Positions 1 through 44,188 of a DNA stretch of 44,188 bases are shown one piece after another. Positions within the stretch are counted from its first letter, which is position 1, and each line of letters opens with the position of its first letter. Both the position numbers and the translations under genes were made by a program. Below the pieces are notes generated by a model that was not told the origin of the DNA, ran no database searches, and worked only from the letters and a program-made list of their open reading frames with translations. The stretch comes from a virus, in IMG/VR virus record IMGVR_UViG_3300037293_000267, positions 1-44,188 of that record; one strand, written 5' to 3'.

Positions 1-186
1 GTATAGATAAATTAACCTATTTTTTATCACTTCCTATTTTATCTTATCCGATTGTTTTTAATGAGTATTAAATGGGAAACGATAATTTGAAAAAATAATT
101 TAAACGCTCAGTGCGATGATAAAGCCCTATCAATAGCAATAACAAAGCTAATGCCATACCTGCTAATGCATGAATAATATTTTTAA

Positions 187-235
187 GTTGCCTTTTTATT
201 TTGTAGTTGCTTTATTTTCTTGACTGAATAATAAT
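187..235 (+). promoter_or_regulatory. Putative parAB promoter and ParA operator
   Basis: Upstream of parA there are two direct copies of GTTGC followed by T-rich sequence (GTTGC at 187-191 and 206-210, each followed by TTT-ATTTT), 19 bases apart. A possible -35 (TTGCTT, 207-212) and an A/T-rich -10 (TAATAA/AATAAT around 229-235) overlap the second copy. SopA-type proteins repress their own promoter by binding short repeats, so an autoregulatory operator is inferred. The rest of positions 1-186 is AT-rich, contains two GCTAATGC copies, and shows no convincing gene. Confidence 0.4.
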
Positions 236-266
236 AATAAGCAACCAAACAACGCCGGAGAAAAAA

Positions 267-1427
267 ATGTCTATATCAGAACTAATGAGGTCATGCATAA
301 GCACTGCAAATAAGTGGAGTTCAAGCAGAGCTGAAGCTGTATTTGGTGATGATTCACCAGAAGCAAGACAGATACAGAGAAGATTTAAAATAAATTCAGC
401 TGCTGAGTACATTGGTGTATCTCGCCAAGCAATCGAGAAAGCTGAGAAAGATGGGCGCCTACCTCCTGCTGACTACACTGACAGCGGTGGGGCTGCACCA
501 CGCCCAATAAGAAAGGGTTATACCTTATCTCAAATAGACTCAATGCGTGATTACTTCAACACGCAACCACACAGACCTATGGATAGTGAACCGGTGATTG
601 TCGCAATACCAGGTGGTAAAGGCGGCTGTTACAAAACTAGCACTTGCGCTAATTTCTCGCAGTGGTGTTCATTGCGAGGGTATCGCGTATTGGTTATTGA
701 TATAGATCCACAATCGCACCTTTCTATGTACTTCGGTTACCACCCCGAACTAAACACCAGTATTGATGACACGGTATTGCCATTCATGCTGGGTAATAAA
801 GATGACCTGAGTTATTGCGTTCGCAATACAGCATGGCCAAAGCTAGATATCATCCCGAGCCACCTGCAAATGCAGCGCCTTGAGCGTGAGCTGCCTGTTG
901 CAGATATCCCATATCAAACTCACACCATGCTGCAAGCCGGTATTGCAACAGTTGCTAGTAATTACGACATTATACTTATTGATGGCCATCCTGACTTGGG
1001 GATGGGGACAATGAACATGATCTGCGCATCGGATGTCACCTTGATAGCTACGTCTACCGAGGTAAATGACATCAACTCAACTACACAGCTGATGGCTTTA
1101 ATTGCAGATATCTATGACGAAAACTCCCAGCTAGAAACAACGCACGAACCGGTTGTCCGGGTTTTACCAACAAAGCTTGGTGGCATTAGTTCATCAAGCC
1201 AAGCAAACCTGCGCGATTTGATGGCTATGTGGCCCGGACTTCCTCTAGCTAATGGAATACGGGTAACCGATGAGATAGGCAAAGGCCAGCGGCGAATGGC
1301 ATCTATTTATGAACAAGCGGACGAGCAGCGCTCCAGCCCTGCGGCTTGGAAACGAGCTAACGATATTTTTGAGGCTACGTTCACAGAAATATTAGAAGAT
1401 TTGATTAAACCATTTTGGAGAGGTTGA
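267..1427 (+). CDS. parA: Partition ATPase ParA (SopA-type)
   Basis: This 386-residue protein should drive active segregation of the plasmid prophage together with ParB. A helix-turn-helix region lies at about residues 43-65 (AAEYIGVSRQAIEKAEKDG). It precedes a MinD/ParA ATPase domain with a deviant Walker A, GGKGGCYKTS at about 116-125 (signature Lys118, P-loop Lys123), and a Walker A' region around VLVIDIDPQSHL. The large N-terminal HTH marks it as type Ia (SopA, P1 ParA), which also represses its own operon. The start at 267 has a good ribosome site (CCGGAGAAAAAA before ATG). parB begins 2 bases after its stop, so the pair is co-transcribed. Confidence 0.93.
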   Translation: MSISELMRSCISTANKWSSSRAEAVFGDDSPEARQIQRRFKINSAAEYIGVSRQAIEKAEKDGRLPPADYTDSGGAAPRPIRKGYTLSQIDSMRDYFNTQPHRPMDSEPVIVAIPGGKGGCYKTSTCANFSQWCSLRGYRVLVIDIDPQSHLSMYFGYHPELNTSIDDTVLPFMLGNKDDLSYCVRNTAWPKLDIIPSHLQMQRLERELPVADIPYQTHTMLQAGIATVASNYDIILIDGHPDLGMGTMNMICASDVTLIATSTEVNDINSTTQLMALIADIYDENSQLETTHEPVVRVLPTKLGGISSSSQANLRDLMAMWPGLPLANGIRVTDEIGKGQRRMASIYEQADEQRSSPAAWKRANDIFEATFTEILEDLIKPFWRG

Positions 1428-1429
1428 TT

Positions 1430-2389
1430 ATGAAAGGCGATGTGAATGTAGATGTAAAACCAAGCTCGGTTTCAGTACAAGCAGCTGGTGAGCAAAAAAA
1501 GAAAACATTACAGAAGCTACAAGTTCAAGCAGCTGCCAATAGCACTATGACCCATACGGTCCTTGGTATAGATGTAAAATTTACTTTAAAAGAGATCCCA
1601 GCAAAGCACATTGATAGGGGGACTATGGTTTGGCTTGGTAATGAGCGAAATCAAGATTTGCTAGATGCTTATGCTATTAGTGATTTAATTCCTTCATTTA
1701 AAGAGCAAGGGCAACAAGTGCCAGCGTTCGGCAGAGATATAAGTGGAATTGTTGAAGTGGCAGATGGTAGCCGCAGGCGTTTTGCAGCTCTTGAAACTAT
1801 GCGACCATTTTATGTTTGGGTGGGTGAGCTCAGTAATGAGCAGATGCAATACCTTTCAGAAATAGGCAACCAATACAATCCGACATCGGCCTATGAGAAA
1901 GGCAAGCGCTATGCCGCCATGTTGAATACGTTGACGCAGGAACAAGTAGCCGAAACGGTAAAAGTATCACGTAAAGCAATAATGCGTTGCGTACAAACAG
2001 CAAGCCTACCGATTGAGATCATTAACTGTTTTCAATCACCAAACGAAATAAGCGCAAGACAAGGTGAGTTATTCTTTAAAGGCTACAAATCGCTGAGTGA
2101 AGAGCAGCAGCTGGAGCTGGTGGACTTCTGTGTGAACTGGTTAATACCAGAAAAAGGAACAGGCAAGTACGATAAAGATGGGCTAGTGACATTAATTTCC
2201 AGCAAGATTTTTACTGCCAAACCAAAACAGGAGCAGGTTCAACCTCGAGAGTTGGCTATGGGAGCTTCTGTTGTGGTTAAAGGTGGCAATGCAATAATTA
2301 ACATACCTAAAGTGTCTGAAATATCGCTAAACCAGATAGAACGGGCGATTTCAAGAATACTAGAAGACGAAGCATTAAATAATTTTTAA
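1430..2389 (+). CDS. parB: Centromere-binding protein ParB (SopB-type)
   Basis: This 319-residue ParB/SopB-like DNA-binding protein lies directly downstream of parA. The ATG at 1430 is preferred because GGAGAGG lies 6 bases upstream; a TTG at 1415 would extend it by five residues. The ParB/Srx core is visible (RNQDLLDAYAISDLIPSFKEQ, then VEVADGSRRRFAALE). A helix-turn-helix follows (about residues 170-195, EQVAETVKVSRKAIMRCVQ). No centromere array lies next to the operon. Candidate binding sites are instead the four GCGACC-NN-GGTCGC palindromes scattered elsewhere in the window, as in N15. A terminator closes the operon at 2403-2426. Confidence 0.9.
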   Translation: MKGDVNVDVKPSSVSVQAAGEQKKKTLQKLQVQAAANSTMTHTVLGIDVKFTLKEIPAKHIDRGTMVWLGNERNQDLLDAYAISDLIPSFKEQGQQVPAFGRDISGIVEVADGSRRRFAALETMRPFYVWVGELSNEQMQYLSEIGNQYNPTSAYEKGKRYAAMLNTLTQEQVAETVKVSRKAIMRCVQTASLPIEIINCFQSPNEISARQGELFFKGYKSLSEEQQLELVDFCVNWLIPEKGTGKYDKDGLVTLISSKIFTAKPKQEQVQPRELAMGASVVVKGGNAIINIPKVSEISLNQIERAISRILEDEALNNF

Positions 2390-2402
2390 CCCTTAAATGA
2401 CA

Positions 2403-2426
2403 AAACCCCTGCGCTAACAGGGGTTT
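2403..2426 (+). terminator. Intrinsic terminator after parAB
   Basis: AAACCCCTG and CAGGGGTTT form a 9-bp stem with a CGCTAA loop, 13 bases after the parB stop. The T tract is short (TTTC). Confidence 0.75.
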
Positions 2427-2458
2427 CTAGACACAACCAAAACCGCCAGGAGAAGACT

Positions 2459-2620
2459 ATGTCTGAACACGAGTATAACATCATCCGCAGTAAAAAATTA
2501 ACCGATATTCCTAGCCTGCCAGCTCACTTGGTCATTAAATGGTTAAGTACACAACCAGAATTCATTGGCGAAGCTATCGCCAAGTGCTGCTACCAACAAA
2601 TAGCAGGAGCATCACTATGA
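2459..2620 (+). CDS. Small hypothetical protein
   Basis: A 53-residue ORF (begins MSEHEYNIIRSKKLTDI, ends QQIAGASL) with a strong ribosome site, CCAGGAGAAGACT before ATG. Its stop overlaps the next ORF in an ATGA junction at 2617-2620, which supports both as translated genes. There is no membrane segment or recognisable domain. It opens a small operon leading into the C5 methyltransferase. Function unknown. Confidence 0.6.
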   Translation: MSEHEYNIIRSKKLTDIPSLPAHLVIKWLSTQPEFIGEAIAKCCYQQIAGASL

Positions 2621-2727
2621 TCAATGTCGACAAATTAAAGCAAGAGTTAAAAAAAGGCTTCATAGACTTTTTACTCGCACTGGGCATGTCAGCTTGTGCG
2701 TTAACTCTTTATTCACTTTGGCCTTAA
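2617..2727 (+). CDS. Small single-pass membrane protein
   Basis: A 36-residue ORF overlapping the previous stop by ATGA and preceded by GCAGGAGC. It has a short charged N-terminus (MINVDKLKQELKKG) followed by one hydrophobic helix of about 20 residues (FIDFLLALGMSACALTLYSL). An upstream start at 2539 in the same frame would run through the preceding gene and has no ribosome site, so 2617 is chosen. Function unknown; possibly membrane-associated phage cargo. Confidence 0.55.
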   Translation: MINVDKLKQELKKGFIDFLLALGMSACALTLYSLWP

Positions 2728-2743
2728 TTCTTAGGATGATCAT

Positions 2744-4258
2744 ATGAAGAATAACAACCTGCTTACTGATGTTATAGATGTGTCAATTAATTCTATTGAT
2801 ACGAGAGAAATTATTGTTGATAACTTTGCCGGTGGCGGAGGCGCTAGTACAGGAATGGAATTAGGTTTAAATCGCCACGTAGATATTGCTATTAATCACG
2901 ACCAAGCGGCTATTGATATGCACAAGATGAACCACCCTGAAACCAAGCACTATTGTGAATCAGTATGGGATGTAAACCCAGTTGATGCATGTGAAGGTAG
3001 ACCTGTTGGCCTTGCATGGTTTAGCCCTGACTGTAAACACTTTTCAAGGGCAAAAGGATCTACTCCAGTAAATAATAATATCCGAGGTTTAGCATGGGTG
3101 ACTGTTAGGTGGGCAGCTTTAGTTCCTGTTAGGATTATTATGCTTGAGAATGTAGAAGAGTTTTTAACTTGGGGGCCTGTTGTGAATGGTAAGCCTTGTA
3201 AGGTTCGTCAAGGGGAAACGTTCAAAGGATTTGTTTCCGCTTTAACATCTGGAATGGGGAGGAAAAATCCAGCGTATAAAGATGTTTATAGCGCCCTATT
3301 TCGATGTAATTACGATATTAACGACAAGCTATCTATTTACAAAAAAATAAAGAATGGCCTTGGATATACCGTTGAATGGAAAACATTATCAGCTTGTGAT
3401 TACGGGGCTCCGACTATACGTAAGCGCCTATTTATAGTTGCCAGAAACGACGGAAAGAATATTCAGTGGCCAAGTCCAACACATGGGAAAAATCTAACGC
3501 CCTATAGAACAGCAGCTGACATAATTGATTGGAGTATTCCTGTTAGATCTATTTTTAACCGGAAAAGGCCTTTGGCACCTAATACTATGAAACGGATAGC
3601 CAAAGGGTTAGATAGATTTGTTATCAATTCAAAGGAACCATTCATAGTACCTGGTATGTGTTCTACACCTTTTATTACTGAACACGCAAATTCGAGCAGC
3701 CAGAGGAATATGTCAGCTGATGAACCGCTAAGAACAATTTGCGCCCAAGTTAAAGGGGGCCACTTTGCGGTAGTACAGCCTATTATTCAAAAAGTTGATG
3801 AGATAACACCTACTCACAACACTCTATTCACTAGCTACATGATAAAAATGAGAGGGACTAACATAGGGCATCGCACGAATGAGCCTGTTCATACTATTTC
3901 TGCTGGGGGCTTTCACATTGGAGAAGTGAGGGCTTTTCTTGTCGAATATTACGGAGCCGGTAATGCTCACCGTTTAGATAAACCACTACATACTATAACC
4001 ACTCGAGACAGATTTGGATTAATTACAATTAAAGGTGAAGACTATCAAATTATAGATATAGGGATGAGAATGCTTGAACCACACGAGCTGTTTGCAGCAC
4101 AAGGTTTTCCATCAAACTACTCTATAAGCCATAACTCGAACGGGAAAAAGTTATCAAAAGCAAGCCAAGTAGCTAGATGTGGCAATGCTGTTTGCCCACC
4201 GGTGGCTCAGGCTTTAGTTTCGGCAAATATTTCTGTTCAACGCAGGCTAGCTGCATAG
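2744..4258 (+). CDS. Orphan DNA C5-cytosine methyltransferase
   Basis: This 504-residue protein of the Dcm/C5 methyltransferase family transfers a methyl group from SAM to cytosine C5 in DNA. Visible motifs are motif I DNFAGGGGAS (26-35), motif IV with the catalytic Cys in SPDCKHFS (Cys97), motif VI ENV (135-137), motif VIII RKRLFIVAR (about 226-234) and a C-terminal GNAVCPP (motif X). Motif IV reads PDC where most family members have PPC. The region of about 250-450 is long and probably holds target recognition. No endonuclease gene is adjacent, so it most likely protects phage DNA from host restriction. The ATG at 2744 has weak upstream TTAGGATGAT. Confidence 0.88.
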   Translation: MKNNNLLTDVIDVSINSIDTREIIVDNFAGGGGASTGMELGLNRHVDIAINHDQAAIDMHKMNHPETKHYCESVWDVNPVDACEGRPVGLAWFSPDCKHFSRAKGSTPVNNNIRGLAWVTVRWAALVPVRIIMLENVEEFLTWGPVVNGKPCKVRQGETFKGFVSALTSGMGRKNPAYKDVYSALFRCNYDINDKLSIYKKIKNGLGYTVEWKTLSACDYGAPTIRKRLFIVARNDGKNIQWPSPTHGKNLTPYRTAADIIDWSIPVRSIFNRKRPLAPNTMKRIAKGLDRFVINSKEPFIVPGMCSTPFITEHANSSSQRNMSADEPLRTICAQVKGGHFAVVQPIIQKVDEITPTHNTLFTSYMIKMRGTNIGHRTNEPVHTISAGGFHIGEVRAFLVEYYGAGNAHRLDKPLHTITTRDRFGLITIKGEDYQIIDIGMRMLEPHELFAAQGFPSNYSISHNSNGKKLSKASQVARCGNAVCPPVAQALVSANISVQRRLAA

Positions 4259-4279
4259 TTCAATATTGAGAGGTGTGAA

Positions 4280-4438
4280 ATGGATACAATAATTCTAAGC
4301 GAGATAGTGAAATGCTGGTCTTGCGACTATGTTCAGTCGATAAGAGAAATTAGGCATAATGATGGGGACTGCATTAAGTGCGGGGTTGAAATTGATTTAA
4401 CAGAAAGTCCATACGCAAAAGGCAGCAACGATGAGTGA
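4280..4438 (+). CDS. Small zinc-ribbon protein
   Basis: A 52-residue ORF preceded by GAGAGGTG. It carries two CxxC pairs, CWSC at residues 12-15 and CIKC at 31-34, spaced like a compact zinc ribbon. It overlaps the next ORF by 8 bases and probably belongs to the methyltransferase transcript. Its partner is unknown. Confidence 0.6.
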   Translation: MDTIILSEIVKCWSCDYVQSIREIRHNDGDCIKCGVEIDLTESPYAKGSNDE

Positions 4439-4562
4439 AGATGATGACGCTAAAGAAGAACAGCCAAACTTTCATGATGCCGTAATTAATTTAAAAAACT
4501 TATTAATTAAAGAACTTCGTATCGATAAGTTAGTTGATAAAATAGCTAAGATATTAAATTGA
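4431..4562 (+). CDS. Small acidic hypothetical protein
   Basis: A 43-residue ORF (begins MSEDDDAKEEQPNF) with an acidic N-terminus and an amphipathic helix-forming C-terminal half (ELRIDKLVDKIAKILN). It overlaps the zinc-ribbon ORF and ends 19 bases before a strong bidirectional terminator. Function unknown. Confidence 0.5.
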   Translation: MSEDDDAKEEQPNFHDAVINLKNLLIKELRIDKLVDKIAKILN

Positions 4563-4581
4563 ATAAAAAACTCACCCAAAT

Positions 4582-4609
4582 AAAAAACCGCCACTCAAGG
4601 CGGTTTTTT
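4582..4609. terminator. Bidirectional terminator between convergent operons
   Basis: AAAAAACCGCC and GGCGGTTTTTT pair around an ACTCAA loop, with T tracts on both strands. It separates the rightward methyltransferase operon from the leftward XRE/repeat-protein/membrane-protein operon. Confidence 0.85.
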
Positions 4610-4627
4610 TATTATCCACAACTTATA

Positions 4628-5176
4628 TCAATCAATGTCTTTATACAGATTACGCGCGCCGTTAATTGAAACGGACAGCAACACTAGTAGCATTAGCACA
4701 CTGAGTGCAAACTTTAGCAGTGGAAATGCTGTATAAAAAAACATTGGGTCGAGCGATGTGTGATGCCGAATTAGCCTTTCAATAATAGATGCAAAATTAA
4801 CAAAGATAGAGCATGTAAAAATGATAATTACTGCTACTTCATTCGCTGTTAACTTGTATTTTTCACTTGATTCTCTGGCAAACTTACTAACACCTGGAAT
4901 AGACAAGTCAGCAATAATTCTCGCTGTATTTTGCCTAAACATGATGAGCATTATGATAAAAAAATCAAATACTGAAATAGTAAAGTAATACCCAGTTCCC
5001 CATTGGATGATGCTGCCATAGCAAACAACGTCTAGAGTCTTCATCAGAATTAGTGAAAACATTAACCATCGAATATTCGGTGAACGCCAACTGACGGCGA
5101 ACGCGAATAACATGATGCCCCATGACAACAGATTAAAGTGAACCTGAGAGGCGTGCAATTGTGCCTGGGTTATCAT
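4628..5176 (-). CDS. Multi-pass membrane protein of the repeat-peptide operon
   Basis: A 182-residue integral membrane protein with about five hydrophobic segments: roughly residues 15-30, 34-58, 64-82, 112-132 and 148-170. A soluble loop lies in the middle (about 84-110, with ARESSEKYKLTANE). It resembles no family I can name. Its start lies 5 bases after the stop of the SVSGGIGQPDP repeat gene. No clear Shine-Dalgarno is present, so translation is probably coupled to that gene. A role as transporter, receptor or immunity partner for the repeat protein is inference only. Confidence 0.75.
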   Translation of the reverse strand: MITQAQLHASQVHFNLLSWGIMLFAFAVSWRSPNIRWLMFSLILMKTLDVVCYGSIIQWGTGYYFTISVFDFFIIMLIMFRQNTARIIADLSIPGVSKFARESSEKYKLTANEVAVIIIFTCSIFVNFASIIERLIRHHTSLDPMFFYTAFPLLKFALSVLMLLVLLSVSINGARNLYKDID

Positions 5177-5181
5177 ATGAA

Positions 5182-5472
5182 TTAACGAGGGTCTGGTTGA
5201 CCAATGCCACCACTGACTGACATAGCACTCAATTGGACAGTTGGTCTAGCAATAGCACCTTCTATTGGCTGTTCAAGCATCTTAGGATCAGGCTGTCCTA
5301 TGCCACCACTCACTGAAAGAGTGACAACATCATCTGCCAATTTCACTTCCTTTTGAGAGTTAAGTTCCATTCTTGGATCTGGTTGGCCTATTCCACCGCT
5401 AACTGATAACGCTTTTGGATTGGTATTAACTGTTGTTTGCTGAACTTGTTGACTTACTTTCACTTTCTTCAT
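5182..5472 (-). CDS. Three-repeat SVSGGIGQPDP protein (possible peptide precursor)
   Basis: A 96-residue protein containing three exact copies of SVSGGIGQPDP, each followed by Arg or Lys, at residues 23-34, 53-64 and 85-96. The last copy forms the C-terminus. The linkers are unrelated in sequence, and no signal peptide or membrane segment is visible. At DNA level the copies differ at synonymous positions in most codons while all 11 residues stay the same, which indicates selection on the peptide. The gene starts inside the 3' end of the XRE regulator gene (47-bp overlap) and is followed closely by the membrane protein gene. It could be a precursor of a processed oligopeptide, or a scaffold with three identical docking motifs. 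I do not recognise the family. Confidence 0.8.
   Translation of the reverse strand: MKKVKVSQQVQQTTVNTNPKALSVSGGIGQPDPRMELNSQKEVKLADDVVTLSVSGGIGQPDPKMLEQPIEGAIARPTVQLSAMSVSGGIGQPDPR
5185..5406 (-). repeat. Three in-frame SVSGGIGQPDP[RK] coding repeats
   Basis: The repeat units lie at 5371-5406, 5281-5316 and 5185-5220 on the minus strand. Spacing is 90 and 96 bases. The Val codon is GTT, GTG and GTC in the three copies, and Gly, Pro, Asp, Ile and Gln codons also vary. The final residue is encoded AGA, AAG and CGT, keeping a basic side chain. Confidence 0.9.
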
Positions 5473-5692
5473 CCTTTTCTTCAGTGAGTGTGGTTAATTG
5501 CGGGAACAAATTACTTGTTGATAATCCTACAATCATGCACAAATGTAAAAACTCTGAGAGATTTGGTTCTGATGTACCATCTTCCCAGTTATAAATGGTT
5601 TGCCGACTGCGACCCATCTTGGTCGCTAACTTTGCAACACTTAAACCGCCAGCCAATCTAAGAGAGTTGATGATTTTGAATGTTGGTAACAT
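5426..5692 (-). CDS. XRE-family transcriptional regulator
   Basis: An 88-residue DNA-binding protein. The Cro/CI-type helix-turn-helix spans about residues 8-60 (KLATKMGRSRQTIYNWEDG is the recognition region). It is followed by an acidic, Ser-rich tail (EEKDEESESKS) with no peptidase domain. The ATG at 5692 has AAAGG 5 bases upstream; a TTG at 5716 would add eight residues. It is the first gene of the three-gene leftward operon and probably controls it, perhaps through the inverted repeat at 5754-5771. Its lack of a cleavable domain suggests it is not SOS-controlled. Confidence 0.82.
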   Translation of the reverse strand: MLPTFKIINSLRLAGGLSVAKLATKMGRSRQTIYNWEDGTSEPNLSEFLHLCMIVGLSTSNLFPQLTTLTEEKDEESESKSTSSANNS

Positions 5693-5753
5693 AAAAACCT
5701 TTAAAGCTTTCACCAAGGGTTTGCATACTATTCATGCCAAATATCATTAACAG

Positions 5754-5771
5754 TATCCAGTGTTATGGATA
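5754..5771. promoter_or_regulatory. Inverted repeat upstream of the XRE operon (candidate operator)
   Basis: TATCCA (5754-5759) and TGGATA (5766-5771) form an inverted repeat with a 6-base spacer, 62 bases upstream of the XRE start. It is a reasonable operator for the operon's own regulator. The remaining non-coding sequence, 5693-5999, is AT-rich; I see no other clear element in it. Confidence 0.4.
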
Positions 5772-5999
5772 ACATCATAATGTCCAATTTTTTAGGCATA
5801 TACAGTGATAGCATAACCTGAAATGGATTTCACGGTGGCTAGCAGAGGTATTGTAATCGGTATTGAACCCTATACAAACTCTGAACTAACAATCCTTTTT
5901 GAAACCAAAGCACCCTTGCCTTGCTCGGCTAGATTTTAAACGTCAAGGGTACTGTTGTTTGTGATCAATGAGGCAATAATTAAATGGATATTAACGCAT

Positions 6000-6176
6000 A
6001 TGAATAAACAGGATTTAGACATCATCAACAAGCTTGAACTTTTAGCAGAAGTGTTAGAGCCAGGAACCGTGATTAGCAAAGATATGAGTATTTCTTTTCA
6101 ATACGCGCTAAAAAGAGCCGCAAATGAATTGAAATCGCATAGAGCTAACCGTCCGGCCTTGTCGCATACAGCATAG
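6000..6176 (+). CDS. Small hypothetical protein
   Basis: A 58-residue ORF (begins MNKQDLDIINKLELLAEVLEPG), helix-rich and charged. It is divergent from the XRE operon and convergent with the last tail gene, which it overlaps by 32 bases. A TTG at 5955 would extend it. The ribosome site is poor for either start. The reading frame looks coding (heptad-like leucines), but function and even expression are uncertain. Confidence 0.4.
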   Translation: MNKQDLDIINKLELLAEVLEPGTVISKDMSISFQYALKRAANELKSHRANRPALSHTA

Positions 6177-7164
6177 ACCTTGCCCCACTTTTTGCATTGC
6201 TCGTTGTAATCACCTTGTCAATAGACCAATCTCCCGCCATATAGGCGGGAAATGAGCCATCCAACGTAATAATACCTTCAGCAACCAGATATGGATTAGC
6301 CGGTACATCAAGACGGATTGCATTTGCCGTTCTCCAAGCCTTTCTTAAAACACTTTCGCATTGTTGCTTTGCTAAAAGTTCAGACTCGAATTTTTGAGGT
6401 AATCGCTTAAACGGCGCCTCTCCTACTGAGACTTTAATTTCTTCCCCTGACGCCTGATTTAACCACATGGCCCAAACACCTTTAAATCGGCTTCGACTAG
6501 GGAAATCAATACTCGCGTTGACGAAGTTGCTACTTGTCGGAACGTTATTTTTAGGCAGGCTAAATACGACCGGCGTTAACGTTTTGCCTGAAATAGACTT
6601 AACTTGCCCTCTTCTAGCCATAATATATAAATCATCTACTGGCTTGGCCACAGCATCATATTTACGTGCGATGCGTGTTAAAAATGCCATATCAGTTTCA
6701 TCATTCTGATCAATATGGTCTATGGAAATATTGTCTAAATCAGCAGCTATCCTTGGGCTAAGACCATGCCTATTAACTAACTCCCTGAATATTTTGCCAA
6801 CCGTCGTATTTTCCCACGTCTGACTTCTTCTTAGCTTAAACCCAGTTTGATCAGCAACCTGAAATCGTGCTGCAGTTGCAATGATGGTTACACGGTGAGG
6901 CCATAACGAAGGAGTTATCCGAGTAATGATAAACTTACCTTTATCAACCAAAGCTGGCTGACCATTTACACTTGGTCCCCAAGAGAACCCAATTTGTTCA
7001 TCCTCGTCTGGTAAAGAATCTAAATCAGGAGCAGCTACGGTTATCATCACCTGATCTGTTTGTTCACCAGACACATCAGTATGCTGCCAAGACATTAACA
7101 ACGCATTAATAACAGACGACCCTTTACCTGTAAATCTAGCGTGAAATTCATATGCTAATCCCAT
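6145..7164 (-). CDS. Tail protein gpD (P2-like baseplate hub)
   Basis: This 339-residue protein matches the P2 gpD / late-control D family, which forms the hub that joins the tail tube to the baseplate spike and is related to T4 gp27. Recognisable stretches are FSWGPSVNGQPALVDKGKF near residue 85 and WENTTVGKIFRELVNRHGL near 145. The motif DMAFLTRIARKYDAVAKPVD lies near 188. It is the last gene of the tail operon and overlaps gpX by 10 bases. Length is close to P2 gpD (about 387). Confidence 0.88.
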   Translation of the reverse strand: MGLAYEFHARFTGKGSSVINALLMSWQHTDVSGEQTDQVMITVAAPDLDSLPDEDEQIGFSWGPSVNGQPALVDKGKFIITRITPSLWPHRVTIIATAARFQVADQTGFKLRRSQTWENTTVGKIFRELVNRHGLSPRIAADLDNISIDHIDQNDETDMAFLTRIARKYDAVAKPVDDLYIMARRGQVKSISGKTLTPVVFSLPKNNVPTSSNFVNASIDFPSRSRFKGVWAMWLNQASGEEIKVSVGEAPFKRLPQKFESELLAKQQCESVLRKAWRTANAIRLDVPANPYLVAEGIITLDGSFPAYMAGDWSIDKVITTSNAKSGARSMLYATRPDG

Positions 7165-7367
7165 ACAGTTACCACTCTTTCTGTATTAGGCTTTGGTTTG
7201 TCAGGTAATACAACAACCACGCCGGCTGGATACTTTGGTTCACGTAAAGCCAGTTTAGGGTTTAACGCCCAAAACATCGCCTCTAGTGCATCATCATCGG
7301 TACCGAAATAACGATATAACAACCGCCCTACAGTATCACCTACGCGAGTCTCTACTATTTTAGTCAT
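7155..7367 (-). CDS. Tail protein gpX (LysM-like)
   Basis: A 70-residue small tail protein of the P2 gpX family, with the typical pattern of an N-terminal VGDTVGRLLYRYFG and a C-terminal YPAGVVVVLP. It is thought to take part in tail completion and adopts a LysM-like fold. The ATG at 7367 is chosen over an upstream TTG at 7373. It lies between gpU and gpD and overlaps both, which is the normal order in P2-type tails. Confidence 0.85.
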   Translation of the reverse strand: MTKIVETRVGDTVGRLLYRYFGTDDDALEAMFWALNPKLALREPKYPAGVVVVLPDKPKPNTERVVTVWD

Positions 7368-7764
7368 TAGCAAATTCCTCTAACTGTAAAGAAAAATCAG
7401 TGACCATAGCGGTACCATCATCAATAATTCGACTTTGCTTCTCAGTAACCTGCATTATTTTCCAGAGTCCTAAATTGTAACCGTAATTATCAGTTAGTAA
7501 GACTGGCTGGAACTTATTTTTAATGTCACGTAACTTATCGATAGACGTCATGCCTTCTTCGCCAAACCACTTACCTGAAAGAGAGAGTGTGTCCAAAGGA
7601 GATGACGTGCGCTGGCTAACCGGTTTACCATTAATAATATCCAAATTTAACCAGCCCCCCTTAGCTTCCCTGCTAAGAGAGTCGTAAGCTGTACCTTCTG
7701 CCACGCCAAAGATAAAAGCGGGACTGCTATTATCGTTTGGTACCGACATTGTGAGCTGATTCAA
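7360..7764 (-). CDS. Tail protein gpU
   Basis: A 134-residue P2 gpU-family tail protein, with a conserved SLSGKWFGEEGMTSIDKLR region near residue 62 and NYGYNLGLWKIMQVTE near 93. The TTG start at 7764 is preferred because TAGGAG lies 9 bases upstream inside the end of the tape-measure gene; an ATG at 7749 lacks a ribosome site. Required for tail completion in P2. Confidence 0.83.
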   Translation of the reverse strand: MNQLTMSVPNDNSSPAFIFGVAEGTAYDSLSREAKGGWLNLDIINGKPVSQRTSSPLDTLSLSGKWFGEEGMTSIDKLRDIKNKFQPVLLTDNYGYNLGLWKIMQVTEKQSRIIDDGTAMVTDFSLQLEEFAND

Positions 7765-7766
7765 TA

Positions 7767-10451
7767 CTATTCACTCCTATCCATTAGTGCGCCATCCATT
7801 CTAATGTCCACACTGTTACCCGCCATAACACCAATAAGATCCGTCTTCATTCGTTCAACCAAGCGATTAACCATTTCTTCATCATTAGCTTTGTTGCCAG
7901 AAGAAGGAGGGATAGTTATCTGAGGACTGAATACGATATGCTTAGTGCTGTTTTGACTAACGCTGCTGGCTAGTTTTTCTGGTGAGGGCAGCTTATCAAC
8001 AACTTCTGGTAGCGAACCTTCGCCATCACTTGAAAATAAATTGCCAATTTTCCCACCAAGAAAACTGCCGAACTCACTTCCGGCCAACCCACCAATCGCA
8101 CCACCGATTAGCGTGCCGATTCCTGGGAATATCGCAGTACCAAGAGCAGCGCCTGCAGCTGCACCACCTAAACCACCGACCATATCACCTGCAGTGGTAC
8201 CGATCTCTTTTGAGTCGCTATTACCAATGGCTGATGTTAATGCAGCTCCTTGCATAACGATGTTAAGAGGTCGAACAACTTTACCTAACATGCCTGCGCC
8301 GGTAGCCAGAGCGCCCTTTAATGGCAAGCTGCTGATAGTATCACCAGCCATGCTAACCGCATCAGCTCCGGCCATAGCGAGATCTGAAGCATTGGCGCTA
8401 GTCGCTAACATTGATAGCGCGGTACCGCCACCAAAGATGGCAGCGCGCTTACCCCATTTACCGCCTTTGCGCTTCGAACCCGCCACAGGTGAAGCGTCAT
8501 TTGACCCAAACGGTAAATAATCGAGCGCGCTGCTACCAAGGCTCATTAAGCGGCCAAGCTTACCGCCTCGAGCTCGAGCGCGACCACGTTTTCTGGTGGT
8601 ATTTCGGCCACCAAAACTTGAGTTACCTCGCCCCATCCGATCCATAGCACGTGATAAGCCATTTAATCGTGATGTGGCGCGAGATGCTGACGCTGATGTA
8701 GCATCTAGAGTGCCGCCCATTTTAGCGCGGCCTAGACTCGCATAGTTCTTACCTTGCCCTAGCAGTAACTTCCCGGCTTTAAATGCTATAACAGCAGTCT
8801 TTATCGCCAAGAAAGCAGCAGGTACCGCCATCAGTGCGGCGGTCATACCCGGTGCTTCAGAAGCTAATGACGTAAGCGTTTGCACTGCAGGTGTCACTAT
8901 ATCAAGCACTGCGCCAACGTAAGGCAGCACGCTATCACCAACAACAGTAAATAAACCTGTCATCGATGCGGTGAAAGCTGATATTTTTCTCTGCGCGGTT
9001 GCGGCTTGAATATCGAACTCTTTTTGCATTGAGCCTGTAAAATTAGTGTCTTTTTCGATGAGCTTGAATGCCTTTCGAAAGTTATCTAAATTTTGCAGTA
9101 ATGGGGCAATTGAACCGATTGATTCAGAACCAAACAAACTCTTCATTAATGCCGTTTGTTCAGACTGATCTTGATCCTTTATCGACATTAAGACCTGTTC
9201 TACGGTCTTAGGCGCATTTTCTTGCATATCCCGCGCAAGTTGAACTGGGTCAAAACCTAGCGATTCCAAGGCACTTTTCTGGCCACCACTAGCGGCATCA
9301 CCTGCTGTTAATCCTAATAACAGGTTTTTTGTCGCGGTAGCACCCATCTCTGTATTTGCAGAGCCTGACAATACTGCAGCAGACAATGAAGCGGCTTGAA
9401 CTTCATCAAGACCAGCACTGGTTATTACCGCCCCTTGTCTGACTAAAACCTCAGTAATGGCTTTAGCATTGGTTGCCATGTTGTCACCAACATAGTTGAC
9501 AGCATCGGCAAGACGAACAGCCTGCTTTTGACTCAGGTTCATCGTCGTGCGCCACTTCATCATAGAAGCGCCGGCTTCGTCTGCAGTCATATCAAATGCA
9601 ACAGACATTTTTGCGGCAGAGCCAGCAAAATCAAACAATTCATCTTTCTTAATGCCGTTTCGACCACCTTCGGCAATGATCCCAGCTAAGCCTTCTTGAT
9701 TAATACCCAAGCGTGGAGCTTCGGTAATAATTCTTTTCCTCATGACTTCAAGCTCATCTTCGCTTGCGTCGTTAACGGCTTTTTTTACATCAGCAAATGC
9801 CGCTTGATAATCAACAGCAAATTTGATTGGTACAGCCAAAGCTGCGCCTTGTAGTGCGGTTTCAACAGCTTTCCCACCTAGTTCTGAGCGAGCATTACGA
9901 TTGGCTTCTATACGGCTTTGAGCTTGCTTTACTTTTGCAAGTTTTTTAGCTTGCATGTCCAGTGCAGTATTAGCACTTGTAATGCTACTTTTAAGCTGTC
10001 TTTGAGCTTCGCCTAATTTGTGAGTCTGAATGCCAGAATCACTTAAAGTCCCTTTTAATTTATGTAACTTAAGCTGTTGCTTTTCATAAGAGCTGCTGAG
10101 TTTATTGACCTCCGCTCGACTGCGTTCGTAAGCAGTTTTTGCTTCTAGAACCGACGTTTTCATCGCCTTGGTAGGCTTCTCTGTCGCAGTAAGTTGAGCT
10201 TGTAACTGTTTATGCTCAACCGCCAACGCCGCTGTTTTAGCTTTGGCTTGCGACATTTGAATCGTCGAATCATTGAGCTCATGCTTTAAAGAACGATAAG
10301 CATCAACATGGCCGGCGGTAGCATTAAGTTGTTTTAATTCCTGCTTCTGTTTTTTTACACCTTCCGTGAAAAGTTCAGAAGCAGTTGCAGCAGATTTGAA
10401 CGGCGCTGAATACTGATCCAGTGCCGATATAGCGATTTGATACTTATTCAT
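7767..10451 (-). CDS. Tail tape measure protein
   Basis: This 894-residue protein sets tail length and is ejected with the DNA. A long coiled coil occupies about residues 30-200. A TP901-type tape-measure core follows (about 200-480), with AVDYQAAFADVKKAVN and later INQEGLAGIIAEGGRNG. Hydrophobic segments lie near 540-600. An Arg-rich stretch (TTRKRGRARARGGKLGR) comes before a Gly/Ala-rich C-terminal membrane-like region. Its ATG overlaps the stop of the frameshifted chaperone extension by ATGA (10448-10451), the usual arrangement in long-tailed phages. Confidence 0.93.
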   Translation of the reverse strand: MNKYQIAISALDQYSAPFKSAATASELFTEGVKKQKQELKQLNATAGHVDAYRSLKHELNDSTIQMSQAKAKTAALAVEHKQLQAQLTATEKPTKAMKTSVLEAKTAYERSRAEVNKLSSSYEKQQLKLHKLKGTLSDSGIQTHKLGEAQRQLKSSITSANTALDMQAKKLAKVKQAQSRIEANRNARSELGGKAVETALQGAALAVPIKFAVDYQAAFADVKKAVNDASEDELEVMRKRIITEAPRLGINQEGLAGIIAEGGRNGIKKDELFDFAGSAAKMSVAFDMTADEAGASMMKWRTTMNLSQKQAVRLADAVNYVGDNMATNAKAITEVLVRQGAVITSAGLDEVQAASLSAAVLSGSANTEMGATATKNLLLGLTAGDAASGGQKSALESLGFDPVQLARDMQENAPKTVEQVLMSIKDQDQSEQTALMKSLFGSESIGSIAPLLQNLDNFRKAFKLIEKDTNFTGSMQKEFDIQAATAQRKISAFTASMTGLFTVVGDSVLPYVGAVLDIVTPAVQTLTSLASEAPGMTAALMAVPAAFLAIKTAVIAFKAGKLLLGQGKNYASLGRAKMGGTLDATSASASRATSRLNGLSRAMDRMGRGNSSFGGRNTTRKRGRARARGGKLGRLMSLGSSALDYLPFGSNDASPVAGSKRKGGKWGKRAAIFGGGTALSMLATSANASDLAMAGADAVSMAGDTISSLPLKGALATGAGMLGKVVRPLNIVMQGAALTSAIGNSDSKEIGTTAGDMVGGLGGAAAGAALGTAIFPGIGTLIGGAIGGLAGSEFGSFLGGKIGNLFSSDGEGSLPEVVDKLPSPEKLASSVSQNSTKHIVFSPQITIPPSSGNKANDEEMVNRLVERMKTDLIGVMAGNSVDIRMDGALMDRSE

Positions 10452-11133
10452 TGGTTTTTAAGCCTCTCTATCGCTAGATGAAAACGCCGCAACGCGACGT
10501 CCGAGCGCATGTTACGAATAAACTCATCGCTATATGAGTACACTAGCGGTAGGTAGTCGCAGATTACTTCAATATCTCGTCTTGAAAGTAGTCCGCCGTT
10601 TGTTGCAAAAAATCACTAATTCGCTCTTGGGTATAATTCCAATCCTGAGTCGCTAGTCGATTAAGCTCAGTCTGGCTTAAACCAGTGACGTCCTGAGTAA
10701 TGTAATCATTGCGATCTTTTTCAGGCAAAGAATCCATAATGTCAGACACTTGAACTGTTGGGATTTTAAGTTCGATATGATTAATTATGTCGCCATTGTC
10801 GCCCGTGATTGGCACTAATAATTGCGGGGAGTTTTTATTAAATTCTTTACCTGCACGTTTATACATTTCTGGTGTGGACAGCGACACGTAATCAGAAATA
10901 ATTCGTTTAATACTGTTGCAATCAGGAAGCGCTAAACGAGTAAACTCACTCGCTGATAAACCACAACTCAACGTCGCTAATTTTTCAAATATAACTCGCT
11001 CTTTAGGGTCGTCGCCCTCTAATGCTTTAATGTGACTTGCACGAGTAAGTGGCTTAAAAGTTAGCTCGGTGATTTGTTCTTGCTTGTCACCTTTAATTGG
11101 CCAAGCGAGAGTTAAGCGGTTTGGAGTCCACAT
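10448..11133 (-). CDS. Tail assembly chaperone, predicted -1 frameshift product
   Basis: Joining residue 176 of the 189-residue chaperone to the -1 frame at the T TTT TTG heptamer (10606-10612) gives a 228-residue product. The extra 52 residues (including YSYSDEFIRNMRSDVALRRF and ending ERLKNQ) run without a stop to 10448, touching the tape-measure start. A conserved programmed -1 shift at this spot is well known in P2 (E+E'), lambda (G-GT) and most long-tailed phages, where the ratio of short to long product is needed for tail assembly. Confidence 0.8.
10564..11133 (-). CDS. Tail assembly chaperone, unshifted product
   Basis: A 189-residue protein in the position of P2 gpE, between tail tube and tape measure. 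It seems to contain two copies of one unit. Residues about 7-85 carry LAWPIKGDKQEQITELTFK ... CGLSASEFTRLALPDCNSIK. Residues about 103-180 carry LLVPITGDNGDIINHIELK ... TGLSQTELNRLATQDWNYTQ. Each unit has a beta-rich N-half and an alpha C-half. The family helps assemble the tail tube around the tape measure. It is preceded by a terminator and a parS-like palindrome, which should lower its expression relative to the tube. Confidence 0.8.
   Translation of the reverse strand: MWTPNRLTLAWPIKGDKQEQITELTFKPLTRASHIKALEGDDPKERVIFEKLATLSCGLSASEFTRLALPDCNSIKRIISDYVSLSTPEMYKRAGKEFNKNSPQLLVPITGDNGDIINHIELKIPTVQVSDIMDSLPEKDRNDYITQDVTGLSQTELNRLATQDWNYTQERISDFLQQTADYFQDEILK
10606..10612 (-). other. Slippery heptamer T TTT TTG
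   Basis: In the zero frame the codons are GAT TTT TTG, so the minus-strand heptamer is exactly X XXY YYZ with X=Y=T and Z=G. Slipping back one base leads into a 52-codon open frame that ends at the tape-measure start. Confidence 0.8.
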
Positions 11134-11148
11134 GATTTATTAATCCTC

Positions 11149-11180
11149 AAAAAAAAGCCCAGGCTCAAAAGAGGCTGGGC
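11149..11180 (-). terminator. Terminator after the tail tube gene
   Basis: On the minus strand GCCCAGCCTC and GAGCCTGGGC pair with one mismatch around a TTTT loop, followed by T8. It lies between the highly expressed sheath/tube genes and the chaperone gene and probably reduces downstream expression. Confidence 0.75.
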
Positions 11181-11186
11181 ATAAAG

Positions 11187-11206
11187 AATGCGACCATGGT
11201 CGCATT
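11187..11206. promoter_or_regulatory. parS-like palindrome 1 (AT centre)
   Basis: A perfect 20-bp palindrome, AATGCGACCATGGTCGCATT, sits in the gap between tail tube and chaperone genes. The core GCGACC-NN-GGTCGC recurs at three other places. F plasmid SopB sites have the same architecture with core GGGACC-NN-GGTCCC. It is a candidate ParB-binding centromere site. Confidence 0.65.
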
Positions 11207-11228
11207 TGTTAGTGTGAAATGATTTTAA

Positions 11229-11732
11229 TTACGATCGGCCGATATTGCGACGATGATCAGCCATGATATCACCTTGACCAAGATCGATTTCTTGAGTCTC
11301 GGTGTTAATGTTATACATAACCGTACCATTTTCAGTTTTCTTATATACTGACGGAACAAACTCAATCGTACATCCCGGCTTGCTGCCCATTTTTGCAGGG
11401 TCTTCTTTAATGCTAGTGATTTCGCCCGTGTAAGAATAATGCAGCGCATACGCTTTTCCTGCTTTATCTTGTTGCGACTCTTTGACATCGATTTGAACAA
11501 ACAGACCTGCTTTAGCTCCGTATGCTTTTAATACATCGATACCGACACCGATCACTTTGATAGATGCCTTCATCGACTCGAGGCCAACCATGATCTGCCC
11601 CGGCATTAATCGACCACCCCCTTCATCTTCCATTTTTTTGGCAATATCTGGAGGCGTATGTTCATCAAGCTCACCAAACAACTTATTGCCTTCGATGGTT
11701 GCTTCTTGCAGCATTCTTGTACGTTGCGACAT
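11229..11732 (-). CDS. Tail tube protein (P2 FII-like)
   Basis: A 167-residue major tail tube protein, directly downstream of the sheath gene (they abut). It has the P2 FII size and pattern, including a conserved N-terminus with an early RMLQEATIEGNKLFG and a GYTGEI-like turn (SYTGEITSIKEDPAKMGSK). Many copies form the inner tube of the contractile tail. A terminator follows. Confidence 0.9.
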   Translation of the reverse strand: MSQRTRMLQEATIEGNKLFGELDEHTPPDIAKKMEDEGGGRLMPGQIMVGLESMKASIKVIGVGIDVLKAYGAKAGLFVQIDVKESQQDKAGKAYALHYSYTGEITSIKEDPAKMGSKPGCTIEFVPSVYKKTENGTVMYNINTETQEIDLGQGDIMADHRRNIGRS

Positions 11733-12899
11733 TTATAGAATCTCCCCTAAAAACTGTTCAATAATTCCAGCGTCTTCATTAAGCTGGTAAACCATATGCT
11801 CATTTGGCGGGAACGATGCATAGCGAATAGCAATATACCAAGTACCATTTCGGTAACTTTCAATGCTATTTAGCTCTGGATGAAGTACAACTTCTGCACC
11901 AATGATTTCTTCATTCGCTTTTAACGAAGCTAACCACACATTAAGCTTGGTGATTTCTTGCTCCATAAAGCTTTTAGAGAGATTTTTACTCATCGCTTTT
12001 TGGCCTGTTGCAGCCAGTTTGCGACATAGTGATTGCTCTAAACACACTTGATTGATAAAACGGCCGGTAACCGAGCGATTACCTATCAGGCTTATGCCAC
12101 CTAAATCGGTAGCAGCAAAATAAGAAATGCCATTTTTGTTCAGCAAATTACCTTCAGTGCTCTTATCCAAAATGTTATAGCTAATCGTGCGTTGTACGTC
12201 TTTTGCGTAGGTACCTTGATTACCAGGCGATTCATGAACAGGCATAGAAGCATGACAACCGACAGATAATAACGACGGTGGTACATAGATATTAGCTGAT
12301 GCATTTTTACTATAAATAGCCGGTTGAGGTTCAACTAAGTAAGCCGCATCATAACCAGTACCTTCGCCACCCAATGTCCCTGAGTACGCAATAACCGCTG
12401 ATGTGTTAGTGCTAGTACCATCTAAATGCGGACAAGCAAATAACTTCTTAGCCATGCTAACTAGCTCGTCAGCACTATCCTTCATGTGTGTGTAACCAGG
12501 TGCCGCAACGATAGTAGGTTTTTCACTACACAGTTCAATAGCAGCAATACCGGTACGCTGACCAGTGCTAGCATCAATGCCGCCAATGATATTATTCATC
12601 GTTTCAGAGTCATCTGCACCGACTTCAACAACAATGACATACTGAGGCACAGAAACTTTTTTCATTGTTTCTGACGTGGCGTGAAACAACCAACCCTTTT
12701 CATCACCAGTAGTATCGAGCTTTGCTGCATCCGTTTTGTTTGCTACGCGAAATGGCACGTTATACGGCACATCAGCATGCTTATCAGGAGCAGTGCCAAC
12801 CCAGCACACTACATGACTACCCAGCGGCCCCATCGGAGTCGGAAGTGGATTACGTTCAATCGTAATACCATTATGTTCAAATTGTGCAATTACAGGCAT
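11733..12899 (-). CDS. Tail sheath protein (P2 FI-like)
   Basis: A 388-residue contractile sheath subunit. Typical elements are an N-terminal LGSHVVCWVGTAPDKHADVPYN-like beta domain, PTIVAAPGYTHMKDSADELV (near 135), and ISLIGNRSVTGRFINQVCLEQSL near 285, where sheath families carry a conserved nucleotide-site-like WGNR/GNR turn. The C-terminal VYQLNEDAGIIEQFL strand is typical of sheath donor strands. Length is normal for P2 FI (396). Confidence 0.93.
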   Translation of the reverse strand: MPVIAQFEHNGITIERNPLPTPMGPLGSHVVCWVGTAPDKHADVPYNVPFRVANKTDAAKLDTTGDEKGWLFHATSETMKKVSVPQYVIVVEVGADDSETMNNIIGGIDASTGQRTGIAAIELCSEKPTIVAAPGYTHMKDSADELVSMAKKLFACPHLDGTSTNTSAVIAYSGTLGGEGTGYDAAYLVEPQPAIYSKNASANIYVPPSLLSVGCHASMPVHESPGNQGTYAKDVQRTISYNILDKSTEGNLLNKNGISYFAATDLGGISLIGNRSVTGRFINQVCLEQSLCRKLAATGQKAMSKNLSKSFMEQEITKLNVWLASLKANEEIIGAEVVLHPELNSIESYRNGTWYIAIRYASFPPNEHMVYQLNEDAGIIEQFLGEIL

Positions 12900-13090
12900 T
12901 ATTTGCCTCCTTTATCCAATGTTATCTTTTGAGTGATAAGTAGCGCTTGCGACTCACAATCGAGTAGCTCTAGCAATTGGCCCGTTCGAGTCCAATGCCC
13001 ACGCCACGGAAATGGCACTGTGACCACAAATTTTTTTCTTTTGTTCACTTGAGCAGCTGAAGAACCTGCTTTGCTATTGCTTGTCGCCAT
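12899..13090 (-). CDS. Small hypothetical protein upstream of sheath
   Basis: A 63-residue protein (begins MATSNSKAGSSAAQVNKRKK), basic at the N-terminus, then VTVPFPWRGHWTRTGQLLEL and an Ile/Leu-rich end. The ATG at 13090 has TTGGAAATATT upstream; the longer frame to 13180 lies across a terminator and is rejected. Its stop overlaps the sheath ATG, so it is the first gene of the sheath transcript. Position suggests a tail-related role; family unknown. Confidence 0.6.
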   Translation of the reverse strand: MATSNSKAGSSAAQVNKRKKFVVTVPFPWRGHWTRTGQLLELLDCESQALLITQKITLDKGGK

Positions 13091-13124
13091 AATATTTCCA
13101 AGCCAATTGGCTAATTTTAGTGAT

Positions 13125-13147
13125 AAAAAAACCGGCTCAATGGCCGG
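13125..13147 (-). terminator. Terminator between tail fibre and sheath genes
   Basis: On the minus strand CCGGC-CATTGA-GCCGG is followed by TTTTTTT. It splits the structural cluster into two transcription blocks, so a promoter for the sheath block is expected between about 13090 and 13125. Confidence 0.7.
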
Positions 13148-13218
13148 GGTATGTTTCAAAAAACTACGTTTTAAATTCATTAATAAAATAGAATTACATA
13201 ATTAAAACAGCCTGATAA

Positions 13219-13743
13219 CTATGCGGTTTTACGTAACACATCGAGCTTGATTTTTGCGACTGTAAAGGTATTCGGCGGTAAATCTATATTTGCCTCAACA
13301 TCTGAGTAACAGTATTGACCCGAGGTCGGGAAATTAAGTACCGCTTCAAATACACCGTTAACAACATTCACAGGGAACAGTATCAATCGCCCATCATCAC
13401 GACGAATCGGCATAGAGAACGTTCTATCTGGAATATTCAATGTTCCCTTAACAGTAATGTTCTCTAGTTCATTACATGTAATGTGTGTAAAGTCACTATT
13501 AACCATTGTTGCAGACAACACAGAGGTGATATTAATTTGAATAGGGTTGCTATCAGCTGGCTCATTAGTTATTAAATTAATAAACGTATTTGTACCAGGC
13601 TGATATTCAGCACCAATTAAACTTAAATCGTATGTATCTATAATTACATGTTGCTCTGACTCAACTTCACTAGATAGTTGAGATACACCAATGACCACAT
13701 TAAGGCTATTTAAAACAGCATAGTTTTTCATGCTTTTATTCAT
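13219..13743 (-). CDS. Tail fibre-associated protein
   Basis: A 174-residue beta-rich protein (KNYAVLNSLNVVIGVSQLS near the start) in the slot of tail fibre or fibre-assembly genes, after gpH. The ATG at 13743 is taken; another ATG lies at 13731. It overlaps the preceding small gene by 8 bases. No specific family recognised. The start pattern recalls the N-terminal domain of small fibre-tip or assembly proteins, so a receptor-end role is an inference from position. Confidence 0.6.
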   Translation of the reverse strand: MNKSMKNYAVLNSLNVVIGVSQLSSEVESEQHVIIDTYDLSLIGAEYQPGTNTFINLITNEPADSNPIQINITSVLSATMVNSDFTHITCNELENITVKGTLNIPDRTFSMPIRRDDGRLILFPVNVVNGVFEAVLNFPTSGQYCYSDVEANIDLPPNTFTVAKIKLDVLRKTA

Positions 13744-13999
13744 ATTCAATTAACTCCCATCCAACCGTAGAGTAAAAACCGCCACCGCCATAAAATCGAA
13801 TTTTAGTTTCACTAAATAGGTGGGCGTACCCTTCAGGTCTAGACGCTATTGAATTGTAACCAGCACCAAAGTGAATACAATTTAGTGTGCTTTTACTCAT
13901 ATTTACAGCGGAAATAGTCATATCTACTGTACTATTGACAGTAACTAGCCCTCGTTGAATAGACTTAACTCCGCCGCCCCCTAATGTGCTTAAATCCAT
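13736..13999 (-). CDS. Small tail fibre-region protein
   Basis: An 87-residue Gly/Ser-rich beta protein (begins MDLSTLGGGGVKSIQRGLV, with FYGGGGFYSTVGWELIEYE at the end). The first 20 residues resemble phage structural repeats of the form GGxKSIQRG found in small fibre or trimer proteins. It starts one base into the gpH stop (TAATG), so it is translationally coupled. Probably a virion component at the fibre end. Confidence 0.6.
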   Translation of the reverse strand: MDLSTLGGGGVKSIQRGLVTVNSTVDMTISAVNMSKSTLNCIHFGAGYNSIASRPEGYAHLFSETKIRFYGGGGFYSTVGWELIEYE

Positions 14000-14805
14000 T
14001 AAAACCCTCCTACATATCTAAGTTGATTAGCTGCAACGCATTCAAAAAATAATGTGCCGCTTTTGCCTTCAGGCAGCCAATGATTTAATTCGCTAATACC
14101 GTTAGCTACATCGATGTTTACGGTGCCTATAATATCTACTCGCCCCAGCTTGCTGAATTTTTGGATTTCAACAATATCACCCGCTATCAGCTTTGTAGCG
14201 TCTAGAGTGACGGTAGCTGATTGACCTTGGTCAAAAACAACAACTTCGCGTTGAGCAAGACCTATGCAGGTATGCATTAATAATGGGTTGCGGGTTAATT
14301 TATGCGCTAATCGTGATGTCTTTCTATCAACGTATTCCCTTGTGGCCTGTACTAAGCTAGGGTCAATTGATAAGGTTAAGCTAGCTTGGTCGCTAATCGA
14401 AAAATAAGCTTTCAACGGTAGCTCTACCAGTAAATTCCCGCTGTTTGCTGGCTTCTGCCACGCTGGTATTAAGTGAACAGCAAACAGCTTATTATCAACT
14501 GTCCAGTAGCCTGCAATTCGGCAATACTTTCCTTCGCCTACATCGTGAGGAACTAAACCTTCTGCTATGTATCCGGCCCCTTCTGAGTTTGGATACACAT
14601 CAATTAAATTCCGCTTGTCCCATTCACCTGGTATAGCCGTTAACGCTTTAAGCGTTTCATACGTTGGATTAAACGTATCACTGGCACCGTCACCGATTGA
14701 AAACTGCTTTAGCTTTAAGCTAACGCCAGAAATGGCAGCGTTCTCAATTAATGACTCACCCATGCGAGTGATAATCACACCTTGATTTATTAAGTCTTGA
14801 TTCAT
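13999..14805 (-). CDS. Tail fibre/collar protein gpH-like
   Basis: A 268-residue protein with the tail-collar fibre N-terminal domain. Visible features are TRMGESLIENAAISGVSLKLKQ near residue 14, FSIGDGASDTFNPTYETL, and later LLVELPLKAYFSISDQASL. This domain attaches the fibre to the baseplate. P2 gpH is about 669 residues, so the fibre here is very short, with the distal part probably supplied by the two small downstream genes. ATGA overlap with gpI. Confidence 0.78.
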   Translation of the reverse strand: MNQDLINQGVIITRMGESLIENAAISGVSLKLKQFSIGDGASDTFNPTYETLKALTAIPGEWDKRNLIDVYPNSEGAGYIAEGLVPHDVGEGKYCRIAGYWTVDNKLFAVHLIPAWQKPANSGNLLVELPLKAYFSISDQASLTLSIDPSLVQATREYVDRKTSRLAHKLTRNPLLMHTCIGLAQREVVVFDQGQSATVTLDATKLIAGDIVEIQKFSKLGRVDIIGTVNIDVANGISELNHWLPEGKSGTLFFECVAANQLRYVGGF

Positions 14806-15449
14806 TTTACTGTTACCTTAAATGCTGAAATTACAGCGCCAGCGCTATAGATATGACCTCTGGCGGATAAAACTGGCGGTATCCATGGCCCTACAATCAA
14901 ACGAGGTGCCAAATACACGGCTCCGCCTACATAAATCTTTCCAGATTGTTTAACTCCGACACCCAAACTGAATACATCTCGCTCAGATTTTGCTTCAATA
15001 ATTCTCTGATTCAGTCGTTGTAAACGATCTTCATCTGGAGCAGCTGTTATCCAAACCCGTACTCGCATGTGATAGGGTTCGCCGCCATATTCATGCCAGC
15101 GTTGTATTTCTGTTTCACCATTAAGACCGTCGAGTGCGAGGCGAATGCCTGCCCTAGTACCTGATAGCTTAAAGACCTGGTATTGATTAGCCGTTGTAGA
15201 ACGTTTTTCAACTTCTGAGTCAGATGATGACCAATCAACAACCTGTCTCTCAGCTGCTAAATAAGGCAATGCATTTAATAGCGTCTTATTTGCATTTAAT
15301 AAATCAGGGTATATGGAAGGCGTAGCATAAAGTGCTTCGCTAAATGCTAGCTCTAATCCGCGCTCTAATGCACTGCGGTTATCAGGCAGAAAGCTATAAC
15401 TGCTCAACTCTGACGGTGATGTTAATTGACTCAAGATATGGTGCCTCAC
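14802..15449 (-). CDS. Baseplate protein gpI
   Basis: A 215-residue P2 gpI-family protein that links baseplate and fibre. The N-terminal half has the typical ALERGLELAFSEALY and ALPYLAAERQVVDWS. The start is GTG at 15449, 56 bases inside the gpJ gene. C-terminal Gly-rich strands (GKIYVGGAVYLAPRLIVGPW) differ from P2. Confidence 0.82.
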   Translation of the reverse strand: MRHHILSQLTSPSELSSYSFLPDNRSALERGLELAFSEALYATPSIYPDLLNANKTLLNALPYLAAERQVVDWSSSDSEVEKRSTTANQYQVFKLSGTRAGIRLALDGLNGETEIQRWHEYGGEPYHMRVRVWITAAPDEDRLQRLNQRIIEAKSERDVFSLGVGVKQSGKIYVGGAVYLAPRLIVGPWIPPVLSARGHIYSAGAVISAFKVTVK

Positions 15450-16395
15450 TATACATACAACGAATGGGCTCTGTGGGAGAAAGCAAGTCGGCTCTATGTG
15501 CGCCAGAAGACTTAAGTAACACGTTATAAATCATAGATAGTTCAACACTCCCTCCAAGCCGCTGCTGGCCAACGCCATATTCTTGTAGCGTTTTTTCTGC
15601 AGCTGCTTTGGCTAATAACTCATCGGCACCGGATCTAATATAAAGAACAGCCTCACATGACCACGGCTTAATTATGGGTGATTTGACTGTGATCAAATCA
15701 GTCTCTTGAGCTATATCGTCACGTTCCATATAGAGCTGAGTTGCATCGATTAATTCTTGCGATGGTGACCCATTTCCGTCATGAGCCAAGATATAACAAT
15801 CAACTACGCCCGGGGTGACTTGCCTTGCCTGAGCATCTTTGGTCTTACCTGCATCTTCATGTTCTGAAAATTCATATGTCACTACGACTTTATTAGGTTC
15901 CACACTTTCGACTTTAACCGTCGGTCTGCCACCCAGTGTCATTGCATGAAAACGATAGCCAGAGCGAGTTCCTGTACTAGCAAGCGCGTAGGAGGCAAGG
16001 TAGTATCGAGTTAACAGTGCCTCGTTATTTTCCATTACTGGTGGTACCGGCGGATAAGCATTCTGATCACCGGCTGATAACACTAAACGCTTCACGCCAA
16101 GCTGACTCACGATTAAGTCAACCATGTCATTTTCTGTTGCATACATGCCAAACATTTGTTGAGCCTGAGCATTTATCTTTCTTAAATAACTTTGCAAAAT
16201 GACTGTAAACGCTTCTGTAAATTTAGTCAGCAGCTCAGCTTCATTAGTAAATGTTTCTCTAACTGATTCAGCATCTTCTTTAGAGTACTGTTCGATGTGT
16301 TCAAGTACGCGGTCCTTAACACTAGCAAGTAATAACTCAAAGTCTGGTGTGGTTATAATTTGCGGTAAAGGTAATGGGTTTTTATGTGGAAACAT
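15394..16395 (-). CDS. Baseplate assembly protein gpJ
   Basis: A 333-residue baseplate wedge protein of the P2 gpJ / T4 gp6 family. Recognisable parts are the helical N-terminus, YATENDMVDLIVSQLGVKRL near 104, RYYLASYALASTGTRSGYRFHAMTLG-like core near 150, and KTLQEYGVGQQRLGGSVELSMIYNVL near 270. It is in the standard gpV-gpW-gpJ-gpI order. Confidence 0.9.
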   Translation of the reverse strand: MFPHKNPLPLPQIITTPDFELLLASVKDRVLEHIEQYSKEDAESVRETFTNEAELLTKFTEAFTVILQSYLRKINAQAQQMFGMYATENDMVDLIVSQLGVKRLVLSAGDQNAYPPVPPVMENNEALLTRYYLASYALASTGTRSGYRFHAMTLGGRPTVKVESVEPNKVVVTYEFSEHEDAGKTKDAQARQVTPGVVDCYILAHDGNGSPSQELIDATQLYMERDDIAQETDLITVKSPIIKPWSCEAVLYIRSGADELLAKAAAEKTLQEYGVGQQRLGGSVELSMIYNVLLKSSGAHRADLLSPTEPIRCMYSEAPYLESINITVRVEQL

Positions 16396-16408
16396 CTAGC
16401 GCTACCTC

Positions 16409-16744
16409 TTAAACTTCAATGAGAAATGGTTCAATTAACTGACCATTCCATTTCCCCTCAAACCGCAAAGTAATTCCATTGCTATGCCGAGTGGCTACTA
16501 CTCGATTAGGTTTGAAGTCGCTAATGCCATTTTCAGCATTTAAAAACGCTTCCATGGAATATGTTTGAGCCAAGGAAAGTAAGCTGCCTGATGTTGGTTT
16601 GCTTAATAGCGAAGGTAGTTTTGAACCAAAATTACGACGTTTTTCTCTGGTACCAATTTGAGTGCTCATAACCTGAGTTACACGGCTAACAAACTGGTCG
16701 AACCCGGTGAGCTTCTTACCCGACAATCTATCTATACCAACCAT
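16409..16744 (-). CDS. Baseplate wedge protein gpW (gp25-like)
   Basis: A 111-residue P2 gpW / T4 gp25-type baseplate subunit, homologous to T6SS TssE. The conserved QIGTREKRRNFGSKLPSLL segment lies at about residues 30-50. AGAGGTCACT precedes the ATG. Confidence 0.92.
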   Translation of the reverse strand: MVGIDRLSGKKLTGFDQFVSRVTQVMSTQIGTREKRRNFGSKLPSLLSKPTSGSLLSLAQTYSMEAFLNAENGISDFKPNRVVATRHSNGITLRFEGKWNGQLIEPFLIEV

Positions 16745-16752
16745 AGTGACCT

Positions 16753-17385
16753 CTATTGCTGTTGATTTGGTGCGCTGGTATTGGGTGTTGCATTCGGATG
16801 ATCGTGACCATTGTAAATAGTTCTATCTGCCGTCATTGAACGAGTTTTATCCGAGATATCAGCGTCGGACTTTATATCGCCAGTGCAATACAACAGCGCT
16901 GTGTTAAACGTCACTTTATCCGGTACCACAAATTCAGCTTCACCTGCAGCCATGGCCACAGTTAATTTGTGCAATTTGTGGTTGTAACGAACTGAGGTAT
17001 CGTCTGGATACACTCTGACAGTTTCATCAGGATCGTTACTTGGCAGAGGAAACTTATCGCTTGGAATACCAATCAATGCGACAGTCATAGATGAGTTGTC
17101 GCCACCACCGAAATTAAGCAAAATGACTTGTTCATTTATGCTAGGCAAACGATATTCAGCAACATCTCCAGCGCAAGCAGAAAACCACTTTATAAATGGC
17201 GTTTTATTCTCACCATACTTAACTTTTATTCTTTGGTGATTCTCAGAGTAACTCGCCACTTTTCCAAGACGGATAAGGCCACGGTGACAACGAGAGAGAT
17301 CTTCTATTTGCGACTCTAGTTCAGCCAGCTTTTCAATCAGTGGCGCTAGAGTGCTTTCTATTTGCTGGTTAAGTAGCTCAAGCAT
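16753..17385 (-). CDS. Baseplate spike protein gpV
   Basis: A 210-residue P2 gpV-type cell-puncturing spike. It starts with a helix (MLELLNQQIESTLAPLIEKL), then an OB-fold-like segment (IRLGKVASYSENHQRIKVKYG, with PSINEQVILLNFGGG), and ends with beta-helix-like repeats and a His-containing tail (IYNGHDHPNATPNTSAPNQQQ). HxH motifs of this kind bind iron at the spike tip in P2-type spikes. ATG at 17385 is chosen because GAGAGGG lies 6 bases upstream; the longer frame to 17424 overlaps the previous gene. Confidence 0.87.
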   Translation of the reverse strand: MLELLNQQIESTLAPLIEKLAELESQIEDLSRCHRGLIRLGKVASYSENHQRIKVKYGENKTPFIKWFSACAGDVAEYRLPSINEQVILLNFGGGDNSSMTVALIGIPSDKFPLPSNDPDETVRVYPDDTSVRYNHKLHKLTVAMAAGEAEFVVPDKVTFNTALLYCTGDIKSDADISDKTRSMTADRTIYNGHDHPNATPNTSAPNQQQ

Positions 17386-17914
17386 TGCCAACCCTCTCAT
17401 ATTCTCCCGCATCAGACTCATCATCTGGATTTACGGCAAGGTTAACGTTAATCACTGTAGGTTCGAATGGAACATCACCGAGATAAACGGTTTGATGGAA
17501 TGAAACGGCCCACCCCTCAAAAGCATTTTCGCCTGTTGCTAGCATTCCTGCTGAACCTGATATGTGTTCAGGAAAATCAACAGCTTCACCCAAGCCCCAA
17601 CAATTCGTTTGAACGACCCGGGACACTGCACTCGCTAAATCAAGTGCCTGTAGATCAGCGTTCTCAATTGCACGACTAACAATGCAATGAATAGTGAATT
17701 CAAGCAGCTGCGAATGACGGCCATCACTAAATAAAGAAACCGGATTAAAACCATCAACTTCAACATATATTTCAAGACCTGAGACTGTCTGAGAGTTAAA
17801 GCTGGCATATGGGAGTATCTCTACGCCACCCCCAATACTTGCCATTAGTCCGCTAATGACAGCATCATAGAATTCACTAGGCTTACTCAATGTTAAGTGC
17901 GTATTTAAGCTCAT
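17378..17914 (-). CDS. Tail completion/terminator-like protein
   Basis: A 178-residue protein (begins MSLNTHLTLSKPSEFYDAV) located between a gp10/Z-like protein and gpV, where tail terminator or completion proteins usually lie. The central ETNCWGLGEAVDFPEH-like region and FEGWAVSFHQTVYLG at the C-terminal third are typical of phage protein families that cap the tail tube (DUF-type, gpR/gpU-like fold). ATG at 17914 is preferred; a longer start at 17956 would overlap the upstream gene by 74 bases. Family assignment is tentative. Confidence 0.6.
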   Translation of the reverse strand: MSLNTHLTLSKPSEFYDAVISGLMASIGGGVEILPYASFNSQTVSGLEIYVEVDGFNPVSLFSDGRHSQLLEFTIHCIVSRAIENADLQALDLASAVSRVVQTNCWGLGEAVDFPEHISGSAGMLATGENAFEGWAVSFHQTVYLGDVPFEPTVINVNLAVNPDDESDAGEYERVGNA

Positions 17915-18542
17915 GGGATAATAATTCTCGGTAGCGCTGATTAATCCTCGATTCAAAACGCTGGATTATTCGTTCAGCAGGTTGTTCAATATCAATGCCA
18001 ACAACTTGAAGTGGGAAGCGACCTTTTAATTTAGGGTCGCTCAATGTTCGAGGCTTTCGACTGCGATTTTCACGAACAACATCGTGCTGCATGACTCTAT
18101 TTCTTCGGGCTCGAATGTAAACTTTTTCTTCACTGCCATAGACGGCCTTATGAAATGCGCCGTCATACTGTCGCTTAGCGACTTTAGTGCCTGCTTGGTT
18201 CTGACTAGCTTTGCCGGTCAAGTGAGCTCCGATAGCTAACAAGCCAATCCATATATTGGCTTCACCGGGTCGCTTTGGGTTTGTCCCAACGACAAATCGG
18301 CTTTTTAACGGTTCTTGCTTAATTCCTAGCTCTTTGCCTAGTTCTCGCATTGAGTGAGTTCTTAGCCATTGAGCTGTCTTCTTAACGGCCCGGTTAACTG
18401 CCACCGTGACTTTGACATTCATGCTAATCAGTTCAGACGTAAGATCTTGAGTAGCACCATCAAAATTAAGTGTTAAAGTGCCTGCGTTATTTCTGCGATC
18501 ACGAAGACCTGACTGATTAAAGTTACTTGAGGAAATTGCCAT
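17883..18542 (-). CDS. Minor tail protein Z-like
   Basis: A 219-residue basic protein resembling the prophage minor tail protein Z / HK97 gp10 type head-tail completion proteins. It has an N-terminal helix with NRAVKKTAQWLRTHSMRELG and LKSRFVVGTNPKRPGEANIW. It is rich in Arg/Lys and ends in a helix (IIQRFESRINQRYRELLSH). AGAGGT precedes the ATG, which lies inside the end of the FII-like gene. Confidence 0.75.
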   Translation of the reverse strand: MAISSSNFNQSGLRDRRNNAGTLTLNFDGATQDLTSELISMNVKVTVAVNRAVKKTAQWLRTHSMRELGKELGIKQEPLKSRFVVGTNPKRPGEANIWIGLLAIGAHLTGKASQNQAGTKVAKRQYDGAFHKAVYGSEEKVYIRARRNRVMQHDVVRENRSRKPRTLSDPKLKGRFPLQVVGIDIEQPAERIIQRFESRINQRYRELLSHELKYALNIE

Positions 18543-18885
18543 CGTGACGACCTCTACTTCGAGTGCACAGTACTATCACTGATGTAGTTGCATCAGGATA
18601 AAACACATCAGCAACATGACGTTCGCCAAGCGGCGTCTGTACGCTAGCACCTTCTACTTGTGTTTTATTAATTCGACAATTAAGCACTGTTAAAGCGCCT
18701 TCTTCTGCGATAAATATCGCTCGATTATCTCTTCCGTTGTCTGGTTCTAGTTTTACGTCAAAAATAGCTTTGATATCTAAATTGCCACCGTCTTTAAGTT
18801 GCAGACGAAATTTAGATGCCATAGCTTTCTCTATTGCTAAATCACCAATAATCATAGCTGCGTCAAATACTGAATTAAAATCCAT
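18523..18885 (-). CDS. Head-tail joining protein gpFII-like
   Basis: A 120-residue protein matching lambda gpFII in size and layout: N-terminal DFNSVFDAAM, a beta barrel with IKAIFDVKLEPD, and near residue 85 the segment GERHVADVFYPDATTSVIV. It attaches the tail to the filled head. A terminator hairpin sits just upstream (18899-18928). Confidence 0.72.
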   Translation of the reverse strand: MDFNSVFDAAMIIGDLAIEKAMASKFRLQLKDGGNLDIKAIFDVKLEPDNGRDNRAIFIAEEGALTVLNCRINKTQVEGASVQTPLGERHVADVFYPDATTSVIVLCTRSRGRHDGNFLK

Positions 18886-18898
18886 GATTACCCTTAAT

Positions 18899-18928
18899 AA
18901 AAAACGGAGCAGCAGCTCCGTTTTTTTT
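18899..18928. terminator. Terminator between FI-like and FII-like genes
   Basis: ACGGAGC-AGCA-GCTCCGT with A tract before and T8 after, so it can act on both strands. In the leftward direction it partly separates head genes from head-tail connector genes. Confidence 0.75.
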
Positions 18929-18942
18929 AAAAAAATCGCTGA

Positions 18943-19452
18943 CTACTTAATGCGGCCAACAAGACACGCGACGTTGCTATTAACAGCGTCAAAAGCAATA
19001 TCTTCAGGAAGATTTACACGCTGACCACGGAGTACAGTGACTCGCTTACCGTAAACGTTACAACGAAAGGTACTCGTTGCTTCAACTTCCACGTCACCAT
19101 TGGAAAGGCCGTTAATTTCAACATCACCGACAGCGATTGAACTTGCCAGATCACTTGGAACTCCTGTCGCTGCACTGACTTTAACTTCAGTAGACGATGC
19201 CTGTGATTCTGGTTTTTTTTCAATTAAAGCTGGATCTGCTTGCGCAGCAGAATCGTCAACGTTTCCAGTGGATGTTTGAGTATCAGAAGAGTTACTTTCT
19301 GCATCATCGTCGGGCAATTTAGCTTCCAGTTGATTGATGATATCTTCTAGTTCTGCAATGGTTGTTTTGTCATCGTACAAATGCTGATCAACCTTCAATA
19401 ATTTGCAAAGATTATCGATTTGGTCTTGGTATGGTTTCTTTTTGGTAGACAT
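18943..19452 (-). CDS. Head packaging accessory protein gpFI-like
   Basis: A 169-residue acidic protein directly after the major capsid gene, as lambda FI. It has an N-terminal helical SAP-like segment (IDNLCKLLKVDQHLYDDKT), a low-complexity acidic/Ser linker (about 45-90), and a C-terminal small beta domain (TFRCNVYGKRVTVLRGQRV). In lambda gpFI promotes terminase-prohead docking. Similarity is in architecture more than sequence. Confidence 0.65.
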   Translation of the reverse strand: MSTKKKPYQDQIDNLCKLLKVDQHLYDDKTTIAELEDIINQLEAKLPDDDAESNSSDTQTSTGNVDDSAAQADPALIEKKPESQASSTEVKVSAATGVPSDLASSIAVGDVEINGLSNGDVEVEATSTFRCNVYGKRVTVLRGQRVNLPEDIAFDAVNSNVACLVGRIK

Positions 19453-19467
19453 AAATACTCCAAATAA

Positions 19468-19491
19468 AAGGCTGACTATGATGTCAGCCTT
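19468..19491 (-). terminator. Terminator after the major capsid gene
   Basis: AAGGCTGAC and GTCAGCCTT form a 9-bp stem around a 6-base loop, followed on the minus strand by TTATTTGG. It lies right after the capsid stop codon and probably protects or limits the capsid transcript. Confidence 0.7.
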
Positions 19492-19500
19492 AAACTTTTA

Positions 19501-20535
19501 TTAATCGACAATAATCACCACGAACGTATTTGGCGTAGCCATATACGGAGCTGGCGCAGATTCTGTTTTAGTACAACGTACCGCAGGATCATTACCTTCC
19601 GTCCAGTCTTTAGCATAACGTTCTGCTTGGTCTAGACCTTCATGTTGAGCATGTAAATCTTGAATAGCACCATACAAGCGCAAACCACGAGCAGCTGTAT
19701 GGCCAAGGATCATCACATTGTTTGGTAGCTGTTTTTTAGTTGAACCATCACGGTCTGTGTATTCTTCATTCACGACCCAAATCCCGACGTCACCCAAGAA
19801 CCCTTTAAAGCTAACTGCTTTACCAAGGTCTTTTAATGTGGTCTCAATTTCAGACATTGAACCGCGACGAGTTTCAAGTGCATCTTTGAACGTTTTGAAT
19901 TTACGAAGCAGTGAATAGCTCTTAGGATCTAAAACCATGATATCAATTTCAGAGTCAGCAGCTTCGGCATACTCTTCAATATCAGCGACAATGTCGTGAT
20001 TAGAAAAATCTAACTGACTCCAGCGCTCTGCACCGAGTAGCGTGATGTTATTTTCAGCGCGACGACCTGAGCTGATCTCATAAGGCTCTTCGATATTTTC
20101 GCCTTCAACCATATAAGCGCCATATACCACCATTTGAGTCGCCATCCACTCTTCACGCATTGCAATGGCTTCTTCTTCATTTTCCAAGTTCTGCATTACA
20201 ATCGCGATTTGTCGATCACCCGCACTCATAGTGCCAGCAAAGCTTTCACCTGGGCGGCGCTTGATTGAATTTGCACTGTTAACGGTATGCTTTGACTTCA
20301 CATAGCCGGGTTTGAACGATGTGGTGTTAAAGCCTTGATTGCGGTCAATCGCACCACCAATCAGTGGGGAACAAAAAGGAGCAATTTTCACTTTGTTAGG
20401 AATTGTATCTAAGTCCACTTTTTCTGTTGCGAAAGTATGGACCTCGGGGAAGAACATTCTTAAAAAGAAGTTGTCTTTACGAATGCCGGCTTCTTTGATC
20501 GCTAATAATAGCGCTCGAGGAGTAAAATTATCCAT
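19501..20535 (-). CDS. Major capsid protein (lambda gpE-like)
   Basis: A 344-residue protein of the lambda gpE capsid family (HK97 fold). Typical elements are FFLRMFFPEVHTFATEKVDLD near residue 22, IAPFCSPLIGG with PGYVKSKHTVN, and the C-terminal RCTKTESAPAPYMATPNTFV where the lambda-type families end with PxxxxPNA. It lies directly after the decoration gene, with terminators on both sides, consistent with a need for high and separate expression. Confidence 0.92.
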   Translation of the reverse strand: MDNFTPRALLLAIKEAGIRKDNFFLRMFFPEVHTFATEKVDLDTIPNKVKIAPFCSPLIGGAIDRNQGFNTTSFKPGYVKSKHTVNSANSIKRRPGESFAGTMSAGDRQIAIVMQNLENEEEAIAMREEWMATQMVVYGAYMVEGENIEEPYEISSGRRAENNITLLGAERWSQLDFSNHDIVADIEEYAEAADSEIDIMVLDPKSYSLLRKFKTFKDALETRRGSMSEIETTLKDLGKAVSFKGFLGDVGIWVVNEEYTDRDGSTKKQLPNNVMILGHTAARGLRLYGAIQDLHAQHEGLDQAERYAKDWTEGNDPAVRCTKTESAPAPYMATPNTFVVIIVD

Positions 20536-20559
20536 GTAGAATCTCTTTATCTAAAGATT

Positions 20560-20588
20560 AAAAAAAACGACAAGATTACTCGTCGTTT
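20560..20588 (-). terminator. Terminator between decoration and capsid genes
   Basis: On the minus strand AAACGAC and GTCGTTT pair around a 10-base loop, followed by a T8 tract. The stem includes the decoration gene's stop region. Confidence 0.6.
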
Positions 20589-20911
20589 ACACTAATAGCG
20601 GTGCCTTGAAATGCAGCGCGCTTTTGCATGTCGGTTAGACCATCTGGCCAGTTCATTTCACTGACTCGATAAATACCTGACACCAATACGGCTTTACGTT
20701 CATTAGATGCGGCACCAGCGGCGACACAAGCACTTAATGCGACTGCTTTACCTGCTGTACCATCCCATTTCACTAATAATGCTTTATCAGTGTCATCTTC
20801 CATTAGCGGCGTTCTTACTGGAAAAACTTGACCAGCTTTAACATAGCGCTGCACGTGATCACCCTGCTTAATTACAGAGTCATCGGGTGTATATGTTTGC
20901 TTATCCATCAT
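20576..20911 (-). CDS. Head decoration protein gpD-like
   Basis: A 111-residue protein of the lambda gpD decoration family, which binds trimer-wise to the expanded head. It has the same length as lambda gpD (110). Visible features are PVRTPLMEDDTDKALLVKWDG and later KAVLVSGIYRVSEMNWP. It lies between protease/scaffold and capsid genes, as in lambda. Confidence 0.88.
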   Translation of the reverse strand: MMDKQTYTPDDSVIKQGDHVQRYVKAGQVFPVRTPLMEDDTDKALLVKWDGTAGKAVALSACVAAGAASNERKAVLVSGIYRVSEMNWPDGLTDMQKRAAFQGTAISVNDE

Positions 20912-20917
20912 TAGTCC

Positions 20918-21316
20918 TTACTTTCGAGTAATACCGACAGACGAAAGCAACGCTGAAACCTGCTTATCCTCATCTGATCCATTAATATTTTCAGCTCCTG
21001 TTTCCAGAGACTGACCATGACCTTCGTGTAATGCAGCTAAGGCTTCGCCTGCTACATTTGAAGATACTAAAGGCGCTGCAGCCAAAATACCTTTTGCATC
21101 ATCAATGCTCATAGTCGGCATGTTGGCTAACTTACTCGCCATAGCTTCACGACCTTTAGCTTCATCGCAGCCAAGAATACCCATCACACGACCACGTTCA
21201 GTGTTTGCGACCGCGGTCGCATCTACAGCAGCTGGCTGATTCACTAGATCGGTAGCTTGTTCAGTCGTTGCTGCCGGAGCAGCCGCTTGTTGTTTATCTT
21301 TTGTTTCAATTGTCAT
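20918..21316 (-). CDS. Nested head scaffold protein (Nu3-like)
   Basis: An in-frame internal ATG at 21316 has a strong Shine-Dalgarno (GGGAG, 5 bases upstream) and begins a 132-residue Ala/Glu-rich polypeptide (starts MTIETKDKQQAAAPAATTEQ). The lambda Nu3 scaffold is made in the same way from the 3' part of gene C. An in-frame ATG eight bases further upstream has no comparable site. Confidence 0.7.
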   Translation of the reverse strand: MTIETKDKQQAAAPAATTEQATDLVNQPAAVDATAVANTERGRVMGILGCDEAKGREAMASKLANMPTMSIDDAKGILAAAPLVSSNVAGEALAALHEGHGQSLETGAENINGSDEDKQVSALLSSVGITRK

Positions 21317-22249
21317 GGTTGCTCCCATATTGACAAGGGTTTTACCTTGAGCATTTAAATGCTCAATCATTAAGCCAACAGCGTCCGCGCCATTGACCAC
21401 TTCATCTGCGAAACCAACATCAACAGCATCTTGACCTGTATAGGTAGCTGCTTCGGTATCAAGTACCGCTTGCAAGCTCATGCCAATGTTGTTTGCCACC
21501 TTTTGTGCGAAAACCTGTCGAGTCCGAACTATTTCAGCCTTAAAACGGGTTTTAACGCTATCAGGCAATGCTTCATAAGGATTTCCATCAACTTTATGAG
21601 CACCTGAGTAGAATAAAGTGATTTCAGTGCCGTTCTTTTTTAATAACTGTTCGATATTAGTATGTGCCATCACGACACCTACAGACCCTGCTACCCCGGT
21701 TTGCGTGATCAAGCGGCGAGAACATGCTGAGGAAAGAGCTTGCGCTGCACTGCAGTGCATGTCATATCCCAATGACCAAATAGGTTTCTCTTTGCTACAG
21801 CGAGCAATTATATCGACTGCATCAAAACAACCTGCGACCTGACCACCTGGTGAATCAAAATCAAGCATAACCCCGCGCACATCTGGGTCATTCATAGCGA
21901 AATTGACTCGAGCAACAATGCCGTCGTACCCCGTCATGCCACTATACGGTTGAATAGAGCCGTATTTGTGCGCCAATGTTCCACTTACGGGGACAATGGC
22001 TACACCGTCGACTAACTTGTAGTAGCGGCTGCGATCATCGCTTACAGAGGCCGTTTTATTGTCACGGTATGTTGCGGCACTTTGTGCCATATCCTCGGCA
22101 TTAAATACCTCTCCTGTAGCGCCATCAATAAGACGGCCAATACCCATTTCACCCGCCAATACCGAATAAAAAACCCGGGCATAGCCGGGTTCAAGTGCAA
22201 CAGGTCGATTAAATGCCAAATTGGCAATATGAGCTAAATTCCTAACCAT
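20918..22249 (-). CDS. Head maturation protease (S49 / lambda gpC-like)
   Basis: A 443-residue S49 (SppA-like) serine protease that processes the portal and removes scaffold. The N-terminal catalytic domain includes MLDFDSPGGQVAGCFDAVD and, further on, a GVAGSVGVVMAHTN segment that carries the conserved oxyanion/Ser region. A Lys (GAHKVDGNPYEAL) follows at the expected distance. The C-terminal third is Ala/Glu-rich and corresponds to the scaffold, which also appears to be made separately from an internal start at 21316. A parS-like palindrome is embedded in the coding sequence at 21206-21221. Confidence 0.88.
   Translation of the reverse strand: MVRNLAHIANLAFNRPVALEPGYARVFYSVLAGEMGIGRLIDGATGEVFNAEDMAQSAATYRDNKTASVSDDRSRYYKLVDGVAIVPVSGTLAHKYGSIQPYSGMTGYDGIVARVNFAMNDPDVRGVMLDFDSPGGQVAGCFDAVDIIARCSKEKPIWSLGYDMHCSAAQALSSACSRRLITQTGVAGSVGVVMAHTNIEQLLKKNGTEITLFYSGAHKVDGNPYEALPDSVKTRFKAEIVRTRQVFAQKVANNIGMSLQAVLDTEAATYTGQDAVDVGFADEVVNGADAVGLMIEHLNAQGKTLVNMGATMTIETKDKQQAAAPAATTEQATDLVNQPAAVDATAVANTERGRVMGILGCDEAKGREAMASKLANMPTMSIDDAKGILAAAPLVSSNVAGEALAALHEGHGQSLETGAENINGSDEDKQVSALLSSVGITRK
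21206..21221. promoter_or_regulatory. parS-like palindrome 2 (GC centre)
   Basis: TGCGACCGCGGTCGCA is a perfect 16-bp palindrome inside the scaffold-coding part of the protease gene (encoding part of TAVANTERGR). It has the same GCGACC-NN-GGTCGC core as the other three sites. Confidence 0.6.
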
Positions 22250-23828
22250 TCATTTGTCCTTCTACTTGATCGGGCGCAAACCCTTCAAGTTTCATGTAAC
22301 TTGGTGGAGGTAAGCCTTTGTTTTTTCGTTCTTCAACTTCACGCGCTTGTTGAGCGAATAACTCCTGGTAATCTTTACCAAGTTTGGCAGCTTCTTCTTC
22401 ATAGGTTGATAGACCTGATTCCATCAACAACACAGATTCTTTAACTTCCTTTAAACCATCAATGGACATGCGGCCAGCACCAATCCAATCGCATCGTGTC
22501 CATGCGTGGCGGCGCTCTTGGAACGTATAACGAGCCCCTCTCGGCAATGTAATGTCGCCACGGATCAGTTGTTCTTCAAATACCAACTCAAAGATTTGAT
22601 TAGCAAATCGATTGGCTATGACTTTGCGACGACCCATAAAGTAACGCCATGAATCATTGGCAGAGGCTTTTAAAGTCGCGTAACTCATTTGACTGTAGTT
22701 TTTTGATAGCTGCGCATAATCCACCCCTAACCCTGCCGCTACATACCGAATTAATGAGCTTTCAAGTTCGCTAAAACCATTGTCAGCATTTCCGGCGGAG
22801 TGAATATTTATTTTATCGCCCGGGAATAAGTGGGGTAATTTTACACCGCCAAGCTTGACGCTATTGCCAGCATAATAATCACCGTAACCAGTCAATAACT
22901 TATCTAATGGATTGACTTGGTTGCCACCACCTTGGCCCGAACCTAGTAAAAACTGCATAGCTTCTTCTGAACCAAGCTCGGATTCTATGCTGGCAGCATA
23001 CATGGCGTTCACAATCGCTTTTTGTAAAGTGGTGTTCTGCAATGTATCGAGCATTTTCAACTGTTCTAAGCTACTGAGGAACTTATTCACCCCTCGGCTT
23101 TGCCCAGCGTCGATTGGCTCGAATACATGGATAAAACCAACACGCCCGTTACTCAGCCGCTTGGTTACTCGACGCCATTGTTTGCCTATGCCAAATCGAT
23201 TTCCACCTTGTTCAACATGGAAAGCCACAGCTTGGCCATGGCGGTTAAAATCAATCCCACCACGCAACGATTCACTATCCATCATCCTGCTGGGGTTAGT
23301 CACCTGCTTAGGTGAAACCATCCGAATGCACGTGGCCAGTGGTGAATGAACATCGCTGATCATTTCCGGTTTAGCCATGACTTCACCCGCAAATGCATGA
23401 GTCGCTATCCCTTCCCGCATGAGCATAGTAAATGTGCGCTTTCGCTCAGCATCGATGTAACAGTTAGGATCTTCTGCTATGTCTCTGAATGCGGCCTCAA
23501 CATCTCGCACAAAACCCGTATCTGGCTTTATTCCAAGTAAATGCCAATTGGGTTTGTAGCTGAGGCGATATTCCGAACCAATAATGTGATCTTGGTGCAA
23601 CTGCACACCATTAGCAGCGATGCCGTTGTTACGAATAACATCATCAGTTCTAGCTTGAGCCTGAGTTAAAACAGGAAGTAACGCAGCATCCGTACTTTGC
23701 AGCGGGACATTCCAATCTCTTAATTGACCGCCAAACCCTGCACCTGCTCCACGGAACGTTGCACTTTGACGATTAATCTGCTCCCGTAAAGGTGTTACGC
23801 CATCAGCCGCAAGGATTTGATATGTCAT
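22242..23828 (-). CDS. Portal protein (lambda gpB-like)
   Basis: A 528-residue portal of the lambda gpB family. Features are VQLHQDHIIGSEYRLSYKPN near residue 95, GLGVDYAQLSKNYSQMSYAT near 370 (the conserved region of lambda-type portals) and SSARxxxLE-like helices after it. It forms the dodecameric DNA channel. Its ATG overlaps the gpW stop (TAATG) and its end overlaps the protease start by 8 bases. Confidence 0.93.
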   Translation of the reverse strand: MTYQILAADGVTPLREQINRQSATFRGAGAGFGGQLRDWNVPLQSTDAALLPVLTQAQARTDDVIRNNGIAANGVQLHQDHIIGSEYRLSYKPNWHLLGIKPDTGFVRDVEAAFRDIAEDPNCYIDAERKRTFTMLMREGIATHAFAGEVMAKPEMISDVHSPLATCIRMVSPKQVTNPSRMMDSESLRGGIDFNRHGQAVAFHVEQGGNRFGIGKQWRRVTKRLSNGRVGFIHVFEPIDAGQSRGVNKFLSSLEQLKMLDTLQNTTLQKAIVNAMYAASIESELGSEEAMQFLLGSGQGGGNQVNPLDKLLTGYGDYYAGNSVKLGGVKLPHLFPGDKINIHSAGNADNGFSELESSLIRYVAAGLGVDYAQLSKNYSQMSYATLKASANDSWRYFMGRRKVIANRFANQIFELVFEEQLIRGDITLPRGARYTFQERRHAWTRCDWIGAGRMSIDGLKEVKESVLLMESGLSTYEEEAAKLGKDYQELFAQQAREVEERKNKGLPPPSYMKLEGFAPDQVEGQMNG

Positions 23829-24037
23829 TAGAACATTACTCCTGCAGGCGGACGACGGCGTGTATTTGGCGTTCCAAGCTCAGTTTTTAATTCATCAATA
23901 TAATTTTTTAGCTGATGAATGTTAGCGCGATTAAAATCCACGCGACGACCATCTTTCATAATTGACACGGCCATCGTGCCGGTCTGCAAGCTATGATATG
24001 CATTCTCAGCTTGCAATAGTTTCTCTTGCAATGTCAT
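23828..24037 (-). CDS. Head-tail joining protein gpW-like (head)
   Basis: A 69-residue protein, strikingly like lambda gpW: helical N-terminus, TGTMAVSIMKDGRRVDFNRA hairpin in the middle, then LKNYIDELKTELG and RRRPPAGV at the end. It seals the portal before tail attachment. It lies between terminase large subunit and portal, exactly as in lambda. Confidence 0.92.
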   Translation of the reverse strand: MTLQEKLLQAENAYHSLQTGTMAVSIMKDGRRVDFNRANIHQLKNYIDELKTELGTPNTRRRPPAGVMF

Positions 24038-26014
24038 TTAGCCACCTTTTAGACGTTCTGCTGCAGCGCGAATACTACTCACTGCTGGTTGTTGCTGTAC
24101 TGCAGGCTCTGGCTCTGTTAACACAAAGCCAAATCGTTGCATCAATATGTTTAACGCGGCATGAGCATAGTTCCAACCATCAAGCGCTTCATCAAATGAA
24201 TGATACTGCTTCACCCATCGCCAGTTTCTCTGCCCTGACTTATTGATTTCTAACTTTTTAGAGGCACTGCATAATTGTTTGAAAAACTCATCGCCACAAA
24301 TATCTTCGTCTACCGGGAAGTGAATACAACCAGGTACTGCTGTGTCGTCGGTGGATGGAGATAAACCTAATCGGCCATATAACCTAGCTTTTAGACCGTC
24401 TGTGCCGAGTCGGGTTAAATACACCTTTTTTGTATTCTTTTTCCGAGGAAAATTAGCGATGGGTTTTCCATATTGGTTTTCACCTTGAATAGGAATTACC
24501 CATAGAGAGCCATGACGACGACTCATTTCATAAACATCGTCTGTTTTATGGCCCATAGCATCCCAACACCAAAGCCTGACATCCATTGTTTCGCCGTTAA
24601 CTTTCTTGTATTGGTTATACAATTTTTCACCGGCTGCTTTTTTTAGCTCGTCACTAGCTAGATCACCGAGTAGAACGATATGATCTACTAGCCAGCATTC
24701 TTCTCCTGCTCCCCACGCCCAAACGAACATCTCTATTCGATCGTCCTGAGTATCGATGCCGCCAGTTAATATCGAGGCCCTGTTGTGTATCGGGTTGTCA
24801 GCTCTATTGCCTACCCACCAAATCTCTCTGCGAGGTTTTAAATTCTCCCATTCAAGCTTCGAGGTGTTATCACCTTCCCATAGTTCACCCAATACCAGGT
24901 TAACAAAAGGCTGCAACTTAGCTGGGTCGCTGCCACAACTAAGGAACTCTTCAACTAGGCCTATCCAGCCAAATGATAAGTTCGTGCTATAACCTGCCCA
25001 ACAATGAAGCCCAACTTTCTGAGGCGTTGCAACGGGGTCGTTAGACTCTGAGAAAAAGCGTTCACCATCTTTTGTCCAGGTACCATCTTCTGCTATCCAG
25101 CGTCCAGCTTTCTCCATTGAGAGCAGTTGGCTGTAATAAATATTTTCTTCACACTCTATGCAGCGATAGTGTGCGGTACGTGCTTTGGCTGTAATGCTGC
25201 TTTTGCTGTTGTCCCAATGAAACCCATGCTTACTATCTTTACCACCCCAAACTAAAGTCTGCAGGTGAGTGCAATGAGGGCAAGGCAAATAAAAGCGAAA
25301 CGTTAAATCCATCTCAGACATCAATACTTCAATGTGAGATTCGCCGGAGACTGTCGGGGTCGTTCCCCATCGTTCCATAGGAAACGCCGCGCCATCGAGA
25401 CGTTTTCTGGCAGGCTTGATAGGAGAACCTTCTTTGGCGAATCGCCAAATCCAACCGTCCACTTCATCACCAAACAAGGCGCCTTTCGTTAATCGGCGCA
25501 TATTCTTTGGTGTATGAGCTCCTTTTATATCGAGAATCCAACCTGCACCAAATTTCTTCTTTGTCGTATTTTTCTCATTATTAGCGAACAAATACGGAAA
25601 AATCTTTCGCATAATGGGCATTTCTTCCCACGCTGCATCAATCTCGTCGACAGTAAAGTCTTTAGCATCATCTTCAGTTGGCTGATAGATAACTATGCTG
25701 GTGCCATACTGAGCCTGCAAACAACTTACAGCGCCGACTAGCATTTTTGAGTAACCAATACGAGCTGACTTTTGAAATGTCACTGCGCGAATATTGCGAT
25801 TACACATCATGTTTAATGGAACAACCTGCAATGGCATGGTTGTCCATTGGCCAGCGGTTTGTGATGAACCAGCTGGTAAGCGAAAATGCTTGTCGCACCA
25901 CTCGCTACCCGAGACCGGTAATACTTTCATCATCACTGATAATCCACGCTGGACCATCTTCTGGATCGCCATCTGTGTAATCTGAGAGATCGATTGAAAT
26001 GTTTGCGCACTCAT
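24038..26014 (-). CDS. Terminase large subunit (lambda gpA-like)
   Basis: A 658-residue packaging motor and cos-cutting nuclease. Conserved features are SGSEWCDKHFRLPAGSSQT near residue 35, a Walker-A-like segment in FQKSARIGYSKMLVGA (about 80-95), YQPTEDDAKDFTVDEIDAAW near 110, CPHCTHLQTL zinc-like pair near 245 and a C-terminal nuclease part with TGGIDTQDDRIEMFVWAWG. The gpA family implies cos-type packaging. The 5' end overlaps the small-subunit gene by 110 bases; later in-frame ATGs exist, but the longer form aligns with the lambda N-terminus. Confidence 0.93.
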   Translation of the reverse strand: MSAQTFQSISQITQMAIQKMVQRGLSVMMKVLPVSGSEWCDKHFRLPAGSSQTAGQWTTMPLQVVPLNMMCNRNIRAVTFQKSARIGYSKMLVGAVSCLQAQYGTSIVIYQPTEDDAKDFTVDEIDAAWEEMPIMRKIFPYLFANNEKNTTKKKFGAGWILDIKGAHTPKNMRRLTKGALFGDEVDGWIWRFAKEGSPIKPARKRLDGAAFPMERWGTTPTVSGESHIEVLMSEMDLTFRFYLPCPHCTHLQTLVWGGKDSKHGFHWDNSKSSITAKARTAHYRCIECEENIYYSQLLSMEKAGRWIAEDGTWTKDGERFFSESNDPVATPQKVGLHCWAGYSTNLSFGWIGLVEEFLSCGSDPAKLQPFVNLVLGELWEGDNTSKLEWENLKPRREIWWVGNRADNPIHNRASILTGGIDTQDDRIEMFVWAWGAGEECWLVDHIVLLGDLASDELKKAAGEKLYNQYKKVNGETMDVRLWCWDAMGHKTDDVYEMSRRHGSLWVIPIQGENQYGKPIANFPRKKNTKKVYLTRLGTDGLKARLYGRLGLSPSTDDTAVPGCIHFPVDEDICGDEFFKQLCSASKKLEINKSGQRNWRWVKQYHSFDEALDGWNYAHAALNILMQRFGFVLTEPEPAVQQQPAVSSIRAAAERLKGG

Positions 26015-26492
26015 TTGCCGCCGCCGTTAATTCTAATGTCAGCACTTCAACAGCTTCTGGCGGCATGTCATGCCAAACTAATTTCATTTTAGAAATTAGA
26101 CCGTCGTGAACCGAGGCTAAGTTCCCACCCACCTGCTGCAAGACATCACTGATGATAAGTAGTGGCCCGTAAGACTTCTCAAACAACACTCTCTTAGCCC
26201 GTTTCATTGCGATAGTCTCGCGCTTATCCTCAAGCTTTAACTGAAGTTCTATTAACGCTAGATTTTCATCATTTTCAGGTGGCTGTTCCTCTTTCGAAGT
26301 CACCGTATTGTTTTTTGATTTGTAAGTGATATAGGCATGAATACATGCCTGCGGATTCATGCCATCTCGCCCTTTGGCATCTGGCAGGATCCCTTGTTGT
26401 GTAAGGTTTCGGACCTGCCTAGCTGATATGCCCAAGAGCGATGCTATGTCCGACTGGGTAAACTTCTTGTCGGGATTGAATAAGCTGCTCAT
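25905..26492 (-). CDS. Terminase small subunit (Nu1-like)
   Basis: A 195-residue protein. Its N-terminus holds a winged-helix DNA-binding segment (FTQSDIASLLGISARQVRNL, residues about 11-30, then GILPDAKGRDG), typical of the Nu1 family that recognises cosB. The rest is a long helical region that should bind the large subunit. It is the first packaging gene, about 135 bases downstream of the candidate cos site. Confidence 0.88.
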   Translation of the reverse strand: MSSLFNPDKKFTQSDIASLLGISARQVRNLTQQGILPDAKGRDGMNPQACIHAYITYKSKNNTVTSKEEQPPENDENLALIELQLKLEDKRETIAMKRAKRVLFEKSYGPLLIISDVLQQVGGNLASVHDGLISKMKLVWHDMPPEAVEVLTLELTAAANECANISIDLSDYTDGDPEDGPAWIISDDESITGLG

Positions 26493-26581
26493 TCATAACT
26501 AAAGACCGGGAAACCGGAAACCTCCAAAATTAAAAAAAAATTCAACGAGCGATACCGTGCGGTTTAGCCACCCGTACATCG

Positions 26582-26779
26582 CTAATTGTCGCCAAAGGAC
26601 CCATTGCGACCGTGGTCGCATTCTTGAGGCGCGGGGGGTGTAGTAGCTCTGATAGCCTTGTTGATTGCACTCTTAAGTTCAGCTCTTGCTTCATCCATCA
26701 AATGTGGGTTGCTCGTTGACTGTCGAGCCATAAGGCTCTCAAGAGCTGCACCCTGTTGGTTTAAAATTTGATTAAACAT
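26582..26779 (-). CDS. Small helical protein at the packaging locus
   Basis: A 65-residue ORF (begins MFNQILNQQGAALESLMARQ). The ATG at 26779 has AGAGAGG 4 bases upstream; a TTG at 26815 is less likely. It is helical and ends in a Pro-containing tail (TTPPAPQECDHGRNG) encoded by the GC-rich candidate cos and parS-like sequences. Many cos phages carry a small ORF here. Function unknown. Confidence 0.6.
   Translation of the reverse strand: MFNQILNQQGAALESLMARQSTSNPHLMDEARAELKSAINKAIRATTPPAPQECDHGRNGSFGDN
26605..26620. promoter_or_regulatory. parS-like palindrome 3 (GT centre)
   Basis: TGCGACC-GT-GGTCGCA: both arms match the shared core exactly, and the two centre bases break perfect symmetry. 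It lies in the packaging region between candidate cosN and the terminase small subunit gene. Confidence 0.6.
26628..26640. other. Candidate cos cleavage region
   Basis: GGCGCGGGGGGTG is an outstanding GC-rich run in an AT-rich neighbourhood, about 135-150 bases upstream of the terminase small subunit start, which is where lambda cosN lies relative to Nu1. It resembles the G-rich cohesive end of P2-type phages (GGCGAGGCGGGG...). The exact nick positions cannot be read from sequence. Confidence 0.35.
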
Positions 26780-27084
26780 AATGCCTCTCTTGTTGCGCTG
26801 AGTAGTAATACACAATCCAATGTGCCACCTATATCACTATCAACTCTTTTCGTTGTTTGGCTCGGGTTTGCTGTAGTCCAATGGATCGGTCAGACTAAAG
26901 CTTTAATTGGTATTGATTTCCGTAACGCTTCTTCTGCCCGTACAGCTTTGTTACCCGTCCACATGGAAGTTGTTATCTACATATGTGTAATCTCTTTATT
27001 CAATGAGTCAAAGCGGTCTCATCATCGCACCGTAATAGGGTTAATTCTTCATATCTAAATAGACTCGAAAATCTGCTTAGATAT
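26780..27084. other. Gene-poor stretch upstream of the packaging genes
   Basis: These roughly 300 bases contain no minus-strand gene. They presumably hold the promoter for the packaging and head transcript. A plus-strand frame (26768-27058, TTG start, no ribosome site) is open for 96 codons with a weakly hydrophobic product, but it runs against all neighbours and overlaps a supported gene start, so I do not call it. Confidence 0.5.
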
Positions 27085-27110
27085 AAAAAAGGCCAGCGAG
27101 TTTGCTGGCC
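27085..27110 (-). terminator. Terminator after the lysis operon
   Basis: GGCCAGC and GCTGGCC pair around a 6-base loop. The T tract (TTTTTTATAT) is on the minus strand, 33 bases after the o-spanin stop. Confidence 0.8.
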
Positions 27111-27142
27111 AAAATTTCATGGGAGATAATTAAGCCTGACGC

Positions 27143-27448
27143 TTATACGTCAGGCTTAATATGTCGCTCTGCTTGTTTTTTCTCTACCCACTGTCTTACC
27201 TTATCTGACTTGTTAGCACACTTGATAAAAGCGGCCAGCCATACTGGATCACGTTGTACAGCCTGATCACGTGTTACCACTGGTTCGGCAAATGGTTTTT
27301 CGCAGGGTAGGTAATATGCTGATGGAGGGTAAACGTACTCAATTTCCTTTTTTGTCACCACTTGAGGAACGATAGTACTCCCACATGCGGTCAATGACAG
27401 ACTGAGGCAAACGCCTATCGCCACAATCATCCACTTTGATTTCTTCAT
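27143..27448 (-). CDS. Outer-membrane spanin lipoprotein (Rz1-like)
   Basis: A 101-residue lipoprotein: basic start, hydrophobic signal and lipobox LTAC (Cys22), then a Pro-containing periplasmic part (VYPPSAYYLPCEKP). It starts within the 3' end of the i-spanin gene in another frame, the hallmark of Rz/Rz1 pairs. It should fuse outer and inner membranes at lysis. It is longer than lambda Rz1 (60 residues). Confidence 0.82.
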   Translation of the reverse strand: MKKSKWMIVAIGVCLSLSLTACGSTIVPQVVTKKEIEYVYPPSAYYLPCEKPFAEPVVTRDQAVQRDPVWLAAFIKCANKSDKVRQWVEKKQAERHIKPDV

Positions 27449-27764
27449 TCAGCAAGTCCTTTACATCGTTTACTGCACTATTCATACGATGATCAACATC
27501 ATCGGCATATTTTTTAACATCAATAAAAGCCATTCGTTCATCAACCACCACTTTCTGCAACTCAGTGATTGAGGCATTAAGCGATTTATTGAATGTCTCG
27601 GCAACATTAAGCCCGGCCTGCAGTGTTGCTTGATTAGTTATTGCTGCGTCTAACTTGCCTTGCACTTGTTCTGCTTCAAATCTGAAATAGACACTGAGAC
27701 AAATGAAGCATGCAGCAATACCCCACGGAACTAACTTCAATAACGTACTTAAGGCGTTAGGCAT
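27339..27764 (-). CDS. Inner-membrane spanin (Rz-like)
   Basis: A 141-residue type II membrane protein with an N-terminal transmembrane segment (VPWGIAACFICLSVYFRF, about residues 13-30) and a long periplasmic coiled coil. It lies between endolysin and o-spanin genes, overlapping both, so it is the i-spanin. Confidence 0.82.
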   Translation of the reverse strand: MPNALSTLLKLVPWGIAACFICLSVYFRFEAEQVQGKLDAAITNQATLQAGLNVAETFNKSLNASITELQKVVVDERMAFIDVKKYADDVDHRMNSAVNDVKDLLNEEIKVDDCGDRRLPQSVIDRMWEYYRSSSGDKKGN

Positions 27765-28330
27765 AATGCAGTCTCCTTGTGCCGGCGTTCAACTAAGCCT
27801 GCATATCGAACGCCACCACTAAACACCCAAAAACGTAACTCATTGCAGGCCCGTTTGTACTCGCCTTTATGGATGTACTTGTAAATGCGTGTCTCACTGC
27901 CGTCCGGGTTCTGCCTGAATCGCGTACAGCCTGTGTTAAATATAAATGATGTGAATGCATCAATATGCCCCTGGCTAATCAACACATCACCCTTAGAGTC
28001 AATGAGACATTTTTGTGCAGACTGGATGTTTTCAACCCAGTCCTTTGCTATTTGTTCATAAGTTTTGGTCTGGCCCGTTACGTTATGAGTGTTTCCGATT
28101 CCATCGGTAAGTAAACCTGCAGGGCATTTATACGGTTCAAGCCGACACCCTTCAGCATTCCCTATGATTTCAAGAGCCCTTTGCGACACCATAAGATCGC
28201 CAACAGGTTTCCCGTTAATTTCAACCGTCCCAATAGGCGCAGTAGAAATAATATCGGCTTGATATGCTCCACCGGTAACGATAGCGATAACCATCATTAC
28301 AGAACAAACTACTTTGTTCTTTTTGTTCAC
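27749..28330 (-). CDS. SAR endolysin (phage lysozyme, GH24)
   Basis: A 193-residue muramidase with the catalytic pattern E-x8-D-x5-T region visible: AEGCRLEPYKCPAGLLTDG-IGNT near residues 59-81. The N-terminus has a weakly hydrophobic segment (VVCSVMMVIAIVTGGAYQA) after a basic start, typical of signal-anchor-release endolysins that reach the periplasm without a holin hole. GTG start at 28330, overlapping the holin stop by 4 bases. Confidence 0.88.
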   Translation of the reverse strand: MNKKNKVVCSVMMVIAIVTGGAYQADIISTAPIGTVEINGKPVGDLMVSQRALEIIGNAEGCRLEPYKCPAGLLTDGIGNTHNVTGQTKTYEQIAKDWVENIQSAQKCLIDSKGDVLISQGHIDAFTSFIFNTGCTRFRQNPDGSETRIYKYIHKGEYKRACNELRFWVFSGGVRYAGLVERRHKETALCLTP

Positions 28331-28605
28331 TGGTTCATCTCCTTGATAATGTCTTGCTCTACCTTGTCGCGTAACAAGTTATGATTTTTAACTTTGAATA
28401 CCCATGACAATATAAAAGATGCAATACCAAGAATTATGCCGCAAATGACGCCCCATTCATTAACAGAGAATAGACCGAAAGCTGCGGCGACAGACGCCCA
28501 AAAATTGGTTGAGCTTGTTGATATTTCATCTGCTTTAACTGTGAAGCTGGTGCCCAGCCACCAGATCAAGACCTTTGCTGGGAACTCTCTTACTGTCTTA
28601 AACAT
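28327..28605 (-). CDS. Holin
   Basis: A 92-residue membrane protein with two hydrophobic stretches (about 33-47 and 52-71, the second GVICGIILGIASFILSWVF) and a charged C-terminus (KNHNLLRDKVEQDIIKEMNQ). Size and place directly upstream of the endolysin fit a class II holin. With a SAR endolysin downstream it may act as a pinholin. Confidence 0.78.
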   Translation of the reverse strand: MFKTVREFPAKVLIWWLGTSFTVKADEISTSSTNFWASVAAAFGLFSVNEWGVICGIILGIASFILSWVFKVKNHNLLRDKVEQDIIKEMNQ

Positions 28606-28634
28606 AGTGACTAGTCGTGCCTTAATGCACGCTC

Positions 28635-29681
28635 CTATAATTTATTAAATGAATCGACGGTAGACTGATAAGTCGCCTCTTCCATTTCTACGCCAATAAA
28701 CTTTCGGCCCAGCTTGGCACAGGCTTTACCTGTAGAACCGGAGCCCATAAACGCATCCAGCACAACGTCTCCCTCGCGGCTGCTGGCCGTGATGATGTGT
28801 TCCAGCATGTCAGCTGGCTTTTCACAGGGATGTTTACCGGGATAATACGCAACGGGCTTGAAATTCCACACATCGGTATAAGGCACTTCACTGGTAACAG
28901 AGAAAGCACGACGCAAGTTTTCGTATTCTTGCTTTAGCTCATCGTAATGACGGCTTAGACGATGATAATCAGTGTTCAACACCTGATATTCTTTTTGCAA
29001 CTCATCATGACTTCGATCAAGACTGCCGGCTTTATCAGCAAATAGCGCTTGCAGCTTTTCATACTGGTCTTGATTTGGAAGTTGCCACTGGCTATTGCTA
29101 AACCAGTGCGAACACATCTGAGTGCCAGTAGCCGCATTAATCTCTTTTGCTGAGATGTTTAACTTGGCTCTGGTGTCTCTGAAATAACTGATAAGAGGTT
29201 CAAATACTTCTTTCTTCAATGCTGCACATTTACTCGCGTAACCAGAAACGCCTTTGGCGTGACCTTCGGAGCCATAATGTTCTGCAAATAAAATCCGCTC
29301 AGTTGAGGGGAAGAACGATCTCAAATCGGGTTTGTGCATCCGACGCCACGGCCCATTTGGTTTAGCCCAAACGATATGGTTTAACACATTGAAACGCTGA
29401 CGCATTAACAGTTCTGTATCTGCAGACAGCTTGTGACCACAAAACAGATAAACGCTACCAGACGGCTTTAGCACCCGCCAAAACTCCAATGTCACTTCAT
29501 CAAGCCAAGCAAGAAATGTTTCAACATCGGGCCACTGGTTATCCCAGGCATTCTTTTTTACTTGAAAGTAAGGTGGATCGGTTAACACTAAATCAACGCT
29601 GTTATCAGGTAATGTCTTTAGATAAGAAAGACAGTCAGCATTGACTAATTGAATACTGTTATTTAAAAATGATTCCTTCAA
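28635..29681 (-). CDS. DNA methyltransferase (DPPY type, N6-adenine or N4-cytosine)
   Basis: A 348-residue DNA amino-methyltransferase. Motif IV is DPPY (about 35-38, in VLTDPPYFQVKKNAWD). The SAM-binding motif I comes later, as DAFMGSGSTGKAC (about 317-329). This order is of the beta class. A long coiled coil (about 205-265, with LDRSHDELQKEYQVLNTDYH) interrupts the catalytic domain and probably serves target recognition or dimer formation. The start is TTG at 29681 with a strong GGAGG upstream. A Com-like zinc-finger gene precedes it by 12 bases. Likely protects phage DNA from restriction. Confidence 0.88.
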   Translation of the reverse strand: MKESFLNNSIQLVNADCLSYLKTLPDNSVDLVLTDPPYFQVKKNAWDNQWPDVETFLAWLDEVTLEFWRVLKPSGSVYLFCGHKLSADTELLMRQRFNVLNHIVWAKPNGPWRRMHKPDLRSFFPSTERILFAEHYGSEGHAKGVSGYASKCAALKKEVFEPLISYFRDTRAKLNISAKEINAATGTQMCSHWFSNSQWQLPNQDQYEKLQALFADKAGSLDRSHDELQKEYQVLNTDYHRLSRHYDELKQEYENLRRAFSVTSEVPYTDVWNFKPVAYYPGKHPCEKPADMLEHIITASSREGDVVLDAFMGSGSTGKACAKLGRKFIGVEMEEATYQSTVDSFNKL

Positions 29682-29693
29682 GGTGCCTCCAAG

Positions 29694-29819
29694 CTAGGCG
29701 CTCTTGGCACTCTCCTTAACCATGATTTTGCATCGTCTGCACTTTATTGCGACAACACCACTAAATTCACATAATTTTGCACCGCAACGAGGGCAGCGCA
29801 GCTCTACTAATTTTGTCAT
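29694..29819 (-). CDS. Com-like zinc-finger protein
   Basis: A 41-residue protein, MTKLVELRCPRCGAKL at the start, with two CxxC pairs (CPRC at 9-12, CRRC at about 28-31). This is the pattern of phage Mu Com, a zinc-finger protein that binds the mom mRNA and stimulates its translation. ATG at 29819 has GGGA nearby. The next gene is a DNA methyltransferase with a TTG start, so a similar translational control role is likely. Confidence 0.75.
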   Translation of the reverse strand: MTKLVELRCPRCGAKLCEFSGVVAIKCRRCKIMVKESAKSA

Positions 29820-29959
29820 CAAGTCCCACTTTCGTGTAGACTCCATTCGCTTTGCAAAGCTGAATGGGCCGTGGTTTGGCTTATGACTTGCTAGATAGGT
29901 CAAATGACAGTGGTGTGTTTGCGCACATCGCTGTCGCCCATCTCACTTGCAAATAATAA

Positions 29960-30046
29960 ATAGCCACTTCCTCTCTACTATTACAGTAGGTCTCAGGTAC
30001 TCAAGGTGGCTATATACGAAAAAACCTCGCCATTTGGCGAGGTTTT
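29960..30046. ncRNA. Candidate structured RNA / leader element with terminator
   Basis: ATAGCCAC (29960-29967) pairs with GTGGCTAT (30006-30013). Inside it CCT (29970-29972) can pair with AGG (29995-29997), and CTACT (29975-29979) with AGTAG (29985-29989). A rho-independent terminator follows at 30021-30046. Read on the plus strand this is a compact folded RNA with its own terminator. Read on the minus strand it is a terminator followed by a structured leader for the com-methyltransferase-lysis operon. No strong promoter was recognised for either. No gene is seen in the rest of 29820-30138. Confidence 0.35.
30021..30046. terminator. Bidirectional terminator
   Basis: AAAACCTCGCC-ATTT-GGCGAGGTTTT, an 11-bp perfect stem with T tracts on both strands (the longer one on the minus strand). 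It ends the leftward early transcript before the lysis/methyltransferase operon. Confidence 0.85.
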
Positions 30047-30111
30047 ATTGCATCTGCAGTTACAAAAACCGCATGATAGAAACTTTATACACCAACTACC
30101 CTACCTTTTCA

Positions 30112-30157
30112 ACTACATGTTGTGTTTTTTTATTAACTTTACACTACATGTTGTGTT
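30112..30157. repeat. Direct repeat ACTACATGTTGTGTT (two copies)
   Basis: Identical 15-mers at 30112-30126 and 30143-30157, 31 bases apart (about three helical turns). The second overlaps the 3' end of the 30139-30390 gene. A related sequence, ACTACTTGTTGTCAA, lies upstream of that gene at 30426-30440. They may be binding sites. Confidence 0.55.
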
Positions 30158-30390
30158 ATTGAGTTTAATAAGTCGTCCCCGACACTGGTAGTTATATGGC
30201 GGCCATCACTTATTTGAGATAAAGCCCCGGCTAAAAATAACTGCTGTATAACAAAGTCAACGTGAGCTTCACTAATGCTAGTAGAGGTTAGTTTCGTATT
30301 CATAATTGTCCCAGCGTTTTGTGGGCCACATGCAGCGCTTCTTAAAATATGTTCAACAAGATCATGCTGACCTTCTTTTATTAAATTCAT
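30139..30390 (-). CDS. Hypothetical protein, possible small regulator
   Basis: An 83-residue protein with a very good ribosome site (CCAGGAGATAGTC before ATG). It is helix-rich, followed by a wing-like segment (LAGALSQISDGRHITTS) that would fit a small winged-helix fold. Direct repeats flank the gene. It is the last gene before the terminator at 30021-30046 and divergent from 30571-30777. Function unknown; a regulator is a guess from fold pattern and repeats. Confidence 0.6.
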   Translation of the reverse strand: MNLIKEGQHDLVEHILRSAACGPQNAGTIMNTKLTSTSISEAHVDFVIQQLFLAGALSQISDGRHITTSVGDDLLNSITQHVV

Positions 30391-30570
30391 GACTATCTCC
30401 TGGCGTTTATTAAGTCGCTGGAGACACTACTTGTTGTCAATAACGAAAGCCAGTCCTATTCATGGATTAATTAAAAAAGCACGATAACTACCTATTATTG
30501 CTACTAAAACACTGGCTGACTAAGGGGTTCATAGGTACGATACTCACACGCAATAAGCCAGGAGAACAAT

Positions 30571-30777
30571 ATGGAAACAATTAACGGTGTTTACCCGTCA
30601 AGCATTTGGAAGTTCAGTCTGCACAACCGCCCCATGGCCATGGAATACAAATACAAGCGAACAGTACGCGGCCATCACTACGGTATATTCCATGGGGACG
30701 ACAATAAATTTTGGGTCGTTTCTGGTAGGGATATAAAAAGACTAAGAGACGCTGGATACGAACAAATTGAAGAATAA
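30571..30777 (+). CDS. Small hypothetical protein
   Basis: A 68-residue basic protein (begins METINGVYPSSIWKFS, with HHYGIFHGDDNKFWVVSGRD). It has CCAGGAGAACAAT before ATG, and a terminator follows its stop directly. A lone rightward gene within a leftward early region, so it has its own promoter in 30391-30570. No family recognised. Confidence 0.65.
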   Translation: METINGVYPSSIWKFSLHNRPMAMEYKYKRTVRGHHYGIFHGDDNKFWVVSGRDIKRLRDAGYEQIEE

Positions 30778-30802
30778 AAAAAGGCCGCTTAATTGCGGCC
30801 TT
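30775..30802. terminator. Bidirectional terminator
   Basis: AAGGCCGC-TTAATT-GCGGCCTT with an A tract before and a T-rich tail, between two convergent genes. Confidence 0.8.
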
Positions 30803-30820
30803 ATTGTTTTAACAGTTATA

Positions 30821-31216
30821 TCAAGCCACAGCAGTCAAATCATTAAAATGACTTTCTAAATAAATTGTTTTTCCCAATTTTTTAGCCAGATAATGCTCTG
30901 CTACAGCGCCGTCGCTTTTAGCCCAATCATCCAGCATCAACAACGAGGTGGCACTTCTTATCATGGCGCAGCAAATATCCATATACTCAGCTTGAGTTAA
31001 GCCACCTGGTAACGTGGCCGGATTGAGAACCACATAACCCTTGGTCTCTAGTTCTCCAGCAAAGTGATTGAACTTGTCACGATTAAAGTTATCGTAACCA
31101 GACATAGGCCCAGCAATATATATTTTTTTTAGCTCTTTACTGCGAATGTCATCGAGTAGGTTTTGAGCCCTAACACTTAAGATTTCAGCCTTACTGATCT
31201 CTGAATGCTGAATCAT
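30821..31216 (-). CDS. DUF4406 (nucleoside deoxyribosyltransferase-like) protein
   Basis: A 131-residue protein of the DUF4406 family, related to nucleoside 2-deoxyribosyltransferases. It has a KKIYIAGPMSGYDNFNRDKF N-terminal strand-loop, NPATLPGGLTQAEYMDIC in the middle and MLDDWAKSDGAVAEHYLAKK at the C-terminal end. Common in phage early regions; substrate not known. Overlaps the next upstream gene by 4 bases. Confidence 0.78.
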   Translation of the reverse strand: MIQHSEISKAEILSVRAQNLLDDIRSKELKKIYIAGPMSGYDNFNRDKFNHFAGELETKGYVVLNPATLPGGLTQAEYMDICCAMIRSATSLLMLDDWAKSDGAVAEHYLAKKLGKTIYLESHFNDLTAVA

Positions 31217-31713
31217 AATGTTGAAACTCTTGATTTAATGAGTTCATCAGCGTCGGCTTCCTTTAAATAATCACGAATTTCTTCTAATGGTACCTTTCGT
31301 TTTTCAAGGGAAATTTCTGGTCTACTGCTCTTTAAACTTTCTTTTGCAACTTCTAAGTAACAGTTCTCTGCATCTTCAATTTTTAAAAACCATTGAGCAC
31401 CGTCATCACCTCCAAAAACCCCAAAAAGCGAAACGTAACCTAAACTAGATTTTGCTTTCAAAATTCTTTCAGCAGAACTAATGGCATACTCAAGCTGCCC
31501 CCTATCAAGACAACCTAAAAAATTATCTGTTCCTTTTCGGCCTATTGGGTCATCTTCAATAATATTGAGAATCGTCTTAGCACCTTTTAACATTTGTTGG
31601 AATCTAACCTTTTCTTCATCTTCATTAGATAGCTGTTCAAGGTGTTTGATTTGATCTAGGATTTTCTCTTTAGATGAATCTGATAAGAGTTGAATTATTG
31701 GTGCACTGTTCAT
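31213..31713 (-). CDS. Hypothetical early protein
   Basis: A 166-residue, mostly helical acidic protein (KILDQIKHLEQLSNEDEEKV) with a central Gly-rich segment (GYVSLFGVFGGDDGAQWFLK). No family recognised. Sandwiched in a leftward operon with nucleotide and DNA metabolism genes. Confidence 0.65.
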   Translation of the reverse strand: MNSAPIIQLLSDSSKEKILDQIKHLEQLSNEDEEKVRFQQMLKGAKTILNIIEDDPIGRKGTDNFLGCLDRGQLEYAISSAERILKAKSSLGYVSLFGVFGGDDGAQWFLKIEDAENCYLEVAKESLKSSRPEISLEKRKVPLEEIRDYLKEADADELIKSRVSTL

Positions 31714-31725
31714 TATCGATGTTTC

Positions 31726-31995
31726 CTATGCATTAGATTTAGATTTTCCGCGCTGATAGTGCGCCTCTTGGTATGCGTAACAACCAAAGTCAAAGCCAAT
31801 AAGATCAGTGATGGTTTTGCATGTATTACACGGTCTTAGTGAAGGTATATGCATGTCAATAGAAAGTACCCTCATTGCATCGGCCAATAAGCTAAACTTA
31901 TTCAGCAAATTATCTGAGCAAGAGTGCTTTCCTGATAACCCTCTTGTCCACGTATAGCCGCAAGTGCAACAGGTACATAAATTATTCTCTGGCAT
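31726..31995 (-). CDS. Cys-rich, putative zinc-binding protein
   Basis: An 89-residue protein with an N-terminal CTCCTCGYTW cluster, a following HSC, and CNTC (about 57-60) with GCYAYQEAHYQRG near the end. The Cys pattern fits zinc binding. Function unknown. It overlaps no neighbour and follows the exonuclease gene by 15 bases. Confidence 0.65.
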   Translation of the reverse strand: MPENNLCTCCTCGYTWTRGLSGKHSCSDNLLNKFSLLADAMRVLSIDMHIPSLRPCNTCKTITDLIGFDFGCYAYQEAHYQRGKSKSNA

Positions 31996-32010
31996 GATGT
32001 TTCCTATAAC

Positions 32011-32841
32011 CTAAAGTAAGACTTCTATTGTTTCTTGAGTGATCACGCCTTGAGCCCACTCAACAACCTCATTTTTTACTTCCCTGATATTACCAATAGA
32101 TAGAGTTATTCTATGCTGAGAGTTGAACCCAATGCCTGTTAAAATAGCCCCAAACGAACCTTCATATTTTCTAAGCGTTAACAGGTAACCGGCTATTGAT
32201 GCGTACTCACATTGCTCTACTTCGTCATCTTTCCATTTAACGATGTAACTGCAAAACAGCGCATCTCTATACGCCTTTAACTCATCAATGCTCTCTTGAA
32301 CATCAGCTAGTGCCTCATGCTTGTATTCTTTTTTAACCAAGCTTTCTATTTCAGGCCTGAACAAACGAACGGCCAAATTCAATGCAGATACATCAAGCTG
32401 GCGATAGCACAGATAATCATGAAGCCTAATCATCTGACACATGATGTATGAACGATCAAACATGATTGAGTTGCCAGCCATAATGGCACCACGTTTCTCT
32501 TTACGATTATAAGACTCAATGCCTAATGCTTTTAAATGATCTATTATTCTGCTTTCAGCATCTGCTAAAGTTAATGTCGAAGACCGAACCTCGTCAAGCA
32601 ATCCACTCTTCGTATGGGTATTAATAGCCCATTCGTGAGACTCGGAAATACGAGATTCTTCTTGATGAATAACTAATCGCAATGGATTTCCAACATGATT
32701 AAGTTTTTCATCGGTAACAATAAGAGCAACTTCAAAAATAGGATAAAACTCCATTCCTAGTTGACCGTTATCTAAACGACCATTAAGTCCGCCAGTTTCT
32801 AAATCAATCCATGCTAAATACATTTTATTCATCGCTATCAT
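32011..32841 (-). CDS. DEDD exonuclease, oligoribonuclease-like, with C-terminal extension
   Basis: A 276-residue 3'-5' exonuclease. Exo I is WIDLETGGL (Asp13 and Glu15), exo II includes AGNSIMFDRSYI, and exo III is HEALADVQESI, with RQLDVSALNLAVRLF between as in oligoribonuclease (Orn). Orn is about 181 residues; here about 85 extra C-terminal residues (after YRDALFC) have no recognised match. Its start overlaps the upstream small gene. It may degrade short RNA/DNA oligonucleotides during phage growth. Confidence 0.82.
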   Translation of the reverse strand: MIAMNKMYLAWIDLETGGLNGRLDNGQLGMEFYPIFEVALIVTDEKLNHVGNPLRLVIHQEESRISESHEWAINTHTKSGLLDEVRSSTLTLADAESRIIDHLKALGIESYNRKEKRGAIMAGNSIMFDRSYIMCQMIRLHDYLCYRQLDVSALNLAVRLFRPEIESLVKKEYKHEALADVQESIDELKAYRDALFCSYIVKWKDDEVEQCEYASIAGYLLTLRKYEGSFGAILTGIGFNSQHRITLSIGNIREVKNEVVEWAQGVITQETIEVLL

Positions 32842-33001
32842 CCCCAGTGTCGCTTATGACAATTCGTTCAAAAGAAACGTTCTTTTGAGCTTTCCGCCAA
32901 TGCGGAGTATTTTCGTTAAGCCAGGACACTGCTTCAACCTGCGTCAATGACAAGTTAGCCATAACATAGGCTTGCAGTTCGCTGGCTAATGGATTAACCA
33001 C
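32825..33001 (-). CDS. Small acidic hypothetical protein
   Basis: A 58-residue protein (GTG start at 33001, or ATG at 32962 giving 45 residues), with [20 protein letters not shown] and an acidic end (SDTGDDSDE). The open frame extends upstream to 33187 only because it shadows the repetitive SSB tail, so that part is rejected. Function unknown. Confidence 0.5.
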
Positions 33002-33491
33002 GGTAATTAGGCTTCTGTGATGCATGTTGTGGCTGTGATGCATGTTGTGGCTGCGGTGCATATTCTGGCTGCGGTGCGTATTGAGGCTGTTGAGGTTGGT
33101 GCGAGTTATGCTGTGGTGCGTGTCCTTGTGCAGCATGATTAGATGAATTAGGTCTGCTATCAAGCATTTGCATTTCAGATACGACAATTTCAGTTTTATA
33201 GCGGTCTTGACCAGTTGTTTGATCTTGCCACTTACTTGTTTGCAATTTACCTTCTAAGTAAACCTTGGCCCCTTTTTTAAGGTACTCTCCGGCAATCTCT
33301 GCTAAGCGACGATACATAACAATATTATGCCACTCGGTACGTTCTTGCATCTGACCTTGTTGGTCTTTCCACGACTCACTTGTTGCAATAGTAAAATTAG
33401 CAACTGCATTACCGTTGGGCATGTAACGTACATCAGGATCTTTACCTAAGTTGCCCACTAAAATAACTTTGTTCACTGAACCGCTAGACAT
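32994..33491 (-). CDS. ssb: Single-stranded DNA-binding protein
   Basis: A 165-residue SSB with a canonical OB fold ([19 protein letters not shown] at the start; [20 protein letters not shown]). The C-terminal tail is a low-complexity Gln/Pro/His repeat ([16 protein letters not shown]). It ends in KPNYRG, not the usual acidic DDDIPF-type tip that recruits host partners. It belongs to the recombination block with RdgC and the exonuclease. Confidence 0.92.
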
Positions 33492-34456
33492 TATTTAGTC
33501 TCCTTAGTGAAATCTTCAAAATCAACGAACCCACCAAACGACTCGCCTAAGCGATGATTAAGAGTGCTAACTATATTGGCTGTAATTAATAAGTCTGCAA
33601 AGAAGTCGGCTTCCTCTTTTTTTTCATATGGTGAAAAATCAAGTTCATCTTTAGGCAGGTAGTGAAGTTTGCTTAATGAGAAAGGCTTAATTCCTTTCTG
33701 AGTAGTTAACGTGAATATCCAACTATTAGATGAATCGTCTTCAATATTTTCTCTCATGAACATATCGGCTTGAACGATATCGGTACCTGAAAGCACTTCA
33801 AGTTGAGCCTTACCAATATGGATACCATCAAAGCAAATCTTCTCTGTTGCTTTATCGCCTATAGCCTTGATCTTGCCATAGACATCTATCTCTATACCAT
33901 TTGCTAAATGAGCATCGTTTTCACATAGGTTTAGACAAAGAAAAAGGCTAGGGGATGATTTAGTTAAACCTGATGCAACTCGAAATGAACCTAATGATTT
34001 ACGGATAAGAGCTAAGACGTTTTCACACACAATAGTAGATTTAGAACCGATGTAGATCCAACCGGCTTTGTTGTCAATGAAACCACTCACTATTTGTGTG
34101 CTAGGCAGCTCCATCTTTAGTAAATCTTTCTCAGCATTTTCTCTGATATCACTTTTTAACTGCTTAGTAACGGGCGTTCCTCTTGCTTCTATTTCAGCAA
34201 CTCGCTTATCAGTTAATGCATTAACTTTTTTGGCCGGGACTTTTTTTTCATCAAAACGTAAGTTAAAGCCCAAAACATGCTGTACCTGCACAACCAATTC
34301 ATCCGGCCTTTCTACAATAGGGCAGACAAACCCACTAGCGTACCGGCTTGTTTCGTGGGCAGGAGTGAATATAAAATTACTAAAACTAACATTCAACTTA
34401 GATTTATCTAACTCAAAGCTAAGCAGTTTATAAGCGGTACATTCTCTGAATATCAT
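33491..34456 (-). CDS. rdgC: RdgC-like recombination-associated protein
   Basis: A 321-residue protein similar in length and layout to E. coli RdgC (303), a ring-shaped DNA-binding protein that limits RecA. The N-terminus has [19 protein letters not shown], then [19 protein letters not shown]. The central [14 protein letters not shown] is the strongest shared segment. The C-terminus ends with a [20 protein letters not shown] helix. It adjoins SSB and may modulate recombination or RecA-dependent events. Confidence 0.82.
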
Positions 34457-34638
34457 GAGTGTTTCTCTTTGTTATTTATAAATTCAACACAGACACCATC
34501 CCCTTTTGCGACCACGGTCGCAAAGTGAGAGTTGTTATCTATCCAAACATTGTTCTCACAATGATAACCACTTATTTCGAGGTATACCTCTGCAGCAAAG
34601 TAGCTTTTAAAAAATGGTGTTAACGAAATAATCTGCAT
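34453..34638 (-). CDS. Small hypothetical protein
   Basis: A 61-residue ORF (begins MQIISLTPFFKSYFAAEVYL), overlapping the RdgC start by 4 bases. Its C-terminal part (NSHFATVVAKGDGV) is encoded across the fourth parS-like palindrome. ATG at 34638 is chosen; the longer frame to 34692 overlaps the previous gene. Function unknown. Confidence 0.55.
   Translation of the reverse strand: MQIISLTPFFKSYFAAEVYLEISGYHCENNVWIDNNSHFATVVAKGDGVCVEFINNKEKHS
34505..34524. promoter_or_regulatory. parS-like palindrome 4 (AC centre)
   Basis: TTTGCGACC-AC-GGTCGCAAA has 9-bp perfect arms. The centre AC is the same as in F sopC repeats (GGGACC-AC-GGTCCC). It lies in a small ORF of the early region. Confidence 0.65.
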
Positions 34639-34652
34639 AATGATTGTCGCCT

Positions 34653-34940
34653 CTATGCTGCATGGCATAGCTTTTGATAATCTTGGTACCATAACTGCTG
34701 AATGTAATGATCTCCTGGACGATTAAGCACTTTCCAGCTGGATATTGCAGCTTGTTTGTTATCAAATGGCCCTGAGTAAAAATGGCAGTTAGGACACATA
34801 AGAATAAATAGGCCCTTGTTACGGTTTACTTTCCATTCAGGCAACCATTTCTGTTCGCAATCTAATTTGAACTCGATGTTGCATAAGCATGTTGGGATGT
34901 TGTTTGGGAGTTTTTTCGCGGCGGCTTCGTTCATACACAT
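34653..34940 (-). CDS. Lar-like zinc-ribbon protein
   Basis: A 95-residue protein with Cys pairs CLC and CPNC, the latter in MCPNCHFYSGPFDNKQAAIS followed by SWKVLN. This C-terminal pattern (CxxC-x-GP, then AI-x-W) is that of Lar/restriction-alleviation-type zinc ribbons, which some phages use against type I restriction. The assignment is moderate. Its 5' end overlaps the candidate Q gene by 104 bases. Confidence 0.6.
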   Translation of the reverse strand: MCMNEAAAKKLPNNIPTCLCNIEFKLDCEQKWLPEWKVNRNKGLFILMCPNCHFYSGPFDNKQAAISSWKVLNRPGDHYIQQLWYQDYQKLCHAA

Positions 34941-35565
34941 AATCTAAACCTCTGTTATCAATTCTCTCTACAATAAGGAGCAAATCATTCCAGCGTTTTG
35001 CCCACGTTTTTTCCCATGCTTTTATGCTTTTATTACTCATGTCAGCAATTTCAGCGTGAGTTAACAACTCGACTTTTCCATTAACTCGACGACGAACTTG
35101 CTGGCATGAAAGAAGTGCTAAATAACGAATAAGCTCAGATGACGCACGATTAATCCTGCCGGTCTGTTTTTTATGAAATTCATGCAATACTTCAAAAACA
35201 ACTAATTCAGGAGGCATGGCCTCTGCGTCGCTATAGCAATAATTCATCCATTGGCCGCTACTGTGTGGCGCTTGATTCATTAACTTAACGATACGGGTAT
35301 GTTCATATGCATTGTGAGGTAAAGGCACTATGGGCTTCTTAAAGGTGCGACAAGCCAATGTTGTGATCGACTGAGCTGCAAATCGTTGAATAGTCTCGTT
35401 ACCATCAGAGTCAACACCAACAACGATTTCACGCTGAGGTTTAGATAAATACTTTTGCTGGCCAGCTGCATTATCTTCAAAACCCTCAAGCTGTCCTCGG
35501 GTTCTTGGGACAACTAACAAAGCCATACGTAGCTCTTCTCGTAAACCTTCAGCGTTATATCTCAT
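34837..35565 (-). CDS. Putative late antiterminator Q
   Basis: A 242-residue basic protein, the third gene of the early leftward operon after Cro and a CII-like protein. In VP882 and N15-like phages this is where Q, the late-gene antiterminator, is encoded. The C-terminal half has AEIADMSNKSIKAWEKTWAK and WNDLLLIVERIDNRGLDYVY, a helical layout seen in some Q-type proteins. No zinc or catalytic motif is visible. Function is inferred from position and general pattern; another DNA-binding regulator is possible. Confidence 0.55.
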   Translation of the reverse strand: MRYNAEGLREELRMALLVVPRTRGQLEGFEDNAAGQQKYLSKPQREIVVGVDSDGNETIQRFAAQSITTLACRTFKKPIVPLPHNAYEHTRIVKLMNQAPHSSGQWMNYCYSDAEAMPPELVVFEVLHEFHKKQTGRINRASSELIRYLALLSCQQVRRRVNGKVELLTHAEIADMSNKSIKAWEKTWAKRWNDLLLIVERIDNRGLDYVYERSRREKTPKQHPNMLMQHRVQIRLRTEMVA

Positions 35566-36194
35566 TACTCACCTTTTTTACTTTTGAATAGCTGACTGTT
35601 CGCCATGGATAAATAAGCCGACGGCATTACTCCACTAGCTCTATTAATGGAACCTAACTCAACAAAGCATGTTGCGATCAATTCAAAAAGTTCATTAGAC
35701 AGCTGCTGCATATCTGCTGCCCCATCGTTTGAGTTGTACACCCCATCCATCGCAGGCTTAGCATTCTGTAATACGTCAGCAAACTCTCGAGACACATCTG
35801 ATAAATGTGACTGCATTTCTCGTAAATGTGATGGTTGTCCAATAGGCGAAAGTGGCGTATAGAAAGTACCCATCGCACCACATACATCATTCATACATTT
35901 GACTTTAAAGTTACTTGGTAATGCTGCTATCCACGCAAAAACAAAATCAGCTGGCATAGGTGACTCACCTTTAATGATGCGTTCTATCTGCTTGCATTTT
36001 GTTTTTTGCCAACGTAGAAAATCCTCTGCTGAATCTGGACATGATTCAAATGAACATGATTCAGTTAAATTGGTAAGTAATGGGCCTTTAACAAACTCAT
36101 CTCTACGCACGTTTGATGAACTAAAATAATTCAGTGTATGTCTAATGACGATCTTCGCTAAGTTGCTGTCGTTCTCTCGACATTCCATTGTCAC
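35565..36194 (-). CDS. CII-like early regulatory protein
   Basis: A 209-residue protein following Cro by 10 bases. The N-terminal half carries a helix-turn-helix-like segment (CKQIERIIKGESPMPADFVF, about 68-87, then AWIAALP), recalling phage CII/YdaT-type regulators. The C-terminal half is helical (LSNELFELIATCFVELGSI). Probably part of the lysis-lysogeny switch; assignment tentative. Confidence 0.55.
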   Translation of the reverse strand: MTMECRENDSNLAKIVIRHTLNYFSSSNVRRDEFVKGPLLTNLTESCSFESCPDSAEDFLRWQKTKCKQIERIIKGESPMPADFVFAWIAALPSNFKVKCMNDVCGAMGTFYTPLSPIGQPSHLREMQSHLSDVSREFADVLQNAKPAMDGVYNSNDGAADMQQLSNELFELIATCFVELGSINRASGVMPSAYLSMANSQLFKSKKGE

Positions 36195-36204
36195 TTCTCC
36201 TAAT

Positions 36205-36432
36205 TTAATCTATATAAAAGTCAGGGTGGCTTTCTGGTTTAATCAAGTGTTCAAGTGTGAGGCCATACTTTTTATACCTATTGACTAGGTTCAAACAGAC
36301 ACGACCTGAAACATCATGATCTTCACCACGCTCAAGACGGCTAATTGTCGCCCTGCTGCTGTCAACTTCCCTTGCTAATTGATCTTGAGAAATAAGATCG
36401 TGCTTTCTGCACATGCGTAATGGTGTTTTCAT
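36205..36432 (-). CDS. Cro-like XRE regulator
   Basis: A 75-residue small HTH protein (LISQDQLAREVDSSRATISR, about 13-32, then LERGED), divergent from the CI repressor gene, which is the Cro position. The ATG at 36432 has no clear ribosome site. A CCCATAYRKGAAAA box lies 10 bases upstream and probably overlaps its promoter. Confidence 0.8.
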   Translation of the reverse strand: MKTPLRMCRKHDLISQDQLAREVDSSRATISRLERGEDHDVSGRVCLNLVNRYKKYGLTLEHLIKPESHPDFYID

Positions 36433-36441
36433 TATTTGATT

Positions 36442-36455
36442 TTTTCATATATGGG
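36442..36455 (-). promoter_or_regulatory. CI/Cro operator box A
   Basis: On the minus strand CCCATATATGAAAA, one of three near-identical 14-mers (consensus CCCATAYRKGAAAA, with one variation here at position 9). It lies between cro and cI and overlaps the probable cro -10. Confidence 0.6.
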
Positions 36456-36523
36456 ATTTTTAAGCAAGGCAAAATTTCCAGTGGTGGTTTCCAAATTTGA
36501 GCATTTAAGGAGATAATGTATAT

Positions 36524-37177
36524 ATGCAACTACATCACTTACTAAAGACTGAGCGCAACAGGCTCGGCATAACTCAAACTGACGCTGCTCACGCTATGAG
36601 TAGCTGGAAAATTGACGTCTCTACATCAACGGTTTCCAGAATAGAATCTGGATGGCCACCGTCTTGGGATGTTGTTAATGGATACTGCCGTCTTTTTGGA
36701 TGGAGCCTATCTGATCTCGAAAAACGGTTACTCGGTGATGTACCTGAACAAGAGCAACCATTACTAACTAAAGTGGGTAGTTATGTTGCTATTGCGAACT
36801 GGTCTAATCCAGAGGGGTGGTCTACTCAATCAATAAACACAACTAACAACCACAATAAAATATTCATAACGGGGAAAGTCCCCAAGAATACATTTGCACT
36901 GTATGTCAGTGGCGACTCTATGATGAATAGTGATGCAAGGGAAACATTCCCCAGTGGATGCCTGATATTAGTGGACCCGGGCCAAATACCTAAAAACAGG
37001 GATTTTGTGGTCGCAATAGACAGCAAAGCCAACGATGCAACATTTAAAGAGTTGATTGAAGACTGCGGAAAGATGTACCTTAAACCTCTAAATACTCAAT
37101 ACCAGGTAAGAGAACTGACTGAGTCAACTACCATCGTTGGTGTTGTCTTTAGAAAAATTGAAGATAAAATAATCTAA
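36524..37177 (+). CDS. cI: CI-type prophage repressor (XRE + S24 peptidase)
   Basis: A 217-residue repressor with an N-terminal HTH (TQTDAAHAMSSWKIDVSTST, then VSRIESGWPPS) and a C-terminal S24/LexA-like domain. Catalytic Ser132 is in YVSGDSMM, and Lys175 in DATFKEL. The linker (about 72-125) lacks an Ala-Gly or Cys-Gly cleavage pair typical of RecA-induced cleavage. AAGGAG lies 11 bases before the ATG. It should keep the early operon and possibly repA under control through the CCCATAYRKGAAAA boxes. Confidence 0.88.
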   Translation: MQLHHLLKTERNRLGITQTDAAHAMSSWKIDVSTSTVSRIESGWPPSWDVVNGYCRLFGWSLSDLEKRLLGDVPEQEQPLLTKVGSYVAIANWSNPEGWSTQSINTTNNHNKIFITGKVPKNTFALYVSGDSMMNSDARETFPSGCLILVDPGQIPKNRDFVVAIDSKANDATFKELIEDCGKMYLKPLNTQYQVRELTESTTIVGVVFRKIEDKII

Positions 37178-37202
37178 CAACCCCATATGGGAAAAGTATA
37201 AT
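37174..37202 (+). promoter_or_regulatory. Candidate repA promoter
   Basis: A perfect -10 hexamer TATAAT (37197-37202) has CTAACA 17 bases upstream (37174-37179) as a plausible -35. Operator boxes B and C flank the -10 directly, so a bound repressor would block it. It should drive the leader ORF and repA. Confidence 0.55.
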
Positions 37203-37217
37203 TCCCATACGTGAAAA
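37182..37217 (+). promoter_or_regulatory. CI operator boxes B and C
   Basis: CCCATATGGGAAAA (37182-37195) and CCCATACGTGAAAA (37204-37217) are 22 bases apart (about two helical turns) and bracket TATAAT. They match box A in the cro-cI gap, linking repA control to the immunity repressor. Confidence 0.6.
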
Positions 37218-37266
37218 AATCGTTTACTATTAAAGAACAGTAGACGGTCAAATAAGGGGTAGTTTA

Positions 37267-37371
37267 ATGAATAATAAAACAGGAATTTGCTATCTATTTG
37301 ATTTTAAAAGACTTTTAGTAAAAATGACGCACAAAAAAAGCCCTAGTTGTGGCGACTGGGCTTTTTTGTAA
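37267..37371 (+). CDS. Leader peptide of repA (34 residues)
   Basis: A small ORF (begins MNNKTGICYLFDFKRLL, ends GDWAFL) with a good ribosome site (AAGGGG, 7 bases before ATG). Its last 11 codons run through the whole terminator hairpin at 37334-37367, and the stop lies just after the T tract. A ribosome on it would melt the terminator. It may be a regulatory leader for repA and not a functional protein. Confidence 0.5.
   Translation: MNNKTGICYLFDFKRLLVKMTHKKSPSCGDWAFL
37334..37367 (+). terminator. Intrinsic terminator / attenuator in the repA leader
   Basis: AAAAAAGCCC and GGGCTTTTTT pair, extended inward by AGT/ACT with a bulged T. The T6 tract is on the plus strand, inside the leader ORF and 132 bases before the repA start. 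Confidence 0.75.
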
Positions 37372-37372
37372 G

Positions 37373-37484
37373 GACGGCTAGAAAACAAACCAACCTCAAC
37401 GTGGTTTAATTCTAGCTGTCTACCTGTGTATGTGCAACCTAATTTTTGCCTTTGGCAAAATATTTATAGCGCGGCTATGCGCTA
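37373..37484 (+). promoter_or_regulatory. Three hairpins in the repA 5' region
   Basis: Hairpin 1 (37373-37420) has an 11-bp stem, GACGGCTAGAA with TTCTAGCTGTC (one G-U pair), plus an inner 6-bp stem AAACCA/TGGTTT. Hairpin 2 is TTTTGCC-TTT-GGCAAAA (37444-37460). Hairpin 3 is TAGCGC-GGCTAT-GCGCTA (37467-37484), just before the weak ribosome site. They fill the gap between attenuator and repA ATG and may control copy number by RNA structure. Confidence 0.55.
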
Positions 37485-37498
37485 AACACGGACAGTAG

Positions 37499-40400
37499 AT
37501 GACACACTTAGATTTATCATTTGATGAAATTGAAGAAGCACTCAATTTCCTCGATCCCAATCTCCCACTAAAAGAGTGGTCGAAGATAGGCCGTTCCTTA
37601 GCCTCAGAACACGGAAATAACATCCGTGACATCTTTGAACACTGGTCAAGTAAAGGCTCCAGTTATCATGAAAAAGAATTTGATAAACACTGGCGCAACT
37701 TCATTAATAAAACCAAAAGCACGAGCTTTGGTTCATTTATATATGAAATAACACAAGCCGGCTGGTCTCCAAAAAAACAAACTCTATCTGAAGAAGATAA
37801 GCAAACACGCAAAGCTGAATGGCTAAAGCGTAAAGCTGAAGCCGATCTTCATCGTGAAAAAGTTATCAAGCAGCAATGGGATAACTTAAAAGAAGAGCAA
37901 GCACTATTTAATAGCTGGCCTATCAATTTTTCGCCAACAGGTTATATGCGCGAAAAACAAATGACCGAGTTAACAAAATATATCGATGCTAGATTAGGAA
38001 GGGACAAGTTTAACAATGCTTGTCTTTGCTGGCCTATTTATAGTGAATTATTTAATAAAGGTGACTTTTGTGGGTTCGAGAGAATTTTAGATAAAAAAGT
38101 CAAAGTTGGTAACCGAGTTTTAAATAAGTTCGCTAGCGACAATACCAAGACTGATGCTGGATTTGTGACATTTGGTAAAGAATGGGTCCACGGTCGCAAA
38201 CGTGTATTTGTCGTTGGTGGTTTAGCTGATGCTTATTCTGCCCATGTTACTTCTGGTGAAGTTATTGTCACCCCAATTGGTGAGGACAACATCCCTGACA
38301 TCGTTAAAAAAATCCGTACTCAATATCCAGATGCTGAAATAATCACAGCACCAGACAACGACAACAAAGGTCGCTTGGTAATAGATAGAGCCGGCGGTAT
38401 GTGGACGTTGCCTCAAAGCGAAGGTAAAGACTGGAGTGATGTTTATCTTACTGAAGGTAAAGATGCACTATTAAGCCAGTTGTTTAATGTGCGCGGATTT
38501 GAAGTTGTAACATCAAATACACGATACTTGTCTGCATCAATACGTAGCGGTTTAAACATGCTGCGTTCTGGTATGGGTTCAGGTAAAACCACCGTTGTTC
38601 GAGGTTTTATCGAAGACAATATAACAAAGAAAATACTCATCGTTTCTCACCGCAGAGCATTAGCTAAATCTATTGAAAGCGGAATAAGCAGTAAGGATGT
38701 AAAAGTTCAATATTATGAAGATTTGGTTATTAAAAATGCGCAAGGCATAGATGCTAACTTACCATTGCGTGAAGCCCAAATCTTAGTTTGTTCTGTTGAT
38801 TCATTATGGCGTCTAGCGGGTTCGCATTGGGATGTTGTTTTCGTTGATGAAGTTGAACAAAATTTATTTCAATATTATGCCAAGACCATTGCTCATGGTG
38901 AGCATTGCTTAAACTTCCTATCGTTTGCTCTTACTCATTCTGAGGTTCAAATACTGGCAGATGCTCACCTGGGCGATCTGACTAAGAACTTCTGCAATTA
39001 TATCGGGCTCCAATCTGGTGTGCTTTATCATAATGAATACCAAATAGGCCAAGGCAAAAAACTCTATATCTATGAATCAAAGGCTCATCTAACTGAGGTG
39101 ATGATGCAAAAATTTATGGATAATAATAAAGCCTATGTTTTTGCTAATTCTAAAGAAGACGTAAAGAAGATGGCGCAAGCCGTCGAGATTGAACGTGAAA
39201 GAGGCAATTACAATGGCAAGGTGTTAGTTGTTCATGCCGATGTAGCCAACGAAAAAGGCGTGGCCGAAGCATTAAAAGATATCAATGCCATTGTTCCTGA
39301 GCTTGATGTGATCATAGCAAGCCCGACTCTTGGTACCGGATTTGATATTAAATCCGAAAGCCATCTTTTTAAACAAACTATTGGTTTTTTGACCAGTCGT
39401 GTTGGTACATCAGAAGAAGGTCACCAAGGATTAAACCGGGCCAGAGATATTAAAGAGTTTCATGTCTATGTTGACCCTGCTGAACGCAGCGAACCAGAGA
39501 ATGCTGATTACATACGTAACAAGCTAATTGAAGAAGTATCTGCAGAAACCATGCGATTACTTACTATTGATCCTGATACTGGTGAATATGCCCGGAAAAA
39601 CGCACTTTATGAATGGCTCTATGGTGAAGTAAAAGCCAAAGCTAATTTATCTCAAAACAGTTATAAAACTCGCTTTTTAGAATTAGCTAAAGCAGATGGT
39701 TATAACATCATTGAAGTGGCTAAGAATGATCTAGCAGCTAAGTTAGGTTGTGAGATACGAGAGCAAGCGAAAGAGCGTACAGACAGAGAGCTGCTGCGTG
39801 ATGTCACTAATGCAACGGTTCATACAGGCCAAGCATTCGACTACATGATGAATAATGGCGAAGACTTTACGCCTACCGAAATAAGTAAATCAAAAGTAGC
39901 CCACGACTTAAACCTTGAAGATGCCTCCGAGGATGAAATGGACGCGCTTTATCCATTAGCTAAAGAAGTTTATGACAAATTTAAAGAAGATGGCGAGAAC
40001 ATTAAGTTTAATGAAACAGATGCGGCAATGGTATTTCCACAATCAATTAACAACGCCGTGGCATCAGCATTAACCTACAAACAAACGAAAAACCGATTTG
40101 TTAATAATCTGAAAAACCTAGCTTGGATAAATGTAACTCCAAACACAGCCAAGGCCCTCGATTTAAAAGACGTAGAACACGCAGAGAGCCGAGTGAGTTG
40201 GCGTCATATTTCTATTCGCCGCAGTCACATGATTAAGTTTTTACAAGCTGCTGGGATAGATGAAGATTTGAACTATAACGGTAAGCAATGGACTGCCGAA
40301 GATCTGAATAAAATAATAGGGCCTTGGTTAAGGCAGAAACGCACTCAAGACAACCTGTTTAAGTACTCTGGTGTGACAGTAACAGCCAATGCCTTAGAGA

Positions 40401-41140
40401 ACCCCTGCCAGTGGTTTAACAACCGCCTGAAGTCTTACGCCATCCCTCTTCAAGCAAATAAGAAGCGAGATAGAAACGGCAAGGCTATCAATGTGTATTC
40501 GGTTGATTTTGAAGCCTTTGACGGCATAAAGGCACTTGTGGCCATGCGTACAAGAGGGATAGAAGAAGCACTGACAGAAAACGGTGATGCCATCAATGTT
40601 GAAGCCCTAACTAATTCAGTCACTAGTTTTATAGATAAAATTGAAGCGGGTGATATAAAAGCCGGTTACAGCGTTTTATTCAGTAAGCTGAACAAACGCT
40701 GCGCCTTGGCTGGACAAGCGGAACTAGGCGATAAACTGACTCATGCATTCGCAAAAATAGCCCATTTATTTGATGATAAGCACATCGAAAAAACTGATCC
40801 ACCTTTGCCAGTTGTTATTAGTAAACAAATTGGTCAAGGTGGATCAAATAAGATCGCGATAGATCCCTATGAAAGTACCATGGTCTCTAATATTGAGGGG
40901 GAGGAAAGGCTTAAAGAACCCCAAAGATTCCACCATCTATCTCAGACATTGACTCCTGAGCATTTAGCATTTATTGAAACGGTCGCTGACATAGCAATTA
41001 ATAAATATAAGCTTGAACCCGGCGCTGTTATTGATGTGATGATACACGAGGGGATTGAGGTGTTTAAAGGCGACATAGCAGCTTGGGCGTCTACTGTTCG
41101 AGATATTATCAATTGGGACGACATAGGGGAGTTTGTGTGA
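37499..41140 (+). CDS. repA: RepA replication protein (primase-helicase)
   Basis: A 1213-residue multidomain initiator typical of N15-like phage-plasmids. The N-terminus (about 1-75) resembles the PriCT-2 primase C-terminal-type domain (LKEWSKIGRSLASEHGNN). A TOPRIM/primase-like part follows at about 235-300 (FVVGGLADAYSAHVTSGEV, APDNDNKG). A superfamily 2 helicase related to origin-binding proteins comes next, with Walker A GMGSGKTT at about 358-365 and Walker B VFVDEVEQ near 448. The C-terminal 500 residues are unassigned. In N15 the origin lies inside repA, and the same may hold here. Start ATG 37499 has only a weak ribosome site (CGGACA), consistent with leader control. Confidence 0.9.
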   Translation: MTHLDLSFDEIEEALNFLDPNLPLKEWSKIGRSLASEHGNNIRDIFEHWSSKGSSYHEKEFDKHWRNFINKTKSTSFGSFIYEITQAGWSPKKQTLSEEDKQTRKAEWLKRKAEADLHREKVIKQQWDNLKEEQALFNSWPINFSPTGYMREKQMTELTKYIDARLGRDKFNNACLCWPIYSELFNKGDFCGFERILDKKVKVGNRVLNKFASDNTKTDAGFVTFGKEWVHGRKRVFVVGGLADAYSAHVTSGEVIVTPIGEDNIPDIVKKIRTQYPDAEIITAPDNDNKGRLVIDRAGGMWTLPQSEGKDWSDVYLTEGKDALLSQLFNVRGFEVVTSNTRYLSASIRSGLNMLRSGMGSGKTTVVRGFIEDNITKKILIVSHRRALAKSIESGISSKDVKVQYYEDLVIKNAQGIDANLPLREAQILVCSVDSLWRLAGSHWDVVFVDEVEQNLFQYYAKTIAHGEHCLNFLSFALTHSEVQILADAHLGDLTKNFCNYIGLQSGVLYHNEYQIGQGKKLYIYESKAHLTEVMMQKFMDNNKAYVFANSKEDVKKMAQAVEIERERGNYNGKVLVVHADVANEKGVAEALKDINAIVPELDVIIASPTLGTGFDIKSESHLFKQTIGFLTSRVGTSEEGHQGLNRARDIKEFHVYVDPAERSEPENADYIRNKLIEEVSAETMRLLTIDPDTGEYARKNALYEWLYGEVKAKANLSQNSYKTRFLELAKADGYNIIEVAKNDLAAKLGCEIREQAKERTDRELLRDVTNATVHTGQAFDYMMNNGEDFTPTEISKSKVAHDLNLEDASEDEMDALYPLAKEVYDKFKEDGENIKFNETDAAMVFPQSINNAVASALTYKQTKNRFVNNLKNLAWINVTPNTAKALDLKDVEHAESRVSWRHISIRRSHMIKFLQAAGIDEDLNYNGKQWTAEDLNKIIGPWLRQKRTQDNLFKYSGVTVTANALENPCQWFNNRLKSYAIPLQANKKRDRNGKAINVYSVDFEAFDGIKALVAMRTRGIEEALTENGDAINVEALTNSVTSFIDKIEAGDIKAGYSVLFSKLNKRCALAGQAELGDKLTHAFAKIAHLFDDKHIEKTDPPLPVVISKQIGQGGSNKIAIDPYESTMVSNIEGEERLKEPQRFHHLSQTLTPEHLAFIETVADIAINKYKLEPGAVIDVMIHEGIEVFKGDIAAWASTVRDIINWDDIGEFV

Positions 41141-41499
41141 TGGGAATTGAAACTAGATATGTAAGTCAAAAAAGTGTTTGGTGTTCAGATGAAGAAGAGC
41201 TTGTTAATGACATTAGTGGAAAGCTTGATAGATTAGGATTGATTAATGATCATAATCATAAGCGTGAAATTCGTTATGCCATAGCCGAAGAACTTGAGAG
41301 ATATACTATTTTTGAAGATGACACATTACCACCCACGAGAAAGTTTTGGTGGAGGCTTCTTTATACGTTCATTATCATTTTTCAGTGGTTGCTGTGGCCA
41401 TATTGTTTTTATCGTTGGTTAAGGACTGGTAGCTTTAGAGTTAACCCTAAAAGTAAGCTAGGAATCTCTCTTAGCAAGGTTTACTTATCAATTAGATAA
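41140..41499 (+). CDS. Membrane protein downstream of RepA
   Basis: A 119-residue protein starting at the RepA stop (TGATG overlap), so translationally coupled. It has a soluble N-terminal half (about 1-65, with EEELVNDISGKLDRLGLIND) and one or two membrane segments at about 68-92 (RLLYTFIIIFQWLLWPYCFY). It ends with a basic tail. Function unknown; coupling to RepA suggests a role in plasmid maintenance. Confidence 0.7.
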   Translation: MGIETRYVSQKSVWCSDEEELVNDISGKLDRLGLINDHNHKREIRYAIAEELERYTIFEDDTLPPTRKFWWRLLYTFIIIFQWLLWPYCFYRWLRTGSFRVNPKSKLGISLSKVYLSIR

Positions 41500-41530
41500 T
41501 TAAGAATACCTATCCACAGTTAGTGTGGAC

Positions 41531-41562
41531 AAAAAAAGCACCGCTAATGTCGGTGCTTTTTT
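41531..41562. terminator. Terminator after the repA operon
   Basis: AAAAAAGCACCG and CGGTGCTTTTTT form a perfect 12-bp stem around CTAATGT. It ends the repA transcript. Confidence 0.88.
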
Positions 41563-41634
41563 GTGTTAAATATTGCAGATTTCACTTTATGATTTATCTA
41601 TACTATCTAAGTCAATTAGTTAATAAGGGAAACC

Positions 41635-42045
41635 ATGTCGAGCTTAGTAAATAAAGGAATGAAAATTTGGCTTGCAGTCATTGTTGCAGTAGTTGTTTAC
41701 GCTGTTATCGTGTCAGCCTTTGATAGCACTCCACAACCAGTTCGAGACGCTAAGAGTGCGTTGTATTTAGAATATAGAAACATTTACCAGCAGTCGGTTT
41801 GTGACTCACTTGAATTAGAAAACACCTGGTACATTCTATGTCACCCCAGCGAACTGGCAGCAGGCGGACTATTTGAAGTGCATTTTTCAGATATTGATAG
41901 TCACAGTTATGAATTGTTAGCGGCCAATGGTAAAGGCCAGCAGCATGCTGAGATATTTAAAGACCTGCAGGTGATTCTAAACAAAACCAGCATTATTCAC
42001 CCTTCCGACTTAATGATGGTATTTAAAACTGAAATAGAAGGCTAA
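41635..42045 (+). CDS. Signal-anchored hypothetical protein
   Basis: A 136-residue protein with a single N-terminal membrane segment (IWLAVIVAVVVYAVIVSAF, about 11-29) and a periplasmic-type domain with two Cys (QQSVCDSLELENTWYILCHP). AAGGGA precedes the ATG. It has its own promoter region (41563-41634) and is convergent with the protelomerase. Possibly a lysogenic-conversion or exclusion protein; no family recognised. Confidence 0.65.
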   Translation: MSSLVNKGMKIWLAVIVAVVVYAVIVSAFDSTPQPVRDAKSALYLEYRNIYQQSVCDSLELENTWYILCHPSELAAGGLFEVHFSDIDSHSYELLAANGKGQQHAEIFKDLQVILNKTSIIHPSDLMMVFKTEIEG

Positions 42046-42046
42046 T

Positions 42047-42068
42047 AAAAAGCCGCCTTAAGGCGGCT
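42047..42068. terminator. Bidirectional terminator
   Basis: AGCCGCC-TTAA-GGCGGCT lies between the convergent 41635-42045 gene and the protelomerase. The better T tract is on the minus strand. Confidence 0.8.
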
Positions 42069-42077
42069 GTTTATCTT

Positions 42078-44135
42078 TTATCGTTGCCAGTATTTAGAAT
42101 AGTTCTCCTGGTAACTGGTTATAGCATCGTGAACATAATCCAATCTACTACCGGGGCCAGACACTTCACAAACAATTGTACCCCTGTGTTTTATTACCGC
42201 AGTCCACCAGCCATCTTTTTTTAATGTAAGTACAGTTGGCGTTTTAGGTAAGCTGCAGCAAAACTGGTATTCATCCCATGCAATCCTCATTGCCTCCATC
42301 GAGTTTTTTGCATCGACAGTAAAGTCATAATCAATATCATGATGATTAATTATTACGTACCAATATCCAGTATCTAATTGTTTAGGAATAGTGAACTTTG
42401 GCTTACTAGGATGGGTCTCGTTGTTTTCTTCATGGATTACTTCAGCTTCAACTTCAACCTCCGTTTCTACCTGCGGCTTCTTAGATTCACTGACTTTTGC
42501 TTTTTTCTTTTCAGTGGAAATAACTTCTTTATGCAAAATACTATCAAGTGTTGTATCAAAGCTTAAAGCCTCTTCTACAATGGCTAGGTATTTTCTAATG
42601 GTTTCATAGTTGCCACCAAAATTTCCCTTAATAGCTCGTTGAGTTATTTTTATATCTGGATCTTGCTGTATCAAAGATTTGACGTTGTCGTGCATTCTGG
42701 CCAGCGCTTTTGAATCAGCAATATCAGCATGAGCATCGAATTTTTTAAGCTCGCCAAGTCTATCTTTTGCCTCAGCAACTATGCTTTCCCACTTATCCCC
42801 AGGTCGCAATATTTTAAATTGTTTATAGTGGGCCTGCGCTTTAGGATCAGAATGGCCAAGCAGAGTTTGAAAGAACATATCCTGGTCCATTTTAGCCCAG
42901 CGCTTATCTGTATCGAAAAATAGCTTGAAGCAGATAGCGGCATAAATAGCGCGAGTATCTTTGAATACCCATTGTCGATTTGGAATACCAGTATACATAT
43001 CGGCATCTTTCATCATCGCACGCATAAAGTCGTTTAAGTATGCCGCCGTTCTGTTATGTACCAACTCGTTGAATTGATAGTGGCGACCACTATTTAATTC
43101 AGAGATCATTGATTCTATTTTGGGGTATGCACGTAGGGTGTCAATTGCAGCTAATACGGTATCGGCTTTTATTAAGCTATAAATTTCAAAAGAGTTTTCG
43201 TGGTCAACTCCGCCACGTTCTTTTGCTTGACCTGAAAAAGTTAGCTTATAAGTTCCAGCTTTTTTAAATTCGCCTTGAACCAGTACCTCAATAGCGCGTC
43301 TACCAGTAGCCAACGCGATACCAGTAGCTAAAGCTTCCCAGCTCCAAACCTCAGCATTAATTGGCGAAAGCAAAAACTCACATCGAGACATTATTGTTGG
43401 GTAATCTATGTCTATCGTATGGCCTTTTTTGGTGGCCAATGCGAAGGCACTTGTTTCTGACGATACAGCAGAAGAGAAAGAATCCTTTACTAACCAGCGC
43501 ATAATCTCGTGGTCTATTTTTAAACCTTCTAGTTCCTTAAATAAATTTTCACCATCGTCAAAAACCTCAAATAAGGCCATTACTTTTTGGCCCCGGTCAT
43601 CTTTATTGACAGGTTTTAAGTTTTGTATTTCTGCTTGCCAAGGTTCAAATGACTTTGCTATCTCGTTTATTTTTGATGCATAACGCGGGTCGTTTACATC
43701 TACAGCTGCTAGTGCTTTCTTAAGCCTGTTAATTTGCAGCAGTTTGTCTTTTAATGCTTTAACCCCTAGTCGTGTATTATCTAGAGTTTGATTTTCTAGT
43801 GCTTCAATCAAATGCTGGCACCGAGGGTACTTGCCCACTAATCGCTCCAAGGTGGCTGGTAACGAATGGTGAAGCCAACCTTTAGCCGTAACTTGATTGC
43901 GAATTTTCGTCAGATATTTGCTGGCAGTATTATGTGCAATAGCATTGCTTTTGTTCTTTGCACGCTGCCCATACAGCGCCCTAGTCACTTTATCAGCTTC
44001 ACGCCGGAACGACTGGGTCTTCTGCCCTTGAGTTTTATCACTCGCGTCAATCTCACTAATACCTTTAAACATTTTATCAATAATGTCATCTAGGTCTATT
44101 TTTCGACTTCTTTTATCTATATCGCTGCTGTTCAT
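42078..44135 (-). CDS. telN: Protelomerase (telomere resolvase)
   Basis: A 685-residue protelomerase of the TelN/TelK family, which cuts the replicated telomere palindrome and rejoins the strands as covalently closed hairpins. Catalytic residues can be placed: Arg279 or 280 (ATGRRAIEV), Lys305 (GQAKERGG), Lys392 and Arg395 (FKDTRAIYAA), His428 (LGHSDP) and nucleophile Tyr437 (AQAHYKQF). Their spacing is close to that of TelK (R275, K300, K380, R383, H416, Y425). The C-terminal 140 residues include a charged linker (KVSESKKPQVETEVEVEAEV) and a separate small domain. TCAGGAG precedes the ATG. Only 53 bases remain to the window edge, where the target telomere site is expected. Confidence 0.95.
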   Translation of the reverse strand: MNSSDIDKRSRKIDLDDIIDKMFKGISEIDASDKTQGQKTQSFRREADKVTRALYGQRAKNKSNAIAHNTASKYLTKIRNQVTAKGWLHHSLPATLERLVGKYPRCQHLIEALENQTLDNTRLGVKALKDKLLQINRLKKALAAVDVNDPRYASKINEIAKSFEPWQAEIQNLKPVNKDDRGQKVMALFEVFDDGENLFKELEGLKIDHEIMRWLVKDSFSSAVSSETSAFALATKKGHTIDIDYPTIMSRCEFLLSPINAEVWSWEALATGIALATGRRAIEVLVQGEFKKAGTYKLTFSGQAKERGGVDHENSFEIYSLIKADTVLAAIDTLRAYPKIESMISELNSGRHYQFNELVHNRTAAYLNDFMRAMMKDADMYTGIPNRQWVFKDTRAIYAAICFKLFFDTDKRWAKMDQDMFFQTLLGHSDPKAQAHYKQFKILRPGDKWESIVAEAKDRLGELKKFDAHADIADSKALARMHDNVKSLIQQDPDIKITQRAIKGNFGGNYETIRKYLAIVEEALSFDTTLDSILHKEVISTEKKKAKVSESKKPQVETEVEVEAEVIHEENNETHPSKPKFTIPKQLDTGYWYVIINHHDIDYDFTVDAKNSMEAMRIAWDEYQFCCSLPKTPTVLTLKKDGWWTAVIKHRGTIVCEVSGPGSRLDYVHDAITSYQENYSKYWQR

Positions 44136-44188
44136 AGTTTTTCTCCTGACTGTTTATGTGTGCATTATATAACACTTTAAAATAAGGT

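Follow-up and report, generated by a model that had tools for sequence, protein, structure and literature searches.

An operon of regulator, repeat peptide and membrane protein that may let a linear phage-plasmid sense a peptide signal

The window (the whole 44,188-nucleotide stretch of DNA analysed here, an IMG/VR virus record) carries a three-gene operon that may let the virus, apparently one of marine bacteria, sense a peptide signal. Its products are an XRE-family regulator, a small protein containing the motif SVSGGIGQPDP three times, and a membrane protein. The best reading, and a tentative one, is that this is a peptide-sensing regulator feeding the lysis switch of a nearby small open reading frame (smORF), and thus the sensory half of a lysis-lysogeny module. 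Peptide signalling is well established in Gram-positive bacteria and their phages; to our knowledge, it is scarcely known in Gram-negative bacteria and phages.

The features of the window to which the argument refers are:
ending at 2389: ParB-like gene
2744-4258: cytosine methyltransferase, which shares its cargo slot with the three-gene operon
~4582..4610: terminator-like hairpin, bidirectional, AAAAAACCGCC-ACTCAA-GGCGGTTTTTTT
4628..5176, minus strand: five-helix membrane protein, 182 aa
5182..5472, minus strand: repeat-peptide protein, 96 aa, three SVSGGIGQPDP copies
5371..5406, minus strand: repeat copy 1, SVSGGIGQPDPR
5281..5316, minus strand: repeat copy 2, SVSGGIGQPDPK
5185..5220, minus strand: repeat copy 3, SVSGGIGQPDPR, C-terminal
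5426..5692, minus strand: XRE-family (HTH_3) DNA-binding protein, 88 aa from ATG 5692
5693..5999: intergenic region between the divergent XRE gene and smORF, 307 nt
6000..6176, plus strand: smORF, 58 aa, candidate lysis-trigger small protein, divergent from the XRE gene
from 6145: P2-like tail operon
36524..37177, plus strand: probable cI repressor with a LexA/UmuD-like (S24) domain, the proposed final target
42078-44135: protelomerase, 685 aa, 69% identical to the Valp1 protelomerase

The virus record has a P2-like tail operon and a protelomerase gene as well as ParA-like and ParB-like genes. The nearest relatives of its protelomerase come from Vibrio linear phages (e.g., Valp1 and K242; 69-70% identity). 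These features make the window a linear phage-plasmid that is related to Vibrio phages. Besides the operon, the interval from the ParB-like gene to the tail holds two small ORFs and the cytosine methyltransferase gene. This parAB-to-tail position is syntenic with Valp1, and syntenic Vibrio phages carry different cargo in the same slot, which bears out a sequence-only reading of this DNA that had described the operon as variable cargo beside the tail genes, comparable with VqmA/Qtip of VP882. Toxin-antitoxin and defence readings were dropped, since a PADLOC scan matched only generic HTH and methyltransferase models.

The three ORFs all lie on the minus strand and run in the same direction, from the XRE gene through the repeat-protein gene to the membrane-protein gene. 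The first two share a 47-nt overlap and the third begins 5 nt past the second, so that the overlapping, abutting operon proposed earlier is confirmed by the ORF coordinates. (The bidirectional terminator proposed along with it fared less evenly: the hairpin at ~4582-4610 is readable on both strands, but is absent from the output of a consensus terminator scan.) The regulator exceeds the Pfam cut-offs for HTH_3 and HTH_31; an alternative start, TTG 5716, yields a 96-aa form that scores 29.9 bits for HTH_3 against a cut-off of 23. The membrane protein is modelled by AlphaFold2 as a confident five-helix bundle (pLDDT 93.3, pTM 0.86). Neither it nor the repeat protein matches a Pfam, NCBIfam or PHROG family, and comparison of the membrane-protein fold with PDB and BFVD gave nothing at E < 0.001. 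VIA-align Z scores reach at most 9.3, to unrelated helical bundles, which is background for helical models and no proof of a new fold. Charged and polar positions R36, Y64, R81, E113 and E133 of the membrane protein are near-invariant.

The three SVSGGIGQPDP copies are identical in amino acid sequence; the next residue is R, K and R in turn, and the third copy closes the protein. No fewer than 11 base changes distinguish the copies, every one of them synonymous (p ~4e-7, assuming random changes, of which ~26% in the repeat codons would be synonymous). All of these changes being silent, the sequence of the repeat peptide is under selection, as the sequence-only reading had already argued from the synonymous drift. 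The protein is predicted to be disordered (pLDDT 49). It has neither a Sec signal nor a canonical double-glycine leader: where such leaders have hydrophobic residues at -4, -7 and -12 before GG, the phage repeats have V at -4 only, and A, T and A at -7. A C39 exporter is not encoded anywhere in the window. With canonical leader, Sec signal and C39 exporter all lacking in the window, export of the phage peptide is plausible at best.

The same trio occurs in the same order in a P2-like phage of IMG/VR (L001), with 67% identity to the window in the XRE protein, 56% in the repeat protein and 58% in the membrane protein. Here the motifs are SVGGGIGQPDP, SVGGGIGQPDP and SVGGGIGQPAP, and the residues after them N, N and L. 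In a second P2-like phage (L005), the genes for XRE and the membrane protein flank one whose product contains LSVGGGIARPKP just once. Copy number (1-3 per phage protein) and the residue following the motif therefore vary, while GG and P-x-P are kept; only in the window does the 11-mer have this exact form and an R/K ending. The sequence-only reading had each motif end in Arg or Lys, which holds for the window and fails in L001. It had also named, as what would count against a functional unit, homologues that lose the motif or genes that are never found together. Neither was found, even if the exact 11-mer goes no further than the window: the conserved three-gene unit that it proposed has the same order in three phages and recurs in a large chromosomal family.

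The trios of L001 and L005 each follow a portal gene and a zinc-finger gene. The module is a moron found in two unrelated phage contexts. In both P2-like phages, a small ORF diverges from the XRE gene at a distance of 158 nt (L001 2003-2140, L005 3657-3842). These two ORFs are homologous to each other (E 3e-10) and are possible smORF partners; they have no evident similarity to the smORF of the window. A relative of the window's methyltransferase also adjoins the trio in L001 (3634-4938). Search of 50,697 phage and 72,556 plasmid records with the repeat protein (tblastn) gave no relatives; the membrane protein gave none in the phages of these collections and one match in the plasmid records, which led to Pseudoalteromonas piscicida. 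An XRE profile search returned mostly unrelated XRE loci.

The bulk of the family is chromosomal. About 90 relatives of the membrane protein are carried by 32 of 108 Pseudoalteromonas species genomes. The Pseudoalteromonas search gave at most seven matches per genome; with a deeper profile, one genome gave eight. Outside this genus such proteins are rare (five carriers among 397 genomes sampled from the taxonomic family, and a further one among 395 from the order). An XRE gene of its own lies just upstream of 73 of the 91 distinct membrane proteins (three of the 91 being phage-borne), and most of those that have none are in tandem arrays. The distances of XRE and membrane proteins correlate (r = 0.79, permutation p 0.001, 42 non-redundant pairs). 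Constant across the family are the XRE gene, this membrane protein and, mostly, a small peptide with GG and P motifs. This peptide / five-helix / XRE family is large, mostly confined to Pseudoalteromonas and apparently undescribed; a search of open-licence literature found no description of it. (The loci L095 and L096-L162 are Pseudoalteromonas examples in which XRE, five-helix and double-glycine genes combine, often several per genome and some in tandem.)

The main chromosomal clade has no match in viral contigs or phage records. Its gene order is XRE, membrane protein and then one to five short peptides, for example MKTLSEHLLKQIKGG followed by THSRSPDLPARQQ..., and MKKAIDKAELKKVSGG followed by IGGGNESPGLTR..., both with the double-glycine leader pattern. 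Leader and core together are found in 63 of 504 downstream ORFs on the coding strand vs 10 of 472 on the opposite strand. Most chromosomal peptides combine this leader with a short, hydrophilic, Pro-rich core (GG...SPDLPxR), and distant relatives of the window motif keep only GG...P-x-P. In 29 sampled cores the median length is 24 aa (some have 11-12), GRAVY is -0.88, net character is neutral and proline makes up 18%. One peptide of the main clade resembles the EntF induction-factor leader at E 0.003, below cut-off. The trio persists in other genera with a different type of peptide: two carriers outside Pseudoalteromonas have peptides with an apparent Sec signal, one of which ends in two SSGGTKGDP copies, and another such carrier has the canonical leader ...LDLNELEVVSGG. 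(The Sec-type small proteins are at L176 2203-2442 and L178 2092-2235, reverse complement, with SSGGTKGDP twice and AFA followed by TGGKKEPPQ.) All 32 carrier Pseudoalteromonas genomes encode a strong C39-peptidase exporter, vs 33 of the 76 others (Fisher 2e-9, uncorrected for relatedness). In the Pseudoalteromonas locus L198, the C39 exporter stands together with HlyD-like and LanC-like genes (2231-7048), and a peptide, MKIIENKELLSLVSGGIDEGGCILFPPHGLK, is encoded at 8963-9058, ~2 kb from the exporter locus.

Loci of this kind could also belong to a bacteriocin-like module, in which the exported peptide would be antibacterial or serve lysogen fitness, the five-helix protein would confer immunity and XRE would exert control. 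This is the main rival of peptide sensing, and an unlikely one. Double-glycine leaders, one to five peptides per membrane protein and up to seven loci per genome do resemble class II loci, and the LanC-like gene beside the C39 exporter of one carrier genome points the same way. On the other hand, cores that are short, hydrophilic, neutral and Pro-rich are unlike membrane-active peptides, and conservation of R36, Y64, R81, E113 and E133 would seem to exceed what passive immunity needs.

The same chromosomal leaders bear on a second alternative, that the peptide never leaves the cell and serves there as a multivalent linear-motif ligand of the membrane protein or of XRE, the trio sensing the state of the membrane or envelope. 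A phage protein that lacks the canonical leader, is predicted to be disordered and repeats a motif under strong purifying selection is what such a ligand might look like. The chromosomal and other-genus relatives, however, mostly bear double-glycine or Sec-type export signals, and we judge purely intracellular action decidedly unlikely.

The phage proteins form a clade (support 0.95) nested in a wider clade (0.92) with P. piscicida-type modules, which also have the XRE-peptide-membrane order of the phages. (One P. piscicida module, L084 7355-8700, lies immediately upstream of a VgrG-like gene and has an additional peptide, MILLPNDIAKKITGAAGGGVTSPDLPERKE.) This affinity, together with the fact that VP882-type phages read host signals (PMC10432266, PMC12802170), is compatible with eavesdropping: the phage would read a host peptide of the same family, its own repeat protein serving as decoy or tuner. 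Retention by the phage of a peptide gene under purifying selection argues against this, as does the Vibrio phage kinship of the window's protelomerase, and eavesdropping appears improbable. Superinfection exclusion or another surface function, with the membrane protein altering the envelope or blocking entry, XRE as a local repressor and the smORF unrelated, would suit the small membrane protein that the phage carries in a slot of variable cargo, but is just as improbable, the main family being chromosomal and retaining both peptide and XRE genes, and PADLOC matching neither the peptide nor the membrane protein. Among the functions that the sequence-only reading had offered, signalling would fit best and peptide export seems plausible, as far as sequence comparison can tell.

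What would tie peptide sensing to lysis is the divergent smORF at 6000-6176, which the sequence-only reading overlooked and which is the strongest clue to a lysis role for the module. It is homologous to smORFs of HY01, Val-yong3, Valp1 (BLASTP 6e-12) and further IMG/VR phages. Seven of the eight relatives examined occupy the parB-tail slot and diverge from an XRE gene with a product ~111 aa long, to which the XRE protein of the window is only distantly similar. The eighth (L211, metagenome fragment 3300018411_001215) adjoins a tail gene and has no XRE gene evident alongside, the slot holding different cargo. In the intergenic region of the window, nested palindromes at 5754-5774 (TATCCAGTGTTATGGATA, TGTTATGGATAACA) constitute a weak candidate operator. 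Palindromes with six-base arms number 3 in this region vs 1.5 in shuffles, which is not significant, and no operator stands out; a TTAGAC motif upstream of XRE genes is at chance level (11 of 81 vs 9 expected).

The cI candidate scores 2.8e-8 as UmuD-like and 3e-4 as LexA, both below cut-off. It is 41% identical to the HY01 repressor; relatedness to the cI of Valp1 is undetectable. Homologous smORFs accordingly stand alongside unrelated cI repressors in window and HY01 vs Valp1 (window 36524-37177, L203 10094-10717), so that co-variation gives a shared anti-cI action no support.

Peptide sensing coupled to the smORF lysis switch might work as follows. The operon would have been acquired from the chromosomal peptide / five-helix / XRE family that is commonest in Pseudoalteromonas. 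A short Gly-Pro peptide, exported and processed, would be released or displayed as the signal and detected by the five-helix membrane protein, whose state would be relayed to the co-transcribed XRE regulator. XRE would in turn control the intergenic region and so determine how strongly its own operon and the divergent smORF are expressed. The 58-aa protein would inactivate cI, with lysis ensuing at high signal and hence at high lysogen density. A wider proposal is more doubtful: that the family as a whole represents a new Gram-negative peptide communication, widespread in Pseudoalteromonas, in which a hitherto unknown five-helix, non-kinase membrane receptor would sense secreted GG-PDLP-type peptides and act on XRE, and that temperate phages have captured it as an arbitrium-like input to the smORF switch. 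If true, a receptor family that has no relative in Pfam, NCBIfam or PDB, at ~7 copies per Pseudoalteromonas genome at most, would constitute a signalling route, and the phage copy would supply a lysis switch with a peptide signal of the phage's own making; the published density-answering modules of Gram-negative linear phages read small host molecules.

No family described in the open-licence papers or libraries searched matches the sensor operon; its slot and its smORF are of a published kind. In par-associated TF-smORF modules, a regulator activates a counter-oriented smORF (smORF63 has 183 nt), whose product inactivates cI and brings about lysis; in a published variant, an xre-luxR operon near par answers autoinducer and the counter-oriented smORF provides quorum-triggered lysis, such XRE-LuxR-smORF modules being known from Apop and ARM81ld (PMC10432266). 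The window shares with these modules a linear protelomerase phage, the parAB-tail slot, an XRE-type regulator and a counter-oriented smORF of ~180 nt with homologues in other linear Vibrio phages; likeness to smORF63 rests on position, orientation and length. It differs in having an XRE-peptide-membrane operon in place of a TF63-like or XRE-LuxR regulator and a spacing of 307 nt between XRE and smORF. A compound screen yielded no inducer for TF63-smORF63 (PMC10432266), and the module described here would be a candidate for the missing input of such par-associated TF-smORF modules. Open-licence literature on TF-smORF modules returned only the known papers.

Like VqmA-Qtip of VP882, the window combines a regulator with a small protein as cargo of a linear phage-plasmid with vibrio-like hosts; unlike VqmA-Qtip, it has no PAS receptor, has a peptide and a five-helix protein, and carries its module elsewhere in the genome (vqmA-qtip is located in the repA-telN region; PMC10432266). 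A phage-encoded short peptide adjoining a DNA-binding regulator is shared with arbitrium (AimR-AimP) and other RRNPP systems, which differ in their TPR receptor; here the regulator has 88 aa, the membrane protein is the likely detector and the hosts are Gram-negative. RRNPP membership was rejected, given a regulator of this size with HTH matches only and no HTH-TPR receptor in the operon. To double-glycine pheromone and class II bacteriocin loci (EntF, ComC/Blp) the likeness lies in the leaders of the chromosomal relatives, the multiple peptides per locus and the C39 exporters. The differences are that a five-helix protein and XRE are present where no histidine kinase or response regulator is seen, that the bacteria are Gram-negative, and that the cores are short, Pro-rich and hydrophilic.
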